Shown here in pieces: positions 1 to 64,000 of a stretch of DNA of 64,000 nt (positions are counted from its first letter, which is position 1; each line of letters opens with the position of its first letter). Source of the stretch: an uncultured Bacteroidia bacterium (GTDB lineage Bacteria; Bacteroidota; Bacteroidia; Bacteroidales; UBA932); contig CACWOH010000010.1 in the NCBI GenBank assembly GCA_902762435.1, forward strand, positions 1 through 64,000, written 5' to 3'. Below the pieces are notes generated by a model. It was not told the origin of the DNA and searched no databases. It worked only from the letters and a program-made list of their open reading frames with translations. A program made the position numbers and the translations under genes.

Positions 1-1
1 T

Positions 2-433
2 ATGTTACCTGCAAGAAGAACGCATGATAGCTGGTTGCCGGACATTTTCAATGACTTTTTCGACAACAGCTGGATGGAACGGACGACCTACACGGCTCCA
101 GCCATCAATGTGATTGAGAACGAAAAAGAGTACGATGTGGAACTCGCCGCACCGGGACTCACCAAAGAGGACTTCAAGGTCCACATCGACGCCGACAATA
201 ACCTGCTCATCGAGATGGAGAAGAAGTCCGAGAACAAGGAGGGCAAGAAACACGGCAAGTACCTCCGCCGTGAATTCTCCTACGAGAAGTTCCAGCAGAC
301 GCTCCTGCTGCCGGAGGATGCCGAGACCGAGAAGATCGAAGCCAAGGTGGAAAATGGAGTGCTGAACGTCCATATCCCTAAGAAGGAGAAGGCCCAGCAG
401 CCCGATACAGTCAAGCAGATTGCCGTCCAGTAA
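2..433 (+). CDS. Hsp20 / alpha-crystallin small heat-shock protein
   Basis: A 143-residue small heat-shock protein, an ATP-independent holdase that binds unfolding proteins in the cytoplasm. The alpha-crystallin domain runs from about residue 33 to 130 and carries the family signatures VELAAPGLTKEDF and, near the end, GVLNVHIPKKE. The N-terminal arm (LPDIFNDFFDNSW) is typical of Bacteroidetes Hsp20. The ATG lies at base 2 of the window, so the promoter and RBS cannot be seen and a start slightly upstream is possible. A strong hairpin terminator follows, so the gene is last in its transcript or monocistronic. Confidence 0.93.
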   Translation: MLPARRTHDSWLPDIFNDFFDNSWMERTTYTAPAINVIENEKEYDVELAAPGLTKEDFKVHIDADNNLLIEMEKKSENKEGKKHGKYLRREFSYEKFQQTLLLPEDAETEKIEAKVENGVLNVHIPKKEKAQQPDTVKQIAVQ

Positions 434-456
434 CGGTAAAAACATCTCCTATTGAT

Positions 457-493
457 AAAGGACGCCACCCGCATAGGGAGACGTCCTTTTTTG
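457..493 (+). terminator. Rho-independent terminator after hsp20
   Basis: A perfect 8-bp stem, AAAGGACG paired with CGTCCTTT, is followed by a T-run. It begins 24 bases after the hsp20 stop codon. Confidence 0.8.
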
Positions 494-540
494 TTGTCCA
501 GATATTATGCCTATCTCCCAACTGATGGAGGCACGGAACA

Positions 541-572
541 AACAAAAAAAAGTAGCCCCTCCTCGAGCTACT
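541..572 (-). terminator. Minus-strand hairpin with T-run
   Basis: On the minus strand AGTAGC pairs with GCTACT around a 10-base loop and is followed at once by a run of T residues. It would stop any transcript passing the tRNA gene and guards the hsp20 end. Confidence 0.5.
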
Positions 573-710
573 ACGATTATAGATACGGTGGAAGGGTAGA
601 TTTTGAAAATCCTAATGGCTATTATCCTATGGCCCTGGTCGAGTTGCTTTGAATAGGTTAAATGGGGGTTAAAACACGCTGAAATCACGCCCTTTTCACG
701 CCTCTATACA

Positions 711-744
711 AAAGAATAAGCACCTACGTTAACCGTAAGTGCTT
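711..744 (-). terminator. Probable terminator downstream of the tRNA(CAU)
   Basis: On the minus strand AAGCAC-T-TACG pairs with CGTA-G-GTGCTT, then ATTCTTTT. It lies 13 bases beyond the tRNA 3' end and would terminate the tRNA transcript. Confidence 0.6.
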
Positions 745-756
745 GATATCCAACCG

Positions 757-831
757 TGGTCCCTGCAGGACTTGAACCTGCGACCCGCTGATTATGAGTC
801 AGCTGCTGCTAACCAACTGAGCTAAGGGACC
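757..831 (-). tRNA. tRNA with CAU anticodon, Ile2-like (or elongator Met)
   Basis: A complete 75-base cloverleaf on the minus strand. Acceptor GGTCCCT pairs fully with AGGGACC, the anticodon stem is GCTGA/TCAGC around loop CTCATAA, and the T-arm is GCAGG-TTCAAGT-CCTGC. CCA is not encoded. The anticodon CAU could be elongator Met, or Ile2 read after lysidine modification. The acceptor and T-arm resemble bacterial tRNA-Ile2 (CTTAGCTCAG, GGTTCAAGTCC) more than elongator Met, so I favour Ile2. It lies downstream of rpsJ but is separated from it by a terminator. Confidence 0.9.
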
Positions 832-832
832 C

Positions 833-864
833 AAAACACAGGACCGCCACGACGGGCGATCCTG
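833..864 (-). terminator. Terminator between rpsJ and the tRNA
   Basis: On the minus strand CAGGATCGCC pairs with GGCGGTCCTG (10 bp, one G-U) around CGTCGT and is followed by TGTTTT. It lies 33 bases after the rpsJ stop and marks the end of the str operon. Confidence 0.65.
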
Positions 865-897
865 CATTGTCTTCACTGTGCTAGGTTTCGATCAGGC

Positions 898-1203
898 TCA
901 GACCTTGATCTCGACCTCCACGCCGGAGGGGAGTTCAAGCTTCATCAGGGCGTCCACCGTCTTGGCGTTGGACTCATCGATGTCGAGCAGCCTGCGATAG
1001 GAGTCGAGCTCGAACTGCTCGCGGGCCTTCTTGTTCACGAAGGTGGAGCGGTTCACGGTGAAGATCTTCTTGTTGGTGGGAAGGGGAATGGGACCATTCA
1101 CCTTCGCACCCGTCGCCTTCACGGTCTCGACGATCTTGGTCGCGGACTTGTCCACGAGCATGTGGTCGAAAGACTTGAGTTTGATTCTAATTTTCTGGCT
1201 CAT
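898..1203 (-). CDS. rpsJ: 30S ribosomal protein S10
   Basis: S10 of the small ribosomal subunit, 101 residues and full length; in other bacteria it also joins NusB in antitermination. The family signatures [17 protein letters not shown] and [14 protein letters not shown] are present. It follows fusA by 30 bases in the order rpsL-rpsG-fusA-rpsJ. In most Bacteroidetes rpsJ runs straight into rplC and the rest of the S10 operon. Here it is followed instead by a terminator and a tRNA. Confidence 0.98.
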
Positions 1204-1233
1204 ATCAAATTTCCTTTTTTAGATTCATCATTA

Positions 1234-3351
1234 CTATTCGTCGTCAGACGGCATCCGGTAGCCGCTCTTCTCGATGATGTCCCGGGCCATGGCGGGCGGG
1301 ACCTCGGCGTAGTGGTCGAACGACATCGTGCTGGTGGCGCGGCCCGAAGAAAGGGTGCGGAGCACGGTAACGTAACCGAACTGCTCGGAGAGCGGAACGA
1401 AAGCCTTCACGATGCGGGCGCCGTTCGTCGTCGAGTCCATCGCGACAATCTGTCCGCGGCGGCGGTTGAGGTCGCCGACGATGTCGCCCATGTAGTCCTC
1501 GGGCGTAACCACCTCGAGGTTCATGATGGGCTCCATCAGGACAGGCTTGCACTTCGGGCAGGCGTGACGGAACGCCATACGCGCGGCGAGTTCGAAAGAG
1601 AGCTGGTCGGAATCGACGGGATGGAAGGAGCCGTCCAGCAGGGTGACCTTCAGCGAAGGCACCTCGTAACCGGCCAGGACGCCGTTGACCATCGCGGACT
1701 CGAATCCCTTCTGAACGCAGGGGATGAATTCCTTCGGCACGTTGCCGCCCTTGACCTGGTTGTCGAACTGGAGACCCTGCACACCTTCGTCGGCGGGCCC
1801 GATCTCGACGATGATGTCCGCGAATTTGCCGCGGCCGCCCGTCTGCTTCTTGAACACCTCACGGTGCTGGATGCTGGCGGTGATCGCCTCCTTGTAGTTG
1901 ACCTGGGGTGCGCCCTGGTTGATCTCCACGCCGAACTCGCGGCGCAGACGGTCCACGATGATGTCGAGATGGAGCTCGCCCATGCCGCTGATGACGGTCT
2001 GGCCCGTCTCCGGGTCGGACTTCACGGTAAAGGTCGGGTCCTCCTCGGCGAGCTTGCCGAGCGCGACGCCCAGCTTGTCGAGGTCCTTCTGCGTCTTCGG
2101 CTCCACGGCGATGCTGATCACCGGATCCGGGAACTCCATCGACTCGAGGGAGTAGCGGTGGTTGTCGGCACAGACCGTATCGCCCGTGCGGAGCTCCTTG
2201 AAGCCGACGGCCGCACAGATGTCACCGGCCTCCACGAACTCGATCGGGTTCTGGTGGTTGGAGTGCATCTGGTACAGGCGCGCCACGCGCTCCTTCTTCC
2301 CGGAACGGGCGTTGAGCACGTAGGAACCGGCGTCGAGGTGTCCGGAATACACGCGGATGTAGGCCAGCCGGCCCACGTAGGGATCCGTCGCGATCTTGAA
2401 CACCAGGCCGCAGAACGGCTCGCTGGCGGAGGGCTGGAGCAGCACCTCGCTGTCGTTCGCCAGGTTCGTCGCCTTGGTGGCGCCGATGTCCAGCGGAGAC
2501 GGCAGGTAGCGCATCACGGCATCCAGCAGGAACTGGACACCCTTGTTCTTGAAGGAGGAACCGCAGCAGGCCGGAACGACCTGCATCGAGATGGTACCCT
2601 TGCGGAGCGCCGCGATGATCTCCTCCTCCGTGATGGATTCGGGGGTCTCGAAGAACTTGTCCATCAGGGCGTCGTCGCACTCGGCGGCGGCCTCGATCAG
2701 TTTGTCCCTCCAGAAGGCGACCGCGTCCATCATGTCCTCGGGGATGTCCCCGAATTCATAGTTCACGAGTTCTTCTCCGCTCTTGTAGCGGATAGCCTTC
2801 ATTCCGATCAGGTCAACAATGCCTTCAAAGTTCTCCTCCGCCCCGATGGGGAGGCAGATGGGAACGGCATTGGCACCGAGTTTGGTCCGGATGTCCTCGA
2901 CACAGGCGAGGAAATCGGCACCGACCCGGTCCATCTTGTTCACATAGGCGATCTTCGGCACGCGGTACTTGTCCGCCTGGCGCCATACGGTCTCGGACTG
3001 AGGCTGTACGCGGCCGACGGCGCAGAACGTCGCGATCGTACCGTCCAGCACACGCAGCGAACGTTCGACCTCCACGGTGAAGTCCACGTGGCCCGGAGTG
3101 TCGATCAGGTTGATCTGATACGTCTCTCCGCCGTAGTGCCAGAACGCGGTGGTCGCGGCAGAAGTGATGGTGATACCCCGCTCCTGCTCCTGCACCATCC
3201 AGTCCATCGTTGCCGCACCTTCGTGGACCTCACCGATCTTGTGGGTCTTTCCGGTGTAGAACAGGATGCGCTCGGACGTGGTGGTCTTGCCGGCATCGAT
3301 GTGCGCCATGATGCCGATGTTGCGCGTGTACTTAAGATCTCTTTTCGCCAT
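1234..3351 (-). CDS. fusA: Translation elongation factor G
   Basis: A GTPase that translocates tRNA and mRNA on the ribosome and helps ribosome recycling. At 705 residues it is full length. G1 is AHIDAGKTT (about residues 16-24), G3 DTPGHVDF and G4 NKMD, followed by domains II to V ending in the usual C-terminal [15 protein letters not shown] segment. It sits third in the str operon, 22 bases after rpsG and 30 before rpsJ. Nothing about the catalytic motifs is unusual. Confidence 0.99.
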
Positions 3352-3373
3352 CTGACTGACTGAACAACATCAA

Positions 3374-3850
3374 TTAAAAGCGGAAATGGGCGAACGCCTT
3401 GTTGGCTTCGGCCATCCTGTGCATGTCTTCCTTGCGTTTGAATGCACCGCCTTCATTGTTGTAAGCAGCGATGATCTCGGCACAGAGTTTTTCAGCCATC
3501 GAGCGGCCGGAACGTTTGCGGGCGAAGGATATCATATTCTTCATGGAGAGAGAAATCTTCCGCTCCGGGCGCAACTCGGTGGGCACCTGGAAGTTGGCGC
3601 CGCCGATACGGCGGGACTTGACCTCGATCTGCGGGGTCACGTTCTCGAGCGCCTTCCTCCAAATATCCAGAGGAGCCTTGTCAGAATCTTTCACCTTCTC
3701 GCCTACCAAATCAATGGCATCGTAAAAAATAGAATACGCGATACTCTTCTTCCCCTGCAGCATCAGATTGTTCACGAAGCGGGTGACCTGCGTGTCGTGA
3801 TACTTGGGATCAGGAAGTAGAATCCTCTTCTTAGGCTTTGCTTTTCTCAT
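3374..3850 (-). CDS. rpsG: 30S ribosomal protein S7
   Basis: The primary 16S rRNA-binding protein of the small-subunit head, 158 residues. Family signatures include [17 protein letters not shown] near the start and [18 protein letters not shown] in the middle. It is 40 bases downstream of rpsL, ahead of fusA. In enterobacteria S7 represses its own operon; I see no defined S7 target here. Confidence 0.98.
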
Positions 3851-3890
3851 GGTTGTGAAAAATTAAAAAATTGAAACCATCCCTTGGCAA

Positions 3891-4262
3891 TTACTTCGGC
3901 CTCTTGGCGCCGTAGAGGGAGCGGGACTGGGTCCTTCCTTCCACGCCGGCAGTATCCAAAGCACCGCGGAGGATGTGGTAACGTACACCGGGGAGATCCT
4001 TGACACGACCGCCGCGAACGAGCACGATGGAGTGCTCCTGGAGGTTGTGGCCCTCGCCCGGAATGTAGGCATTGACCTCTTTGGCGTTCGTCAGGCGAAC
4101 ACGCGCTACCTTACGCATAGCGGAGTTCGGCTTCTTAGGGGTCGTCGTGTAAACACGAAGACACACGCCACGCTTCTGAGGACAAGCATCCAGCGCACGA
4201 GATTTCGACTTCACTTCGATCACCTCGCGTCCTTTGCGAACCAATTGTTGAATAGTTGGCAT
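3891..4262 (-). CDS. rpsL: 30S ribosomal protein S12
   Basis: The decoding-centre protein of the small subunit, 123 residues. The streptomycin-related loops are wild type: [10 protein letters not shown] keeps its lysines and [14 protein letters not shown] keeps the loop around Lys88. It is the first gene of the str operon. A full consensus promoter lies 52 bases upstream, with a hairpin between promoter and gene. Confidence 0.98.
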
Positions 4263-4291
4263 AAATTGTTGTTAATAAATAAGTTATAAAA

Positions 4292-4312
4292 AGCCCCCAA
4301 TTTTTGGGGGCT
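4292..4312 (-). terminator. Hairpin with T-run between the OmpA-like gene and rpsL
   Basis: On the minus strand AGCCCCC pairs with GGGGGCT around CAAAAATT-type loop bases, then TTTT. It has the form of a terminator for the upstream lipoprotein gene, but it sits immediately downstream of the rpsL promoter, so it is probably also the first structure in the str operon transcript. Confidence 0.65.
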
Positions 4313-4313
4313 G

Positions 4314-4344
4314 CAAATATACGTAAAAATATGCAAATCGCAAA
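4314..4344 (-). promoter_or_regulatory. Consensus Bacteroidetes promoter of the str operon
   Basis: On the minus strand the -33 element TTTG (4341-4344) is separated by 19 bases from a perfect -7 element TATATTTG (4314-4321). Predicted transcription begins just before the hairpin at 4312-4292, giving a leader of about 45-50 bases before rpsL. Confidence 0.75.
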
Positions 4345-4361
4345 AAAACCGACGGCTTTCG

Positions 4362-6005
4362 CTAACGGAAGTCCGCGAATTCCACGTCTTTACGGCTCTG
4401 TTCGTACAGGCGCGGGTTCTTTTCCCGGACATTGTCCAGGTGGGCCTTCACCCCGGCGGCGTCACCCTTGCGGGCGGCGATCACGGCGCGCAGGTACTCG
4501 GCCTTGGCGCACTGGCAGGTAATGGCGTCGGATGCGTCGTCCAGGCGGCCGGCGAGCAGGTTGGCGAGCGCGGCGTTCATACCCTTGGTCCCCCGCAGGC
4601 GGCGGGCGGCGGCGTCATAGTTGCCGTCCAGCAGCTCGATCAGGCCGAGGTTGGCCTCGGCTTCCGGAGTGCCGGCCTTGCGGAACAGGTCCGCAGCGGC
4701 CGCACGGTCGCCCCGCTGCAGTTCCACCACGCCGCGGGCGTTCGTCACGTCGGCGTCGGGGTTCTTGATGGCGTCCAGTTCCCGCGCGGCGGCGTCGGGA
4801 CGCTGGTCGTCGAGCGCGAGGGCGGCGAGGTTGAAGCGGGCGCGGTCGGAATCGAACTTGTCCACGGCCCGGCGGTACAACTCGGCCTTGCGCTCCGGTT
4901 TCTCGGCGATGGAGGCGACGCGCAGCAGGCCTTCCTCGTCAAGCACGTCGATGGCGTTGCGGGAGAGTTCCTCCAGCTCGGCGTCGCTGTAGTTCTGGTA
5001 ATCGACCTCCGCGATGAAGCGGGCGCGGCGCAGTTCGGGGAACACCTTCTTGTTGAGTTCGGTGTAGATCTGCGACATGTTGCGGATCTCCCGCTCGCGC
5101 ACGGCCGGGTCGCTGTACATCGACAGGACGCGCAGGATCAGGTCCTTGTCTTCGATGTCGGACGCCTCGACGGCCTCCCGGAAACCGTCCCAGTCCTGTC
5201 CGATGCTGCGGATCAGCAGGTCCGCGGGCGTATCCTCGCCGGTTACCTTGCTCCAGGCCTTCTGGGCGGAGCTGGCGCGCTGGTCGGAGAGCTTGGCGTT
5301 GTAGTCCTGTCCGCCCTCGGGAGAGGCGTAGGCCACGATCTGGGTGCCCCGGACGGTGTAGCGAGGATCCTCGGCGATCGAGGCGAGGGCGGCCTGCAGC
5401 TCCTTCACGGAGGCGGAGCGGAGCTCGCTGTTCCGGATGGAGGCGGAGTTGTAGTCGTACATCACCTGGCCCTCGGCCTGGCTGCGGATCACGTCCTGGT
5501 AGTCGTCCTTCTTATAACTATAGGTACCGGAAGCGTCGGCGAGCAGCTGCGTCACCTGGGTGCCGTCGGCCACCTTGACCGCGGGGATGGGAATGACCTT
5601 GTCCTTGTAGGTCGCGGTGGAGCGGAGCTCGAGGTAGGCTTGCTCGACGCCCTCGTCATATTCGAAGGAGAAGCGCTCGCGGACGGTGCCGCCGGCGCTC
5701 GGGATCACCTTGAAATTGTCCATCACCTTCTCGCCCTGGTAGGTGAAGGTGGGGCCGGCCTGTTCCTGGCCGCCGTACACCAGCACCGGCGTCACCTCGA
5801 GGATGACCTTGGGATGGAAATATCCGTCCGGATAGGTCACGGACAGGTCCACGGGAATCTTGTCGCCCACCAGCGCGAGCACTTCGGGGGTGCAGGAATA
5901 CTGGATGCGCTCGGCGAGTTTCATCTGCTCGGCGCGGGACGCCGCGCAGGAGGCGGCCGCCACGACCGCGGCGCACAGGAGAAGGAATCTGAAGCAATTT
6001 CTCAT
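4362..6005 (-). CDS. Outer-membrane OmpA-like / TPR lipoprotein of unknown function
   Basis: A 547-residue exported protein. Residues 1-20 form a signal peptide ending AAASC, so it is probably a lipoprotein. Residues 25-170 are beta-rich. Residues about 185-320 look like an OmpA-type peptidoglycan-associated domain: VRGTQIVAYASPEGGQDYN followed by KLSDQRASSAQKAW, matching the usual 'G.AsP.G....N..LS..RA..v' pattern. From about residue 345 the protein is built of helical TPR-like repeats (AELYRRAVDKF, ARFNLAALALDD, EANLGLIELLDGNYDAAARRL). The likely role is envelope stabilisation or scaffolding in the periplasm. It is monocistronic and divergent from the sigma54 activator gene. Confidence 0.75.
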   Translation of the reverse strand: MRNCFRFLLLCAAVVAAASCAASRAEQMKLAERIQYSCTPEVLALVGDKIPVDLSVTYPDGYFHPKVILEVTPVLVYGGQEQAGPTFTYQGEKVMDNFKVIPSAGGTVRERFSFEYDEGVEQAYLELRSTATYKDKVIPIPAVKVADGTQVTQLLADASGTYSYKKDDYQDVIRSQAEGQVMYDYNSASIRNSELRSASVKELQAALASIAEDPRYTVRGTQIVAYASPEGGQDYNAKLSDQRASSAQKAWSKVTGEDTPADLLIRSIGQDWDGFREAVEASDIEDKDLILRVLSMYSDPAVREREIRNMSQIYTELNKKVFPELRRARFIAEVDYQNYSDAELEELSRNAIDVLDEEGLLRVASIAEKPERKAELYRRAVDKFDSDRARFNLAALALDDQRPDAAARELDAIKNPDADVTNARGVVELQRGDRAAAADLFRKAGTPEAEANLGLIELLDGNYDAAARRLRGTKGMNAALANLLAGRLDDASDAITCQCAKAEYLRAVIAARKGDAAGVKAHLDNVREKNPRLYEQSRKDVEFADFR

Positions 6006-6033
6006 ATCTGAAATCTGTTTTGGCTTATATCAG

Positions 6034-6065
6034 TTTACAAATATACGAGAAAATCCTTAACTTTG
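6034..6065 (+). promoter_or_regulatory. Promoter of the sigma54 activator–lptE–secG operon
   Basis: TTTA (6034-6037, consensus TTTG), 20 bases, then a perfect -7 element TAACTTTG (6058-6065). The ATG is only 6 bases beyond the -7 box, so the transcript would be almost leaderless. A minus-strand TATATTTG lies in the same gap (6038-6045 region) for the divergent lipoprotein gene. Confidence 0.5.
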
Positions 6066-6071
6066 CTCGCT

Positions 6072-7316
6072 ATGGAAATGCAAGACCTCCAGCGACTCAA
6101 GAACAAATACGACATCATCGGGAACGATGCCGCGCTGAACCGCGCCCTGGAGACCGCCGTCGCGGTGGCCCCCACGGACCTGACCGTCCTGATCACGGGC
6201 GAGAGCGGCGTGGGCAAGGAAAACCTCCCCCAGATCATCCACCAGTACAGCCGCCGCAGGACCGGCAAGTACCTGGCGGTCAACTGCGGAGCCATCCCGG
6301 AGGGCACCATCAACGCCGAACTCTTCGGCCACGAGAAAGGGGCTTTCACCGGCGCCATCGGCGAGCGGAAGGGCTATTTCGAGGAGGCCGACGGCGGCAC
6401 CCTCTTCCTGGACGAAATCGGCGAGCTGCCCCGCGAGACGCAGGCGCTGCTGCTGCGCGTGCTGCAGAACGGCGAATTCATGAAAGTGGGCTCCTCCAAG
6501 GTGGAGAAGACCGACGTCCGCGTGATCGCGGCCACCAACGTCAACCTGGCCTACGCCGTGAGCATGGGCCGGTTCCGCGAGGACCTCTACTACCGCCTCA
6601 CCGGCGTCCAGATCCGGATGCCCGCCCTGCGCGAGCGCAACAAGGACGACGTGTACCTGCTCTTCCGCAAGTTCACCTCGGACTTCTCCGAAAAATACAA
6701 CCTCTGCAAGGTCAACCTCAGCCACGACGCCATCGGGCTGCTGACCGACTACCGCTGGCCGGGCAACATCCGCCAGCTGAAAAACGTGGCGGAGACGGTC
6801 ACCGCGCTGGAGTCGCGGCCCGTCACCCCCTCCTCCGACCGCATCGAGATCGGCCCCGCGACGCTGATGCGCTACCTCCCGGACGAAAAGGACTCGATGC
6901 TCCCGGCGCCGGCCGGCCCCGCCCCCGCCGGCGGGATGTCCGACAGCGACAAGCAGATGATCGTCAAGGCCATCCTCGACCTCAAGGGCGAGGTGGACCG
7001 GCTGAAGGCCGTCGTGGAGGCCGGCGGCGGCGCACAGCCCCTCCCGGCGAACGCCCTGCCGCACCCCGGCCCGCATTACGGGGACACCCGGATCGAAGAA
7101 ATCGAAGAACAGACCGGCGAGCCCGAGGCCGTCCCGGAGGGCATCCCGGAAGGCATCCCGGAAGGCATTTCGATGCGCAAGGCCAGCGACGAGCTCATCG
7201 AGCGCTGCCTCGAGCGGCACGGCGGCAAGGTGAAGGCCGCCGCCGCGGAACTGGGCATCTCCGAACGCACCATCTACCGCAAGCTGGCGGAATGGAAAAA
7301 CAAAGGCAGAAAATGA
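6072..7316 (+). CDS. Sigma54-dependent activator without receiver domain
   Basis: An AAA+ enhancer-binding protein that opens sigma54-RNA polymerase promoters, 414 residues from the ATG chosen. Walker A is GESGVGKE (about 44-51), the sigma54 loop is GAFTGA in GHEKGAFTGA, Walker B is GTLFLDEIGELP, and the R-finger region FREDLYYRLTGVQIRMP follows. After a proline/alanine-rich linker with PEG-I repeats (about 350-362), a Fis-type helix-turn-helix closes the protein (AAAELGISERTIYRKL). There is no N-terminal sensor. It heads an operon with lptE, a TPR-like gene and secG, a layout common in Bacteroidales; its stop overlaps the lptE start in ATGA. The alternative start at 6078 cannot be excluded. 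Confidence 0.93.
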   Translation: MEMQDLQRLKNKYDIIGNDAALNRALETAVAVAPTDLTVLITGESGVGKENLPQIIHQYSRRRTGKYLAVNCGAIPEGTINAELFGHEKGAFTGAIGERKGYFEEADGGTLFLDEIGELPRETQALLLRVLQNGEFMKVGSSKVEKTDVRVIAATNVNLAYAVSMGRFREDLYYRLTGVQIRMPALRERNKDDVYLLFRKFTSDFSEKYNLCKVNLSHDAIGLLTDYRWPGNIRQLKNVAETVTALESRPVTPSSDRIEIGPATLMRYLPDEKDSMLPAPAGPAPAGGMSDSDKQMIVKAILDLKGEVDRLKAVVEAGGGAQPLPANALPHPGPHYGDTRIEEIEEQTGEPEAVPEGIPEGIPEGISMRKASDELIERCLERHGGKVKAAAAELGISERTIYRKLAEWKNKGRK

Positions 7317-7825
7317 CCGGACGCCTCGCACGCATATTCCTGCTGCTGTCCGCCGCGCTCGTGCTCGGGGGCTGCGGCATCTATTCCTTCTCCGGGACCT
7401 CCATCGACAACGACGTCGAGACCATTACCATCGGTTTCTTCGAATACAAGGCGCAGACGGTCAACCCTTCGCTGAGCAACGACCTGACCGAGGCCCTGCG
7501 CACCCGCTTCCGCCGGATGACGCGCCTCGAGCAGGTGGAGCAGGACGGCGACCTGGAGATCGTCGGGCGCATCACCGGCTACGCCGTGTCGCCCGCCGCC
7601 GTCACCGCCAACGAAGTCGCCGCCCGCAACAAGCTCACCGTGACCGTACAGGTCGATTTCATCAACCGGAAGCATCCGGAAGAGGATTTCGAGAACCAAT
7701 CGTTCTCCAACTACGCCGAATACGACTCCACCAACTCACTGGACGCCGTGGAGCAGACGCTATGCGCCGAGATCATCGACAAGATCATCGAGGACATCTT
7801 CAACGCCACCGTCGCCCAATGGTAG
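7313..7825 (+). CDS. lptE: LPS assembly lipoprotein LptE
   Basis: The outer-membrane lipoprotein that plugs LptD during LPS insertion, 170 residues. A signal peptide ends in the lipobox VLGGC, followed by GIYSFSG, the usual Bacteroidetes LptE N-terminus. The family is recognised mostly from this start, the size and the position between the sigma54 activator and secG. It overlaps the upstream gene by 4 bases and the downstream gene by 7, so translation is probably coupled. An in-frame ATG at 7292 would put extra charged residues before the signal peptide and is less likely. Confidence 0.85.
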   Translation: MTGRLARIFLLLSAALVLGGCGIYSFSGTSIDNDVETITIGFFEYKAQTVNPSLSNDLTEALRTRFRRMTRLEQVEQDGDLEIVGRITGYAVSPAAVTANEVAARNKLTVTVQVDFINRKHPEEDFENQSFSNYAEYDSTNSLDAVEQTLCAEIIDKIIEDIFNATVAQW

Positions 7826-8394
7826 ACCGCATCGACATACACGGACTGACGCTGGAGGAACTCTCCGGCGTGATCGCCCTGTATCCCTGGTACGCCGGGG
7901 CGCGGATGGAGCTCTGCCGCCGGATGTCGGAGATGGGCGCCCTTTCCGGGACGCAGGTCGCCGAGACCGCCCTGCACCTGGGCGCCCGGGAAATGCTCGC
8001 CGCCCTGCCGGGTGCCGGCTCGCACGCCCAGGAGGCCGCCCGCGACGCCGGCGCGCTCGCAGACCGCTTCATCGCCCCGCCCGAAGACACCCCGAAACCG
8101 CGCATTTACGTGGTCGGCGGGGACTTCTTCTCCCAGAGCCAGTACGAAGGCGTCCGCGGCGAGACGGAAGGCATCTTCTCCCGCTTTGCGGCGCAGGCGC
8201 GCAAGGAAGGCTACGGCGACGAAAAGCCGGCCGAAGCCGAAGAACCCCTTACCGAAACCCTCGCCAGGATCTACCTCGAGCAGGGCTATGTGGATGAGGC
8301 AAAGGACATTTATTCGAAACTAAGTTTGCGATATCCGGAAAAAAGTGTTTACTTTGCAGCCCTTATTGAGGAAATAGACAAAAAAGATAATTGA
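7819..8394 (+). CDS. TPR-like protein between lptE and secG
   Basis: A 191-residue soluble protein of unknown function. No signal peptide or membrane segment is visible. The C-terminal third has a TPR-like helix pair (LTETLARIYLEQGYVDEAKDIYSKLSLRYPEKSVYFAALIEEI, quoted here only as the span of residues about 147-189) typical of proteins found at this position in Bacteroidales. It overlaps lptE by 7 bases. The last 60 bases are AT-rich and contain a promoter-like pair for secG. Confidence 0.8.
   Translation: MVDRIDIHGLTLEELSGVIALYPWYAGARMELCRRMSEMGALSGTQVAETALHLGAREMLAALPGAGSHAQEAARDAGALADRFIAPPEDTPKPRIYVVGGDFFSQSQYEGVRGETEGIFSRFAAQARKEGYGDEKPAEAEEPLTETLARIYLEQGYVDEAKDIYSKLSLRYPEKSVYFAALIEEIDKKDN
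8325..8356 (+). promoter_or_regulatory. Internal promoter for secG
   Basis: TTTG (8325-8328), 20 bases, then TTACTTTG (8349-8356, one mismatch to TAnnTTTG), inside the 3' end of the upstream gene, 40 bases before secG. It would let secG be expressed independently of the operon. Confidence 0.45.
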
Positions 8395-8396
8395 TT

Positions 8397-8756
8397 ATGA
8401 ACGCACTTTTCGTGATTTTGACCGTATTGATCGTCCTCGCCGCGATCCTGCTCATCATTGTGGTGCTCCTGCAGAACGGCAAGGGTGAGGGCCTGGCCAG
8501 CAACTTCGTGGCCGGCAACCAGACGCTCGGCGTCCGCCAGACGGCCGACCTGCTGGAGAAGGTCACCTGGGGCCTCGTGGCCTTTATCCTCGTGGTTTCC
8601 ATCGTGGCGTCCTTCACCACCGGTTCCGGCAATACCGCCATCGACGTGACGGACCAGATCGAGAACGTGGCCGGCGACGCCCAGCCCGCCTTCCCGACCG
8701 CTCCCGTGCAGCAGGACGCTCCGACCGCACCCGCGCAGGACGCTCCTGCCAATTAA
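8397..8756 (+). CDS. secG: Preprotein translocase subunit SecG
   Basis: The small subunit of the SecYEG channel, 119 residues. Two membrane segments (about residues 3-24 and 56-76) flank the conserved cytoplasmic loop LLQNGKGEGLASNF. The C-terminus has an extension rich in A, P, Q and D (about 95-119), common in Bacteroidetes SecG. I chose the ATG at 8397 over a TTG two codons earlier. A long perfect hairpin follows. Confidence 0.95.
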   Translation: MNALFVILTVLIVLAAILLIIVVLLQNGKGEGLASNFVAGNQTLGVRQTADLLEKVTWGLVAFILVVSIVASFTTGSGNTAIDVTDQIENVAGDAQPAFPTAPVQQDAPTAPAQDAPAN

Positions 8757-8794
8757 GTCAGGACCTTCGCCCTCAGACCGGCGAGACTCCGGAC

Positions 8795-8835
8795 AAGAAG
8801 AACGGCAGCCACAAGATGGCTGCCGTTCTTCTTTC
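8795..8835 (+). terminator. Strong terminator after secG
   Basis: A perfect 17-bp inverted repeat (8795-8811 with 8817-8833) around CAAGA, ending TTCTTCTTTCT. It ends the sigma54 activator–secG operon. Confidence 0.85.
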
Positions 8836-8880
8836 TACCGGACTTTGCACAAATTATTCATCGATTTATTTGAATAAATA

Positions 8881-8912
8881 TTTGCGGATTTGCGACGTTA
8901 TTCCTTAATTTG
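8881..8912 (+). promoter_or_regulatory. Promoter of small peptide gene 1
   Basis: TTTG (8881-8884), 20 bases, TTAATTTG (8905-8912, one mismatch). The peptide ATG lies 25 bases downstream. Confidence 0.55.
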
Positions 8913-8937
8913 TACGTTGTCAAATACCACAGCATAT

Positions 8938-9060
8938 ATGGATATAAAGATAAAGGACCAGTACATCTCGCCGGAGAGTGAGGTGCTGGAGCTCTGCTCC
9001 GAGGGCCAAATGCTCGTAGATAGTGATGAGTACTACTATCAGGGTGCGCCCGACGATTAA
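8938..9060 (+). CDS. Small acidic peptide 1 (40 residues), function unknown
   Basis: A 40-residue reading frame too short for most gene callers. It starts with MDIKIKDQYISPESEVLEL and ends in an acidic tail with a YYY run and DD. It has its own promoter-like sequence and its own terminator, which supports it being real. The layout (short basic start, a Y-x-[ST]-P-x-x-E core, a hydrophobic patch, then an acidic end) resembles small peptides I associate with Bacteroidales genomes and the second one at 15469-15573. No signal peptide is evident. Function unknown; a leader-type or signalling peptide is speculation. Confidence 0.6.
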   Translation: MDIKIKDQYISPESEVLELCSEGQMLVDSDEYYYQGAPDD

Positions 9061-9119
9061 AGAACGATCGTTCTTTACTTTAACGAAGAATGACAGCCAC
9101 GTGGCTGTCATTCTTCGTT
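9059..9119. terminator. Two consecutive perfect palindromes after peptide gene 1
   Basis: An 18-base palindrome AAAGAACGATCGTTCTTT (9059-9076) overlaps the peptide stop codon. A perfect inverted repeat with 19-base arms and no spacer follows at 9082-9119, ending CTTCGTT. The second is probably a bidirectional terminator; the first could be an operator or part of the same structure. Confidence 0.65.
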
Positions 9120-9198
9120 TGGAGCGGAAAACAGCAAGCGGGGTGTGAAACGGGCAGAATCACACCCCGAAATCGGTTTCCAACTTCTATCGAAGGCT

Positions 9199-9230
9199 AT
9201 TGCAAGGGTAATAATTAATCATTACCTTTG
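9199..9230 (+). promoter_or_regulatory. Promoter and likely operator of the XRE gene
   Basis: ATTG (9199-9202), 20 bases, and a perfect TACCTTTG (9223-9230) form the promoter. A dyad GGTAAT-N8-ATTACC (9207-9226) overlaps the spacer and -7 element. This is the usual place for autorepression by the HTH protein encoded 14 bases downstream. Confidence 0.6.
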
Positions 9231-9244
9231 AAAAAAGATGCAAT

Positions 9245-9940
9245 ATGAATCAGATATACTTTGAGGCAAAGGGAGAAGCGTTACTGGAAAGGATTGGGAT
9301 GACCAAGAGCGAGTTTGCCCGACAAATGGGCATTCGCAAACAGAACGTCAAGGCGCTATTCAAGACTAAAAATCTGGAGACCATTTACAAGGCGGCTAAT
9401 ATATTGGGCGTGCCTTTCGAAATGCTGATAGGCTTTACGAACGAGCAGGATTTGTCTGCGGCTTCTACTGATGATTCCATAAATGAAACGGAGACTATAA
9501 TTTCAGAAGACGACATCCCCACCGGAAATTCTGCTGAAGACCGGAGAAAACGGCAGAAGATCATTTTCGAGTTCTACCAAGACTGGAAACGAAGGAATCC
9601 GGACCAGAAAAAGTACAATTTTGCTTTGAAGGAAGACATCAATATTCGCGCAATCTCTCTTGATGAAACGGCAGCACAGGCATCGTTGTCGTATTTGTCG
9701 ACACTGGCTGTACTTCAACTCGATGCGCTTTTGACCAACGCGTGGCCGATTAAGGTAGTTCCCTCCAAACAAGGCAGTAAGAATCAGCGGACTTTTGAGC
9801 GAATGCTGATCATGGAATACGTCTGTACCGGAGTCGGCCGGGTCAAGATGACCGTAGGCGTAAAAAGAAGTGATAAAACGAAGGTGCAGTATTGTATTAC
9901 GGCCATCGGTGCGGGGAAAATAAAGCAGGAGGCCAAATGA
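9245..9940 (+). CDS. XRE-family helix-turn-helix protein with unknown C-terminal domain
   Basis: A 231-residue DNA-binding protein. Residues about 12-63 are an XRE-type HTH (LLERIGMTKSEFARQMGIRK, then AANILGVPFEMLIGF). An acidic linker follows (about 70-95), then a C-terminal domain of about 130 residues (IFEFYQDWKRRNPDQKKYNF onward, ending KVQYCITAIGAGKI) that I do not recognise. GC content is clearly lower than in neighbouring genes, which suggests transfer. It sits alone between a peptide gene and a tRNA and has a dyad over its own promoter. Host regulator or a remnant of a mobile element are both possible. Confidence 0.75.
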   Translation: MNQIYFEAKGEALLERIGMTKSEFARQMGIRKQNVKALFKTKNLETIYKAANILGVPFEMLIGFTNEQDLSAASTDDSINETETIISEDDIPTGNSAEDRRKRQKIIFEFYQDWKRRNPDQKKYNFALKEDINIRAISLDETAAQASLSYLSTLAVLQLDALLTNAWPIKVVPSKQGSKNQRTFERMLIMEYVCTGVGRVKMTVGVKRSDKTKVQYCITAIGAGKIKQEAK

Positions 9941-9948
9941 CCTCCTGC
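9925..9948 (+). terminator. Hairpin spanning the stop codon of the XRE gene
   Basis: GCAGGAGG (9925-9932) pairs with CCTCCTGC (9941-9948) with the TGA in the loop. No clear T-run follows, so it may protect the mRNA end instead of terminating. Confidence 0.45.
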
Positions 9949-10058
9949 TAGACTTGCCCCAAGACAACGTGGCGGAATTACTTCTTGAGCGAGGGCCTCG
10001 CGGGCGGGGACTTTCGCGCGATTCGATTACCCATCCGTATCACGGTTTATTGTCTCTG

Positions 10059-10131
10059 AGCGGAAAACGGGGCTCGGACCCGCGACCTCAACCTTGGCAA
10101 GGTTGCGCTCTACCAACTGAGCTATTTCCGC
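10059..10131 (-). tRNA. tRNA-Gly (GCC)
   Basis: A complete 73-base cloverleaf on the minus strand. Acceptor GCGGAAA pairs with TTTCCGC, discriminator U, anticodon stem CAACC/GGTTG around TTGCCAA (anticodon GCC). CCA is not encoded. It lies on the opposite strand to clpB, in the gap just upstream of it. Confidence 0.96.
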
Positions 10132-10205
10132 GTATCCCGTTCAAGTCGGGACTGCAAAGATAGATACTTTTTTTGAAACGCCAAATTTTTTTTCGCTTAT
10201 TTGTG

Positions 10206-10220
10206 CTGACAATTTGTCAG
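10206..10220. promoter_or_regulatory. Perfect dyad upstream of clpB
   Basis: CTGACAATTTGTCAG is a perfect 15-base inverted repeat (CTGACAA-T-TTGTCAG) centred 64 bases before the clpB ATG. No other feature explains it. It is a good candidate for a heat-shock operator; the regulator is unknown. Confidence 0.5.
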
Positions 10221-10276
10221 TGGCGCAACATTTGAGCGCAGGAGAAACGGCCCACAAGCGGGCCGACGATTTTGAT

Positions 10277-12328
<2,052 letters not shown>

Positions 12329-12333
12329 AACTA

Positions 12334-12372
12334 AAAGAGGATGACCCGGACAGGTCATCCTCTTTGTTTTTG
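12334..12372 (+). terminator. Terminator after clpB
   Basis: AAAGAGGATGACC (12334-12346) pairs perfectly with GGTCATCCTCTTT (12353-12365), followed by GTTTTTGT. Confidence 0.85.
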
Positions 12373-12378
12373 TCTCCA

Positions 12379-12405
12379 GGAAATAGTCCCAAATGGACTA
12401 TTTCC
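12379..12405. terminator. Hairpin at the end of the FISUMP lipoprotein gene
   Basis: GGAAATAGTCC (12379-12389) pairs perfectly with GGACTATTTCC (12395-12405). It lies 5 bases beyond the stop of the minus-strand lipoprotein gene. There is no T-run on the minus strand, so it may be a weak terminator or a 3'-end barrier. Confidence 0.5.
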
Positions 12406-12410
12406 CAAGC

Positions 12411-15386
12411 CTAATCCTTATGGATAGCACGGACGTTCAACGCACATCTTCGTACCTTCGTGCCTTTTGAACTGGAACTATCGGATCCGGAAATCTTCAC
12501 ATAGTCAGCCCATTCCGGATGACCCGTCAGGCTTCCATTAGGTCTCGTACCAATCGTACTGCCCCACAAATAGGCGGACTGTCCTTTTTCCAACATATAC
12601 CCCATGTTGTCCTTGTCGTATCCGCCATAGGGAATGAATACGGCCGCACCGTTAATCTGGCTTTTCAGCATCGCTCCCTTAACGCCCAGCACGCTTCTTT
12701 CCTCGACAGTGCAAATCTCAAGGATTGCTTGCCATTCCAGTCCGGTGGGGGACCTCCAATAACTTCCCCACAGCGCCGAAGCCGGATCATCTGCGGGTTC
12801 CAGGACGGTTTTCCCGTCAATAGAGCTATTGGGATAATTAAATGCCGACGCCGGGCTTGCAACATATTTGGTCATCCTCGGGAGCCACATGCTCGACTGT
12901 GAGTCCGGATAACCCTGTTTTTCCCATGAGCCAAAATACTTATAGACTGGCCAGGGGCTGGATCCGGCTGTCGGTCTCGGATCCGCCCACTCGAAGTAGC
13001 TTCCGTATTCCCAGGCATGTTCCGCACCGATGTTTGCCGCCGCAATCTTATATCCGTTGCCTATGTCGACATATTTGCGGCCATCGTATGAACTGGTATA
13101 GACCATTACGACAGCATCTGCCGAAATGTTTACATACGGGTCCTGGGAAACCGCAGAAATGGTGGCTATGCCGGGTTTATTGGCGACAATATAACCATCC
13201 CTAAAAGACACGACAGACGCGTCCGAAGTCATCCATTGGACCGTCTGGATTTTGGCTGTCGATGGCGTAACGACAACACCTTGGCGCCAGAGGCCCGTGA
13301 CTCCGAACTCATGGAACTCTTTGGGTTGTCCATTTTGTGAATAGAAAGCGACGCCTGTCACGTGTTCCCAAAGGTCCACGGTAACATTGCAGGTTGCCGT
13401 CACGGAGCCCTTCATGGCTGATATCGTGGCGGTACCGCTGCCCACGGGCGTCACCTTGCCATCATAATCGACGGTGGCTACCGACTCGTCGGAACTCCTC
13501 CAGTACACGATATCGCCGGCGGTGGCTGGCGTGACGGTCGCCGTCAACTGAATCGGAGCCATTTGACTGTCCTCCGGGAAGCCCAGGAACGTATGCGACG
13601 TCTTGTTCAGCGTGATTCCGGTCGCAGTGGATTCGACATTGATAATCATGGTAGCCTGGACGGAATGGTCCGGAGTCTCAAATATCATTTCGGTCGTGCC
13701 GGGACCATGGATAGTAAGCGGTATTATACTGCCTTCAGGGTCCACCATGATATAGTTATGCAGCGACGCATCTACTTCTATCACGGAAGGATTGGTGGTG
13801 TATATGTGCAATCCTCTGTCAAATGCATCTGCGGGCTGCAACAGGGCATAGGTATTCTTGGGTTTCCCGTTGTCCACAAGAGTGCTTTCATATGCCTCCA
13901 TCACAATACTCTCGACAGGCTTTCTGGGAGCATAGATGGGGCGGACGGACTTGCCTCTCATGCGACAGTCAGAAAGAGTTCCTCCTGAAATAGCGTGAGA
14001 CGAGCTCGAGAAAACCAGTTCTATTGCTTTGTCATTGCTATCACTAGCGGTAGAGGACAAATAATAACCTTGCGTTTTGTTAATCGGTCTGCCCGAAGAA
14101 TAATACCCCGCTGCCGGGAGGAAGATGCTCTTGTTGGTGGATTTGCTGGTAACCGTGTAACCGGCTACGCCCGTACTGTTGTAATTTGCCGTCCAGGTCC
14201 AGGTGTATTTACTCGTATCGAGCAAGGTGTTCCACTCCAGATCGGTAGGCGTGCGCCAGGACGGTCCCCAATTCTTCGTTGCAGCATCATCGGCAGCCGT
14301 AAGGAACTGTTGGTAATCACACGTACCATAGGTGCTGTTTGTGACATACTTGGTAAGGGTAGAGGCGCTGCTTCCCCATTTGTAAGCAGCCCAGTCATAG
14401 TCTGTCTTGGTCGCCGTCTCACCCCAAGCGAAGTATTCTCCTGTCTGTTCGGGAGAGGACGCGCCCACGTTCCAGGTGGCCATCTTCAGGCCGTTGCCCA
14501 TATCCACATATTGAGGGGAGACGAAGGTCGCATTCGCGTCGGCATTCGTGGCTGTCTTGGGTTTGTTGCGCTCATAGTTGTTCGCCTTGAAACTGCGCTT
14601 GCCAACACTGCCATCGGCCGCATAGAGCGTCATCGTCAGGCCCTTGGTGAAGTTGGTGGGAAGGAAGAGCACCTGATAATACTCCCCGGCCACGAAAGTA
14701 TCACGGAACTCCGGCGTGAGGGTAATCACCGTCTTTCCTGCCACGACGCTTTCGACCTCAGGCACGCCGCTGTCCATCGTCACGTGAACCCTGCCGGCGA
14801 TGTATTCACCATTGTTTCCCTGGATGGTAATCTTCGTGATGTCGCTCCGCGAGAAGGAAACCTTCAGGCCCGACAGCAGGTTGTAGAAAGACATCTCCAG
14901 ACCCAGCGAACGGCCCACAGAGATGTTCTGCCCTTCGGAGAAGGACCCCGCAACGCCGTACTGGATATTCGGAACCACCGTGGTCAGGACGTTGGAGCTT
15001 CCGCTCAACGTCAGGCTGTTCTGCGCGTTGTACGGATACACGCCCCAGAAGTATTTCTGGGAAACGCCCTCCGACGAGCCCGTGACCGCCGTCAGGATTC
15101 CCGAGAAATCCGCAGACGCCGACGGCTCGGTATTGGTGGAGGTGAATTTGGCGCCGCCTTCCGTCCCGGCGCCGAAGAATACGCTGATTTCGTCAGCCAC
15201 CGACCAGTAGGTCTTCCCGCTGACAACCTGGGTCTTGGTCTCGGGTTCCTCTCCTTCGCGGGAAGCCCTGATGACCAGCTCGCGCGTTTCCTCCACCGGA
15301 GAGGAAACCGGCTCCTTGGTACAGGAGAAAAGGGCCGGCACGGTGCATGCCAGCACGAATAATCCAAGTAATCGTCTCATCTTCAT
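12411..15386 (-). CDS. Surface lipoprotein with fimbrillin-like, FISUMP and Ig-like domains
   Basis: A 991-residue exported lipoprotein. The signal peptide MKMRRLLGLFVLACTVPALFSC ends in the lipobox Cys22. Residues about 30-285 resemble Bacteroidales fimbrillin-like proteins (ELVIRASREGEEPETKT start, SVADEISVFF). FISUMP domains (the Fibrobacter succinogenes paralogous domain) occupy about 290-485 and 770-991: YVDMGNGLKMATWNVGAS, later WRTPTDLEW, and YVDIGNGYKIAAANIGAE, later WRSPTGLEW. Two Big_2-type Ig-like repeats lie between (about 580-755; YWRSSDESVATVDYDGKV). The likely role is adhesion or a surface display scaffold. I start at Met 15386 because the upstream frame has no signal peptide. 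A separate peptide gene with its own terminator lies upstream on the same strand. Confidence 0.85.
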   Translation of the reverse strand: MKMRRLLGLFVLACTVPALFSCTKEPVSSPVEETRELVIRASREGEEPETKTQVVSGKTYWSVADEISVFFGAGTEGGAKFTSTNTEPSASADFSGILTAVTGSSEGVSQKYFWGVYPYNAQNSLTLSGSSNVLTTVVPNIQYGVAGSFSEGQNISVGRSLGLEMSFYNLLSGLKVSFSRSDITKITIQGNNGEYIAGRVHVTMDSGVPEVESVVAGKTVITLTPEFRDTFVAGEYYQVLFLPTNFTKGLTMTLYAADGSVGKRSFKANNYERNKPKTATNADANATFVSPQYVDMGNGLKMATWNVGASSPEQTGEYFAWGETATKTDYDWAAYKWGSSASTLTKYVTNSTYGTCDYQQFLTAADDAATKNWGPSWRTPTDLEWNTLLDTSKYTWTWTANYNSTGVAGYTVTSKSTNKSIFLPAAGYYSSGRPINKTQGYYLSSTASDSNDKAIELVFSSSSHAISGGTLSDCRMRGKSVRPIYAPRKPVESIVMEAYESTLVDNGKPKNTYALLQPADAFDRGLHIYTTNPSVIEVDASLHNYIMVDPEGSIIPLTIHGPGTTEMIFETPDHSVQATMIINVESTATGITLNKTSHTFLGFPEDSQMAPIQLTATVTPATAGDIVYWRSSDESVATVDYDGKVTPVGSGTATISAMKGSVTATCNVTVDLWEHVTGVAFYSQNGQPKEFHEFGVTGLWRQGVVVTPSTAKIQTVQWMTSDASVVSFRDGYIVANKPGIATISAVSQDPYVNISADAVVMVYTSSYDGRKYVDIGNGYKIAAANIGAEHAWEYGSYFEWADPRPTAGSSPWPVYKYFGSWEKQGYPDSQSSMWLPRMTKYVASPASAFNYPNSSIDGKTVLEPADDPASALWGSYWRSPTGLEWQAILEICTVEERSVLGVKGAMLKSQINGAAVFIPYGGYDKDNMGYMLEKGQSAYLWGSTIGTRPNGSLTGHPEWADYVKISGSDSSSSKGTKVRRCALNVRAIHKD

Positions 15387-15420
15387 TTGGTTCTGCTTGT
15401 TAAATGTGGTTGGGGGAATG

Positions 15421-15452
15421 ACAAAAAGAGCGGAAATCGACGATTTCCGCTC
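15421..15452 (-). terminator. Terminator between small peptide 2 and the surface lipoprotein
   Basis: On the minus strand GAGCGGAAAT pairs with ATTTCCGCTC around a short loop, followed by TTTTTGT. It begins 17 bases after the peptide stop and 35 bases before the lipoprotein start. No promoter is visible after it, so the lipoprotein may depend on read-through. Confidence 0.75.
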
Positions 15453-15468
15453 CGTAAGACAAAGGGAA

Positions 15469-15573
15469 TTAAGCCTCGCCGCCGTCTTCCTGATCCTCGT
15501 TGGACATGGCGATGACGCCTTCAAGACGGGCCTCAATTTCCTCGCATTTGGGGGTTTGATACTTGTTTTCCAT
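15469..15573 (-). CDS. Small acidic peptide 2 (34 residues), function unknown
   Basis: A 34-residue reading frame starting MENKYQTPKCEEIEARLEG, with a hydrophobic VIAMS patch and an acidic EDQEDGGEA end. It follows the same plan as peptide 1 (8938-9060): a Y-x-[ST]-P core, glutamates, a hydrophobic stretch, an acidic tail. It stands upstream of the fimbrillin/FISUMP lipoprotein and divergent from a LuxR-type regulator. Its intergenic region carries the TACGTA array. A strong terminator follows. No known family that I can name; regulatory leader, pheromone-like or structural peptide are all open. Confidence 0.6.
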   Translation of the reverse strand: MENKYQTPKCEEIEARLEGVIAMSNEDQEDGGEA

Positions 15574-15661
15574 TTTGATTGTAATTATTAAATAGTTGTA
15601 TTGAATCTGTCGAATTCAGGCGCTATTTCAGTTTTCTGCCCGAATATAGCCGAACGACCGA

Positions 15662-15739
15662 TAAGTAAGCGCCTGAGGCATACTTAATAAATACTTAGTA
15701 CGTATTATTTACGTAAGGAAGTACGTACTGTGATACGTA
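15662..15739. promoter_or_regulatory. Array of TAC[GT]TA-type sites between the LuxR-type gene and peptide 2
   Basis: Four TACGTA palindromes start at 15699, 15710, 15722 and 15734, spaced 11, 12 and 12 bases, about one helical turn. Three related hexamers precede them: TAAGTA at 15662, TACTTA at 15681 and 15692. The third palindrome extends to AGTACGTACT. Sites of this kind suit GerE/LuxR-type HTH proteins, and such a protein is encoded 40 bases away. Confidence 0.65.
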
Positions 15740-15779
15740 ATTAATTTTTTCCTTTGGAAGGCTTAAACACCTTCCGAGC

Positions 15780-16211
15780 ATGCATTTTCCACTCGTATTC
15801 CTTCTTTCCGCACTCCTTCTGGGAACAGCCGCATTTGCCACCGTGCAGACGGTCCGGCTTCACCGGCTTACCAAGCAATATCGGGAACTGACGCGGGTCT
15901 CCCGGATGAAAGACAAACTCCTGGCATTAGGTTCACTTCCGGCGGAAAGCCGGGCGGACGAGACCGATTCCGGTCAAGGTACGGTTAATCTGAATGACCT
16001 CCAGCCGCTGACACTACGAGAGATGGAGATTGTCCGGCTTTGCTGCGAGGGCTTGCAAAGCAAGGAAATCGCCTCCCGGCTCAACATCTCCAAGAGGACG
16101 GTCGAGACCCACAAAAACAACATCTTCCGGAAGCTGGGAATCAGCTCCACCGCTGACCTGGTCCGCCTGGTAGACAAGCGGAATGATCCGCAACGGGCAG
16201 AGCGCCCCTGA
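15780..16211 (+). CDS. Membrane-anchored LuxR/NarL-type regulator
   Basis: A 143-residue protein. Residues 1-24 form one hydrophobic segment (FPLVFLLSALLLGTAAFA), so it is probably anchored in the inner membrane with the rest in the cytoplasm. Residues about 78-135 are a GerE-type HTH (LTLREMEIVRLCCEGLQSKE, then NISKRTVETHKNNIFRKLGI). There is no receiver or ligand domain, which is unusual. It is divergent from small peptide 2 and the fimbrillin/FISUMP lipoprotein and shares the TACGTA array with them. A GGAAGG/CCTTCC hairpin (15756-15775) ends just before the ATG. It probably controls both directions; that is inference from position. Confidence 0.82.
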   Translation: MHFPLVFLLSALLLGTAAFATVQTVRLHRLTKQYRELTRVSRMKDKLLALGSLPAESRADETDSGQGTVNLNDLQPLTLREMEIVRLCCEGLQSKEIASRLNISKRTVETHKNNIFRKLGISSTADLVRLVDKRNDPQRAERP

Positions 16212-16221
16212 TCCGAATAAT

Positions 16222-16263
16222 AAAAAAGATGCGGGGAGCAGATTATGTCTTGCTCCCCGCATC
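16222..16263 (-). terminator. Terminator between convergent genes
   Basis: GATGCGGGGAGCA (16228-16240) pairs perfectly with TGCTCCCCGCATC (16251-16263). The minus-strand side runs into TTTTTTATTATT, so it terminates the plug-protein gene and also stands at the end of the LuxR-type gene. Confidence 0.85.
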
Positions 16264-16284
16264 TCGATTTCCGGACCGGCCGGT

Positions 16285-16737
16285 CTATTTCTTCTTCCGG
16301 CGGGCGGCGCGGGCGGCGGCCTTCTCGGCCTTGCGGGCCTCGGCGGCCGCTTTCTCCGCTTCCACAACCTGCTTGGTCCGGAACATGATCACGCCGTTCT
16401 GGCCCTGCACGCCGTAGATGGACGCGGTGCCGTCTTTCAGCACTTCCACCGAATAGATATCCTCCGGACGGAGGTAGGTGACATTGTCCGTGATGATGCC
16501 GTCCACCACGAACAGCGGTTGGGTCTGGTCCGAGTTGGTTCCGACTCCGCGGATGATGATCCTCGGCATCTGCCCGTTGTCACCGCCGGGAGAAACCTGC
16601 ACGCCCGGCTCCGCGCGGAGCAGGTCGAACACGGTATTGTATTGCGTCTTCTCATTCGCGGGACGAACTTTTTCCTGGGCGCCCAGGACGCCGCAGGAAA
16701 GCAGCAGCGCCGCGGCGAAAATCAATGTCTTTTTCAT
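16285..16737 (-). CDS. Stand-alone TonB-dependent receptor plug domain protein
   Basis: A 150-residue exported protein: a signal peptide (MKKTLIFAAALLLSCGVLGAQ), then one plug domain of the SusC/TonB-receptor type (about 30-122; IIIRGVGTNSDQTQPLFVVDG, then DIYSVEVLKDGTASIYGVQGQ, each as the usual plug strand motifs), and a tail rich in K, A, E and R (about 124-150) that should be helical. There is no barrel and no room for one: a terminator follows. Similar small plug proteins occur in Bacteroidetes, function unknown. It is divergent from a DPP-IV-like peptidase gene. Confidence 0.85.
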   Translation of the reverse strand: MKKTLIFAAALLLSCGVLGAQEKVRPANEKTQYNTVFDLLRAEPGVQVSPGGDNGQMPRIIIRGVGTNSDQTQPLFVVDGIITDNVTYLRPEDIYSVEVLKDGTASIYGVQGQNGVIMFRTKQVVEAEKAAAEARKAEKAAARAARRKKK

Positions 16738-16745
16738 AACAGCCA

Positions 16746-16753
16746 CAAAGATA
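16746..16753 (-). promoter_or_regulatory. -7 element for the plug-protein gene
   Basis: A perfect TATCTTTG on the minus strand, 8 bases before the ATG. No clear TTTG is seen 19-21 bases upstream. The 5' leader would be very short. Confidence 0.45.
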
Positions 16754-16801
16754 GGTTTTTTTCGTATATTTACACTTCGATTATCCTTAAAATCCCATAA
16801 C

Positions 16802-19264
16802 ATGAAACGGTTCCCCGTCTTCCTGTCCATCCTCTTCGCCGGCTCCCTGGTACTGGGCGCCCAGCCGAAGCCCAACTACGACCTGGCGGCCCAGTTCTCC
16901 GCCAAGCGTATCTCCCAGATGGTCTTCTCTACAAGTCTCACACCAAACTGGTTCCGCGACTCCGACAAATTCTGGTACGAGTGGAAGACCCCGCAGGGCA
17001 CGCAGTACTGGATCGTGGATCCCGAGACGGGCCGCAAGACGCCCGCCTTCGATATGGAGCGGCTCGCGATGCAGATCACGCAGACTACCCGCGACCCCTT
17101 CGACGCGCAGCACCTCCCCATCGAGAACCTCAAGCTCAAGGACGACCGGTATTTCCAGTTCGACATCAAGGGCACGCAGGACGTTCCGGACACCCTCGCG
17201 CAGAAGCGCGCCGAGCGGGAGAAGAAGGACGGAAAGGCCCCCAAGGGCCCCCAGACTCCGAAAATGACCAAGAAAGTGTGGCATTTCCAGTATGAGATCG
17301 CCACCGGAAAACTCGAGGAGTACAAGCCCGAGAAACGCGAATACCCCGCCTGGGCCAGCATCTCCCCGGACGGGCAGACCGGCGTGTTCGTGAAGAACTC
17401 CAACCTCTTCTGGATGGACAAGGAGAACCTTGCGAAGGCCGCCGAGGACGAGAAGGACTCCACCCTGGTGGAGCACCGCCTCACCTCCGACGGCGTCCGC
17501 CAGTACGGTTTCGGCGTGGACAACTACTCCGGCGACACCGAGACGGACACCACCCGCCGCTCGATGGCGCGCGGGGTCGTGTGGGCCCCGGACAGCAAGC
17601 ATTTCGTGGCCGTGAAGACCGACATGCGCAAGATCAAGGACCTGTGGGTGATCAACGCCCTCAGCCAGCCGCGCCCCACCCTGGAGACCTACAAATACCA
17701 GATGCCCGGCGAGCCCGGCCCCAGCGAGGAACTCTTCGTGTTCTCGATGCCCGACGGCGGCAGCAAGCGCTACCGCGTGAACGCCTTCAAGGACCAGACC
17801 TTCGACGTGGCCACGCGTCCGCGCAAGTACCGCGAGATCTATGAAAAATACCGCTCGCGCGTGTGGCTGGGCGACAACGACGGCTTCTGGCTGGTCCGCG
17901 GCTCGCGCGACCTGCACCGGATGGACGTCTGCCGCGTGGACCTCGCCTCCGACTCCACCCGGACCGTCGTATCCGAACGGATGAACACCTACATCGAGGA
18001 CCGCCAGATCCACCTGGTGGGCGGCGGGAAGCAGTTCGTCTGGTGGTCCGAGCGCAACGGCTGGGCGAACCTCTACCTGTATAATTCCGACGGCAGCCTG
18101 GTGCGCAACCTCACCGAAGGTGCCTTCCACGTGGAGGACATCCTCTCCGTGAACGAGAAGGAAGGGTACGTGCTCGTCTCCGCCTGCGGCGTGAACAAGG
18201 ACGAGAACCCCTATCAGCTGCACACCTACCGCGTTCCCCTGGCCGGCGGGGCGATGAAGCAGCTGGATATGGACGACATGAACATCGACGCCACGGCCAG
18301 CGACGACGGCAGGTGGATGGTGGGCAACGCCTCCCGCGTGGACTACGCCCCGGAAGCCTGGCTGATCGGCCGCGACGGAAAGCGTACGCTGCTGGAGCAG
18401 GCCGACCTGAGCCTGCTGTACGCGGCGGGCTACAAGATGCCGGAACGCTTCAAGGTCAAGGCGGCCGACGGCGTCACGGACCTGTACGGCGCGATGTACA
18501 AGCCCTTTGATTTCGACTCCACGAAGGTCTATCCCATCATCGACTACGTCTATCCCGGCCCGCAGGTGGAGGCCAACAACATCGCCTGGTCCAAGGGCAT
18601 GGTGCGTACCGACCGCCTGGCCCAGGTGGGCTTCATCGTGATCACGGTGGGCAACCGCGGCGGACACCCGAACCGCTCGAAGTGGTACCACAACTACGGC
18701 TACGGGAACCTGCGCGACTACGGTCTGGAGGACCAGAAGTACGCCATCCAGCAGCTCGCGGGCCGCTATCCGTTCATCGACGGGGAGCGCGTGGGCATCC
18801 ACGGGCACTCCGGCGGCGGATTCATGTCCACGGCGGCCATCCTCAAGTACCCCGACTTCTTCAAGGCGGCCGTTTCCTGCGCCGGCAACCACGACAACAG
18901 CATTTACAACCGCTGGTGGAGCGAGACGCATCACGGCGTGACCGAGAAGGTGGAGCAGAGCGACACCACCTTCGTGTACCACATCGAGACGAACCCCCAG
19001 CTGGCGGCCAACCTCAAGGGCCACCTGATGCTGGTGCACGGCGACATCGACAACAACGTCAACCCGGCCAACACGATCCGCGTCGTGAACGCGCTCATCC
19101 GCGCGAACAAACGCTTCGACCTGCTGATCCTCCCGGGCCAGCGGCACGGCTTCGGCGACATGAACGAATACTTCTTCTACCGCCTCGCCGACTACTTCTC
19201 CGAATGGCTGCTGGGCTGCAGCGAACGCCCGGAAGTGGACATCAAGGAGCTGAACAACGACTGA
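16802..19264 (+). CDS. S9 family peptidase, dipeptidyl-peptidase IV type
   Basis: An exported serine peptidase of 820 residues that removes N-terminal dipeptides from peptides in the periplasm. A signal peptide ends about residue 19 (AGSLVLGAQ). A DPPIV_N beta-propeller spans about 90-560. The catalytic alpha/beta-hydrolase domain has nucleophile Ser in GHSGGGFMS (about 670), Asp in HGDIDNNV (about 746) and His in GQRHGFGD (about 781). Length and order match the family. A charged insert rich in K (about 140-155) lies in the propeller. It is monocistronic; the convergent TIR gene ends 18 bases after it. The exact specificity (X-Pro or other) cannot be fixed from sequence. Confidence 0.92.
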   Translation: MKRFPVFLSILFAGSLVLGAQPKPNYDLAAQFSAKRISQMVFSTSLTPNWFRDSDKFWYEWKTPQGTQYWIVDPETGRKTPAFDMERLAMQITQTTRDPFDAQHLPIENLKLKDDRYFQFDIKGTQDVPDTLAQKRAEREKKDGKAPKGPQTPKMTKKVWHFQYEIATGKLEEYKPEKREYPAWASISPDGQTGVFVKNSNLFWMDKENLAKAAEDEKDSTLVEHRLTSDGVRQYGFGVDNYSGDTETDTTRRSMARGVVWAPDSKHFVAVKTDMRKIKDLWVINALSQPRPTLETYKYQMPGEPGPSEELFVFSMPDGGSKRYRVNAFKDQTFDVATRPRKYREIYEKYRSRVWLGDNDGFWLVRGSRDLHRMDVCRVDLASDSTRTVVSERMNTYIEDRQIHLVGGGKQFVWWSERNGWANLYLYNSDGSLVRNLTEGAFHVEDILSVNEKEGYVLVSACGVNKDENPYQLHTYRVPLAGGAMKQLDMDDMNIDATASDDGRWMVGNASRVDYAPEAWLIGRDGKRTLLEQADLSLLYAAGYKMPERFKVKAADGVTDLYGAMYKPFDFDSTKVYPIIDYVYPGPQVEANNIAWSKGMVRTDRLAQVGFIVITVGNRGGHPNRSKWYHNYGYGNLRDYGLEDQKYAIQQLAGRYPFIDGERVGIHGHSGGGFMSTAAILKYPDFFKAAVSCAGNHDNSIYNRWWSETHHGVTEKVEQSDTTFVYHIETNPQLAANLKGHLMLVHGDIDNNVNPANTIRVVNALIRANKRFDLLILPGQRHGFGDMNEYFFYRLADYFSEWLLGCSERPEVDIKELNND

Positions 19265-19282
19265 TAGCCTCCGCCTAGAATT

Positions 19283-20248
19283 CTAATTGAAATAGCGCAT
19301 CAGCAGCGACAAGTCCGTCAGGGCAGCGAAGAAATGCCCCAACACGACGACGACGGCCTTGAGGACCAGATAGACCAGGATCAGGTTCTCTGGGTCGTTG
19401 ATGCGCAGGAGAACGTCTTCCTTGCTCATCTGACGGAAGAGTGATTTCCGCTTGTCTGTGTGGTAGAGGCACACCAGATAGATGCCCAGCCAGCCCAGGA
19501 TCAGCAGGGCGGCGCACACGAAGAAATCCACCCGCCTGCCGAGAAATCCGGCCCCCAGCACCACCGCGATGGTCAGAAGCGGGACCAGGAAGTAGGATTT
19601 GCGCTTGCGCAGCAGGCGGAACACATACCAGATGGACATCAGGATGGCGAATTCCCCTACAAAACCCGCCAGACCGGCAATCACCTCGCTGGACTGGATG
19701 GTCGCGGCCCAGAGGAAGAAATAGCTCAGCAACGCATACATTCCCGCCAGGACGACCAGCGCAGCTATCAGCATCCCGCGTGTCAGGCCCGGCAGTTTCC
19801 CGTATTCGATGCCTTCCGCATCTACGGCCGGACTGGCAATGGCTGCCACCATCCGCCGCAGGGCCGCATCCGGCCCTAGTTCCATCCAATCGATATACTG
19901 CACGGAAGACAGATAGAAGGCGACGGCTTCGTTGTAGTCCGAGCGGTCCAGGCGCAGCGGAATGATACGCTTGCCGGCCGTAATGGCCGTGCTGATCTCG
20001 CGCAAAGTCCATTCGGACGCATTGGCTGCGACCGAAGAGAGGTAGAGAAAACAGTCGCAGGCCTTGATGCCGCCGGCGATACGTTCGGCGAAGGTCTCGC
20101 CGCCGGACAGCCCCTCACGGTCAATCCAATAGCTGACCCCCGCCGCGTCCAGCGCAGCCATGACGCGGTCCACGGGGTTCCCGGGAACCGGCGTACCGTC
20201 GGGGGAGAACCAGTCTTGTTTGGAATAGCTGATGAATACCTGCGCCAT
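19283..20248 (-). CDS. TIR-domain membrane protein
   Basis: A 321-residue protein. Residues 1-140 are a TIR domain: MAQVFISYSKQDW at the start, YWIDREGLSGGETF and FLYLSSVAANASEWTLREIS with the S-x-W-x-x-E arrangement that carries the catalytic glutamate of TIR NADases. About six membrane segments follow (roughly 170-315), with a charged KRK loop. TIR proteins act as NAD-degrading or nucleotide-signalling enzymes, often in antiphage defence, but this one has no obvious sensor partner. It is divergent from creD and the shared gap holds two copies of one dyad. I use the ATG at 20248; a longer start at 20269 would add 7 residues upstream of the motif. Confidence 0.85.
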   Translation of the reverse strand: MAQVFISYSKQDWFSPDGTPVPGNPVDRVMAALDAAGVSYWIDREGLSGGETFAERIAGGIKACDCFLYLSSVAANASEWTLREISTAITAGKRIIPLRLDRSDYNEAVAFYLSSVQYIDWMELGPDAALRRMVAAIASPAVDAEGIEYGKLPGLTRGMLIAALVVLAGMYALLSYFFLWAATIQSSEVIAGLAGFVGEFAILMSIWYVFRLLRKRKSYFLVPLLTIAVVLGAGFLGRRVDFFVCAALLILGWLGIYLVCLYHTDKRKSLFRQMSKEDVLLRINDPENLILVYLVLKAVVVVLGHFFAALTDLSLLMRYFN

Positions 20249-20256
20249 AGTATGTA

Positions 20257-20264
20257 CAAAGGTA
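20257..20264 (-). promoter_or_regulatory. -7 element for the TIR gene
   Basis: A perfect TACCTTTG on the minus strand, 8 bases before the ATG; the transcript would be nearly leaderless. Confidence 0.5.
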
Positions 20265-20299
20265 AACAACTTTGAGCGAAAGTCCTATTTTGATTGTTT

Positions 20300-20324
20300 T
20301 TTGCGTAATTTTTACACAAATTAT
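20300..20324. promoter_or_regulatory. Operator-like dyad, copy 1 (TIR/creD gap)
   Basis: TTGCGTAA-TTT-TTACACAA is an imperfect inverted repeat. The same sequence, with only small changes, recurs 52 bases to the right. It lies between the two divergent genes. Confidence 0.55.
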
Positions 20325-20351
20325 TTGGAAGACTCGTTTTTAGTTCTTTTA

Positions 20352-20375
20352 TTTGCGTAAAATTTACACAATTAT
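20352..20375. promoter_or_regulatory. Operator-like dyad, copy 2 (overlaps the creD start)
   Basis: TTGCGTAA-AAT-TTACACAA repeats copy 1 at a distance of 52 bases, about five helical turns. Its right edge overlaps the creD ATG (20374), so binding here would block creD transcription or initiation. Confidence 0.55.
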
Positions 20376-21636
20376 GGCAAAGATATCTTTCGACAACCTG
20401 CTTTGGAAACTCCTGATGATGATTGTCATTTCCCTCCTGCTCCTCATTCCGCTCGGGATGATCAGAAACCTGATCGACGAGCGGCAAGGCAACGCGGACG
20501 GCGCCCGGGCCGATGTGGCCGGCAGCTGGGGGCGGCCGCAGACACTGTCCGGACCGCAGCTCCAATTCTACCGGGAACGTACCGAACAGGAGAAGAAGGA
20601 AAAGGACGACCGTTCCCCGGTGTCCATATCCGTCTATCCCGAACGGCTCTGTTACGAGGTGGAAGCAGCCACACAGGATCTGCACCGCGCCATCTACGAG
20701 GTGAAAGTCTATACTGCCGACATCGTCGCCCGCGGGGAATTCCTGCTGCCTGAAAATTGTCGGGATTACCCGTTACGGACGGAGATATGCCTGGGGCTGA
20801 GCGACTTGCGGGGCATCGACGGGTCCGTCAGCCTGTCGATCGGCGGACACGAATACATCGTGACGGACGGCGGGAATCACGCCATTACCAAACAACTCGA
20901 ACTGGACCCTGCCCTCTTCGGTTCCGGACAGGCCGTCCCCTTTGAGATCCGTTTCCGCACCCGTGGTTCGGAGGCACTCTATTTCCAACCATTCGGGCAG
21001 GTCACCGAGGTGACGCTGCATACGGACTGCAGCGCCCCCTCTTTCGAAGGAGACTTTCTGCCCTCCGAACGGGAAGTCGGGGAGAACGGTTCCTCCGCCC
21101 ACTGGGTAGTGTCTGCAATCAACCGCGGAAATCCCCGAGAAACGAGCTTCGGTGTCAAGCTGCTGCAAGGCGTATCGCAGTACCAGCAGACCACCCGGAC
21201 GGCCAAATACGGTATGCTGATCATCCTGCTCGTGTTCGTGGCGGGGCTGGCGGTGGAATTCGTGGGCAAGAAGAGCATCCATATCATCCAATATGCGGTC
21301 ATCGGCCTGTCGCTGGTCCTGTTCTACGCCCTGTTGCTCGCCTTTTCCGAGCTGATGACCTTCTGGCTGGCCTACCTGCTCGCCGCCGGAATGACCACGG
21401 CCGCCCTGACGGGCTACTTCCGCGGCATCCTCAAAGACCGGAAGGCCTGGCTGCTCGGAGCGCTGATCGCCACCGCCTATGTGGTCTGCTACATTTTGCT
21501 ACAGATGGAAACCTACGCCCTCGTTGCCGGCACGCTGGTGCTCTTCATCCTCCTCGTCGGCATTATGTACTTCACCCGGGACCTCCGGCCCGCACCGACC
21601 GACGCCCGGAACGACGAGCCCACCCCTGCGTCGTAG
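20374..21636 (+). CDS. creD: CreD-like inner-membrane protein
   Basis: A 420-residue member of the CreD family, linked in enterobacteria to envelope integrity and colicin E2 tolerance; its biochemical role is unknown. One membrane segment lies at about 12-30. A periplasmic domain of some 260 residues holds the family motifs SWGRPQTLSGPQL, IYEVKVYTADIVARGEF and FEGDFLPSERE. From about 280 on, five to six membrane segments follow, beginning after GVKLLQGVSQYQQTTRTAKY. I start at the ATG at 20374, not the TTG seven codons earlier that lies inside the dyad. Divergent from the TIR gene and likely controlled with it. Confidence 0.85.
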   Translation: MAKISFDNLLWKLLMMIVISLLLLIPLGMIRNLIDERQGNADGARADVAGSWGRPQTLSGPQLQFYRERTEQEKKEKDDRSPVSISVYPERLCYEVEAATQDLHRAIYEVKVYTADIVARGEFLLPENCRDYPLRTEICLGLSDLRGIDGSVSLSIGGHEYIVTDGGNHAITKQLELDPALFGSGQAVPFEIRFRTRGSEALYFQPFGQVTEVTLHTDCSAPSFEGDFLPSEREVGENGSSAHWVVSAINRGNPRETSFGVKLLQGVSQYQQTTRTAKYGMLIILLVFVAGLAVEFVGKKSIHIIQYAVIGLSLVLFYALLLAFSELMTFWLAYLLAAGMTTAALTGYFRGILKDRKAWLLGALIATAYVVCYILLQMETYALVAGTLVLFILLVGIMYFTRDLRPAPTDARNDEPTPAS

Positions 21637-21686
21637 GTCCCGTCAATAGCAATTTCTTTACTCTGTTCTACGTAAGTTGATTCAGA

Positions 21687-22196
21687 ATGAAGAAGCACTG
21701 TCTTATCTTTTTCGTCTTTCTTGTGCTGTATTCATGCACAGGAGATGAGCTTACCGATAAGGAATTCGATGGATACTATCATCCAGTCGAACGGATCAGT
21801 CTGGAATTCAAGTCGGGCAGACGCGTTATCGGACGTATAAGATCAACGGAGTTCGTCGGGAGATTCCATGATAAGATATACGGCCATTATGACTATGCGT
21901 TTCCCAATGTCTATATCTCCTGGGACCGGAGCGCCTTAGAGAATCAGGTATATAGAAAAAAACCTGCTGATCCAGACTCGATAATTCTTCATAATTCATT
22001 GGATACTATTGAGTTATACGAATCCGGAGCGACATATGTATTGCTAAAGAATTCCACCACAAAAGCCGAAAGAACGCGAGGCGACATGCAGGCTCTCTTC
22101 TTTGATTTCTTTCTGCTGCTTGCTCTGGTTCTTCCAGTCATTATGTGCCTTTTAGTTATAGTGGGTCTCGTCTGGTTCAAACAAACCGGCACCTGA
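21687..22196 (+). CDS. Lipoprotein with C-terminal membrane segment, unknown function
   Basis: A 169-residue protein I do not recognise. A signal peptide ends in LYSC (Cys17), so it is probably a lipoprotein. A hydrophobic segment near the C-terminus (about 136-163, FFLLLALVLPVIMCLLVIVG) would give a second membrane contact. The middle region is beta-rich (KSGRRVIGRIRSTEFVGRF). GC content is lower than in creD, and the gene sits beside hicAB, so this stretch may have been acquired. No promoter of consensus form is obvious; it starts 50 bases after creD. Confidence 0.7.
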   Translation: MKKHCLIFFVFLVLYSCTGDELTDKEFDGYYHPVERISLEFKSGRRVIGRIRSTEFVGRFHDKIYGHYDYAFPNVYISWDRSALENQVYRKKPADPDSIILHNSLDTIELYESGATYVLLKNSTTKAERTRGDMQALFFDFFLLLALVLPVIMCLLVIVGLVWFKQTGT

Positions 22197-22349
22197 TTGC
22201 ACACCGTTTTTCGTCCCAAAACCTGAAAAAAAACTTTTAAACCACAAAAAACATATATTTCTTTCGGCTATTCGTCCCACATCTTTGGTTGCAAGCAAAA
22301 GCATTCCCTCCTTCGTAGAAAAATAGGATGCCGTATGAATGCTATTTCA

Positions 22350-22382
22350 TTTGTTTGTATCACAAATATGCGCTATATTTGT
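22350..22382 (+). promoter_or_regulatory. Promoter and operator of hicAB
   Basis: TTTG (22350-22353), 20 bases, perfect TATATTTG (22374-22381). A perfect dyad ACAAATAT-GCGCT-ATATTTGT (22362-22382) covers the -7 element, as expected for autorepression by HicB, whose C-terminal half is a DNA-binding domain. Confidence 0.7.
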
Positions 22383-22402
22383 AGCGTTAAACCCTCAGCT
22401 TT

Positions 22403-22588
22403 ATGACTTGGGCTGAGTTTAAAAGATACGCCGGCAAGCACGGATGGGTGCTCGTGAGGCATGGCACAAAACACGACATCTATAGAAAGGAGGGACGGGA
22501 AGATCCTTTGTTGATCGAACGACATTGGAACGAAGAGATGAAACCAGGGATTCAAAAAAGACTTTGCAAACAAGTTGAAGCAAAATGA
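22403..22588 (+). CDS. hicA: HicA-family toxin
   Basis: A 61-residue dsRNA-binding-fold mRNA interferase; HicA toxins cleave mRNA when freed from HicB. The family pattern is present: start TWAEFKRYAGKHGW, then VLVRHGTKHDIYRK with the conserved histidine region, and the IQKRLCKQV end. The stop overlaps the hicB start in ATGA. The toxin comes first, the usual order for hicAB. An autoregulatory dyad lies in the promoter. Confidence 0.88.
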   Translation: MTWAEFKRYAGKHGWVLVRHGTKHDIYRKEGREDPLLIERHWNEEMKPGIQKRLCKQVEAK

Positions 22589-22983
22589 CAGCACTGGCAA
22601 TTATTGAAAAGGACGGGAACGGGTTTTCCGTTTATACCGAGAATCTCAAGACGGTTCTGCACGGCAGCGGTGCCTCGGTTGCCGAGGCCAAGGCAGAGAT
22701 GCTGGCCGGATACGAGGACCTGATTAAAATGTATGCCGAAGATGGGCATGCTCTTCCCAAAGAGCTGCAAGATCTGTCATTTACCTACAAATACGACATT
22801 TCTGCCTTCTTCAATGCCTTCGATTTTTTGAATGCCTCCAAGTTTGCGGAACGCGTGGGCATCTCCCCGAGCCTAATGCGTCACTATAAAGGCGGGAATA
22901 CCTACATTTCCCCGGCACAGGCAAAAAAAATCGAATCCGGACTGCACCAAATCGGCAAGGAGCTGCTTGCGGTAAATCTGTAA
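22585..22983 (+). CDS. hicB: HicB-family antitoxin
   Basis: A 132-residue antitoxin. The N-terminal HicB fold (about 1-55; AIIEKDGNGFSVYTENL and ASVAEAKAEMLAGYEDLI) neutralises HicA, and a C-terminal XRE-type HTH (about 84-130; ASKFAERVGISPSLMRHYKG) binds DNA. It overlaps hicA by 4 bases. It ends 3 bases from the convergent DUF554 gene with no terminator between. Confidence 0.88.
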   Translation: MTALAIIEKDGNGFSVYTENLKTVLHGSGASVAEAKAEMLAGYEDLIKMYAEDGHALPKELQDLSFTYKYDISAFFNAFDFLNASKFAERVGISPSLMRHYKGGNTYISPAQAKKIESGLHQIGKELLAVNL

Positions 22984-22986
22984 AAA

Positions 22987-23673
22987 CTAGGCGAAGAGAG
23001 CCTTGACCAGGAACCAGAGCACCGGGACGAGCAGGGCGGGGATGTAATTGAGGGTCTTGCAGTCCTTCAGCTTGAGGAGCGACAGACCGGATGAGATGAT
23101 CAGTAAGCCGCCCACGATGGCCATTTCATTCACCATCGTGCCCTGCAGCAGCGGGGAATTGGCCGCGAACTTGCCCAGCATATAGAAGCAGCCCTGCCAG
23201 CAGAAAAGGATCGGGGCCGCGAAGATGATGCCGATACCATACGTAGTGGCGAACACCGTCGAAGTCACCAGGTCCAGCGTGGCGTTGGTGTAGAGAAAGG
23301 TGTTGTCCCCCGTGGTGGCGCTCAGGATGGGCCCGACGATGCTGAAGGTGCCCACGCAGAACAGCAGGCAGGCGGTGATGAGGCCGTTCGCGAGCCCCTC
23401 GCCGCCGCGCTTCGCAATCAGGCGCTTGGTACGGCCGTCCAGGTCCAGCGCCGTTCCCAGGATGCCGCCGAGCGCGATGCTGATGATGAACAGCACCGGG
23501 AATTCGCTCTTCGGCATATTCTGCACGAACGTGTTGGCGCCGAGGGCCAGCGAGGCGAGCCCCATCGCATTGTACAGGACGGTCTGATACTTCTCTCCGA
23601 GTCCCTTCTTCAGGAGGCTCCCCACCACGGAGCCGACGATGATGCACCCGGTGTTGACGAGGGTTCCTATCAT
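22987..23673 (-). CDS. DUF554 family membrane protein
   Basis: A 228-residue inner-membrane protein with about seven hydrophobic segments. The start GTLVNTGCIIVGSVVGSLLKKGL and the motif LGGILGTALDLDGRTKRL are typical of DUF554 (as spans of residues 3-25 and 68-85). Function is unknown; some members are annotated as transporters without proof. It begins 1 base after the stop of the S9 peptidase gene on the same strand, so it is probably translated from that mRNA. Confidence 0.85.
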   Translation of the reverse strand: MIGTLVNTGCIIVGSVVGSLLKKGLGEKYQTVLYNAMGLASLALGANTFVQNMPKSEFPVLFIISIALGGILGTALDLDGRTKRLIAKRGGEGLANGLITACLLFCVGTFSIVGPILSATTGDNTFLYTNATLDLVTSTVFATTYGIGIIFAAPILFCWQGCFYMLGKFAANSPLLQGTMVNEMAIVGGLLIISSGLSLLKLKDCKTLNYIPALLVPVLWFLVKALFA

Positions 23674-23674
23674 A

Positions 23675-26497
23675 CTACTTCGTCAGTTCCGTAGCAAAAT
23701 AATTCCCCTTGCGGGCATACGGGATGCCTTCTTTCATCCACACCGGCTCCGGGGCGCCCTGGAGGTAGTGGTCGAAGAACTGCGAGAGGCGGATCGAAAG
23801 GTCCTTCGCGTTGCGGCGCTCCGAGAGGTTGTGCGCCTCGTCGTTGTACTCCAGCAGCCAGGCGGGCTTGCCCAGGCGGCGCAGGCTCATGAAGAACTCG
23901 ATGCCCTGGTACCACGGCACGGCCCCGTCGGCGTCGTTGTGCATGATGAGCACCGGCGTGGTGACGTTGGGTGCGTGGAAGACGGGGGAGTTCTCGATGT
24001 ACAGGTCCAGCCCGCCGGGCTCCCAGAGCGTCTTGCCCACGCGGCTCTGGCCGTGTTCGTACTGCCCGATGCGGCTGTTGCCGGACTCCCAGCGGATGCC
24101 GCCATAGGCGCTCGTCATGTTGCCCACCGGCGCGCCGGCGCCCGCCGCGGCGAACATGTCCGTGCGCGTGACGAGGTAGGCGGTCTGGTAGCCGCCCCAG
24201 CTCTGGCCCTGGATGGCCATGCGCGACTTGTCGATGAAGGGGAACTGCCGGCACATCGCCTCCGCTCCCGCGCAGATGCAGTTGTACGCGCTCTCGCCCG
24301 GATGGCCGTCCCGGTAGACGATATCCGGGATGAACACCACGTAGCCGCGGCTCACGAAGAAGGGGATGTTCACCGTGGAGCGGCTCGGCGCCGGCGCCCG
24401 GTAGCTGTACAGCGACTCGGAGTACTTCTCATAGAAGTAGATCATCAGCGGATAGCTGCCGGACTTGTCCAGGCCGTCCGGCGTGAAGAGCAGGCCGTCC
24501 AGCGGCGTGCCGTCGTAGGCATCCCAGTGCACCAGCTGCACGTCGCCCCAGCGGTAGTCCGCCTGCTGGGGGTTGATCGCCGTCAGCTTGGACTCGCTGG
24601 TCCAGCCGTCGCGGGTGACGTAGAGGTCGTTCGGGTGGCGGAAATCTCCCTTCAGGAAAGCGATCACGTTGGCGTCGGCGGCCTTCGTCACGGAGGAGAA
24701 CCCGCTCTCGGCCAGGAAGCCCTTCGGCTGCCCCGCCTTCGCGGCGTCCACGGTGGCGTAGCCGTTCCGCTTGGTCCGCTCATCGAAGGAGGAAAGGCGC
24801 AGCAAACCCTTGACTGGCAGCGTATTGATGTTCTGGAAAAGGTACGGGTCACTCTTGCGGTCGAGGTTCACGATGCGGTACTGCACCCGGTCGCGACGGC
24901 CCGCGCCGGAGGTCAGGCACACGGCCTTCTTCCCGTCCGGGGAGAAGCGCCACACGTCGTAGCGGTCGGAAAGCAGCAGCGCCTCGTCGCGGCCCGCCCA
25001 CTCGGGCGTGCCGATGGGCGTGTAGCCCTCGAGCGGGTGGTCGTCCTCCTCGTCCCAGAAGTTCACGCCGGTGGGACCGGTCAGGTTTACCTCCGCATCC
25101 GTGGCGAGGTCACGGCAGTACCAGTTGCCGTCTTCGGGGTTGAACCAGGCGAGGTATTTCCCGTAGGGCGAGGGGATTGCATAGCCCTTGGCGGCCTCGC
25201 GCAGGAGCCGGCGGCTGCCGTCGCGCAGGTCCACCAGCGACACGTCCGCACGGCTGTCGGACGCCCACATGTTGTCGATCACATATTTGTCGGTATCGGT
25301 GGAAAGGGCGTAGGCGCCTTCCCCGCCGTCGGGCAGGCTGATCCGGTCTGAAGGGTTTGCGGACAGCACCACGGGCACGCCGGGACGGTCCAGGCCCACC
25401 AGCGCCCGCAGGCTGCGGGTGCGGCCCCGGGCCACCTTGTCCATCGGCGGAACGCTGTGTGCATCCCACACCCAGATGTCCAGCCGGGCCGCCTCGAACT
25501 CATACACGGTCGTATCCTTGGGGGGATAGTACTCCTGCAGGTCGAACACCACGCGGGACGAGCGGTTCGTGAACTTCGGGCGGGCGTTTGCGGACACCAC
25601 CCAGCCCTCCGGCAGGGCGGCGCAGTCCGCGGAAAGCAGTTCGCAGGCGCTCCACTCCGTCACGGCGGGCGTATTCCGGGCGGCCTTCTGCAGCACCCGC
25701 TCCTCCGCCAGGTAGATGGCGTGGCGCGGCGTGCCGTCGGTCTTCTCCTCATCGTCGGTGGCGGTGAACACCAGCTTGTCGCCCGCCGGGTTGAAGGACA
25801 GGCCCGCATAGGCCTTGCGGCCACCGGACAGCGTGTCCACGCTCCCCTTCGCAAAATCATAGAGGATCACCGCGTCGCGCGAGAGCGAGTCCTTCTCCTC
25901 CTTGGCCGTGATCACGGCGAGCCGGTCGCCCGAACGCGATACTTCGAACGCGGAGACGTTCTTCAGCGTGTCCGTGGTCCCGGCCGCGGGCTTGACCACC
26001 AGCAGGTTCTTGGATTTGTTCCCTTTCACTTCCTGCGCGGCGAACAGGTACGGAGCGGTGCTGTAGCCGAGGGCCGTCTGGCCGGATTCGCCGACCATCT
26101 CCCACGCGAAGCTGCGCAGGTCCACGCGCGCCACGCTGTCCTTGGGCTGCTCGTCGGGTTTCTTCTTGTCGATCTTGGCCTGGCGCGTGTCCGCGAAGGG
26201 GGCCTTCACGGTAAACAGGCCGGCGGAGGCGTCCTGCGCCCACTTCAGGCCCGTTCCGCGCGGCACGGCGAGCTCCGCGCCGGTGGCCAGGTTCTTCAGG
26301 TACAGGGTGCCGTCGCCCTCCTGGGGACGGACCTCATAGCTGAGCAGGCGCCCGTCGGGGGAGAGCTGGATCGCGGCGACGGACTGCCAGCCGTCGTATA
26401 CGTCATGGTCGAGGGGCTTCTTCTGGGCCCACAGGGAGCCGTTTCCGGCAAAAAACACGGGTGCGACCAAAAACAGGACAAGTGAGAATCTGCGCAT
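23675..26497 (-). CDS. S9 family peptidase (prolyl oligopeptidase fold), exported
   Basis: A 940-residue exported serine peptidase. The signal peptide MRRFSLVLFLVAPVFFAGNG ends near residue 25. A long beta-propeller covers about 45-650. The hydrolase domain has Ser in GQSWGGYQTA (about 764), Asp in NDADGAVPW (about 857) and His in NDEAHNLSERR (about 887). The long propeller resembles other large Bacteroidetes S9 peptidases of undefined specificity. I start at 26497; the upstream extension has no signal peptide and crosses the trp promoter region. DUF554 follows at 1 base. It is divergent from the trp operon. Confidence 0.9.
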   Translation of the reverse strand: MRRFSLVLFLVAPVFFAGNGSLWAQKKPLDHDVYDGWQSVAAIQLSPDGRLLSYEVRPQEGDGTLYLKNLATGAELAVPRGTGLKWAQDASAGLFTVKAPFADTRQAKIDKKKPDEQPKDSVARVDLRSFAWEMVGESGQTALGYSTAPYLFAAQEVKGNKSKNLLVVKPAAGTTDTLKNVSAFEVSRSGDRLAVITAKEEKDSLSRDAVILYDFAKGSVDTLSGGRKAYAGLSFNPAGDKLVFTATDDEEKTDGTPRHAIYLAEERVLQKAARNTPAVTEWSACELLSADCAALPEGWVVSANARPKFTNRSSRVVFDLQEYYPPKDTTVYEFEAARLDIWVWDAHSVPPMDKVARGRTRSLRALVGLDRPGVPVVLSANPSDRISLPDGGEGAYALSTDTDKYVIDNMWASDSRADVSLVDLRDGSRRLLREAAKGYAIPSPYGKYLAWFNPEDGNWYCRDLATDAEVNLTGPTGVNFWDEEDDHPLEGYTPIGTPEWAGRDEALLLSDRYDVWRFSPDGKKAVCLTSGAGRRDRVQYRIVNLDRKSDPYLFQNINTLPVKGLLRLSSFDERTKRNGYATVDAAKAGQPKGFLAESGFSSVTKAADANVIAFLKGDFRHPNDLYVTRDGWTSESKLTAINPQQADYRWGDVQLVHWDAYDGTPLDGLLFTPDGLDKSGSYPLMIYFYEKYSESLYSYRAPAPSRSTVNIPFFVSRGYVVFIPDIVYRDGHPGESAYNCICAGAEAMCRQFPFIDKSRMAIQGQSWGGYQTAYLVTRTDMFAAAGAGAPVGNMTSAYGGIRWESGNSRIGQYEHGQSRVGKTLWEPGGLDLYIENSPVFHAPNVTTPVLIMHNDADGAVPWYQGIEFFMSLRRLGKPAWLLEYNDEAHNLSERRNAKDLSIRLSQFFDHYLQGAPEPVWMKEGIPYARKGNYFATELTK

Positions 26498-26546
26498 AAA
26501 CAAGCAATTTTTGTTGTTGCAAGATACGAAAAAACTGCATTTTTCT

Positions 26547-26577
26547 ATTGCATTTCCCGATTTGTTTCCTACATTTG
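26547..26577 (+). promoter_or_regulatory. Promoter of the trp operon
   Basis: ATTG (26547-26550), 19 bases, perfect TACATTTG (26570-26577). The trpL ATG is 8 bases beyond the -7 element, so the leader peptide would be read from the extreme 5' end of the mRNA. Confidence 0.6.
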
Positions 26578-26585
26578 CAAATAGT

Positions 26586-26654
26586 ATGATCATCCGCAAA
26601 GCTGCATATTGGTGGTGGCGCCTGTTACAACTCAAACCAGTCGTAAGAGGTTGA
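26586..26654 (+). CDS. trpL: trp leader peptide with three consecutive Trp codons
   Basis: A 22-codon frame: MIIRKAAYWWWRLLQL, then six more residues and TGA. Three TGG codons in a row are the hallmark of a translational attenuator. It lies between a consensus promoter and a strong terminator hairpin and just ahead of trpB. Ribosome stalling at the Trp codons under tryptophan starvation would favour an antiterminator. I could not define the competing stems with certainty; TGCATA upstream of the Trp codons can pair with TATGCA at about 26662-26668. Confidence 0.8.
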   Translation: MIIRKAAYWWWRLLQLKPVVRG

Positions 26655-26691
26655 CGCTCCGTATGCATATCTGAACCAGAAAGATACATCA

Positions 26692-26726
26692 AAAAGGGCC
26701 CTGCCGCATTGCGACAGGGCCCTTTT
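26692..26726 (+). terminator. trp attenuator terminator hairpin
   Basis: AAAAGGGCCCTG (26692-26703) pairs perfectly with CAGGGCCCTTTT (26715-26726) around an 11-base loop. It ends 23 bases before the trpB ATG, 37 bases after the leader-peptide stop. Confidence 0.82.
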
Positions 26727-26749
26727 CAGATTTTAAACCCCCATACAAG

Positions 26750-27934
26750 ATGAAAAGTTACTTGGTAGATTCAGAAGGTTATTACGGCGAATTCGGAGGC
26801 GCGTACGTCCCCGAAATCCTGCACAAATGCGTGGAAGACCTGCAGCGGGCCTACCTGCCCATCCTCGAAAGCGAAGGCTTCCGGCGGGAGTACCGCGCCC
26901 TGCTGCGCGACTACGTGGGGCGGCCGAGCCCGCTGTACCGGGCGAGGCGCCTGTCCGAGCGCTACGGCACGCAGATCTGGCTCAAGCGCGAAGACCTCAA
27001 CCACACCGGGGCCCACAAGATCAACAACACGGTGGGGCAGATTCTCGTGGCCCGGCAGATGGGCAAGCGGCGCATCATCGCCGAGACGGGTGCCGGCCAG
27101 CACGGCGTGGCCACGGCCACGGTGTGTGCGCTGATGGACATGGAATGCGTGGTGTACATGGGCGAGACCGACGTCCGCCGCCAGCGGATCAACGTCGAGA
27201 AGATGAAGATGCTCGGCGCCACCGTGGTCCCGGTCCATTCCGGCAACAAGACGCTCAAGGACGCCACCAACGAGGCCATCCGCGACTGGTGCTGCCACCC
27301 CGCCGACACCTTCTACATCATCGGTTCCACCGTGGGCCCGCACCCCTATCCCGATATGGTGGCCCGGCTGCAGTCGGTCATCAGCGAGGAGATCAAGGCC
27401 CAGCTCCTGGAACAAACGGGACGGGATTATCCCGACTACCTGATGGCCTGCGTGGGCGGCGGGTCCAACGCCGGGGGCACCATCTACCATTATATAGACG
27501 ACCCGCGCGTGAAGATCGTGCTCGCGGAAGCCGGCGGCCTCGGAGTGGACAGCGGCAAGACCGCCGCCACCATCGCCCTCGGCCAGGTGGGCATCCTGCA
27601 CGGCGCCAAGAGCTACGTGATCCAGAGCCCGGACGGGCAGATCGAGGAACCGTACTCCATCAGCGCCGGGCTGGACTATCCGGGCATCGGCCCGATGCAC
27701 GCGAACCTGGCGGCACAGGGCCGCGCCCGCGTGATCCCGGTGAACGACGACGAGGCCGTGGCCGCCGCCTTCGAGCTGACGCGCCTGGAGGGCATCATCC
27801 CCGCCCTGGAGAGCGCACACGCCCTGGGCGCCCTGGCCAAGATGGACTTCCGCCCGGAAGACATCGTCGTGCTGACCGTCTCCGGCCGGGGCGACAAGGA
27901 CATCGAAACCTACCTCAGCTACTACCCGCGATGA
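26750..27934 (+). CDS. trpB: Tryptophan synthase beta chain
   Basis: A PLP enzyme that joins indole and serine to give tryptophan, 394 residues, normal length. The PLP lysine lies in HTGAHKINNTVGQ (about residue 85), the allosteric and cofactor loops GAGQHGVATATV and GGGSNAGG are intact. It is the first gene of trpBEGDCFA; its stop overlaps the trpE start in ATGA. TrpA, its partner, is the last gene of the operon. Confidence 0.98.
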   Translation: MKSYLVDSEGYYGEFGGAYVPEILHKCVEDLQRAYLPILESEGFRREYRALLRDYVGRPSPLYRARRLSERYGTQIWLKREDLNHTGAHKINNTVGQILVARQMGKRRIIAETGAGQHGVATATVCALMDMECVVYMGETDVRRQRINVEKMKMLGATVVPVHSGNKTLKDATNEAIRDWCCHPADTFYIIGSTVGPHPYPDMVARLQSVISEEIKAQLLEQTGRDYPDYLMACVGGGSNAGGTIYHYIDDPRVKIVLAEAGGLGVDSGKTAATIALGQVGILHGAKSYVIQSPDGQIEEPYSISAGLDYPGIGPMHANLAAQGRARVIPVNDDEAVAAAFELTRLEGIIPALESAHALGALAKMDFRPEDIVVLTVSGRGDKDIETYLSYYPR

Positions 27935-29322
27935 ACCCCTTCCGCTACACCCTCGCCTGCCGGGAACTGCCCGGCGACCTGCACACCCCGGTCTCGGCCT
28001 ACCTGCGCCTCCGGGACGCATCCACCCGCTCCATCCTGATGGAGAGCAGCGACTTCCACGCCGGGCGCGAGGCCCGTTCGTTCATCGCCCTGGAGCCGCT
28101 CGCGGAGGTGGGGCTCGCCCACGGCACCGGCTTCTTCCGCCTGCCGGACGGGTCCGTCCGCGAAAGGCCCGTCGACGAAAGCTATCCGGCCGACCGGCTG
28201 ATCCGCGACTTCATGGACTGTTTCTCGCTGGATGACAGGCGGGCGGACCTGTGGGGCTTCACCTCATTCAACGCCGTCCGCTACTTCGAGGACATCCCCG
28301 TCAAGGACGAGACGCGCGCGGAGAACGACGCCCCGGACCTGCTCTACATTCTCTTCCGCTACTGCCTCGTGTTCGACCACTTCCGCAACAGTTTGATTCT
28401 CAAGGAACTGGTACCGGAGGGAGAAGCGCCGCAGGGCGAGCGCATCGTGCGCCTGCTGGGCCGCGCCGCGACCAACCTCTACGACTTCCGCCCAGTGGGC
28501 GAGACCCGCTCCCCGCTCACGGACGAGCAGCACCGCGAGAACATCCGCCGCGGCATCGCGCACTGCCGGCGCGGCGACGTGTTCCAGGTGGTCCTGTCGC
28601 GCCGCTTCGTCCAGCGCTACGAAGGCGACGACTTCCAGCTGTACCGCGCCCTGCGCGGCATCAACCCCTCCCCGTATCTCTTCTACATGGATTTCGGCGG
28701 CTACCGCATCTTCGGCTCCTCGCCCGAGACGCACTGCCGCATCGAGGGCGGACGCGCCGCCATCGACCCCATCGCAGGCACGGCGCGGCGGACCGGCGAC
28801 GACGCACAGGACGCCCGGGCGGCGGAATTCCTCCGCAGCGATCCCAAGGAGAACGCCGAGCACGTGATGCTGGTGGACCTGGCCCGCAACGACCTCTCGC
28901 GCAACTGCCACGACGTCCGGGTGGACTTCTACAAGGAACTGCAGTACTACTCGCACGTCATCCACCTGGTCAGCCGGGTGAGCGGCGAGCTGGACGAAGG
29001 CGCCGAAAGCGTCCGGACCTTCATCGACACCTTCCCCGCCGGAACGCTTTCCGGCGCCCCGAAGGTGCGCGCGATGCAGATCATCACCGAGCTGGAACCC
29101 CACAACCGCGGGGCCTACGGCGGCTGCGTGGGCAGCATCGGGTTCGACGGTTCGCTCAACCAGGCCATCACCATCCGCACCTTCGTGAGCCGGGGCGGGG
29201 AACTGTGGTTCCAGGCCGGCGGCGGCATCGTCGCGAAGAGCGATCCCGAGCGCGAACTCCAGGAAGTGAACAACAAGCTCGGCGCGCTGCGCAAGGCCGT
29301 CGAACTCGCCGCAAAACTCTGA
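27931..29322 (+). CDS. trpE: Anthranilate synthase component I
   Basis: The chorismate-binding subunit, 463 residues; with TrpG it converts chorismate and glutamine to anthranilate. The chorismate-binding half carries DVFQVVLSRRF, PYLFYMDFGGYRIFGSSPE, IDPIAGTARRTG and FPAGTLSGAPKVRAM. The start is an overlapping ATGA with trpB. The usual Trp feedback-site LLES-type motif near the N-terminus appears as ILMESSDF. Confidence 0.96.
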   Translation: MNPFRYTLACRELPGDLHTPVSAYLRLRDASTRSILMESSDFHAGREARSFIALEPLAEVGLAHGTGFFRLPDGSVRERPVDESYPADRLIRDFMDCFSLDDRRADLWGFTSFNAVRYFEDIPVKDETRAENDAPDLLYILFRYCLVFDHFRNSLILKELVPEGEAPQGERIVRLLGRAATNLYDFRPVGETRSPLTDEQHRENIRRGIAHCRRGDVFQVVLSRRFVQRYEGDDFQLYRALRGINPSPYLFYMDFGGYRIFGSSPETHCRIEGGRAAIDPIAGTARRTGDDAQDARAAEFLRSDPKENAEHVMLVDLARNDLSRNCHDVRVDFYKELQYYSHVIHLVSRVSGELDEGAESVRTFIDTFPAGTLSGAPKVRAMQIITELEPHNRGAYGGCVGSIGFDGSLNQAITIRTFVSRGGELWFQAGGGIVAKSDPERELQEVNNKLGALRKAVELAAKL

Positions 29323-29327
29323 CAGCC

Positions 29328-29891
29328 ATGAAGATCGTCATCATAGACAACTACGACTCGTTCACCTTCAACCTGGTGCACCTCGTGCGGGAACTCGGCT
29401 GCTCGCCCTGCGTCCTGCGCAACGACCGCTTCGATCCGGAATCCCTCGCGGACTTCGACAAGATCCTGCTCTCCCCGGGCCCCGGCATCCCGTCGGAAGC
29501 CGCGCTGATGCCCGAGGTCATCCGGCGCTACGCCGCCAGCAAACCCATCCTGGGCGTGTGCCTGGGCGAGCAGGCCCTCGGCGAGGCCTTCGGGGCCCGG
29601 CTCGTGAACCTCGAGTCCGTCTTCCACGGCGTGCAGACCCCCTGCCGCCTGACGGTCCGCGACTACCTGTTCGACGGGCTGCCGGAGGTATTCCCCGTGG
29701 GACGCTACCACTCCTGGGTGGTGGACGCCGCCACGCTGCCCGCCTGCCTGGAGGCCACCGCCCTGAGCGAGGAAGGGCAGGTGATGGCCCTACGCCACCG
29801 CCGCCTGGACCTGCGCGGCGTGCAGTTCCATCCCGAAAGCATCCTCACGCCGGACGGAAAAAGAATCATCGAAAACTGGTTGAATCATTAA
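29328..29891 (+). CDS. trpG: Anthranilate synthase component II (glutamine amidotransferase)
   Basis: A class I glutamine amidotransferase of 187 residues supplying ammonia to TrpE. Nucleophile Cys is in GVCLGEQ and the His-Glu pair in VQFHPESI; the start is IIDNYDSFTFNLVH. The residue after the nucleophile elbow glycine is Glu where many TrpG proteins have His (GVCLGHQ). It begins 5 bases after trpE. Confidence 0.96.
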   Translation: MKIVIIDNYDSFTFNLVHLVRELGCSPCVLRNDRFDPESLADFDKILLSPGPGIPSEAALMPEVIRRYAASKPILGVCLGEQALGEAFGARLVNLESVFHGVQTPCRLTVRDYLFDGLPEVFPVGRYHSWVVDAATLPACLEATALSEEGQVMALRHRRLDLRGVQFHPESILTPDGKRIIENWLNH

Positions 29892-29904
29892 AAGAAAACG
29901 CAAT

Positions 29905-30900
29905 ATGAAACAGTATCTGAACCAACTCATCGAAGGGGAGACCCTCTCCCGCGAGCAGACGCACGACATCCTGCTCGGCATCACCCGCCAGCAGTTCAAC
30001 GACGCCCAGATCGCCGCGCTGCTGATGGCTTTCCAGACCCGCGGCGTCACCGTGGACGAACTCCTCGGCTTCCGCGACGGCCTGCTGGAGACCGGCCGGC
30101 ACATCGACCTGGACGACTGCAACACCCTGGATATCGTGGGCACCGGCGGCGACGGCAAGAACACCTTCAACATCTCCACCTGCGCGGCCTTCGTGATCGC
30201 CGGGGCCGGCTACAAGGTTACCAAGCACGGCAACGGCGCCAGCACCTCCGTGAGCGGCGCCAGTACGGTCCTGGAGGCCCACGGCGTCAAGTTCACGGAC
30301 GATCCGGACCGGCTCCGGCGCTCGCTGGACGAGACCGGGTTCTGCTACTTCCACGCCCCGCTCTTCGCCTACGGGATGAAATTCGTGGGACCGGTGCGCC
30401 GCGCGCTCGGCGTGCCCACCTGCTTCAACCTGCTGGGCCCCCTGGTGAATCCCTGCCAGCCGAAGAACTCCCTGCACGGCACCGCCACGCAGGCCCAGCA
30501 GCGCCTATACGTGCGGGCCCACCAGAAAATCGGCGACAACTACGGCGTGCTCACCAGCTACGACGGCTACGACGAGATTTCGCTGACTTCCGGATTCAAG
30601 CTCGTCACCCCGAATTTCGAGAAGGTCTTCACGCCCAAGGACCTGGGGCTCAACTATGTAGAGCCGAAGGACATCTACGGCGGGCAGACCGCGGACGAGG
30701 CGCGGCGGATCTTCGACTCCGTGCTCGAGGGCACGGCCACCGAGGCGCAGAAGTCGGTCATCCTGGCCAACGCCGCCTGCGGCATCTCCATCATCGACCG
30801 CAACCTGTCCGTGGAGGAGTCCATCGCCCTGTGCCGCGAGTCGCTGGACAGCGGCCGCGCCCTGAAATCCTTCCGCCGCTTCGTCGAAATGAACAGCTGA
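29905..30900 (+). CDS. trpD: Anthranilate phosphoribosyltransferase
   Basis: Transfers phosphoribose from PRPP to anthranilate; 331 residues, normal length. The PRPP-binding loop is DIVGTGGDGKNTFNIST, followed by KHGNGASTSVSGAST; a third anchor is FNLLGPLVNP. It is 13 bases after trpG and 1 base before trpC. Confidence 0.97.
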   Translation: MKQYLNQLIEGETLSREQTHDILLGITRQQFNDAQIAALLMAFQTRGVTVDELLGFRDGLLETGRHIDLDDCNTLDIVGTGGDGKNTFNISTCAAFVIAGAGYKVTKHGNGASTSVSGASTVLEAHGVKFTDDPDRLRRSLDETGFCYFHAPLFAYGMKFVGPVRRALGVPTCFNLLGPLVNPCQPKNSLHGTATQAQQRLYVRAHQKIGDNYGVLTSYDGYDEISLTSGFKLVTPNFEKVFTPKDLGLNYVEPKDIYGGQTADEARRIFDSVLEGTATEAQKSVILANAACGISIIDRNLSVEESIALCRESLDSGRALKSFRRFVEMNS

Positions 30901-30901
30901 C

Positions 30902-31654
30902 ATGGACATCCTGGAAACCATCCTCGCCACGAAACACCGGGAACTGACGTTCGGGAAACGGCGTTCCCTGAAGCAGGCCCTGCTGGACTCGCCCACCGGC
31001 ATCATCGCGGAATTCAAGCGCAAGTCGCCCTCGAAAGGCTGGATCCACGCCGACGCCCGGCCCGAGGCGGTCGTGCCCGCCTATGCGGCGGCGGGCGCGG
31101 CGGCGCTCAGCATCCTCACCGATGAAAGCTACTTCGGCGGGAGCCTGGACTACATCCGGCAGGTCCGCCCGCTGGTGGACCTCCCCATCCTGCGCAAGGA
31201 CTTCATCATCGACCCCTACCAGTTGTACCAGGCCGCGGAGGCGGGCGCCGACGCCGTGCTGCTCATCGCCGCGTGCCTGAGCCGTGCGGACTGCGCCGCC
31301 CTGACGGCGGAGGCGCACCGGCTCGGGCTGGAGGTGCTGCTGGAGATCCACGACGCCGCCGAGCTGGACTACGTCAGTCCGGAGGTGGACGTCGTGGGCG
31401 TGAACAACCGCCACCTCGGCAGTTTCGTCACCGACGTGCAGACCTCGTTCGACCTGGCCCCGTTGCTTCCCCCGCCCTCCACAACGACAGCGCAAGCAAC
31501 GGGGACGGTGTTCGTCTCGGAGAGCGGCATCGGCGACCCGGAAACCGTACGGAAACTGCGGGCGGCGGGCTTCCGCGGCTTCCTGATGGGCGGACGCTTC
31601 ATGAAAAACCCCGACCCGGGCGCCGCCCTGGCCGACTTCATCCGGGCGATATGA
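30902..31654 (+). CDS. trpC: Indole-3-glycerol phosphate synthase
   Basis: A TIM-barrel enzyme of 250 residues closing the indole ring. Signatures: IIAEFKRKSPSKGWI, ALSILTDESYFGG, LRKDFIIDPYQL and VSESGI. Between strands 6 and 7 it carries about a dozen extra residues, PPPSTTTAQATG, encoded by a palindromic DNA segment (31460-31502). The stop overlaps the trpF start in ATGA. Confidence 0.96.
   Translation: MDILETILATKHRELTFGKRRSLKQALLDSPTGIIAEFKRKSPSKGWIHADARPEAVVPAYAAAGAAALSILTDESYFGGSLDYIRQVRPLVDLPILRKDFIIDPYQLYQAAEAGADAVLLIAACLSRADCAALTAEAHRLGLEVLLEIHDAAELDYVSPEVDVVGVNNRHLGSFVTDVQTSFDLAPLLPPPSTTTAQATGTVFVSESGIGDPETVRKLRAAGFRGFLMGGRFMKNPDPGAALADFIRAI
31460..31502. repeat. Palindromic insertion inside trpC
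   Basis: CCGTTGCTT (31460-31468) and AAGCAACGG (31494-31502) form a perfect 9-bp inverted repeat around 25 bases. It encodes residues that are extra compared with the usual TrpC loop before VSESGI, and stays in frame. Confidence 0.55.
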
Positions 31655-32274
31655 TCAACGGACAGCTCATCAAGGTGTGCGGCATGACCGAAGGCGAGAA
31701 CATCCGCGCCGTGGAAGCCCTGGGGGTGGACCTGATCGGCTTCATCTTCTACCCGGGCTCGCCGCGCTTCGTGCGCGAAACGCCCTCCTACCTGCCCCGC
31801 CGGGCCGGACGCGTGGGCGTGTTCGTGGACGCCACGCGCGACGAGATCCTGCGCCGTCACGACACCTTCCGCTTCGACTACGTCCAGCTCCACGGCTCCG
31901 AGAGCCCGGAATTCTGCGCCGCGCTGCGCGAACGGGACGGCCTGCGCGTCATCAAGGCCTTCGGCATCGCCGAGGAGAGCGTACGGAACACCGTGGCCGG
32001 CTACGAGGGCAGCTGCGACCTGTTCCTCTTCGACACCAAGACCCCCGGACACGGCGGCAGCGGCCAGCGTTTCGACTGGTCCGTCATGGACGACTACGAA
32101 GAGAAGACCCGCTTCCTGCTCAGCGGCGGCATCGGGCTCGACACGGTGGAGATCCTCCACGATTTCATCTACCCGTACCTCGCGGGCATCGACCTCAACA
32201 GCCGCTTTGAAACGGCTCCGGGCATCAAAGACCCGGACCAGATAGAAGTCTTTTTAGAAAACTTGCAACGATAA
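31651..32274 (+). CDS. trpF: Phosphoribosylanthranilate isomerase
   Basis: An Amadori isomerase, 207 residues, TIM barrel. The catalytic Cys sits in IKVCGMTEGENI and the general acid Asp in LFDTKTPGHGGSG; the phosphate end is LSGGIG and GIDLNSRFE. It overlaps trpC by 4 bases and ends 4 bases before trpA. Confidence 0.96.
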   Translation: MINGQLIKVCGMTEGENIRAVEALGVDLIGFIFYPGSPRFVRETPSYLPRRAGRVGVFVDATRDEILRRHDTFRFDYVQLHGSESPEFCAALRERDGLRVIKAFGIAEESVRNTVAGYEGSCDLFLFDTKTPGHGGSGQRFDWSVMDDYEEKTRFLLSGGIGLDTVEILHDFIYPYLAGIDLNSRFETAPGIKDPDQIEVFLENLQR

Positions 32275-32278
32275 GGAA

Positions 32279-33055
32279 ATGAACCGGATAGACAATCTTT
32301 TCAGCACCCGCCCGCAGCGCCTGCTCTCCATCTATTTCTGCGCCGGGGCCCCCACTCCCGACGGTACTGCGGACGTCATCCGCACCCTGGCACGCGAAGG
32401 CGTGGACATGATCGAAATCGGCATCCCCTTCAGCGATCCGATGGCCGACGGGCCCGTGATCCAGGACGCCGCCACGAAGGCCCTCCGGAACGGGATGACC
32501 CTCGAAAAACTCTTCTCCCAGCTCGAGGACATCCGCCGCGACGTGGACATTCCCCTCATCCTGATGGGCTACCTGAACCCCATTTTCCGCTATGGCTTCG
32601 AGGCGTTCTGCGCCCGCTGCGCGAGCGTGGGCGTGGACGGGATGATCATCCCGGACCTGCCCTTCAAGGACTATATGGAGAGTTACAAGGACGTGGCCGC
32701 CCGGTACGGGCTGCGCTTCATCATGCTCATCACCCCGGAGACATCCGAGGAGCGCGTGCGCCTGATCGGCGAGCACAGCTCGGGCTTCATCTACATGGTC
32801 TCGTCGGCCGCCACGACCGGCGCCCAGAAGGACTTCGACGCCCGCAAGCAGGCCTATTTCAAGCGGATCGCGGACCTGGACCTGGACATTCCGCGGATGG
32901 TGGGCTTCGGCATCAGCAACCGCCAGACCTTCGACGCCGCCTGCGAATACGCCAGCGGAGGCATCATCGGCAGCCGCTTCGTGTCGCTGCTGGACGAAAC
33001 CGGCGGAGACGCCCAAAAAGCGATCCGCCGGTTAAAATCGGATATCGGACTGTAA
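32279..33055 (+). CDS. trpA: Tryptophan synthase alpha chain
   Basis: Splits indole-3-glycerol phosphate into indole and glyceraldehyde 3-phosphate; 258 residues. Catalytic Glu is in DMIEIGIPFSDPMADGPVIQ and Asp in DGMIIPDLPF. Last gene of the operon; a large hairpin follows. Confidence 0.97.
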   Translation: MNRIDNLFSTRPQRLLSIYFCAGAPTPDGTADVIRTLAREGVDMIEIGIPFSDPMADGPVIQDAATKALRNGMTLEKLFSQLEDIRRDVDIPLILMGYLNPIFRYGFEAFCARCASVGVDGMIIPDLPFKDYMESYKDVAARYGLRFIMLITPETSEERVRLIGEHSSGFIYMVSSAATTGAQKDFDARKQAYFKRIADLDLDIPRMVGFGISNRQTFDAACEYASGGIIGSRFVSLLDETGGDAQKAIRRLKSDIGL

Positions 33056-33059
33056 CGCT

Positions 33060-33133
33060 GTGCGGCAGGCAGGCTTGCCTCGTTCATGAGCCACGGGCGG
33101 CTACGGTTCGCTCCGGCAACCTGCCTGCCGCAC
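33060..33133. repeat. Large palindromic element between trpA and citrate synthase
   Basis: GTGCGGCAGGCAGG (33060-33073) pairs perfectly with CCTGCCTGCCGCAC (33120-33133). The interior contains further short inverted repeats and GGTTCGCTCCGG. There is no T-run. It may be a dispersed repeat used as a 3' end for both convergent operons. The core GGTTCGCT also appears in the palindromic insertion in the GH92 gene. Confidence 0.6.
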
Positions 33134-33138
33134 GCAAC

Positions 33139-34497
33139 CTAGCGATCTTCCATTTTTACGTATTCTTTTTCGTCGGTGACGCAGCGGTAGGCGGGACGGA
33201 TGATGCGGCGCCCCTCGAAATTGAGCTCCTCGTTGCGGTGCGCGCACCAGCCCACGATACGGCCCATCGCGAAGAGCGGCGTATAGATCTCCCGGGGGAT
33301 GCCGATCAGGTCGTACACGAAACCGGAATAGAAGTCCACGTTGGCGCAGAGCACCTTGCCGTGGCCCTTCGCGGCATAGACCTGCTCGATGGCCAGCCGC
33401 TCGATCCGCTCCATGAACTCGAACTCCGCCAGCCGGCCCTTCTCGATGGCCAGGTCGCGCGCCATCTCCTTGAGCAGGACCGTACGCGGATCGGACTTGG
33501 TGTACACGGCGTGGCCGATGCCGTAGATGAGCCCGCTCCCGTCGAACGCCTTGCCGGAAACGATGCGCCGCAGCCAGGCGGAGATCTCCCGGTCGTCCGT
33601 CCAGTCGGCGATCTTCTCCTTCAGGAAGTCGATCATGTCGCACACCTTGAGGTTCGCGCCGCCGTGCTTGGGGCCCTTGAGCGAGCCGATGCCGGCCGCG
33701 ATGGACGAGAACGTGTCCGTGCCGGAAGAAGAGGTCACGCGGACCGTGAAGGTGGAGTTGTTACCGCCGCCGTGCTCGGAATGCAGGATGAGCAGCAGGT
33801 CGAGCGTGCGGGCGTCCAGCTCGGTATAGTCGGAGCCCTTGAGCATATACAGGAAATTCTCCGCCAGCGACAGGCCCGGCTGGGCGTCGCGGATGTGAAG
33901 CGAACGGCCGTGATGATGGTGCCGGTACATGTTGTACGCATAGGCGATCGTCGTCGGGAACTTCGAGATCAGCTCGATGCTCTGGCGCATCAGGTTGTCG
34001 CGGGACACGTCGTCCGGGTTCTCGTCGAAGGTATAGAACTCCATCACGCTCCGGGCGAGGATGTTCATGATGTCGTCCCCTTCCAGTTCGATGATGTGCA
34101 GGATCGTCTTCTGCTCCAGGGGCATGTTCTCGAAGATCAGGTCCTTGAAGGACTGGAGCTCCTCCGCGTCCGGCAGGCGCCCGGAAAGCAGCAGGAAGCA
34201 GATTTCCTCATAGCCGCAGCGTTTCTCGGCCATGATGGCGTGCACGAGGTCCTTGACTTCGTAGCCCCGGAAAAAGAGTTTTCCGTCAATCGGCACGAGC
34301 TTGCCGTCCGCGTCGCGGTCGTAGCCCACGACGTTGCCTATGTTGGTCAGGCCCACCAGCACGCCGGTGCCGTCCTCGTTGCGCAAGCCCCGCTTGACGT
34401 CGAGTTTCTTGAACAGTTCCGCGTCGATGCGCGTGCTGCTCTTCATCTCGTCGGAGAGCTTGTAGATGAGGTATTCTTTCTTGGTCTTCGCGGTCAT
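33139..34497 (-). CDS. gltA: Citrate synthase
   Basis: Condenses acetyl-CoA and oxaloacetate; 452 residues. Active-site histidines lie in [15 protein letters not shown] and [14 protein letters not shown], and the Asp region follows. The protein belongs to the longer Bacteroidetes-type citrate synthases. The ATG overlaps the aconitase stop by 4 bases (34494-34497), so translation is probably coupled. No isocitrate dehydrogenase gene lies beside them. Confidence 0.93.
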
Positions 34498-36692
34498 TGC
34501 TTCGAAAGGGTGTTGAGCGCAGAGCCCGCCCGGAACCAGGCGATCTGCTGCGGGGTGTAACTGTGCAGGGCCTTGATGCACTCCTGCGAGCCGTTGGAAT
34601 GGTGCAGCACCACGTCCACCGGCTGCCCGGGGGCGATGCCTGCGCACAGGACGTCGATCCGGTCCTCCGCGCGCACCTTGTTCCAGTCCGCCGGATCGGC
34701 GAAGGTGAGGGCCAGCACGCCCTGCTTCTTCAGGTTGGTCTCGTGGATGCGGGCGAAACTCTTCGCCAGCACGGCGCGCACGCCCAGGAAGCGCGGCTCC
34801 ATCGCCGCGTGCTCGCGGCTCGAACCCTCGCCGTAGTTGTCTTCCGCCACCACGATGCTGCCGGTGCCGGCATCGCGCAGGGCCTTCGCCCGCGGCGCCA
34901 CGGGGCCGGACTTGCCGGTGAAGGCGTCCACGGCGCCCATCAGGAGGTTGTCGGAGATATTTTCAAGATGCCCGCGGTACTTCAGCCAGGGACCGGCCAT
35001 CGAGATGTGGTCCGTGGTGCACTTGCCCTTGACCTTGATCAGCAGCGGCAGTCCGGTGAAGTCGCGCCCGTCCCACGCGGGGAAGGGCTGCAGGCGCTGC
35101 AGGCGCTTGCTGTCCGGGCGGATGACCGGCTCGGGGCTGCCGGCCTGCGGCGCCACATAGCCGCCGAGGTCGTCCACGAAGCCTGCCGGGGGCAGGTCGA
35201 AGCCGCGCGGGGAACGCAGCCAGCAGCCGTCCACCGTATCCTGACGCGGGTCGAAGTCCAGTTCGCCCGCGAAGGCCAGCGCCACCGCCATCTCCGGCGA
35301 GGAGATGAAGGCGTGGGTGTTCGGATTGCCGTCCGCCCGCTTGGCGAAGTTGCGGTTGAAGCTGGTCACGATGGTGTTGCGGCGCGTCGGGTCGTCCGTC
35401 TTGCGCTCCCACTGGCCGATGCAGGGGCCGCAGGCGTTCGCCATCACCTTCGCACCCGCCTCGCGGAGGGTGTCCAGCAGGCCGTCCCGCTCGGCGGTGG
35501 CCCGCACCCGGGTGCTGCCCGGGATGACGATCAACTCCGCCTTCGGCTTCAGGCCGGCGTCCAGGGCGTACCGCGCCACGGAAGCCGCGCGCGAAAGGTC
35601 CTGGTAGGAGGAATTCGTGCAGGAGCCGATCAGGCTCACCTCCACCTTGTGGGGGAAGTGCTCCCGTGCCTGGCGGTCCTTCATGCCGCTCGCCGGGCAG
35701 GCCGCGTCGGGGGTGAAGGGGCCGTTGACATAGGGCTCCAGCGTCGAAAGGTCGATCTGGATGAGTTCGTCGAAATACTGCTCCGGGTGCTGCGCCACCG
35801 CGTCGTCGCAGCGCAGCTCGTGGCTGAGCGCCGCCGCCATCGCCGCCACTTCGGGCCGGCCGGTGGCCATCAAGTACTCGGAGGTGTGCACGCCGAAGGG
35901 GAACACGGAGCAGGTCGCGCCCACTTCCGCGCCCATATTGCAGATGGTGGCCTTGCCGGTGCAGGAGATGTTCTCCGTGCCGGGGCCGAAATACTCGATG
36001 ATCGCGTTGGTGCCGCCCTTCACGGACAGCAGGCCGGCCAGGCGCAGGATCACGTCCTTGGGGGAGGCCCAGCCCTTCAGCGAGCCGGTCAGGCGCACGC
36101 CGATCAGGCGCGGCATCCGGAGTTCCCAGGGCATCCCGGTCATCACGTCCACCGCGTCCGCGCCGCCCACGCCGATGGCCAGCATGCCCATGCCGCCCGC
36201 GTTGGGGGTATGGGAATCCGTTCCGACCATCATGCCGCCGGGGAAGGCGTAGTTTTCCAGGACGATCTGGTGGATGATGCCGGCGCCGGGCTTCCAGAAG
36301 CCGATGCCGTAGCGCGCCGCGGCGGAGGACAGGAATTCATACACCTCCGCATTGGTCCGCAGGGCGTCCGGCAGGTCCTGCTCCGCGCCGCTGCGGGCGC
36401 AGATCAGGTGGTCGCAATGCACGGTGGTGGGCACGCTCACGGCCTCGCGGCCCGTGCTCATGAACTGCAGCAGCGCCATCTGGGCGGTTGCATCCTGCAT
36501 CGCCACGCGGTCCGGACGGAACTCGCCGAAATCCTGCAGCGGCGTCAGCTTGCGCAGGGCGCCGCTGTCATAGAAATGGGAATACAGGATCTTCTCGGAA
36601 AAAGTAAGCGGCCGCCCCAGCGCTTCCCGCGCGGCGGCGACCCGCTGCTGATATCCTCCGTAAAAGGATTTGACTACCTCCGGATCGAACAT
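34494..36692 (-). CDS. acnA: Aconitate hydratase
   Basis: A [4Fe-4S] enzyme interconverting citrate and isocitrate; 732 residues, mitochondrial-type aconitase size. Cluster cysteines lie in [13 protein letters not shown] and [11 protein letters not shown]. Other signatures are [18 protein letters not shown] and [14 protein letters not shown]. The gene symbol is by family only; the mitochondrial-type class is not the E. coli AcnA class. It heads the acn–citrate synthase pair. Confidence 0.92.
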
Positions 36693-36727
36693 AAAGGAAA
36701 AAACACTACTAACTAACTCTTACGTCA

Positions 36728-36735
36728 CAAAGATA
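36728..36735 (-). promoter_or_regulatory. -7 element for the aconitase operon
   Basis: A perfect TATCTTTG on the minus strand, 35 bases before the aconitase ATG. No clear TTTG at -33. Confidence 0.45.
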
Positions 36736-36856
36736 GTGAAAAATTTGATAAATGATACACTTTTTTCAAACTATTTGATATTCAATCACAAAAAAAGTCC
36801 GAACAGGAAGTATTTTTTACGTTTAATAAATAAATGACAGAGTTTTGGCGCAAAAA

Positions 36857-36871
36857 CTTACGATTCGTAAG
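36857..36871. promoter_or_regulatory. Perfect dyad in the aconitase/hydrogenase gap
   Basis: CTTACGATTCGTAAG is a perfect 15-base inverted repeat (CTTACG-ATT-CGTAAG). Flanking GGCGC and GCGCC extend it with an AAAAA bulge. The gap 36693-36997 (305 bases) is otherwise AT-rich and non-coding. The dyad is about 35 bases upstream of the hydrogenase promoter's TTTG, a place for an activator or redox regulator. Confidence 0.5.
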
Positions 36872-36902
36872 CGCCGAATTCACTTCGTTTTTCGGGAAAA
36901 TC

Positions 36903-36934
36903 TTTGCTCAATCCAAGCATTATTCCTATATTAG
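36903..36934 (+). promoter_or_regulatory. Promoter of the hydrogenase operon
   Basis: TTTG (36903-36906), 20 bases, TATATTAG (36927-36934, one mismatch). A leader of about 55 bases follows and ends in TTGGAGGAAACCC before the ATG, one of the few real Shine-Dalgarno sequences in the window. Confidence 0.6.
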
Positions 36935-36997
36935 CGACTCAATAACCGACACTATTACACATTCATAACATTCATCTCAAATCATTGGAGGAAACCC

Positions 36998-37387
36998 ATG
37001 AATAAAATCAAAAATCTCGCGGATCTCCGCAAGATCAAAGAGGGCATGCAAGGCAGGATGTCGATGCGCGAAAAGAGCGACTCCTCCGAAGCCATCATTC
37101 AAATCAAGGTCGGAATGGCCACCAGCGGTATCGCCTCGGGTGCGAAAGAGACCATGAACTACCTCATCACCGAATTGGACAAGCGCCAGATCAAGGCGCT
37201 CGTGATGCAGGTCGGCGACATGGGCTACAGCTACGCCGAGCCCACCGTCGAGGTCACCATCCCCGGCAAGGACCCCGTCGTGTTCGGAGACGTCAAGATC
37301 CCCCGCGCGAAGGAAATCATCGAGAAGTACATCATCGGCGGTGAACTGATCGAGGGCATCCTGCCGGCCAACTACAGATCCATCTAA
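36998..37387 (+). CDS. Thioredoxin-fold [2Fe-2S] ferredoxin homologue without cluster cysteines
   Basis: A 129-residue protein related to the small [2Fe-2S] ferredoxin-like subunits that accompany NAD-linked hydrogenases. The C-terminal half (about 35-125) has the thioredoxin-like fold pattern KVGMATSGIASGAKETMNYL, ALVMQVGDMGYSYAEPTVEV and EIIEKYIIGGELIEG. In cluster-binding relatives the corresponding positions carry four Cys; here they are Ser, Asp, Gly/Tyr and similar, and the whole protein contains no cysteine. It therefore cannot bind a [2Fe-2S] cluster the usual way. First gene of the operon, 17 bases before the flavoprotein gene, with a strong RBS. Structural subunit or regulator are both possible. 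Confidence 0.82.
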   Translation: MNKIKNLADLRKIKEGMQGRMSMREKSDSSEAIIQIKVGMATSGIASGAKETMNYLITELDKRQIKALVMQVGDMGYSYAEPTVEVTIPGKDPVVFGDVKIPRAKEIIEKYIIGGELIEGILPANYRSI

Positions 37388-37404
37388 CCCCCACAGTAAA
37401 GGCT

Positions 37405-39198
<1,794 letters not shown>

Positions 39199-39212
39199 GG
39201 GAGGAATCAAAT

Positions 39213-40988
39213 ATGGATACGATCAAATTGACTATAGACAACCGGGCAGTGGAAGTACCCAAGGGTACTACCGTTTTGAAGGCTGCCGAGCAGATGGGCA
39301 TCAAGATCCCCACCCTCTGCAATTTCGAACTGGACGGCCTCGCGCTCAAGAACCACCCCGGCGGATGCCGCGTGTGCGTGGTCGAGATCGCCGGCCGCCG
39401 CAACCTGGCCCCCGCCTGTATCACCGAGTGTATGCCGGACATGGTCGTCAAGACCAACTCGTTCCGTGCGCTCAACGCCCGCAGGACCGTCCTTGAGCTG
39501 ATGCTCAGCGACCATCCCAACGACTGCCTCCAGTGCCCCAAGAGCGGCAAGTGCGAGCTCCAGGCCCTGGCCGCCGACATGGGCATCCGCGAGATCCCCT
39601 TCAAGGGCAAGCAGTCCCAGTACCCGATCGAGCTTTCCCCGTCGATCGTCCGGGACGCCAACAAGTGCATCATGTGCCGCCGTTGCGAGTCCGTGTGCCA
39701 CGAGTACCAGAGCGTAGGTGCCATCGGCGCCGTCGAACGCGGCTTCCCCGCCGTGGTCTCCACCGCCTTCGGAAAGCACCTCATCGACACCAACTGCGTC
39801 TTCTGCGGCCAATGCGTCGCGGTGTGCCCCACCGGCGCCCTCGCGGAGGTGGACAACACCGGCAAGATCCTGCGCGACATCGCCAATCCCGAGGTCAAGA
39901 CCTGCGTCCAGGTGGCTCCCGCCGTGCGCGTGGCCCTGGGCGAAGAGTTCGGTATGCCCGCCGGCAGCATCGTCACCGGCAAGATCGCGGCCGCGCTCAA
40001 GGCCATCGGCTTCGACTACGTGTTCGACACCGACTGGTCCGCCGACCTTACCATTATGGAGGAAGGCACCGAGGCCGTCGGCCGCTTCAAGAAATTCCTC
40101 GCCGGCGACAAGGATGTCAAGATCCCCATCATGACCTCCTGCTGCCCCGCCTGGGTCAACTTCTACGAGAAGTTCTATCCCGAGTTGCGCGAGTATCCGT
40201 CCACGGCCAAGTCGCCGCAGGGTATGTTCGGCGCCACCGCGAAGACCTATTTCGCGGACAAGATCGGCGTCCCCCGCGAGAAACTCATCTGCGTGTCCGT
40301 GATGCCTTGCGTCGCGAAGAAGTACGAGTGTGAACGCGAGGAACTCGGCGTGAACGGCGATCCCGACGTGAACTACTCCATCACCACGCGTGAGCTGGCC
40401 CGCCTGATCAAGATCTGCAACATCGATTTCGCAAGCCTCCCCGAGGCCGAGTTCGACTCGCCGCTGGGTACTTCCACCGGCGCGGCCGTCATCTTCGGCG
40501 CCACCGGCGGCGTGATGGAGGCCGCGCTCCGTACGGCCTACGAGGTCCTGACCGGCAAGACCCTTCCGAGGATCGACTTCGAGGAGGTCCGCGGCCTGGA
40601 GGGCATCCGCGAGGCGACCATCCCCATCCCGGGCGTAATCGACCTGAAGGTAGCCGTCGCCTACGGCCTGAAGAACGCGCGCGGCATCATGGAACAGATC
40701 AAGGCAGGCAACTGCCCGTACCACTTCGTGGAGGTGATGGCCTGCCCGGGCGGCTGCATCGACGGCGCCGGCCAGCCGTACCACCACGGCGACGCTTCCA
40801 TCATCAAGGCGCGTCACGCGGCCATCTACGAAGCCGACAGGCGTATGCCGCTCCGCAAGTCGCACGAGAATCCCGAGATCCAGGCGATCTACAAGGAGTT
40901 CTACGGCGAGCCTTGCTCCGAGAAGTCGCATCACCTGCTGCACACGCACTACTTCGACAAGAGAATGAAGTTTGACCTTGAAAAATAA
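39213..40988 (+). CDS. hydA: [FeFe] hydrogenase catalytic subunit
   Basis: Reduces protons to H2 or oxidises H2; 591 residues. An N-terminal [2Fe-2S] domain (CNFELDGLALKNHPGGCRVC), a His-Cys [4Fe-4S] region (HPNDCLQCPKSGKCELQ), two [4Fe-4S] motifs (CIMCRRCESVCH and CVFCGQCVAVCPTGAL), then the H-cluster domain: TSCCPAW, MPCVAKKYE and MACPGGCIDGAGQP. All four H-cluster cysteines and the proton-relay Cys are present. The third motif has GAGQP where GGGQP is common. Subunits before and after are NuoF- and NuoE-like, the standard trimer. Confidence 0.97.
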   Translation: MDTIKLTIDNRAVEVPKGTTVLKAAEQMGIKIPTLCNFELDGLALKNHPGGCRVCVVEIAGRRNLAPACITECMPDMVVKTNSFRALNARRTVLELMLSDHPNDCLQCPKSGKCELQALAADMGIREIPFKGKQSQYPIELSPSIVRDANKCIMCRRCESVCHEYQSVGAIGAVERGFPAVVSTAFGKHLIDTNCVFCGQCVAVCPTGALAEVDNTGKILRDIANPEVKTCVQVAPAVRVALGEEFGMPAGSIVTGKIAAALKAIGFDYVFDTDWSADLTIMEEGTEAVGRFKKFLAGDKDVKIPIMTSCCPAWVNFYEKFYPELREYPSTAKSPQGMFGATAKTYFADKIGVPREKLICVSVMPCVAKKYECEREELGVNGDPDVNYSITTRELARLIKICNIDFASLPEAEFDSPLGTSTGAAVIFGATGGVMEAALRTAYEVLTGKTLPRIDFEEVRGLEGIREATIPIPGVIDLKVAVAYGLKNARGIMEQIKAGNCPYHFVEVMACPGGCIDGAGQPYHHGDASIIKARHAAIYEADRRMPLRKSHENPEIQAIYKEFYGEPCSEKSHHLLHTHYFDKRMKFDLEK

Positions 40989-40995
40989 TTGTACC

Positions 40996-41481
40996 ATGTG
41001 TGGACCCCAGATAAAAATCAGTGAAGCCAATTACTTGAAAATCAAGGAAATCTGCGCTTCCTTCAACAACAATCCGGGCGAGCTGATCAATATCCTGCAC
41101 AAAACGCAGGACCACTTCGGCTACCTGCCCGAGGAAGTCCAGCAGGTCGTGGCGGACTGCCTCGGAATCCCGGTCGGCAAGGTGTACGGCGTCGTGTCCT
41201 TCTACAGCTTCTTCACGATGAAGCCCAAGGGCAAGTACGCCATCTCCGTCTGCCTCGGAACCGCCTGCTACGTCAAGGGAGCCGAGAAGGTGCTCGACGC
41301 GCTCAAGAAGGAGCTCAACATCTCCGAGGGCGGCGTGACCGAGGACGGCAAGTTCTCCCTCGACGTCCTGCGCTGCGTGGGTGCCTGCGGCCTGGCCCCG
41401 GTCATGACCATCAACGGCAAGACCTACGGCCGTCTCGTCCCCGAGCACGTCAAGGAGATCCTGGCGGAGTACGCTGACTAA
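40996..41481 (+). CDS. hydC: NuoE-like [2Fe-2S] subunit of the hydrogenase
   Basis: A 161-residue thioredoxin-like [2Fe-2S] protein passing electrons between the flavin and hydA. Four cysteines in the NuoE arrangement: SVCLGTACYVKGA and RCVGACGLAP. The N-terminal helices (ILHKTQDHFGYLPEEVQQVV) are typical. The ATG follows hydA by 7 bases; an upstream TTG would overlap hydA and is less likely. Confidence 0.95.
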   Translation: MCGPQIKISEANYLKIKEICASFNNNPGELINILHKTQDHFGYLPEEVQQVVADCLGIPVGKVYGVVSFYSFFTMKPKGKYAISVCLGTACYVKGAEKVLDALKKELNISEGGVTEDGKFSLDVLRCVGACGLAPVMTINGKTYGRLVPEHVKEILAEYAD

Positions 41482-41503
41482 AACCCCGTCTTTGCAAACT
41501 TTT

Positions 41504-41531
41504 CGGGCCGGCCCTTCCCAGAGCCGGCCCG
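41504..41531. terminator. GC-rich hairpin after hydC
   Basis: CGGGCCGGC (41504-41512) pairs perfectly with GCCGGCCCG (41523-41531). It lacks a T-run and may attenuate expression of the following six genes relative to the hydrogenase. Confidence 0.5.
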
Positions 41532-41547
41532 TGAAATTCCATAGAAA

Positions 41548-41892
41548 ATGAAAATTTCGGAAATCGCAAAACTCATCGACGGGGAGCTCGTCGGAGCTCC
41601 CGCAGACGATACCTACGAGGTCAGGAAGGCCTTCGCATCCGACCTGATGAGCGACGTGCTCCGTTTCTCGATGGAAGAGACGGTGCTGATCACCGGCCTG
41701 TGCAACAACCAGACGATGCGCACCTCGGAGATGTCCGACCTGCGCGTGGTGGTGATCGGCCGCGACAAGCAGCCCGACGAGGAGATGCTCGAACTGGCCG
41801 AAGAGCTGGACATCACCCTCATCAAATCCCGCTACAGCATTTTCAAAATCAGCGGCATCCTGTACGGCGCCGGCATAGAACCCCTTTATTGA
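41548..41892 (+). CDS. DRTGG-domain protein 1
   Basis: A 114-residue single-domain protein of the DRTGG type, a fold also found beside CBS domains and in phosphotransacetylases; ligand unknown. Pattern: MKISEIAKLIDGELV start, ASDLMSDVLRF, VVIGRDKQPDEEMLELAEEL. It begins the second block of the hydrogenase region, after the hairpin, 2 bases before the next gene. A relative is encoded at 43676-44005. A sensory or ligand-binding role is inference. Confidence 0.8.
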   Translation: MKISEIAKLIDGELVGAPADDTYEVRKAFASDLMSDVLRFSMEETVLITGLCNNQTMRTSEMSDLRVVVIGRDKQPDEEMLELAEELDITLIKSRYSIFKISGILYGAGIEPLY

Positions 41893-41894
41893 TA

Positions 41895-42308
41895 ATGCAT
41901 TACACATTTGACATAGAGCGCGGTAACTTCGCCGATGCCGGCCAGGCCTCCAGCAGCGTCAAGCGTGCGCTGAAGCACCTCGGCGTGGATCCCGTCAGCA
42001 TCAAGCGGACCGTGGTGGCGCTCTTCGAAGCGGAGATCAACGCCATCGCGCACGCCTACGGCGGCCGGATCGACGTCGACATCGACGACGGGAAGATCGT
42101 GATGGTGGTGGCCGACCAGGGCCCCGGCATCCCGAACATCGACCTCGCCATGCAGGAGGGCTGGTCCACCGCTTCGCCCCAGGTCCGCGAGATGGGCTAC
42201 GGCGCCGGAATGGGCCTGCCGAACATCAAGAAGAACACCGACGAACTGAAAATCGAGACGGAAGTGGGCGTAGGGACCACCGTCACCATGACCGTCTATC
42301 TTGCCTGA
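41895..42308 (+). CDS. RsbW-like ATP-binding protein
   Basis: A 137-residue GHKL-fold ATPase of the anti-sigma factor/serine kinase kind. N-box VALFEAEINAIAHAYGG, G1 ADQGPGIP, G2 YGAGMGLPNIKK. No dimerisation or receiver domain and no sigma factor gene nearby. It follows the DRTGG gene by 2 bases and precedes the Fe-S protein by 4. It may phosphorylate or sequester a partner in this module; the partner is unknown. Confidence 0.83.
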   Translation: MHYTFDIERGNFADAGQASSSVKRALKHLGVDPVSIKRTVVALFEAEINAIAHAYGGRIDVDIDDGKIVMVVADQGPGIPNIDLAMQEGWSTASPQVREMGYGAGMGLPNIKKNTDELKIETEVGVGTTVTMTVYLA

Positions 42309-42312
42309 CGAT

Positions 42313-43674
42313 ATGGCCGAAAGAGAAACCTATTTCAAACATTCGCTCAAGGTCAACCTCGACCGCTGCCAGGGCTGCACCACCTGCATGCGCTCCTGCC
42401 CCACCGGCGCCATCCGCATCCGGGGCGGCAAGGCGGTCGTGAACGACAACAAGTGCGTGGACTGCGGACAGTGCATGAAGATCTGCCCGCACAAGGCGAT
42501 CTACATCCAGCAGGACGACTTCGCGCAGATCAAGGACTACAAGTACCGGGTCTGCCTCGTTCCGGCCACCTTCATCGGCCAGTTCGAGGAGAAGTACCGG
42601 ACGCGGGAGATCTACGCCTGCCTCAAGAAACTGGGTTTCACCCACATCTATGAGGTGGAGCACGAAGTGGGCTACATAATCGACCTGTACAACCAGTATA
42701 TGGAGGCCCATCCGGAGATCCGGACCTTCATCTCCCCGTACTGCCCCGCCGTGATCCGGCTCATCCAGGTGCGCTTCCCCTCGCTGGTGGACAACGTCAT
42801 CCACGTGCGCGCCCCCTTCGAGCTGGCGGCCCGCGTCATCATCCGCCGCCTGATGGACGAAGGCGCCCCGCGCGAGGACATCGGCGTCTTCTACATCACC
42901 CCCTGCGCCGCCAAGATCGCCGCGGTCAAGTACCCGGTGAGCAAGAAGGAAACCTGCATCGCGGGCGTCCTGAACATGGACTTCCTCTACAACAAGGTGC
43001 AGCTGATGCTCCACGAATCCGGCAACGACGCCGAGGCCATCAACCACGCCCTCACCGCACCCGACGTGCTGTGGCCCCTCGCGGGCGGGGAGGCCTGCCA
43101 TTTCCGCGGCTCGCAGTACGCGGTGGACGGCCTGCAGAACGTCCTGAACTTCCTGGAGAAGCTCGAGGACGAGGCCGTGGACGCCGAGGGCCTGGTGGAG
43201 ATGCGCATCTGCGACCAGGGCTGCGTGGGCGGCGTGCTGGCCACCAACAACCGCTTCGTGGCGCGCAAGCGGCTGGAGAGCCGGGCGCGGCTCTTCCAGC
43301 AGCAGAACCGCACCAAGACCCGCTACCAGCGTTACAACGACCCCGAGTTCTGCCGCTGGATCAACGAGCAGATGGAGATCCCCGAAATCAAGCCCCGCTC
43401 GATCTACAAGCTGGACGACAACTTCGCGGAGGCCTTCAAGATGGCCGAACGGATGAAGAAGATCGAAAAGGCGCTGCCGGGCGTGAACTGCTCGGCCTGC
43501 GGCGCGCCTTCCTGCGCCGCCCTGGCCGAGGACATCGTGCGCGGCGACGCCAAGATGGACACCTGCATCTTCATCAACCGCCACTCGCAGGCCTCGGAGG
43601 ACGCCATCCGCAGCATCTGGGGAGACCGCGTCCGCACCAAGGAAATCAACAACGACCCTGAAAACAAACGATAA
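42313..43674 (+). CDS. Hydrogenase-like Fe-S protein with altered H-cluster motif
   Basis: A 453-residue cytoplasmic protein. Two [4Fe-4S] motifs at the start (CQGCTTCMRSCPTGAI, CVDCGQCMKICPHKAI). The central domain resembles the [FeFe] hydrogenase C-terminal domain, with SPYCPAVIRL in place of TSCCPAW, TPCAAKIAAVK for the second motif and CDQGCVGGVLATNNR for the third. The four H-cluster cysteine positions appear kept, but the proton-relay Cys is Tyr. The C-terminus has a CSACGAPSCAALAEDI cluster motif with one more Cys. It probably senses redox state or H2 instead of turning over quickly; that is inference. Start at ATG 42313, 4 bases after the ATPase gene. Confidence 0.85.
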   Translation: MAERETYFKHSLKVNLDRCQGCTTCMRSCPTGAIRIRGGKAVVNDNKCVDCGQCMKICPHKAIYIQQDDFAQIKDYKYRVCLVPATFIGQFEEKYRTREIYACLKKLGFTHIYEVEHEVGYIIDLYNQYMEAHPEIRTFISPYCPAVIRLIQVRFPSLVDNVIHVRAPFELAARVIIRRLMDEGAPREDIGVFYITPCAAKIAAVKYPVSKKETCIAGVLNMDFLYNKVQLMLHESGNDAEAINHALTAPDVLWPLAGGEACHFRGSQYAVDGLQNVLNFLEKLEDEAVDAEGLVEMRICDQGCVGGVLATNNRFVARKRLESRARLFQQQNRTKTRYQRYNDPEFCRWINEQMEIPEIKPRSIYKLDDNFAEAFKMAERMKKIEKALPGVNCSACGAPSCAALAEDIVRGDAKMDTCIFINRHSQASEDAIRSIWGDRVRTKEINNDPENKR

Positions 43675-43675
43675 C

Positions 43676-44005
43676 ATGACAGTCAAGGACATCATTGAAA
43701 AACTCAACCTGGAGTGCCTCAACGAGGCCAACCTCGATACGGAAGTCACCGGCGCCTACGCCTCCGACCTGCTCAGCGACGTGATGGGCAACGCCCGGAG
43801 CGGGCAGGTCTGGATCACCATGCAGACCCACAAGAACGTCACGGCCATCGCTTCCCTGCGGGACCTCCCCGCCGTGATCATCGTCCGCGGCGGCGTGCCC
43901 GACGAGGACATGCTGGAGCACGCCAAGGACGAGGACGTGTGCATCCTCGTCAGCCAGGAAGCCACCTTCCAGGTCTGCGGGAAACTCTACGAGATCCTCA
44001 AGTAG
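43676..44005 (+). CDS. DRTGG-domain protein 2
   Basis: A 109-residue DRTGG-type protein, paralogous to the one at 41548-41892 (GAYASDLLSDVMGNARSG against KAFASDLMSDVLRF). It starts 1 base after the Fe-S protein gene and precedes the PHP gene by 9 bases. Ligand unknown. Two DRTGG genes flanking the hydrogenase-like gene suggest a hetero-oligomer or two sensing steps. Confidence 0.8.
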   Translation: MTVKDIIEKLNLECLNEANLDTEVTGAYASDLLSDVMGNARSGQVWITMQTHKNVTAIASLRDLPAVIIVRGGVPDEDMLEHAKDEDVCILVSQEATFQVCGKLYEILK

Positions 44006-44014
44006 CGCTTCCGG

Positions 44015-44749
44015 ATGCAGTTCCGCGCCGACATGCACATCCACTCGGTGCTCTCCCCCTGCGGCGACATCGACATGAGCCCCTCCGCCATCGTGGCGAC
44101 GGCGAAGGAGCGCGGGATGGACATCATCGGCCTGACCGACCACAACACCACCCTCAACGCCGACGTCACGCGGCGGCTGGGGGAGAAGGTCGGCCTGCAC
44201 GTGCTGATGGGCGCGGAGGTGACCACCAAGGAAGAGGTGCACTGCCTGGGCTTCATGCCCACGGTGGAGAAACTCGCCGAGTTCCAGGCCTTCCTGGACT
44301 CCCGCGTGGTCTTCTTCGAGAACGACCCGGACAAGTTCGGCTACCAGCTGGTGGTGGACGAGGACGAGAACGTGCTGGACGAGGTTCCGCACCTGCTGAT
44401 CAACGCCCTGGACCTGCCGATGCTGGAGCTCCAGCAGAAGGTGTACGAACTGGGCGGCATCTTCATCCCCGCCCACATCGACCGGTCTTCCTTCAGCCTT
44501 TCCTCCCAGCTGGGCTTCGTGCCGGACAAGCTCCGCTTCCACGCGATGGAGCTCAGCTATCACTGCAAACGGAACAACTACAAGTTCCTGGACGACTGCC
44601 CCTGGTTCAGCGACTTCAACTTCATCCAGAGCAGCGACGCGCACTTCGTGGAAGACATCGCCAAGATATACAGCGTCCTGGAGATGCCTTCCTTCAGTTT
44701 CGACAACTTCAAGGACGCCCTCCGACCGGGCGAGCAAGTCATCCTCTGA
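44015..44749 (+). CDS. PHP-domain phosphoesterase
   Basis: A 244-residue metal-dependent phosphoesterase of the PHP family. Metal ligands are visible: MHIHSVLSPCGDID, LTDHNTT, GAEVT, PAHID and SSDAHF. The substrate is not known; relatives include nucleotide and histidinol phosphatases. It sits between a DRTGG gene and a GHKL ATPase gene, so it may make or remove a small phosphorylated signal in this module. It begins 9 bases after the DRTGG gene and ends 1 base before the next. Confidence 0.87.
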   Translation: MQFRADMHIHSVLSPCGDIDMSPSAIVATAKERGMDIIGLTDHNTTLNADVTRRLGEKVGLHVLMGAEVTTKEEVHCLGFMPTVEKLAEFQAFLDSRVVFFENDPDKFGYQLVVDEDENVLDEVPHLLINALDLPMLELQQKVYELGGIFIPAHIDRSSFSLSSQLGFVPDKLRFHAMELSYHCKRNNYKFLDDCPWFSDFNFIQSSDAHFVEDIAKIYSVLEMPSFSFDNFKDALRPGEQVIL

Positions 44750-44750
44750 T

Positions 44751-45284
44751 ATGAAAAGCCTCGATCTCCACATCATCGACATCACCCACAACTCCATCCG
44801 GGCGGGTGCCACGCAGATCACCATCGAAATGGAGGACAGCGCCGCGCGCGACCTGCTGTCCATCAAGATCATAGACAACGGCTGCGGCATGCCGGAAGAC
44901 ATGATCGCGGCCATCAACGACCGCTTCTACTCCTGCCGCAAGGAACGCAAGATCGGGATGGGCATCGCGCTGCTGAAGTTCCACGCGCAGATGTGCAACG
45001 GCAACTTCTACCTCAAGTCGAAAGTGGGCGAGGGAACGGAAATCTACGCTTCCTACCAGCGTTCGCACATCGACCTGCAGCCCAAGGGCGACCTGGCCGG
45101 CTGCTTCGCCAACTTCATCTGCCAGTACCAGGACATCAACTTCATCATCCGCTACATTACGGACGAAGACACCTTCGAGCTGAGCACGGCGGACGTCAAG
45201 GAGGTGTTCGAGGGGATGAACCTCAACGACTACGAGATCATCCATAACCTCACGGAACTCATCCGCGAGAACATCGGTTCGTAA
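44751..45284 (+). CDS. GHKL ATP-binding protein
   Basis: A 177-residue protein. Residues 1-100 are a histidine-kinase-type ATPase fold: N-box IDITHNSIRAGAT, G1 IDNGCGMP, G2 IGMGIALLKF. The rest (about 101-177) is an unrecognised alpha/beta region. No histidine phosphotransfer domain is present. Last gene of the module; the convergent hydF ends 3 bases away. Confidence 0.83.
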   Translation: MKSLDLHIIDITHNSIRAGATQITIEMEDSAARDLLSIKIIDNGCGMPEDMIAAINDRFYSCRKERKIGMGIALLKFHAQMCNGNFYLKSKVGEGTEIYASYQRSHIDLQPKGDLAGCFANFICQYQDINFIIRYITDEDTFELSTADVKEVFEGMNLNDYEIIHNLTELIRENIGS

Positions 45285-45287
45285 GAA

Positions 45288-46358
45288 CTACGGGATGGAA
45301 ATCCGCCCCAGGATGCCGTTCAGGGCCGCCAGGGCGATGCCGTAATTGGTGATGGGCACTCCCGCAAGGAGTGCCTTCCTGATGCGGGAGCGCACCAGGC
45401 GGGCGTTCGCCACGCAGGCGCCGCAGTGAACGATCAGGCTGTAGGGCGAGAGGTCCTCCGGGAAGTCGTTCCCGGCGGCGATGTCCACCCGGAGACTCCC
45501 CCCGGCCCGCTTGCGCAGCAGCGCGGGAATCTTCACCCGGCCGATATCCTCCGTGTCCGGCACGTGGGTGCAGGCCTCCGCGACCAGCACCCGGTCGCCG
45601 GGCCGGAGCGCGTCGATGGCCCGGGCGCCTTCCACGAACACGCGGACGTCGCCCTTGGCGGCCGCCAGCAGCACGGAGAAGGAGGTAAGGGGGCAATCTT
45701 CGGGAAGCGCGCCGTTCACCTTGGCGAACACCTGCGAATCCGTGATCGTCAGGTCAGGAAGACGGGAGAGGCTCTCCAGGGCCGCCGGCAGCGAATCCGG
45801 CGTGCAGCAATGCGGCACGCAGCCCCGGTCCAGCAGTTCGCGCAGCACCTGCACCTGCGGCAGGATGAGGCGGCCTTTCGGCGCCTCCGAATCCTGCGGC
45901 ATCACCAGCAGCACGCTGCTGCCGGCCTGCACGAGGCTTCCGGTCAGGAACTTCTGCTCCTCGCGGGGGGCGGCCGCCACCAGGCGCTCCAGCAGCGACG
46001 CGGTGCTCTCTCCGCGGGTATACCGGATAACGGGAATGCCCGCCTGTGCTGCCAATGTCCCGAAATCCGGGCCCTTCACTCCGGGCGCGTCCAGGATGAC
46101 GGCTATATCTGTTTCGTCCAGGATGGCGCGGGTCAGGCGCTCCCGCTCGGCGCCCAGCGCGCTCACGTCGCCCAGGCCGGCGGTGTCGATCAGCACGCAG
46201 GGACCCAGGCCGGGCAGCTCGATGACTTTCCGGACCGGGTCCGTGGTGGTGCCGGGAAGCGGGCTCACCAGGGAGACCTCCTGCCCGGCCAGGGCGTTGA
46301 CCAGGGTCGATTTCCCGCTGTTGGTGGGGCCGAAGAACGCGATGTGCAGCCGCTCCAT
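45288..46358 (-). CDS. hydF: [FeFe] hydrogenase maturation GTPase HydF
   Basis: The scaffold that assembles the 2Fe subcluster and delivers it to HydA; 356 residues, somewhat shorter than the usual ~400. GTPase motifs: GPTNSGKSTLVNAL, PGTTTDPV, DTAGLGD. The C-terminal cluster-binding region has EACTHVP and HCGACVANAR, the family's Cys-x-His and Cys-x-x-Cys pair. It starts 1 base after hydG in the same operon. Convergent with the signalling-like module. Confidence 0.94.
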   Translation of the reverse strand: MERLHIAFFGPTNSGKSTLVNALAGQEVSLVSPLPGTTTDPVRKVIELPGLGPCVLIDTAGLGDVSALGAERERLTRAILDETDIAVILDAPGVKGPDFGTLAAQAGIPVIRYTRGESTASLLERLVAAAPREEQKFLTGSLVQAGSSVLLVMPQDSEAPKGRLILPQVQVLRELLDRGCVPHCCTPDSLPAALESLSRLPDLTITDSQVFAKVNGALPEDCPLTSFSVLLAAAKGDVRVFVEGARAIDALRPGDRVLVAEACTHVPDTEDIGRVKIPALLRKRAGGSLRVDIAAGNDFPEDLSPYSLIVHCGACVANARLVRSRIRKALLAGVPITNYGIALAALNGILGRISIP

Positions 46359-46359
46359 C

Positions 46360-47775
46360 CTAGAAACGGAAATCGTGTCCGCCCGCCTCGATGGCCTTCA
46401 GGTGATCCCGGGTAATCTCGCGGGTGCGCTCCAGGGGGATGTCGGAAAGGCTGCGCTCGATGAGCGCTTCGCCCAGGGCCCGCGTCTCGGGCGAGGCGTA
46501 ATCCACCAGGTACTCCTTCAGGGTCATCAGCGCGTTGGGCGTACAGCAGAGATGGATCTTGCCGCTCTTGCACAGGCTCATGAAACGGTCGCCGGTGCGG
46601 CCCTCGCGGTAGCAGGCCGTGCAGAAGCTGGGGATGTGGTCCTGCTCCAGCAGCCAGCGCACCACCTCGTCCAGCGAACGGGTGTCGGAGACGTCGAACT
46701 GCGAGGTCTCGTCGTGGCGCTCCTCCGTCGTGTAGCCGCCCACGCTGGTGCGCGAGCCGCCGCTGATCTGGGAGATGCCGCTGTCCAGCAGGAGGCTGCG
46801 CATCCGGGCGGACTCGCGGGTGGAGATGATCATGCCGGTGTAGGGAACCGCGACGCGCAGCACGGCCACGATCTTGCGGAACACCGCATCCGGAAGGGCG
46901 TCCGGGAAGCTGTCCAGGGAGATGTCGTCCGCCGGGCAGATGCGCGGCATGCTGATGGTGTGCGGACCCACGCCGAAGCGGGCCTCGAGGTGCTCGGCGT
47001 GCATCAGCAGGCCCACCATCTCGTAGCGGTAGCCGCTCAGGCCGAACAGCACGCCCACGCCCACATCGTCGCAGCCGCCTTCCTGGGCGCGGTCCATCGC
47101 CTCGGTGTGCCAGTCGTAGTCGCTCTTGGGGCCTGTGGGATGCAGCTGCTTGTACTGCTCCTTGTTGTAGGTCTCCTGGAAGAGGATGTAGGTGCCGATG
47201 CCGGCGGCCTTCAGTTTCCGGTAGGACTCGACGTCCGTGGCGGCGATGTTCACGTTGACGCGGCGGATGGAGTTGCCGCCCTCGTTCACGGAATAGATGG
47301 TCTTGATGGAGTCGAGGATGTATTCCAGGGGGTTGTGCACGGGGTCCTCGCCCGCCTCCAGCGCCAGGCGCTTGTGGCCGGTGCGGATCAGCGCACGCGT
47401 CTCCGCCTCGATCTCGGCCTGCGAGAGCTTCTTGCGCGGGATGCTGCGGTTCTTGGCGTGGTACGGACAGTACACGCAGCCGTTGATGCAGTAATTCGAC
47501 AGGTACAGCGGGGCGAACAGCACGATGCGGTTGCCGTAGAACTTATGTTTGATCTCCCGGGCCAGGGCGTAGATCTTCTCTTCGAGGACGGGATCGTCGC
47601 AGTCCAGCAGGATGGCCGCTTCCCGGTGGGTCAGGCCCTTGCAGAGGGCGGCCTTGGCGAGGATTTCTTCCACGCGGGCGGGGTTCTTGCTCTGAACCTC
47701 CGCCTCGGCGAGCGTTTCCAGGATCTCTTCGTGATTGATGAAATCGTCGGCGTGGACGGATAAAGGATTATACAT
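46360..47775 (-). CDS. hydG: [FeFe] hydrogenase maturation radical-SAM enzyme HydG
   Basis: Cleaves tyrosine to give CO and cyanide ligands of the H-cluster; 471 residues. Radical-SAM cluster motif NYCINGCVYC; C-terminal cluster motif CTACYREGRTGDRFMSLC. Other signatures are SRTSVGGY and ALEAGEDP. It heads hydG-hydF and is divergent from hydE. Confidence 0.97.
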   Translation of the reverse strand: MYNPLSVHADDFINHEEILETLAEAEVQSKNPARVEEILAKAALCKGLTHREAAILLDCDDPVLEEKIYALAREIKHKFYGNRIVLFAPLYLSNYCINGCVYCPYHAKNRSIPRKKLSQAEIEAETRALIRTGHKRLALEAGEDPVHNPLEYILDSIKTIYSVNEGGNSIRRVNVNIAATDVESYRKLKAAGIGTYILFQETYNKEQYKQLHPTGPKSDYDWHTEAMDRAQEGGCDDVGVGVLFGLSGYRYEMVGLLMHAEHLEARFGVGPHTISMPRICPADDISLDSFPDALPDAVFRKIVAVLRVAVPYTGMIISTRESARMRSLLLDSGISQISGGSRTSVGGYTTEERHDETSQFDVSDTRSLDEVVRWLLEQDHIPSFCTACYREGRTGDRFMSLCKSGKIHLCCTPNALMTLKEYLVDYASPETRALGEALIERSLSDIPLERTREITRDHLKAIEAGGHDFRF

Positions 47776-47859
47776 GGTGACGCTTGTTTTTAGCTGAATC
47801 GTAATTCACGCAAGTTAGTAATTATTTCCGCGACTTGTTCCTTTCATAAGGATATTTTC

Positions 47860-47867
47860 TACCTTTG
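47860..47867 (+). promoter_or_regulatory. -7 element of hydE
   Basis: A perfect TACCTTTG, 14 bases before the hydE ATG. A -33 TTTG is not clear. Confidence 0.5.
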
Positions 47868-47881
47868 CAGAAGTACGCACC

Positions 47882-48970
47882 ATGACACCCGCCTTCGAAG
47901 ACATACTCCGCAAACCGGACCTGGACCGGGAAGAGATCAAGCTCCTCCTTTCGGCCGAAGGGGACCGGATGAAAGCGCTGCTCCGGCGCGCCCTGGAGGT
48001 CAAGCTCGCCCGGCTGGACAACTGCGTCCACCTGCGCGGCCTGATCGAATACGGCAACGTCTGCGAGAAGGACTGTCTGTACTGCGGCCTGCGGAGCGGG
48101 AACGGGAACGTGGAGCGCTACTGCCTCAGCGACGAAGAGGTGCTCTCCTGCGCCCGCCTCGCCCACGAGCTGGGCTACGGGTCGGTCGCCCTGCAGAGCG
48201 GGGAGCGCAGCGACCCCGCATTCATCGCCAAGATCGAAAGGCTGGTCCGGGAGATCAAGAAGATCGACGGCGGCAGCCTCGGCATCACCCTGTCGCTGGG
48301 CGAACAGAGCGACGACACCTACCGGCGCTGGTTCGAGGCCGGCGCGCACCGCTACCTGCTGCGCATCGAATCTTCCACCGAAGAACTCTACTACAAGATC
48401 CACCCCCGGAACGGAAAGCACAGCTTCCAAAAGCGCATCGCCTGCCTGGAAAGCCTGAAGCGCATCGGCTGGCAGACCGGAACCGGGGTGATGGTGGGCC
48501 TGCCTTTCCAGACCCAGGACCACCTGGCGGACGACCTGCTGTTCTTCAAGCGCATGGACGTGGCGATGGTCGGGCTCGGCCCCTACATCCCCCATCCCGA
48601 CACGCCCCTGTACCGCCTCCGGGACCTCGTGCCGCCGGCGGCCGAGCGCATGGACATGACGCTCCGGATGATCGCTGTCCTGCGCCTTATGATGCCGGAA
48701 ATCAACATGGTGGCGGCCACCGCGAACCAGACGGTCGATCCCCAGGGCCGGGAAAAGGCCATCGCCGCGGGCGCCAACGTAATCATGCCGAACCTGACGC
48801 CCGGAGAATATCGCGAGAGTTATTTCATCTATCCGGACAAGGCCTGCGTCAAGGACCGGCCGGACCAGTGCCGGAGCTGCCTGGACATCCGCCTGGCCGC
48901 CATCGGCCACCGGATCCAGTACAACGCCTGGGGCGACTCGCTCGCCTTCACGAAGAAAGCGAAGGGATAA
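47882..48970 (+). CDS. hydE: [FeFe] hydrogenase maturation radical-SAM enzyme HydE
   Basis: A radical-SAM enzyme that helps form the dithiomethylamine bridge; 362 residues. Cluster motif NVCEKDCLYCGLRSGN; other family parts are LQSGERSD and PFQTQDHLADDL. All three maturases are thus encoded together. It is monocistronic and convergent with queF (3 bases apart). Confidence 0.97.
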   Translation: MTPAFEDILRKPDLDREEIKLLLSAEGDRMKALLRRALEVKLARLDNCVHLRGLIEYGNVCEKDCLYCGLRSGNGNVERYCLSDEEVLSCARLAHELGYGSVALQSGERSDPAFIAKIERLVREIKKIDGGSLGITLSLGEQSDDTYRRWFEAGAHRYLLRIESSTEELYYKIHPRNGKHSFQKRIACLESLKRIGWQTGTGVMVGLPFQTQDHLADDLLFFKRMDVAMVGLGPYIPHPDTPLYRLRDLVPPAAERMDMTLRMIAVLRLMMPEINMVAATANQTVDPQGREKAIAAGANVIMPNLTPGEYRESYFIYPDKACVKDRPDQCRSCLDIRLAAIGHRIQYNAWGDSLAFTKKAKG

Positions 48971-48973
48971 CGC

Positions 48974-49429
48974 CTACTCGTGCCGGGCGAAACGCTCCTG
49001 CGCGAGGGTTTCGTACTTCGTCCCGGGGCGCCCGTAATTGGCGTACGGATAGATGGAGATGCCGCCGCGCGGCACGAAGAATCCCGTAACCTCGATGTAC
49101 TTGGGATCCATCAGCTTGATGAGGTCCTTCATGATCATGTTCACGCAGTCCTCGTGGAAACCGCCGTGGCTGCGGAAGCTGAACAGATACAGTTTCAAGC
49201 TCTTGCTTTCCACCATCCGCCGGTCGGGAATATAGCTGATGCGGATCTCGCCGAAGTCCGGCTGGCCCGTGATGGGGCACAGCGTGGTAAACTCCGGGCA
49301 GTTGAAGCGCACCCAGTAGTCGTTCCCGGGGTGGATGTTCTCGAAAGTCTCGAGCACCTCCGGCGCATAATCCTGGCGGTATTCGGTCTTGCGGCCCAGC
49401 GCCTGCAGGCCTTCCCCACTTCTGTCCAT
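48974..49429 (-). CDS. queF: NADPH-dependent 7-cyano-7-deazaguanine reductase
   Basis: Reduces preQ0 to preQ1 in queuosine synthesis; 151 residues, the short unimodular type. Nucleophile Cys in [12 protein letters not shown], the QueF motif [13 protein letters not shown] and FHED are present. It begins 3 bases after yhhQ, with which it forms a preQ pathway operon. Confidence 0.96.
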
Positions 49430-49432
49430 ATA

Positions 49433-50128
49433 CTAGATGTCTTTGATTTTGAAAGGATTGTACGAAATGTTGTCGTCGTAGGTGTCCAGCCCCTCGGCCT
49501 GCTTGGTACGGTGCACGAACCAGCTCGTGAGCGGCAGCGCCACGATCTCGTAAAGCACCTTGGCGAAGACCTGCATGCCCGCGAGCTTGAGGGCCTCGGG
49601 CAGGGTCAGGATGCCCCAGAACACCACCGGGAAGAAGATGACGGAGTCGGCGATCTCACCGCCCAGCGACGAAAGGATGGCACGCACGCCGAAGCCGCGG
49701 CCGCGGGTATTCACCTTCATCCGGCTCATGATCCAGGCGTTGACCGTAGACCCCACGAAAAAAGCGACCAGCGATGCCATGGTGGTCTTCGGGACCATCG
49801 AGAACAGGCCGTTGAACGCCTCTGCGACCGGTTTGCTGCTGTTCTGCAGCGGGGCGGGCAGCCAGCACACCAGCTGCGCCACCAGCGCCACGAAGGCGCT
49901 CAGCAGGAACGCCAGCCAGATGACGAAACGCGTCTTGCGGTAGCCGTACACCTCGGTCAGGCAGTCGTTGATGATATACGACACCGGGAACAGCAGGACG
50001 GCCCCGGACAGCTGCAGGGGCAGGCCCGCCACCTGCCAGAGGCGCGGCACGAAGAAATTGGAAGTAATCAGGCAGACGATCAGCGTCGCCGCCATCACCA
50101 GGAACCTGGCGCTGAAAAACTTTGACAT
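49433..50128 (-). CDS. yhhQ: Queuosine precursor transporter
   Basis: A 231-residue inner-membrane transporter of the YhhQ/QPTR family that imports preQ0 or preQ1. Six or so hydrophobic segments, with the family pieces NDCLTEVYGYRKTR, GSTVNAWIMSRMK and GEIADSVIFFP. Paired with queF. No preQ1 riboswitch was recognised upstream. Confidence 0.92.
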   Translation of the reverse strand: MSKFFSARFLVMAATLIVCLITSNFFVPRLWQVAGLPLQLSGAVLLFPVSYIINDCLTEVYGYRKTRFVIWLAFLLSAFVALVAQLVCWLPAPLQNSSKPVAEAFNGLFSMVPKTTMASLVAFFVGSTVNAWIMSRMKVNTRGRGFGVRAILSSLGGEIADSVIFFPVVFWGILTLPEALKLAGMQVFAKVLYEIVALPLTSWFVHRTKQAEGLDTYDDNISYNPFKIKDI

Positions 50129-50166
50129 GTCAGAAATCTTGTTTTTTACGTGGTTTCAAGAACACA

Positions 50167-50203
50167 GGGTCCGCCCGCCTGCCAAATCCGGCGGGCGGAT
50201 CCC
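50167..50203 (-). terminator. GC-rich hairpin between pheS and yhhQ
   Basis: On the minus strand GGGATCCGCCCGCC pairs with GGCGGGCGGACCC (one mismatch) around about 10 bases. It follows the pheS stop by 7 bases. There is no long T-run; a terminator or an mRNA end is likely. Confidence 0.55.
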
Positions 50204-50210
50204 TAAAAAT

Positions 50211-51251
50211 CTAAACTTCGACGGCGGTGCTGAACTCCTGGAGGAAACGCATGTCGTTCTCGAAGTAGTGGCGCAGGTCGTTCACCCGCCACTTCAGCAT
50301 CGCGATGCGCTCCAGGCCCATACCGAAGGCGAAGCCGCTGTATTTCTTGGAATCTATTCCGCTGGCTTCCAGCACGTTGGGATCCACCATGCCGCAACCC
50401 AGGATCTCCAGCCAACCGGAACCCTTGCAGATGTTGCAGCCCTTGCCGTGGCAGATGTTGCAGCTGACGTCCACCTCGGCGGACGGCTCCGTGAAGGGGA
50501 AGTAGGACGGGCGCATACGGATCTCCGTCTCCGGGCCGAACATCTCGCGGGCGAACAGCAGGATCGCCTGCTTGAGGTCCGCGAAACTGACGTTCTCGTC
50601 GATGTACAGGCCCTCCACCTGGTGGAAGATACAGTGCGCACGGGCGCTGATGGCCTCGTTGCGGAACACGCGGCCCGGGCAGATCACGCGGATGGGCGGG
50701 TTCTTCATCCGCTCCATCGTGCGCACCTGAACGCTGGAGGTGTGCGTGCGGAGCAGCAGCGGGTTCGGGTGGCCCACCGACACGAAGAACGTGTCCTGCA
50801 TATCGCGGGCGGGGTGGTTCGGCGGGAAGTTCAACGCCTCGAACACGTGGTAGTCGTCCTCGATCTCGGGACCCTCCGCCACGTCGTAGCCGAACTTGCG
50901 GAAGATGTCCACAATCTCCTGCCGGACGATCGACACCGGATGGCGGGAGCCCAGCTCCAGCGGGTCGCCGGGCATCGTCAGATCCTGCTTCGGCCCGTCG
51001 GAGGCGGACTCGAAGCCCACGGCCTCGCGGAGGCGGTCGATGGCCTCCTGGGCGGCGTTCTTCAGCTCGTTCAGCGTGCGGCCGAACTCGCGCTTCATAT
51101 CCTTGTCCACGGTGCGGAACTCCTCGAACAGCGCCGTGATCTCGCCTTTCTTGCCGAGGAAACGCACCCGCGCCTCCTCCACTTCCTTCTGCGTCCTGCA
51201 CTGGAGCTCCTTCAGCTCCGCATAGACCTTTTCGATATCTTCCCTTTTCAT
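50211..51251 (-). CDS. pheS: Phenylalanyl-tRNA synthetase alpha subunit
   Basis: The catalytic subunit charging tRNA-Phe; 346 residues. An N-terminal coiled coil (about 1-85), then class II motifs: FHQVEGLYIDENVSF, EIRMRPSYFPFTEPSAEVD and FGMGLERIAML. A CNICHGKGCNICKG insert supplies four cysteines. Start chosen at 51251, since the upstream frame runs into the next gene. It follows a small secreted protein by 4 bases. pheT is not in the window. Confidence 0.96.
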   Translation of the reverse strand: MKREDIEKVYAELKELQCRTQKEVEEARVRFLGKKGEITALFEEFRTVDKDMKREFGRTLNELKNAAQEAIDRLREAVGFESASDGPKQDLTMPGDPLELGSRHPVSIVRQEIVDIFRKFGYDVAEGPEIEDDYHVFEALNFPPNHPARDMQDTFFVSVGHPNPLLLRTHTSSVQVRTMERMKNPPIRVICPGRVFRNEAISARAHCIFHQVEGLYIDENVSFADLKQAILLFAREMFGPETEIRMRPSYFPFTEPSAEVDVSCNICHGKGCNICKGSGWLEILGCGMVDPNVLEASGIDSKKYSGFAFGMGLERIAMLKWRVNDLRHYFENDMRFLQEFSTAVEV

Positions 51252-51255
51252 ACTG

Positions 51256-51669
51256 CTACTTGCGTTTGGCGGCGCGCTTGTCGCGCGACTTCTTGTCCCG
51301 GGCGGCGCCGGTCTTGAGGTACTTCGCCCACTGTTCCTCATTGAAAACCTTCTGGAAGGCGGTGTACACCTGTTCCGCCCACTTGTCCTGCACGCGCTGA
51401 TAACCTTCCGTGTTGGTCATCTTCGCGTCGCGCATACCCTTCACTTCCTGGCGCATGGCCTCGTAGTCGTGCGTGAGGATGGAGTCCACGTAGAAGATCT
51501 GCCAGTCGTCGAGGTCGAGCAGCGAGGTGTAGTTGTCCACCGTACGGTCGATCATCTCGCGCATCTGCTTGAGCTCTTCCTCTTCGGTCTGCGGCTGCTG
51601 CGCACCCACCCACAAAGGCAGGAGCAGGAGGGCGCCGATCCAGAAAATTTTTATAGCTTTGTAACTCAT
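51256..51669 (-). CDS. Small exported protein of unknown function
   Basis: A 137-residue protein. A signal peptide or anchor covers residues 1-23 (IFWIGALLLLPLWVGAQ). The rest is helical and charged, ending in a K/R/D-rich tail (about 122-137). The pattern DDWQIFYVDSILTHDYEAM and NEEQWAKYLKTGA is typical of small Bacteroidales exported proteins with no assigned function. Same operon as pheS. Confidence 0.8.
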   Translation of the reverse strand: MSYKAIKIFWIGALLLLPLWVGAQQPQTEEEELKQMREMIDRTVDNYTSLLDLDDWQIFYVDSILTHDYEAMRQEVKGMRDAKMTNTEGYQRVQDKWAEQVYTAFQKVFNEEQWAKYLKTGAARDKKSRDKRAAKRK

Positions 51670-51676
51670 AAGTCTG

Positions 51677-51684
51677 CAAAGTTA
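51677..51684 (-). promoter_or_regulatory. -7 element for the small exported protein–pheS operon
   Basis: A perfect TAACTTTG on the minus strand, 7 bases before the ATG, again predicting an almost leaderless mRNA. Confidence 0.5.
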
Positions 51685-51699
51685 TAAAGAAAAGATAAA

Positions 51700-53397
51700 A
51701 TGCGAAAATTTCTGTGCACCATCTTGGCCCTGGCGGCCTTTTCCGCCTCCCGGACCGACGCCTGTACCAATGTGATCGTGAGCCCCGGCGCCAGCGCGGA
51801 CGGGTCCGCCATGGTCTCCTACGCCGCCGACTCCCACGGCCTGTTCGGCGAGCTGTACTTCCGCCCCGCCGGACGTTTCCGCGCCGGCAGCGCCCTCGCC
51901 ATCCGGGAGTGGGACACCGGCAAGCCCCTCGGCAGCATCGCCCAGGCGGAGCGCACCTGGCAGACGGTGGGCAATATGAACGAACGCCAGCTCATCATCG
52001 GCGAAACCACCTGGGGCGGCCGCGAGGAGCAGATGGATCCCGCCGGCATCATGGACTACGGGTCCCTCATCTACGTCACCCTGCAGCGCGCCTCCACGGC
52101 CCGCGAGGCCATCGAAACCATCGTGGAGCTCGCAAACACCTACGGCTACCCCTCCGAAGGCGAGACCTTCTCCATCGCCGACGCGCAGGAAGCCTGGGTG
52201 ATGGACCTCGTGGGCAAGGGCGCTGACAACAAGGGCATCGTGTGGGTGGCGCGGCGCGTGCCGGACGGCTACATCTGCGCCCACGCCAACCAGGCCCGCA
52301 TCACCCGTTTCCCGCAGGACGACCCGGAGAACTGCCTCTTCGCCCCGGACGTGATCTCCTTCGCCCGCGAAAAGGGCTGGTACGAGGGGTCCGACGCCGA
52401 CTTCAGCTTCCGCGACGCCTACAATCCGCTGGACTTCGGCGGTGCGCGCGCCTGCGACGCCCGGGCCTGGAGCGCCTTCAACATCCTGTGCGACGGCACC
52501 TTCACCTACGTCGAGAACGGGCAGGAAGTCTCCCGCCCCGCCGCCGACTGGCTGGACTACGCGATGGGTTACGACCTGCAGGGCGAGATGCCCCTCTTCG
52601 TCAAGCCCGCCCGCAAGATCACGGTCAAGGACGTGGCCGACGTGATGCGCGACCACTATGAGGGCACCCCGATGGATATGACCACCGACATCGGTGCGGG
52701 CGGCAACGGCCTGCCGTACCGCTGGCGTCCGATGAACTTCACCGTGGACGGGAAGACCTACCTGAACGAGCGCGCCATCGCCACCCAGCAGACCGGCTTC
52801 TGGTTCGTAGCCCAGGCCCGCGGCTACCTGCCCGCCGAGGTGGGAGCGCTGATCTGGTTCGGCTGCGACGATGCCGCAACCTCCTATCTGACACCGATTT
52901 ACGCCAACATCACCAAGGTCCCCGAGTGCCTGCGCGAAGGCAACGGCGACCTGCTCCACTACAGCCCTACCGCCCAGTTCTGGATGTGCAACCGCGTGGC
53001 CAACGCCTGCTACAAGATGTACGACCGGATGGCCCCCGTGGCCCGCGCGGCGGCGGACCGCTTCGAGCGCGACCAACTGGAGAACGGGATTCCCGCCATG
53101 GACGCCCGGCTGGCGCAGCTCGTGCAGAAGGGCCGCCTGCGCAAGGCGCGCAAGCTGATGACGAAATACAGCGTGGAGACAGCCCAGGCCCAGTTCGCCG
53201 CCTGGACGAAGCTCGAGGAGCTCCTGCTCGTGAAGTTCATCGACGGCAATGTCAAGGCCCAGGCCGAAGACGGCTCCTTCCTGCACACCGAGTACGGCCC
53301 CGGTTTCCCGGACAAACTGGAATACGGCGGCTACAACGACATCTGGAAGGCCGCCGTGGCGCGCGACCCGCACGCCCCGGTCCTCGAATCCCGCTGA
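51700..53397 (+). CDS. C69 family dipeptidase
   Basis: An exported N-terminal-nucleophile peptidase of 565 residues. The signal peptide (about 1-21) is followed at once by CTNVIVSPGASADGS, so cleavage would expose the catalytic cysteine (C22). Further C69 parts are YAADSHGLFGEL and GETTWGGRE. Periplasmic breakdown of dipeptides is likely. A GH92 gene follows at 13 bases in the same operon. Confidence 0.9.
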   Translation: MRKFLCTILALAAFSASRTDACTNVIVSPGASADGSAMVSYAADSHGLFGELYFRPAGRFRAGSALAIREWDTGKPLGSIAQAERTWQTVGNMNERQLIIGETTWGGREEQMDPAGIMDYGSLIYVTLQRASTAREAIETIVELANTYGYPSEGETFSIADAQEAWVMDLVGKGADNKGIVWVARRVPDGYICAHANQARITRFPQDDPENCLFAPDVISFAREKGWYEGSDADFSFRDAYNPLDFGGARACDARAWSAFNILCDGTFTYVENGQEVSRPAADWLDYAMGYDLQGEMPLFVKPARKITVKDVADVMRDHYEGTPMDMTTDIGAGGNGLPYRWRPMNFTVDGKTYLNERAIATQQTGFWFVAQARGYLPAEVGALIWFGCDDAATSYLTPIYANITKVPECLREGNGDLLHYSPTAQFWMCNRVANACYKMYDRMAPVARAAADRFERDQLENGIPAMDARLAQLVQKGRLRKARKLMTKYSVETAQAQFAAWTKLEELLLVKFIDGNVKAQAEDGSFLHTEYGPGFPDKLEYGGYNDIWKAAVARDPHAPVLESR

Positions 53398-53410
53398 TCC
53401 CCGCCCCGCC

Positions 53411-56092
53411 ATGCACCGCATCCTGCTCGCCCTGCTGCTCGCCGTCACCCAATACGTCAATCCCTTTACCGGCACCGACGGACACGGCCACACCTTTCCC
53501 GGCGCCGTCGCGCCCTTCGGGATGGTGCAGCTGAGCCCGGACACCCGCCCCCAGGCAGGCGACTGGGACGGCTGCAGCGGCTACCACTACAGCGACGGCG
53601 TCATCTACGGCTTTTCGCACACGCACCTGTCCGGCACCGGCTGCGACGACCTCTGCGACATCCTGCTGATGCCCGGCACGGAGCCGTCCGCCTTCTCGCA
53701 CGCGCGGGAAAAGGCCTCCCCGGGTTACTACGAGGTGTTCCTGGACGGTCCCGGGGTGCTCGCCCGCCTGACCGCCGGGCGCCGCGTGGGGGTGCACGAA
53801 TACCGCTTCCCCGCGGGGAAAAGGCCACAGATCACCCTGGACCTGCGGCACCGCGACCCGCTGGACGGCTGGCGCATTACCCCGGACGGACGGACCGTAC
53901 GCGGCTGGCGCCAGTCCAGCAGCTGGGCGCGCGGGCAGGACGTCTATTTCTTCATCGAATTCTCCGCCCCGGCGAAAGCGCGGCTGCTGGACGGCGGGCG
54001 GCGCGCGGTGTTCACCTTCCCGCGCAGCGAACGCACCGTGACCGTGCGCGTGGCCATCTCCTCCGTCAGCGAGGAGAACGCCCGGCAGAACCTCCTGTCG
54101 GAGTACCCGGCGAGCTTCGAGGCCCAGCGAGCGGCCACCGAGGCCGCCTGGGAGGCGTATCTGGGCAAACTGGCGTGCCCCTGGAGCGACGAAGAGCACC
54201 TGCGCTGCTTCTACACCGCCCTCTACCATACCGGCATCCATCCCTCGCTGTACTCCGACGCCAACGGCGAATACCGCGGCATGGACCGCCGCGTGCACCG
54301 CGCCGACGGCTGGGAGCGCTACACCGTGCTCTCCCTGTGGGACACCTTCCGCGGCGAACACCCGCTGCTGTGGGAACTCGAGCCGGAGCGCAGCTACGAC
54401 TTCATCAAGACCTTCCTGTCCATCTACGACGAGGCCGGCAAGCTGCCCGTCTGGGAGCTCTGGGGCTATGAAACCAACTGCATGATCGGCTACAACGCCG
54501 CCCCGGTCATCGCCGACGCCATCGCCCGCGGCTACACCGACTTCGACGTCGAGAAGGCGCTGGAGGCCCTCCTGGCCTCTTCCGTGCGGCCCGAGTTCGG
54601 GCTGGACAGCTTCCGCGCCAACGGCCTGGTGCTCGCGGACGACGAACACGAGAGCGTGTCCAAGACGCTCGAGTACGCCTACGACGACTGGTGCGTGGCC
54701 CAGGTGGCGAAATACCTCGGCCGGACGGACGTCTATGAGCGGTACATGACTTCCGCGCAGTACTGGCGCAACGTCTTCGACCCGTCCACGGGCTTCATGC
54801 GCGCCCGGCTGAACGGCCGCTGGCTGAGCCCCTTCGACCCGCGCGAGGTGAACAACCACTACACCGAGGCCAACTCCTGGCAGTACAGCCTGTTCGTGCC
54901 GCAGGACATCGCGGGGCTGATGGACGCGCTGGGCGGCGCGGAGGCCCTGGAGGCCCGCCTGGACGAGATGTTCTCCTCCGACGAGCGCAACACGGGCCGC
55001 ACGCAGGCCGACATCACCGGCCGCATCGGCCAGTACGCCCAGGGCAACGAGCCGAGCCACCACGTGGCCTTCCTGTACGACTACGCCGGCCGGCCGGACA
55101 AGCGCCGCGCCCGCGTGGAGCAGATCCTCGAAACGCTCTACTCCGCCGCCCCCGACGGCCTGTGCGGCAACGACGACTGCGGGCAGATGTCCGCGTGGTA
55201 CGTCCTCAGCGCCGCGGGCAGATATCCTATCTGCCCTGGCGCTTCACTTGAATGCGGGGGCATATCCCCCGAACCCCCTGCGGCCTCAAGCCCCTTTCCG
55301 ACTTTGCTCACGCAAAGTCCCGGGGCCGGCCGGTTCGCTGATGCGAACCTCGCTTCGCTCAAACCACCAGCAAACGGCAGCAGCATTACGCGGATACCGA
55401 AGACCATCGTCACCAACCCCGCCTTCGAGATGGACAACGACATCTTTGCGGACTCGCTGCGCGTGGCCCTGTCCGGCGAGGGCCGCATCTGGTACCGCAT
55501 CGGCGACGGGGACTTCCGCCCCTACGAAGGGCCGTTCACCGTGTATGAACCCTGCCGGATGGAGGCCTATTCCCAGATCGGGGAGCGCCGCAGCTTCACC
55601 ACCCGCAGCGAAGTGCACCAGATCCGGCGCGACCGCGCCATCGAACTGCACGCGCACTACAGCCGCCAGTACACCGCCGGCGGCGACGAGGGCCTGATCG
55701 ACGGCTTCCGCGGCGGCCTCAACTGGCGCACCGGCGGCTGGCAGGGCTACCAGGACACCGACTTCGAGGCCGTGGTGGACCTGCTCGCCGAGCGCGAACT
55801 CCGCCGCGTGGGCGCCGGCTTCTGCCAGGACGCCCGCTCCTGGATCTGGATGCCGCGCTACGTCGAGTTCTCCGCCTCGGCCGACGGGAAAACGTTTGTC
55901 CCGCTCGCCCGCGTGGACAACACGATGGACGAACGGGACTACGAAGTGCGCATCTGGAACTGTGAAGCATCCGTCAGCACACGTGCGCGCTATATAAAAG
56001 TATTCGCGAAAAATATCGGCACAATTCCCGACTGGCACCCCGGCGCAGGCAGTCCCGGCTTCATTTTCATCGACGAAATCTGGGCGGAATAA
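53411..56092 (+). CDS. GH92 alpha-mannosidase with an in-frame palindromic insertion
   Basis: An exported glycoside hydrolase of 893 residues acting on alpha-mannosides of N-glycans or similar. The signal peptide is short. GH92 motifs: VNPFTGTDGHGHTFPGAV at the start, SGTGCDDLCD, WDTFRGEHPL, NHYTEANSWQYS with the catalytic acid region and GNDDCGQMSAWY with the catalytic base Asps. Right after YPICPG the normal beta-sandwich strands are replaced by about 47 unusual residues rich in P, S, A and G (about 609-656). Then come a strand-rich chitobiase-type segment and a discoidin-like end. It follows the C69 gene by 13 bases. Confidence 0.88.
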   Translation: MHRILLALLLAVTQYVNPFTGTDGHGHTFPGAVAPFGMVQLSPDTRPQAGDWDGCSGYHYSDGVIYGFSHTHLSGTGCDDLCDILLMPGTEPSAFSHAREKASPGYYEVFLDGPGVLARLTAGRRVGVHEYRFPAGKRPQITLDLRHRDPLDGWRITPDGRTVRGWRQSSSWARGQDVYFFIEFSAPAKARLLDGGRRAVFTFPRSERTVTVRVAISSVSEENARQNLLSEYPASFEAQRAATEAAWEAYLGKLACPWSDEEHLRCFYTALYHTGIHPSLYSDANGEYRGMDRRVHRADGWERYTVLSLWDTFRGEHPLLWELEPERSYDFIKTFLSIYDEAGKLPVWELWGYETNCMIGYNAAPVIADAIARGYTDFDVEKALEALLASSVRPEFGLDSFRANGLVLADDEHESVSKTLEYAYDDWCVAQVAKYLGRTDVYERYMTSAQYWRNVFDPSTGFMRARLNGRWLSPFDPREVNNHYTEANSWQYSLFVPQDIAGLMDALGGAEALEARLDEMFSSDERNTGRTQADITGRIGQYAQGNEPSHHVAFLYDYAGRPDKRRARVEQILETLYSAAPDGLCGNDDCGQMSAWYVLSAAGRYPICPGASLECGGISPEPPAASSPFPTLLTQSPGAGRFADANLASLKPPANGSSITRIPKTIVTNPAFEMDNDIFADSLRVALSGEGRIWYRIGDGDFRPYEGPFTVYEPCRMEAYSQIGERRSFTTRSEVHQIRRDRAIELHAHYSRQYTAGGDEGLIDGFRGGLNWRTGGWQGYQDTDFEAVVDLLAERELRRVGAGFCQDARSWIWMPRYVEFSASADGKTFVPLARVDNTMDERDYEVRIWNCEASVSTRARYIKVFAKNIGTIPDWHPGAGSPGFIFIDEIWAE
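55216..55349. repeat. Cluster of four palindromes inside the GH92 gene
   Basis: Inverted repeats in a row: GGGCAGATA/TATCTGCCC (55216-55236), GGGGG/CCCCC around CATAT (55256-55270), GCCCC…GACTTTG/CAAAGTC…GGGGC (55290-55326) and GGTTCGC/GCGAACC (55332-55349). The reading frame stays open through all of them. The segment has no counterpart in a normal GH92 protein. Confidence 0.65.
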
Positions 56093-56170
56093 AAAAAAAG
56101 ATTCCGTTCAAAATCTTTCAAAATTTCATCAACCCCTTCTGAAAACCGCGACAAAAAAGCGCGGAACCTA

Positions 56171-56200
56171 TACTATTTGTCAAATAATAGTATATCTTTG
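56171..56200 (+). promoter_or_regulatory. susC promoter with an inverted repeat
   Basis: A perfect -7 element TATCTTTG (56193-56200). Directly upstream, TACTATT and AATAGTA (56171-56192) with inner ATTTG/CAAAT form an inverted repeat, possibly the site of the PUL regulator, which is not in the window. Confidence 0.5.
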
Positions 56201-56262
56201 AGTGGTTTTAGAAATAACATAGACCGTAAGTCTATGGTTTGTAAAATTATTTAGAAACCACT
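56201..56262 (+). other. Potential structured leader of susC
   Basis: AGTGGTTT (56201-56208) pairs with AAACCACT (56255-56262) and CATAGAC pairs with GTCTATG (56218-56236). The start of transcription is close to the left arm, so the outer stem may be only partly transcribed. Confidence 0.35.
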
Positions 56263-56295
56263 TACCTATTTTTAACCAATAAACCTAGTAGAAAC

Positions 56296-59200
56296 ATGAA
56301 GAAGAAAGGGCTTTCCTTTGCGATCAGATTCCTAGCGATGATGATTGCGGCATGTGTGAGCCTGGGCTATTCCTATGCCCAGAACCGCACGATCAGAGGC
56401 ACGGTCGTCGACACGGGCGGTGAACCCGTCATCGGCGCCGCGGTCACCGTGGTCGGCAACACCCGGATCGGAGCTGCCACCGACCTCAACGGCGCCTTCT
56501 CCCTGAACGTTCCCGCCGGAGCCACCATTTCCGTCGAGAGCATCGGCTACAAGACCCAGACCTTTGCCGTCGGCAACCAGAGCGTCTTCAACGTCGTCCT
56601 CGAAGAGGATACCGAGATGCTCGAGGAGACCGTGGTCATCGGTTACGGCGTGCAGAAAAAGAGCGACGTCACCGGCGCCATCGCGTCCCTGAAGTCCGAC
56701 GATCTCCAGAACCGTTCCACTACAGACGCCATCCAGGCCATGCAGGGCAAGGCCGCCGGCGTGCAGATCGTGAACTCCACCGGTGCTCCTGGCGCTGAGT
56801 CCCAAATCCAGATCCGTGGTTATTCATCGAACTCGAAGAACTCTCCTCTTATCATCGTCGATGGCCTCAAAGTCAGGTCAATGAGTTACCTTGATCCGGA
56901 CAATATCGAGTCGATAGAGATTCTCAAAGATGCTGCATCTGCAGCTATCTACGGTATCGAAGCTGGTAACGGTGTCATCCTTATCACCACGAAGAGTGGC
57001 AAGAGCGGTGGCACCAACGGTCGTATCTTCTACAACTATCAGTACACCTCACAGCAGATTCACCACCTTCCTAAAATGCTCGGCGCGAAGGACTACCTTC
57101 AGTATCAGAACACGCTCGACCCTACCATGACTCCTGAAAGCATGGAGTACGACGGAGTCACCGATACCAACTGGCCAGCCCTCTCATTCGAGAAAGGCCT
57201 GATGCAGCGTCATACCGTAGGATTCCAGGGCGGAAACGAGAACGGCAACCTCTACGCCTCCATCACCTATCTTGACAACAACGGTATCGTAGTAGGCGAC
57301 AAGGACATCCAGAAAAGGCTGACCGGCCAGATCAACGCAGAGTACAAGATCAAGCGTTGGATGACCGTCGGCGCCAACGTCTCCATCGAAAAGAGCCAGA
57401 GCAAGAGCATATCCGAGGGAATCAACACCGGAGCTTCCATGATCGGATCCATCATCATGCTGGACCCTATCACTCCATGGACCTACACCGGAGCCCTTCC
57501 TGCAAGAGTTCAGACGATGGTTGACCAGGGCCTAGACCTCATGAGGGATCCTGACGGCTACATCTACGGTATCTCCGCCTTCAGCAGCAACTCCCTGATC
57601 TACCATCCTATTTTCCAGCGTGACAAGGCTGATTCCGGAAGTAACGGATTCAATATCAGAGGTACTGCTTATGCAAACTTCACCCCCATCAAGGGTCTGA
57701 CCATAACATCCCGTCTGGGATTCCGTTCGGGATACACCAACTCCCAGACCTTCAACTACAAGCTCTACATCACCCCGCTCGTAAACAACGACCTGGGTCT
57801 CAGCGGCTCCATCAGCAACAACATCTTCTATCAGTGGGAGAATTTCGCCAACTACACTTTCGACATCGGCAAGAACAACTTCACATTGATGGCCGGTATG
57901 TCCTATGAGCACAGCTACTCCAACAGTATCAACGCAAGCGGTACAGAGCTCAACGACACGGCCCCCAATTTCCGCTGGCTCTCACAGTTGAAGAACAACT
58001 CTCAGTTGTCAGTGGGCGGACAGCCAAGCGACAGCGCTAACATGTCATACTACGGCCGAATCGGCTGGTCCTATGACCGCAGGTACAACCTCCAGGCCAG
58101 CTTCCGCGCCGATGCATACGACACTTCGAAGCTCGATCCTTCACACCGCTGGGGTTACTTCCCTTCCGTTTCAGCCGGTTGGAATATCAGCAACGAAGAG
58201 TTCATGAGCGGTGTCAACAAGAATATTCTCTCCAACTTGAGACTCCGCACTTCCTGGGGTATCAACGGTAACGTTAATTCCGTAGGATCTTACCAGTATG
58301 CCACTACGATGTCTCTTTCAAGCAGAGGTTACAATTTCGGTAACACAATGGCTACCTGGCACGATTCCGCCAGCCCTTCAACAAGACTTGCAAACCCGAA
58401 ACTCAGTTGGGAGACATCTCATCAGTTTGACATAGGTCTCGAGGGCCGTATGTTCGGAGACAAACTCTCATTCGAGATTGACTGGTATGACAAGAGAACC
58501 CACGACCTTATCACCTCTCTCACTGCTCCGGGCCACACCGGTGCAAGCAGTATGTATATCAATGCAGGTAAAGTTCTCAATACCGGTTTTGAGGCTATGC
58601 TAAGCTGGAAGCAGGTTATTGGTGACTTCAATTATGGCATCAGCGTTAATGGCGCAACCCTTAAGAACATGGTTCTCGAAGGTACTTCAAAAGAGCGTGT
58701 TCAGGGTGAAAGAGTATGGCAGTCTGACTATGTAACCTATTTTGAGGAAGGATACCCGCTCTGGTATCTCAGAACCTATATGATGGAAAGCATCAATCCT
58801 CAGACTGGTGACGCTGTTTACAAGGATATCGACAAAGACGGTTCCATCACACAGAATGACCGCGATTATGTCGGAAAGGGTATTCCTGACCTCACTTATG
58901 GTGTAACCCTCAACTTCGGATGGAAGGGCTTCGACCTCACCATCTACGGTGCAGGCGCACAGGGTATCGAAAAGCTCTTCTGCATGCAGCGTGGTGACTT
59001 CCGCGAGGCCAACACGCTAAAGTATTTCTGGGATAACGCTTGGGCTCCTGGAAAGACCGGCTACATCTTCCCTAAGCCAAACAAACTAGATACATTCTAT
59101 ATCGCATCAGATGCTATGGTATTCGATGCTTCATTCTTCAAGGTTAAGCAGATTCAGCTTGGCTACACGCTCCCTCAGAGTATCTTGAAGAGGATAAAGA

Positions 59201-59373
59201 TGTCCCGGCTCAGAGCATATGTTTCTCTTGATGACTGGCTTGTCTTCACCAAGTATCCAGGACTCGATCCTGAGACCAATGGATATAGCAGAAACATCAA
59301 CGGTATGGCCCTTGACACGGGTTCATATCCAATGTCAAAGAAAGTTGTATTCGGTGTTAACCTTGCGTTCTAA
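56296..59373 (+). CDS. susC: SusC-type TonB-dependent outer-membrane transporter
   Basis: An importer of oligosaccharides through the outer membrane, 1025 residues. Signal peptide about 1-29. A carboxypeptidase-D-like domain (about 33-110; IRGTVVDTGGEPVIGAAVTV), a TonB box region (ETVVIGYGVQKKSDVTGAI), a plug (IQIRGYSSNSKNSPLIIVDG) and a 22-strand barrel ending MSKKVVFGVNLAF. The first ~165 codons use GC-rich codons like the rest of the window. From about 56790 the DNA is plainly less GC-rich. susD follows at 22 bases. Substrate unknown. Confidence 0.95.
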   Translation: MKKKGLSFAIRFLAMMIAACVSLGYSYAQNRTIRGTVVDTGGEPVIGAAVTVVGNTRIGAATDLNGAFSLNVPAGATISVESIGYKTQTFAVGNQSVFNVVLEEDTEMLEETVVIGYGVQKKSDVTGAIASLKSDDLQNRSTTDAIQAMQGKAAGVQIVNSTGAPGAESQIQIRGYSSNSKNSPLIIVDGLKVRSMSYLDPDNIESIEILKDAASAAIYGIEAGNGVILITTKSGKSGGTNGRIFYNYQYTSQQIHHLPKMLGAKDYLQYQNTLDPTMTPESMEYDGVTDTNWPALSFEKGLMQRHTVGFQGGNENGNLYASITYLDNNGIVVGDKDIQKRLTGQINAEYKIKRWMTVGANVSIEKSQSKSISEGINTGASMIGSIIMLDPITPWTYTGALPARVQTMVDQGLDLMRDPDGYIYGISAFSSNSLIYHPIFQRDKADSGSNGFNIRGTAYANFTPIKGLTITSRLGFRSGYTNSQTFNYKLYITPLVNNDLGLSGSISNNIFYQWENFANYTFDIGKNNFTLMAGMSYEHSYSNSINASGTELNDTAPNFRWLSQLKNNSQLSVGGQPSDSANMSYYGRIGWSYDRRYNLQASFRADAYDTSKLDPSHRWGYFPSVSAGWNISNEEFMSGVNKNILSNLRLRTSWGINGNVNSVGSYQYATTMSLSSRGYNFGNTMATWHDSASPSTRLANPKLSWETSHQFDIGLEGRMFGDKLSFEIDWYDKRTHDLITSLTAPGHTGASSMYINAGKVLNTGFEAMLSWKQVIGDFNYGISVNGATLKNMVLEGTSKERVQGERVWQSDYVTYFEEGYPLWYLRTYMMESINPQTGDAVYKDIDKDGSITQNDRDYVGKGIPDLTYGVTLNFGWKGFDLTIYGAGAQGIEKLFCMQRGDFREANTLKYFWDNAWAPGKTGYIFPKPNKLDTFYIASDAMVFDASFFKVKQIQLGYTLPQSILKRIKMSRLRAYVSLDDWLVFTKYPGLDPETNGYSRNINGMALDTGSYPMSKKVVFGVNLAF

Positions 59374-59395
59374 TTAATCCCAAAGTATTATCATT

Positions 59396-61018
59396 ATGAA
59401 AAAGTCTATTATTGCTATAGCTATGATATTGGGGTTATTTATGGCCTCAACTTCTTGCCAGGATTCTCTTACTATCCCTCAGAAAAACGTTTACGACACA
59501 GAGGACTATTATACGAATGCAGATGCTGATGATGCTGAAAAACTCATAGCTTCCATCTATAGGAGCATCTTCGATTATCAAGGTGTCGGCGTCGCCATGT
59601 GGCTCAACATCATCAGCGATGACAACCATGCTGGTAACCCGTTTGGTGCCAATGAGTTCCATATTGCGGACACCTTTACTATGACTCCTACCATCGCATC
59701 AAGTATCGGTACGGTTTACAACACCAGCTACAGTATCATTTATAAGGCGAATATGATTCTTGAGAAGATTCCTGATTCAAACGACGCCAGGATCAACAGG
59801 GTCAAGGCCGAGGCAAAGTTCGCCCGCGCCTACGCGATGTTCGAGCTTTGTCGCTGGTTCGGCAACCCGCCGCTGGTGAAGGGACTCGTGACCACCGAAG
59901 AGGAGCGCTATATGGAGAATGCAGATCCCACGCAGGTACCTCCGAAGGAGCACATCGACTGGATCCTTGAGAACTATGACGAGGCCATCGCGGCTCTTCC
60001 TGCCCTTTCAGGCAAGGGTACACAGGAGGCTTTCGGCGCACGTATCTCAAAGCATGCAGTTCTTGCTTATGCAGGCAAGGCATGTCTCTGGTATGCCACA
60101 AGGTTCAAGGACAATTCATACCTGACCAAGGCTGACAAGTATCTCGAACAGGTCGTAAATTCAGGCCTCTATGGGTTGGTTAACGACATGAGCATCCTTG
60201 AAACCCCGGCGGCAGACTTCTGCGAGGAGTATCTGTTCGAGCACAATGCCGCTGAAAACGACAACTATCCCGGAGGAACCCAGAACGACCTTAGGGAGAC
60301 CTATTACAGCTGGGACAACACCAGCATCGTCATGCCGGGCGATTGGTATGGCAAGGGCTGGTTCTGGAACCACCCTACCAAGGATTTCGCCATGTTCCTC
60401 GAGAACTTCGAAGGCAGCACCGAGACCAAGCGTTACAGGTCATCCATCATGAACTTCAAGCAGATTGCAGACCTCACAGGCACTCCTTATGACAAGGTCC
60501 TCATGAAGGCTATTCCTCACAACGAGGGTTGGATGCGTATCCGTGGAACTGCCAAGACTGCAGATTTCTACAACGTCCCTGGTTTCTGGAAGTATTCAAG
60601 GGCCAACCGTGTATATCTGCGTTATGCAGAAGTCCTTCTCATGTATGCAGAAGTCCGTTTCCTCCTGGGTGACGCTACCGGCAAGGGTCTTGACGCACTC
60701 AACCAGGTTCGTCTCAGGGATGAACTCGCTCCCATCTCCGCCCTTACCCTTCAGGCAATCAAGGACGAGCGCCGCGCTGAGCTCTACTCAGAACCTGAGA
60801 GGTTCTTCGACCTCCTCCGTTGGGGAGACGCTCCGACCGTTCTCAAGGACGAAGGAAAGAAGCTGTATACCCTTATGGCAATCGATGCAAACGGTGATCC
60901 GGTTGTCACTGCCATAGACGGCCCCGGTCAGGGCTGGCAGGACAAATACTGGTTCTTCCCTTATCCGCAGGCTCAGATAGAGGCTAACCCTAACCTGAAA
61001 CAGAATCCGGGCTGGTAG
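59396..61018 (+). CDS. susD: SusD-type surface glycan-binding lipoprotein
   Basis: A 540-residue surface lipoprotein that forms the lid of SusC and binds the glycan. Signal peptide ends ASTSC (Cys21). Family pieces: SIYRSIFDYQG, AEAKFARAYAMFELCRWFGNPPLV (span of residues about 140-163), YLRYAEVLLMYAEV, and LYSEPERFFDLLRWG near the C-terminus, ending NPNLKQNPGW. A terminator hairpin follows. Confidence 0.95.
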   Translation: MKKSIIAIAMILGLFMASTSCQDSLTIPQKNVYDTEDYYTNADADDAEKLIASIYRSIFDYQGVGVAMWLNIISDDNHAGNPFGANEFHIADTFTMTPTIASSIGTVYNTSYSIIYKANMILEKIPDSNDARINRVKAEAKFARAYAMFELCRWFGNPPLVKGLVTTEEERYMENADPTQVPPKEHIDWILENYDEAIAALPALSGKGTQEAFGARISKHAVLAYAGKACLWYATRFKDNSYLTKADKYLEQVVNSGLYGLVNDMSILETPAADFCEEYLFEHNAAENDNYPGGTQNDLRETYYSWDNTSIVMPGDWYGKGWFWNHPTKDFAMFLENFEGSTETKRYRSSIMNFKQIADLTGTPYDKVLMKAIPHNEGWMRIRGTAKTADFYNVPGFWKYSRANRVYLRYAEVLLMYAEVRFLLGDATGKGLDALNQVRLRDELAPISALTLQAIKDERRAELYSEPERFFDLLRWGDAPTVLKDEGKKLYTLMAIDANGDPVVTAIDGPGQGWQDKYWFFPYPQAQIEANPNLKQNPGW

Positions 61019-61031
61019 TACTTGTTGTTTT

Positions 61032-61075
61032 AAAATAGCGTCCGCGATCATGCGTATCGCAGGACGCTATTTTTT
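61032..61075 (+). terminator. Terminator after susD
   Basis: AATAGCGTCC pairs with GGACGCTATT, with an inner GCGAT/ATCGC stem, followed by TTTTT. Confidence 0.82.
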
Positions 61076-61111
61076 ATTTGAATATTATAATAAACAAATA
61101 ATCATATCCCT

Positions 61112-62638
61112 ATGAAGAAATTTGTGATTATCGTTGCTTTGCTGGCATGCTCACTCAGTCTTGGAGCACAGACCTTGGGCAAAGACGCCCGTTACTGTAA
61201 CCCTCTTCCTATGGTTATGGGGGAAGGCGGTAATGCCAGCGGTGATGTTTCCGTTTTCGAGTGGGAAGGCAAGTATTATATGTTCTGCACCGGCGGTGGC
61301 GCCTGGGTGTCAGAAGATATGCTCAATTGGGACTTCCATTATGTGGCAAATGTTCCGGTTGCACCGGACGTAGTCCCATATAAAGGCAAGTTCTATATGA
61401 CCGGTAACGGCGTAAAAGGCGTCTGGGTCGCCGACAATCCTCTCGGACCGTATGAGCTGTCAGGTACCTGGATAAACCTGCCGGGCATCGAGGGCGGATG
61501 GACAAGTCCTTTCGATACACATATCTTTATCGATGACGACGGTCAGCCGTATCTTTTCTGGCCGGGAATGGCTATCAGCGGTATCCACTCCGTAAAGCTC
61601 AATCCGAACAATCTCAACGAGTGGACAGGGCCTGTCACCCATCATTTCAGTTTCAATCCCAAGCATACCTGGGAGCGTCAGGGCGAGCACAACGAGTACA
61701 GTGACGTCGCTTGGATCGAGGGTCCCTGGGTTTACAAGTACAAAGGAACTTACTATCTCCAGTATTCAGGATCAGGCACCCAATGGAGGACCTATGCAGA
61801 AGGCTACTACAAGGCAAAAAAGGTCCAGGGCCCCTACACCTATGCCGGCAACAACCCTCTTCTGCGCCGCACAACCGGCATAGTTACCGGTCCGGCACAC
61901 GGCTCAATGGTTACCGGTCCTGATGGAAACATCTGGCAGTTCTATACCATCGTCCTGCGCAGCGGCGGACGCCGTATCGGTATGGACCGCGTTATCGTTG
62001 ACAAGAAAGGTAACCTTACCTGCGAAGTTACAGATACGCCACAATGGGCGCCGGGTGTCGTGAAGGATCCTGCCAAGGGCAGTACCGGCTCGATCATCAT
62101 CTCTGAAGGCAAGGTCGCTGCCAGCGTATTCGGCGGTCCGGACAATAGAGCAGCCTCAAGCTATATGCCTGGAAGAGATGCCGTATATGCGGTGGATGAC
62201 AATACTGCAACCTGGTGGTCACCGGATCCCAACGATCTCCAGCCTACCCTTACGCTCAACCTTTCCGCTCAGGAGGGTCAGGACCGTATCCAGATATTCC
62301 AGGTCGATGGTCTCCGCATCCTTTTCGGAGGCGGCAGCAACCGAGGCTTCAGCGGCAGCTCCGTAGCGGCTCCGGTTTACAAGTACAAACTTGATGTTTC
62401 CATCGATGGCCAGACCTGGACAAACGTGGTTGACCAGTCAGCCAACAAGGTATCCCGCAACACTGTGTTCGATGAAATAGTTCCTACCGAGTGCCGTTAC
62501 GTCCGTCTTACAATGCTCGACTGGCCCAAGTCTTCACCTCTCAGCATTCTTGATATGACCGTTTTCGGAAGGCCTACAAGCTATTTCCCTAACACCAATC
62601 CTATCGCTCCGGTACTTGATATGTCAAACAGAGATTAA
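61112..62638 (+). CDS. GH43-like glycoside hydrolase with C-terminal discoidin-type domain
   Basis: An exported enzyme of 508 residues. Signal peptide about 1-19. A five-bladed propeller of the GH43 type (about 25-330) with the candidate catalytic residues in SGDVSVFEW (base Asp), FDTHIFIDDDGQPYLFW (pKa Asp) and AWIEGPWVYKYKGTYYL (acid Glu). Residues about 350-495 form an F5/8-type C (CBM32-like) domain (YVRLTMLDW). The likely substrate is an arabinose- or xylose-containing glycan, not provable here. A paralogue follows 18 bases later. Confidence 0.83.
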   Translation: MKKFVIIVALLACSLSLGAQTLGKDARYCNPLPMVMGEGGNASGDVSVFEWEGKYYMFCTGGGAWVSEDMLNWDFHYVANVPVAPDVVPYKGKFYMTGNGVKGVWVADNPLGPYELSGTWINLPGIEGGWTSPFDTHIFIDDDGQPYLFWPGMAISGIHSVKLNPNNLNEWTGPVTHHFSFNPKHTWERQGEHNEYSDVAWIEGPWVYKYKGTYYLQYSGSGTQWRTYAEGYYKAKKVQGPYTYAGNNPLLRRTTGIVTGPAHGSMVTGPDGNIWQFYTIVLRSGGRRIGMDRVIVDKKGNLTCEVTDTPQWAPGVVKDPAKGSTGSIIISEGKVAASVFGGPDNRAASSYMPGRDAVYAVDDNTATWWSPDPNDLQPTLTLNLSAQEGQDRIQIFQVDGLRILFGGGSNRGFSGSSVAAPVYKYKLDVSIDGQTWTNVVDQSANKVSRNTVFDEIVPTECRYVRLTMLDWPKSSPLSILDMTVFGRPTSYFPNTNPIAPVLDMSNRD

Positions 62639-62656
62639 TTATTAACCTATAATGTT

Positions 62657-64000
62657 ATGAATTTCAAAAAATTAATTCTTCCAATCGTCCTCATTTCGAT
62701 GGCGTTTGGCGTTCAGGCCCAGACTGTGGGCAAGACAGCCCGTTACTGCAACCCGCTTCCCATGGTAGTCGGAGACGGCGGCCAGGCTTCCGGTGACGTT
62801 TCCGTATTCCAGTGGAACGGCAAGTACTATATGTTCTGCACCGGTGGCGGTTGCTGGGTATCCGAGGATATGCTGAACTGGGACTATCATTATGTTGCAA
62901 ACGTGCCTGTCGCTCCGGATGTGGTTCCTTACAACGGTAAATTCTATATGACAGGCAACAGCGTAAGAGGCGTTTGGGTTGCAGACAATCCTCTCGGACC
63001 TTACGAGCAGAAGGGTGAATGGAAGAACCTTCCTGGCCTTGAAGGTGGATGGAGTATGCCTTTCGATCCCCATATCTACATTGACGAAGACAACCAGCCG
63101 TATCTTTTCTGGCCGGGGATGGCTATCAGCGGTATCTATTCAGTCAAGCTGAATCCTGACGACCTCAATGAATTCGTCGGCCCTATCACCCATCATTTCA
63201 GCTTCAATCCCAACCACGTGTGGGAGCGTCAGGGTGAGCAGAACGAGTATACTGATGTCGCCTGGATAGAGGGACCGTGGGTGTACAAGCACAACGGAAC
63301 ATATTACCTGCAGTATTCGGCTTCCGGTACACAGTGGCGCACCTATGCCGAAGGTTACTACAAGGCCAAGAGCGTTCAGGGTCCTTATGTATATGCAAGC
63401 AACAACCCGCTCCTCCGCCGCACGGACGGCATCGTTACCGGTCCTGCTCACGGCTCGATGGTTACCGGTCCAGATGGAAACATCTGGCAATTCTATACCA
63501 TCGTCCTGCGCAGCGGCGGACGCCGTATCGGTATGGACCGCGTCATCGTTGACAGAACGGGCAACCTCACCTGCAACGTCACTGATACTCCTCAATGGGC
63601 TCCTAATGCCGTCAAGGATCCTACCAAGGGGGATTCAGGTTCTATCATCGTTTCCGTAGGCAAGTTCAATAATGGCAATGGAGGCGGCACAACCCGTATG
63701 AAGGCAGCTTCTTCCGAGACTCCGGGCCATGGTGCAGATGCAGCCCTTGACAACTCTACTGCTACTTGGTGGGAACCGGATCCGTCGGACAAGCAGCCAA
63801 CCCTTACGATGAATCTTTCACCTGCAGTTGACCGTGACCGTATCCAGACCTTCACGATCGACGGTATCCGTATCCTCTTCAACCCCGCACAGAACAGAGC
63901 CGGTTTCGGCGCTGCTGCGGCACAGCTCCCGCAGGCCGGGCCCAATGCCAACATCCAGGCACCTCAGCCTCGCGGAACTGCCCCCCAGGCTCGTCCAACC
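62657..64000 (+). CDS. Second GH43-like enzyme, cut by the window end
   Basis: The open frame runs to base 64000 without a stop: 448 codons are visible. A signal peptide (MNFKKLILPIVLISMAFGVQ) is followed by a GH43-type propeller closely similar to its upstream neighbour: SGDVSVFQWNGKYYMF, FDPHIYIDEDNQPYLFW, AWIEGPWVYKHNGTYYL. The discoidin-like part that follows (about 350 on) is interrupted by a linker rich in P, A, Q and G (FGAAAAQLPQAGPNANIQAP). The two genes are tandem duplicates. Confidence 0.83.
   Translation, partial: MNFKKLILPIVLISMAFGVQAQTVGKTARYCNPLPMVVGDGGQASGDVSVFQWNGKYYMFCTGGGCWVSEDMLNWDYHYVANVPVAPDVVPYNGKFYMTGNSVRGVWVADNPLGPYEQKGEWKNLPGLEGGWSMPFDPHIYIDEDNQPYLFWPGMAISGIYSVKLNPDDLNEFVGPITHHFSFNPNHVWERQGEQNEYTDVAWIEGPWVYKHNGTYYLQYSASGTQWRTYAEGYYKAKSVQGPYVYASNNPLLRRTDGIVTGPAHGSMVTGPDGNIWQFYTIVLRSGGRRIGMDRVIVDRTGNLTCNVTDTPQWAPNAVKDPTKGDSGSIIVSVGKFNNGNGGGTTRMKAASSETPGHGADAALDNSTATWWEPDPSDKQPTLTMNLSPAVDRDRIQTFTIDGIRILFNPAQNRAGFGAAAAQLPQAGPNANIQAPQPRGTAPQARPT

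Follow-up and report, generated by a model that had tools for sequence, protein, structure and literature searches.

A conserved six-gene module next to an [FeFe]-hydrogenase operon of an uncultured Bacteroidales bacterium and its possible role in redox control

Organization of the locus

The window, a 64,000-nucleotide stretch of DNA from an uncultured Bacteroidia bacterium (assembly GCA_902762435.1, contig CACWOH010000010.1, positions 1 to 64,000), carries the genes of an NADH-dependent [FeFe]-hydrogenase, followed by six genes, here termed the module, and by hydrogenase maturase genes. Gene identity and order, conserved active-site residues, gene fusions, co-occurrence, partner range and pocket residues were all obtained by computation, and the features of the locus are as follows.

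36998..37387, + strand: hydD, encoding a cofactor-free, thioredoxin-fold-like protein of 129 aa with 0 cysteines
37405..39198, + strand: hydB, NADH/FMN subunit, with NuoF-type NCBIfam matches
39213..40988, + strand: hydA, NADH-dependent [FeFe]-hydrogenase of group A6 by NCBIfam (NF040763, 849 bits against a cut-off of 765)
40972..41481, + strand: hydC, [2Fe-2S] NuoE-like subunit (PF01257, 178 bits)
41504..41531, + strand: 9-bp G+C-rich hairpin without a T tract (fold z-score -2.87)
41548..41892, + strand: DRTGG1, stand-alone DRTGG-domain protein (PF07085, 24.2 bits)
41895..42308, + strand: RsbW/SpoIIAB-like ATPase (PF13581, 54.8 bits)
42313..43674, + strand: Fe-S protein of the group D (M2e) sensory [FeFe]-hydrogenase type (PF02906, 75 bits; Fer4 twice; PF04060)
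43676..44005, + strand: DRTGG2, DRTGG/HprK-N-like (PF02603, 29 bits, over cut-off; PF07085, 19.3 bits)
44015..44749, + strand: PHP phosphoesterase (PF02811, 36.5 bits), all nine metal-ligand positions kept
44751..45284, + strand: GHKL ATPase domain with a C-terminal extension and without a histidine-acceptor domain (PF02518, 49.8 bits)
45288..46358, - strand: hydF maturase, convergent (TIGR03918, 436 bits against a cut-off of 325.55)
46360..47775, - strand: presumably the hydG maturase, assigned from family and position; an open reading frame whose kin adjoin hydF in relatives
47882..48970, + strand: presumably the hydE maturase, assigned from family; an open reading frame whose kin adjoin hydG/hydF in relatives

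All six module reading frames are open and intact on the + strand (41548-45284), and the gaps between them of 2, 4, 1, 9 and 1 bases bear out the spacing of 1-9 bases given in an earlier sequence-only reading. That reading placed the module directly after hydC; the distance from hydC to the first module gene is 66 bases and contains the hairpin, which was also present in all three genus relatives folded (L038, L040, L058). Scans of the stretch for sigma-70 promoters and terminators gave none above shuffled sequence. The Fe-S gene starts at the ATG at 42313, with an in-frame TTG at 42301. The H-cluster motifs of HydA (TSCCPAW, MPCVAKKYE and MACPGGCIDG) are intact. The hydD product matched no Pfam family, and the name rests on gene order and size compared with HydD of Acetobacterium woodii (PMC6288185); relatives of hydD stand between the GHKL and HydB genes in Bacillota loci. 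Weak Pfam hits under the cut-off, such as DUF7705 and PAC2, were disregarded.

The Fe-S protein

The Fe-S protein combines two N-terminal 4Fe-4S motifs (Fer4 twice), an [FeFe]-hydrogenase H-domain (PF02906) and an exact C-terminal Cx2Cx4Cx16C motif (C393-C418) that is also found in 166/166 distinct relatives; four cluster sites are predicted. Its structure matches the [FeFe]-hydrogenase fold (best E 3.8e-17, TM 0.61 by query), and the [4Fe-4S]H cysteines are conserved, C144 and C198 in 90/90 and C300 and C304 in 89/90 with one gap. With these features the protein agrees with the putative sensory [FeFe]-hydrogenases of group D (M2e), the comparison being made with the described features of TamHydS from Thermoanaerobacter mathranii. 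According to PMC8163306 and PMC6984386, TamHydS shares the two N-terminal motifs, the H-domain and the C-terminal Cx2Cx4Cx16C, lacks a PAS domain, has lost C299 and carries S/T at M353, and is encoded next to a histidine-kinase-like ATPase and a bifurcating hydrogenase of group A. The window copy differs in that Y stands at C299 and R at M497 and in that CDQGC replaces CxGGC, and the remaining module genes do not appear in the available description of TamHydS (PMC8163306). The authors of that study propose a sensory role for group D and raise the question of signal transfer; after maturation with a synthetic [2Fe] cofactor, TamHydS catalyses the interconversion of H+ and H2 (PMC8163306). The group C (M2f) HydS/HfsB proteins of T. 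maritima, R. albus and Thermoanaerobacterium likewise have an H-domain, a proposed sensory role and a position near other hydrogenases (PMC10055695, PMC5707799, PMC11837493); unlike them, the window protein has no PAS or kinase domain, and its output would lie in separate proteins. The Pfam scan gave no PAS domain such as group C HydS carries after the H-domain.

The pocket of the window protein has Y143 at CpI C299, T196 at M353 (the S/T substitution of group D) and R298 at M497, and retains the K358 equivalent. In the Bacteroidota copies compared, the C299 equivalent is F/Y in 74/74 and the M497 equivalent R/K in 74/74, substitutions that may leave no place for the [2Fe] subcluster. These copies retain the K358 equivalent in 73/74, which would be unexpected if the [2Fe] site had been lost. 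Bacillota copies have A/S at C299 in 84/90, G303 in 90/90 and the K358 equivalent in 85/90, and Q replaces this lysine in L171, L172 and L174, three related genomes with a formate dehydrogenase partner and without HydA.

The ATPases, PHP and DRTGG proteins

The DRTGG labels of the earlier reading fall short by score, both proteins lying under the PF07085 gathering score of 25.2 bits (DRTGG1 at 24.2, DRTGG2 at 19.3); for DRTGG1 the predicted fold upholds the label, since its AlphaFold model (pLDDT 95) matches the solved DRTGG domains 2ioj (TM 0.85) and 3l2b (TM 0.73-0.78). These belong to AF1212 and to a CBS-type pyrophosphatase with a DRTGG regulatory domain, respectively; the fold is alike, and the module DRTGG proteins differ in standing alone. 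Both share the motif SDL(L/M)SDV, as (A/S)SDL(L/M)SDV in DRTGG1, where S35 is found in 85/85 distinct sequences, and as SDLLSDVM in DRTGG2, where S34 is found in 62/62. Residue counts refer to distinct sequences.

The RsbW-like ATPase has a GHKL fold with the E/N N-box (E45/N49) and G boxes typical of RsbW/SpoIIAB intact, and E45, N49, D74, G76 and G78 are present in 88/88 distinct sequences. Its nearest solved structure is the anti-sigma F factor SpoIIAB (E 4e-12), and it scores under the NCBIfam equivalog cut-offs (56.9 against 135 bits for TIGR01925; 26.4 against 155 for TIGR01924). The module resembles SpoIIAB/RsbW partner-switch operons in this ATPase and in its antagonist-kinase-target style of gene order, and differs in having a DRTGG protein where the STAS antagonist stands and in lacking a sigma factor or PP2C; no STAS or PP2C partner was seen within the six genes. 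The PHP residues D6, H8, H10, D42, H43, E68, H76 and H154 occur in 60/60 distinct sequences and D208 and H210 in 59/60 with one gap, and we take these conserved D/H/E residues to be metal ligands. N14, D42, G44 and G46 of the GHKL ATPase occur in every distinct ungapped sequence (49 or 50 of 51).

Conservation and gene fusions

All six genes lie in the same order on one strand in 37/80 loci of a mostly Bacteroidota set, which comprises the best-scoring 80 of at least 589 pattern matches (457 confirmed) found with the window-type protein, and in 57/79 Bacillota loci. The RsbW-like gene stands just upstream of the Fe-S gene in 71/73 loci of the best-80 set and in 75/77 Bacillota loci with room to show it, an adjacency more frequent than expected by chance. 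Natural fusions divide the module into three neighbour pairs, namely DRTGG1 with the RsbW-like ATPase (12 distinct sequences), the Fe-S protein with DRTGG2 (2) and PHP with GHKL (5), the last agreeing with the earlier pairing of the PHP protein with an ATPase. Elsewhere the same domain core is fused to output domains, HisKA-HATPase at L048 and L181 and MCPsignal at L194.

Among the 40 Bacteroidota loci of the best-80 set with 7 kb on both sides, 17 had no sought partner gene and mostly consisted of the triad DRTGG1-RsbW-Fe-S alone, so that the DRTGG2-PHP-GHKL triad is not always required nearby; the PHP-GHKL pair is found inside the hydrogenase operon in Bacillota.

Genomic associations

Co-occurrence with hydrogenases, set beforehand as a test of the earlier reading, proved close to obligate. 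In a sample of 393 Bacteroidales genomes from a larger order, another [FeFe]-hydrogenase was found in 152/153 genomes with the Fe-S protein and in 130/240 without it; in a sample of 299 genomes of one phylum, called Bacillota because Tepidanaerobacter falls in it, the counts were 111/115 with the Fe-S protein and 122/184 without. In both comparisons kinship was considered by genus count only. Three Fe-S matches in the Bacteroidales sample, those in G136, G193 and G429, are weak (1e-88 to 1e-92), and these proteins are perhaps related more distantly. HydF was present in 135/153 Fe-S-positive Bacteroidales genomes. G037 has HydF, and the Fe-S protein was the sole PF02906 protein found there by the search; HydF without another [FeFe]-hydrogenase would agree with the Fe-S protein carrying a matured H-cluster. 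Both observations run against the idea that the protein cannot hold an H-cluster for want of maturases, which was dropped. Parabacteroides gordonii, considered as a case of the module without a hydrogenase because HydF was missing, was also dropped, HydD-HydB-HydA-HydC lying about 15-22 kb further on the contig.

The partners of the module extend beyond [FeFe]-hydrogenase, and the description of the module as lying beside that enzyme was too narrow. In Bacillota it also adjoins HydBCD-type selenium formate dehydrogenases and HydBCD with NfnAB without HydA. Three of the four Fe-S-positive, HydA-negative genomes have HydCDB and formate dehydrogenase nearby, and the fourth has HydDCB, Rex and NfnAB. 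No PF00374 match was obtained for G609 in the search. Rnf adjoins the module at L212 and L228, and rnfCD lies 1.6-2.5 kb beyond the HydB gene at L247. Partner labels switch at least 11 times on the Fe-S protein tree, counted over 74 labelled rows of 93 (18 others had no partner label and one had two) with SH-aLRT support only, and some rows labelled as HydB only were perhaps cut by contig ends. The module is therefore not tied to H2, and its presence at formate dehydrogenase, Nfn and Rnf loci means that H2 cannot be its general input.

Proposed function

The earlier interpretation is partly supported. A regulatory rather than a subunit role fits the group D type of the Fe-S protein (PMC8163306), the intact ATP-binding and PHP residues and the fusions, and a phosphate signal, which in the earlier reading the ATPase/PHP pair writes and removes, is plausible and compatible with the protein families. 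The chances appear about even that the module is a split, PAS-less redox relay attached to enzymes of electron transfer between ferredoxin and NAD(H). For such a relay we infer an electron input, a switch, a kinase-like output and a target. The two N-terminal clusters of the Fe-S protein would take up electrons, and these would determine the state of its H-domain and C-terminal clusters. The Bacillota H-domain can probably still hold an H-cluster and thus also respond to H2; that of the window lineage probably holds only the [4Fe-4S] part and would report the redox state of ferredoxin. Since no kinase or PAS domain is fused to the Fe-S protein, this state would be read by two groups of neighbours in the operon. 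One is DRTGG1 with the RsbW-like ATPase, arranged in the manner of spoIIAA-spoIIAB-sigF or rsbV-rsbW-sigB, where DRTGG1 would take the antagonist's position and the Fe-S protein the target's; the other is DRTGG2 together with PHP and GHKL. The likely effect would be that HydBCD-type complexes are adjusted, in expression or in activity, to the balance of ferredoxin and NADH.

A broader version is held more tentatively and remains doubtful on balance. In it the module would control flavin-based electron-bifurcating (HydBCD/Bfu) complexes and Rnf in general by ferredoxin/NAD redox poise, and would not be a hydrogenase accessory. The sensor would descend from a sensory hydrogenase and in Bacteroidota would have given up the [2Fe] site to become a pure Fe-S switch, signalling through a STAS-free partner switch with DRTGG as antagonist.

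The sequence-only reading suggested an Fe-S protein that senses H2 or redox state, and as an H2 sensor with a complete H-cluster such a protein could drive the ATPases. The activity of matured TamHydS (PMC8163306), the pocket residues kept by Bacillota copies and the HydF of G037 speak for this; the bulky and charged residues at C299 and M497 in the window lineage, the Q of L171, L172 and L174 and the formate dehydrogenase, Nfn and Rnf partners speak against it, and we regard it as unlikely.

Somewhat less likely still is that the module assembles or matures the HydBCD core. The ATPases would then be chaperones, and the Fe-S protein a scaffold or carrier derived from an H-domain, comparable to CIAO3/Nar1 for cytosolic clusters. 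Gene linkage to HydBCD, strict with every kind of third substrate, and the conserved cluster cysteines beside an altered [2Fe] pocket would suit it, and a part in maturation and/or regulation is assumed for HydD, HydP and HisK of Acetomicrobium mobile (PMC8880783). Against it, T. maritima HydABC contains all its cofactors but [2Fe]H when its own three genes are expressed in E. coli (PMC9499530), group A HydA (best PF02906 E below about 1e-80) occurs in 106/240 Fe-S-negative Bacteroidales genomes, and five genus relatives have HydA over the NF040763 cut-off and no Fe-S protein.

That the Fe-S protein is a loosely bound, electron-transferring hydrogenase subunit modulated by the rest would agree with its four predicted cluster sites and likely co-transcription, but is very improbable, since none of the other five proteins (the two ATPases, the PHP hydrolase and the DRTGG pair) has an electron carrier and the operon extras HisK and HydD were absent from the purified A. 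mobile enzyme (PMC9304861, PMC8880783). Unrelated genes linked by ancestry, each with its own task, are hardly credible even with the first triad standing without the second in many loci, as the order is kept between phyla, three neighbour pairs are fused and the partners change around a constant module.

If the redox relay tracks the ferredoxin/NAD balance and not H2, it would form a control layer common to H2, formate and NADPH metabolism in fermenters, in acetogens and in the Bacteroidales of rumen and gut, where the yield of hydrogen and the supply of methane are determined, and the Bacteroidota copies would show a hydrogenase fold turning into a plain Fe-S switch. The three fusions name likely signalling partners of group D sensory hydrogenases, and the question of signal transfer posed in PMC8163306 becomes testable with three protein pairs.

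Related operons

No described function for the six-gene module was found in the open-licence literature searched, in agreement with the earlier reading, although the Fe-S family does have a studied relative in TamHydS. The T. maritima operon TM1420-1426, considered as a partner candidate, was set aside, no such tags being found. The gene order of the Bacillota loci is recognisable in Halanaerobium hydrogeniformans Halsa_1862-1871, listed as hydrogenase, NADH dehydrogenase, ferredoxin-like, histidine kinase, NuoE, PHP, two Fe-S, anti-sigma kinase and one ORF; the available part of that report (PMC4237134) is an annotation list without a module, a function or a wider survey. In A. woodii hydCEDBA and the HydD/HydP/HisK genes of A. 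mobile, a GHKL-type gene and HydD adjoin HydC/HydB in the order of L175-L191, and the full six-gene module is absent from the available descriptions (PMC7242416, PMC8880783, PMC9304861). By this gene order, A. woodii hydE would be the GHKL gene.

Organization of the locus

The six genes that follow hydC in the window probably comprise one for a group D sensory-type [FeFe]-hydrogenase and, to judge from gene order and fusions, those for the output machinery that such proteins had lacked. They encode, in order, a DRTGG protein (DRTGG1), an RsbW-like ATPase, a hydrogenase-like Fe-S protein, a second DRTGG protein (DRTGG2), a PHP phosphoesterase and a GHKL ATPase. The features of the locus are:

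36998: start of hydD and of the gene row hydD-hydB-hydA-hydC
41548-45284, forward strand: six-gene module, tightly packed, directly after hydC
Past the module: hydF and hydG on the opposite strand, then hydE on the forward strand (hydG and hydE are putative, with kin of each in relatives' loci)

The window HydA scores 849 bits against the NADH-dependent group A6 model and retains all H-cluster motifs. Gaps within the module are 2, 4, 1, 9 and 1 bases, and the 66 bases between hydC and the module contain a 9-bp hairpin (fold z-score -2.87), which may separate expression of hydABC from that of the module. The hairpin (41504-41531) is G+C-rich, has no T tract, and is present with a changed loop in all three genus relatives folded (L038, L040, L058; L-numbers denote loci of relatives).

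Conservation and fusion of the genes

The sequence-only reading had placed a six-gene set beside the hydrogenase, and this observation holds. Gene order is the same in ten relatives with the Fe-S gene (L038-L047), as far as the contigs extend, several of these loci ending at contig ends. Two wider sets of loci were compared. The first, from one collection scan, held the best 80 of at least 457 confirmed matches, mostly from Bacteroidales and also from Desulfoluna, Tepidanaerobacter, Sphaerochaeta and members of the Clostridia; the second held 80 more loci from the phylum containing Tepidanaerobacter (here Bacillota), with the Fe-S frame intact in 79. Counting fusions, all six genes share a strand and keep their order in 37 of the best 80 loci, which make up the first set, and in 57/79 Bacillota loci. 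The RsbW gene is directly 5' of the Fe-S gene in 71 of the 73 loci with room among those best 80, and in 75/77 Bacillota loci with room. Most Bacillota loci have hydC between the PHP and GHKL genes, followed by hydD-hydB-hydA, and many Bacteroidota loci have the triad DRTGG1-RsbW-Fe-S alone. RsbW-Fe-S only, with or without DRTGG1, is seen in four Bacillota loci, followed by PAS-GGDEF proteins in L192 and L193 and by a HydS-type protein in L190 and L194, fused in L194 to an MCP signalling domain. An extra HydC-HydB-HydA cluster with a short HydB (385-393 aa) shares the module's strand and lies 5' of it in L063, L066, L069, L081, L082, L097, L110 and L123.

Fusions partition the six genes into three adjacent, non-overlapping pairs: DRTGG1-RsbW (12 distinct sequences, 11 of them from one small class), Fe-S-DRTGG2 (2 distinct sequences) and PHP-GHKL (5 distinct sequences). 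Elsewhere, proteins constructed like the Fe-S protein drive outputs of kinase or receptor type, because their core of H-domain and C-terminal cluster is fused to HisKA-HATPase in other proteins (L048, L181) and to an MCP signalling domain in another (L194). HydS-like proteins also adjoin HydCBA in other Bacteroidales hydrogenase clusters (L048-L051); fusion to HisKA-HATPase was confirmed for one of them, that of L048, and in one paralogue (L050:2231-4174) most of the H-cluster cysteines have been lost.

Co-occurrence with hydrogenases

The Bacteroidales sample comprised 393 genomes of 95% completeness or more; searches found the Fe-S protein in 153 of them, HydF in 253 and another PF02906 protein in 282. 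Another [FeFe]-hydrogenase accompanies the Fe-S protein in 152/153 genomes, against 130/240 genomes lacking it; the corresponding counts are 149/153 against 106/240 for group A HydA and 135/153 against 118/240 for HydF. These comparisons ignore kinship, except the count by genus, in which another [FeFe]-hydrogenase occurs in 83/83 genera with the Fe-S protein and 65/113 without (Fisher p 2e-14). The Bacillota sample (299 genomes) gives 111/115 against 122/184, counted by genome. Of the 152 Bacteroidales genomes that have both the Fe-S protein and a further [FeFe]-hydrogenase, 18 gave no HydF match at E<=1e-60; the 18 comprise G076 (Parabacteroides gordonii, L116/L259), G039 (L260) and 16 others, and HydA of G076 and G039 retains every H-cluster motif despite the missing HydF match. 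In genome G037 (L046, L258; 99% complete) HydF is present, on a contig of only 8.9 kb, and the Fe-S protein is the only PF02906 protein found.

Partner enzymes and the input of the module

Partners were counted in loci with 7 kb on each side. The 40 such loci among the best 80 of the first set have HydA+HydB (22) or HydS only (1), and in 17 none of the sought partner genes was found. The 62 Bacillota loci have HydA+HydB (40), Fdh+HydB (5), Nfn+HydB (1), HydB only (6), Nfn/Rex without HydB (1), HydS only (2) or none of the partners (7). The whole module is present in all four Bacillota exceptions, which have the Fe-S protein without HydA. Formate dehydrogenase lies 5' of HydC-HydD-HydB in G509, G603 and G625; in G609, where a genome search found no PF00374 protein, genes for a Rex-like protein and for NfnA/NfnB come after HydD-HydC-HydB. 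HydBCD accompanies a NuoG-like/molybdopterin gene interrupted by an in-frame TGA, as would be expected for selenocysteine, in L186, L187, L208, L229, L233 and L234. Past the module lie rnfC, rnfD and rnfB in L212 and L228, and in L247 HydB, then a Rex-like gene and one for a lyase, precede rnfC and rnfD. Partner labels switch at least 11 times on the Fe-S protein tree.

Hydrogenase, Fdh, Nfn and Rnf have in common the exchange of electrons between ferredoxin and NAD(H). Since the partners share this exchange and not H2, H2 is not the general input of the module, and ferredoxin/NAD redox is the more likely common input. The proposal that the module senses H2 or redox state through the Fe-S protein, with the ATPase and PHP protein writing and removing a phosphate, survives in part as a regulatory reading, without H2 as general input. 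PMC9304861 describes the Bfu family.

The Fe-S protein and alternative explanations

The fold of the Fe-S protein is that of [FeFe]-hydrogenases (TM 0.61 by query and E 3.8e-17 for the best match), and all four [4Fe-4S]H cysteines are retained. It has a C-terminal Cx2Cx4Cx16C, no PAS domain, loss of C299 and S/T at M353 (CpI numbering throughout), the group D (M2e) features listed by Land et al. (PMC8163306). Land et al. also report that TamHydS, a group D protein of Thermoanaerobacter mathranii, takes up a synthetically supplied H-cluster, propose a sensory role, and raise the question of its signal transfer, a histidine-kinase-like ATPase adjoining TamHydS. Pocket residues were counted in distinct sequences (74 Bacteroidota and 90 Bacillota copies). 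The C299 equivalent is F/Y in 74/74 Bacteroidota copies versus A/S in 84/90 Bacillota copies, and M497 is R/K in 74/74 versus Q or L in 69/90. The glycine preceding the fourth cysteine is G in 90/90 Bacillota copies and S or G in Bacteroidota. Two further copies, those of Desulfoluna and Sphaerochaeta, have F at C299, with R and D respectively at M497. Judged from these residues, the Bacteroidota pocket is probably closed to [2Fe], although the K358 lysine, retained in 73/74 Bacteroidota and 85/90 Bacillota copies, argues against this. Sensing of H2 itself is less likely for the window than for Bacillota. The K358 equivalent is Q, probably through a single event, in L171, L172 and L174, from three related genomes with an Fdh partner and without HydA.

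That the module assembles the enzyme complex is weakened by genus relatives with hydA but without the Fe-S protein, and by Thermotoga maritima HydABC, which when made in E. coli gets its clusters from its own three genes (PMC9499530), although the HydD-containing subtype still admits such a role. In the five such relatives HydB is longer (614 to 650 versus 597 aa) and a separate hydD was not found, some contigs ending near hydC.

Proposed mechanism of the module

The closest solved relative of the module RsbW is SpoIIAB, whose N-box glutamate and asparagine and both G boxes are retained in 88/88 distinct sequences. PHP ligand residues are complete in 60/60 distinct sequences (two positions 59/60, with one gap). 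In the GHKL protein the ATP site is normal, and a phospho-acceptor domain is absent. The motif SDL(L/M)SDV is common to DRTGG1 and DRTGG2; its second serine (Ser35 and Ser34, respectively) never varies (85/85 and 62/62 distinct sequences) and may be where phosphorylation or ligand binding takes place. The order DRTGG1-RsbW-Fe-S resembles that of spoIIAA-spoIIAB-sigF. On the strength of these conserved sites, the DRTGG serine and the SpoIIA-like gene order, DRTGG1-RsbW-Fe-S would form a triad resembling a partner switch, with its readout from the Fe-S protein, and DRTGG2, PHP and GHKL a second triad placed with the enzyme operon; kinase activity, its target and the direction of control are inferences.

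No described function for the module was found in the open-licence literature searched. Halanaerobium hydrogeniformans Halsa_1862-1871 match the whole set in Bacillota order, by annotation only (PMC4237134), the HydD, HydP and HisK genes of A. mobile are "assumed" to serve maturation and/or regulation (PMC8880783), and hfs mutants of T. saccharolyticum show that a sensory-type hydrogenase operon alters fermentation products (PMC5707799).
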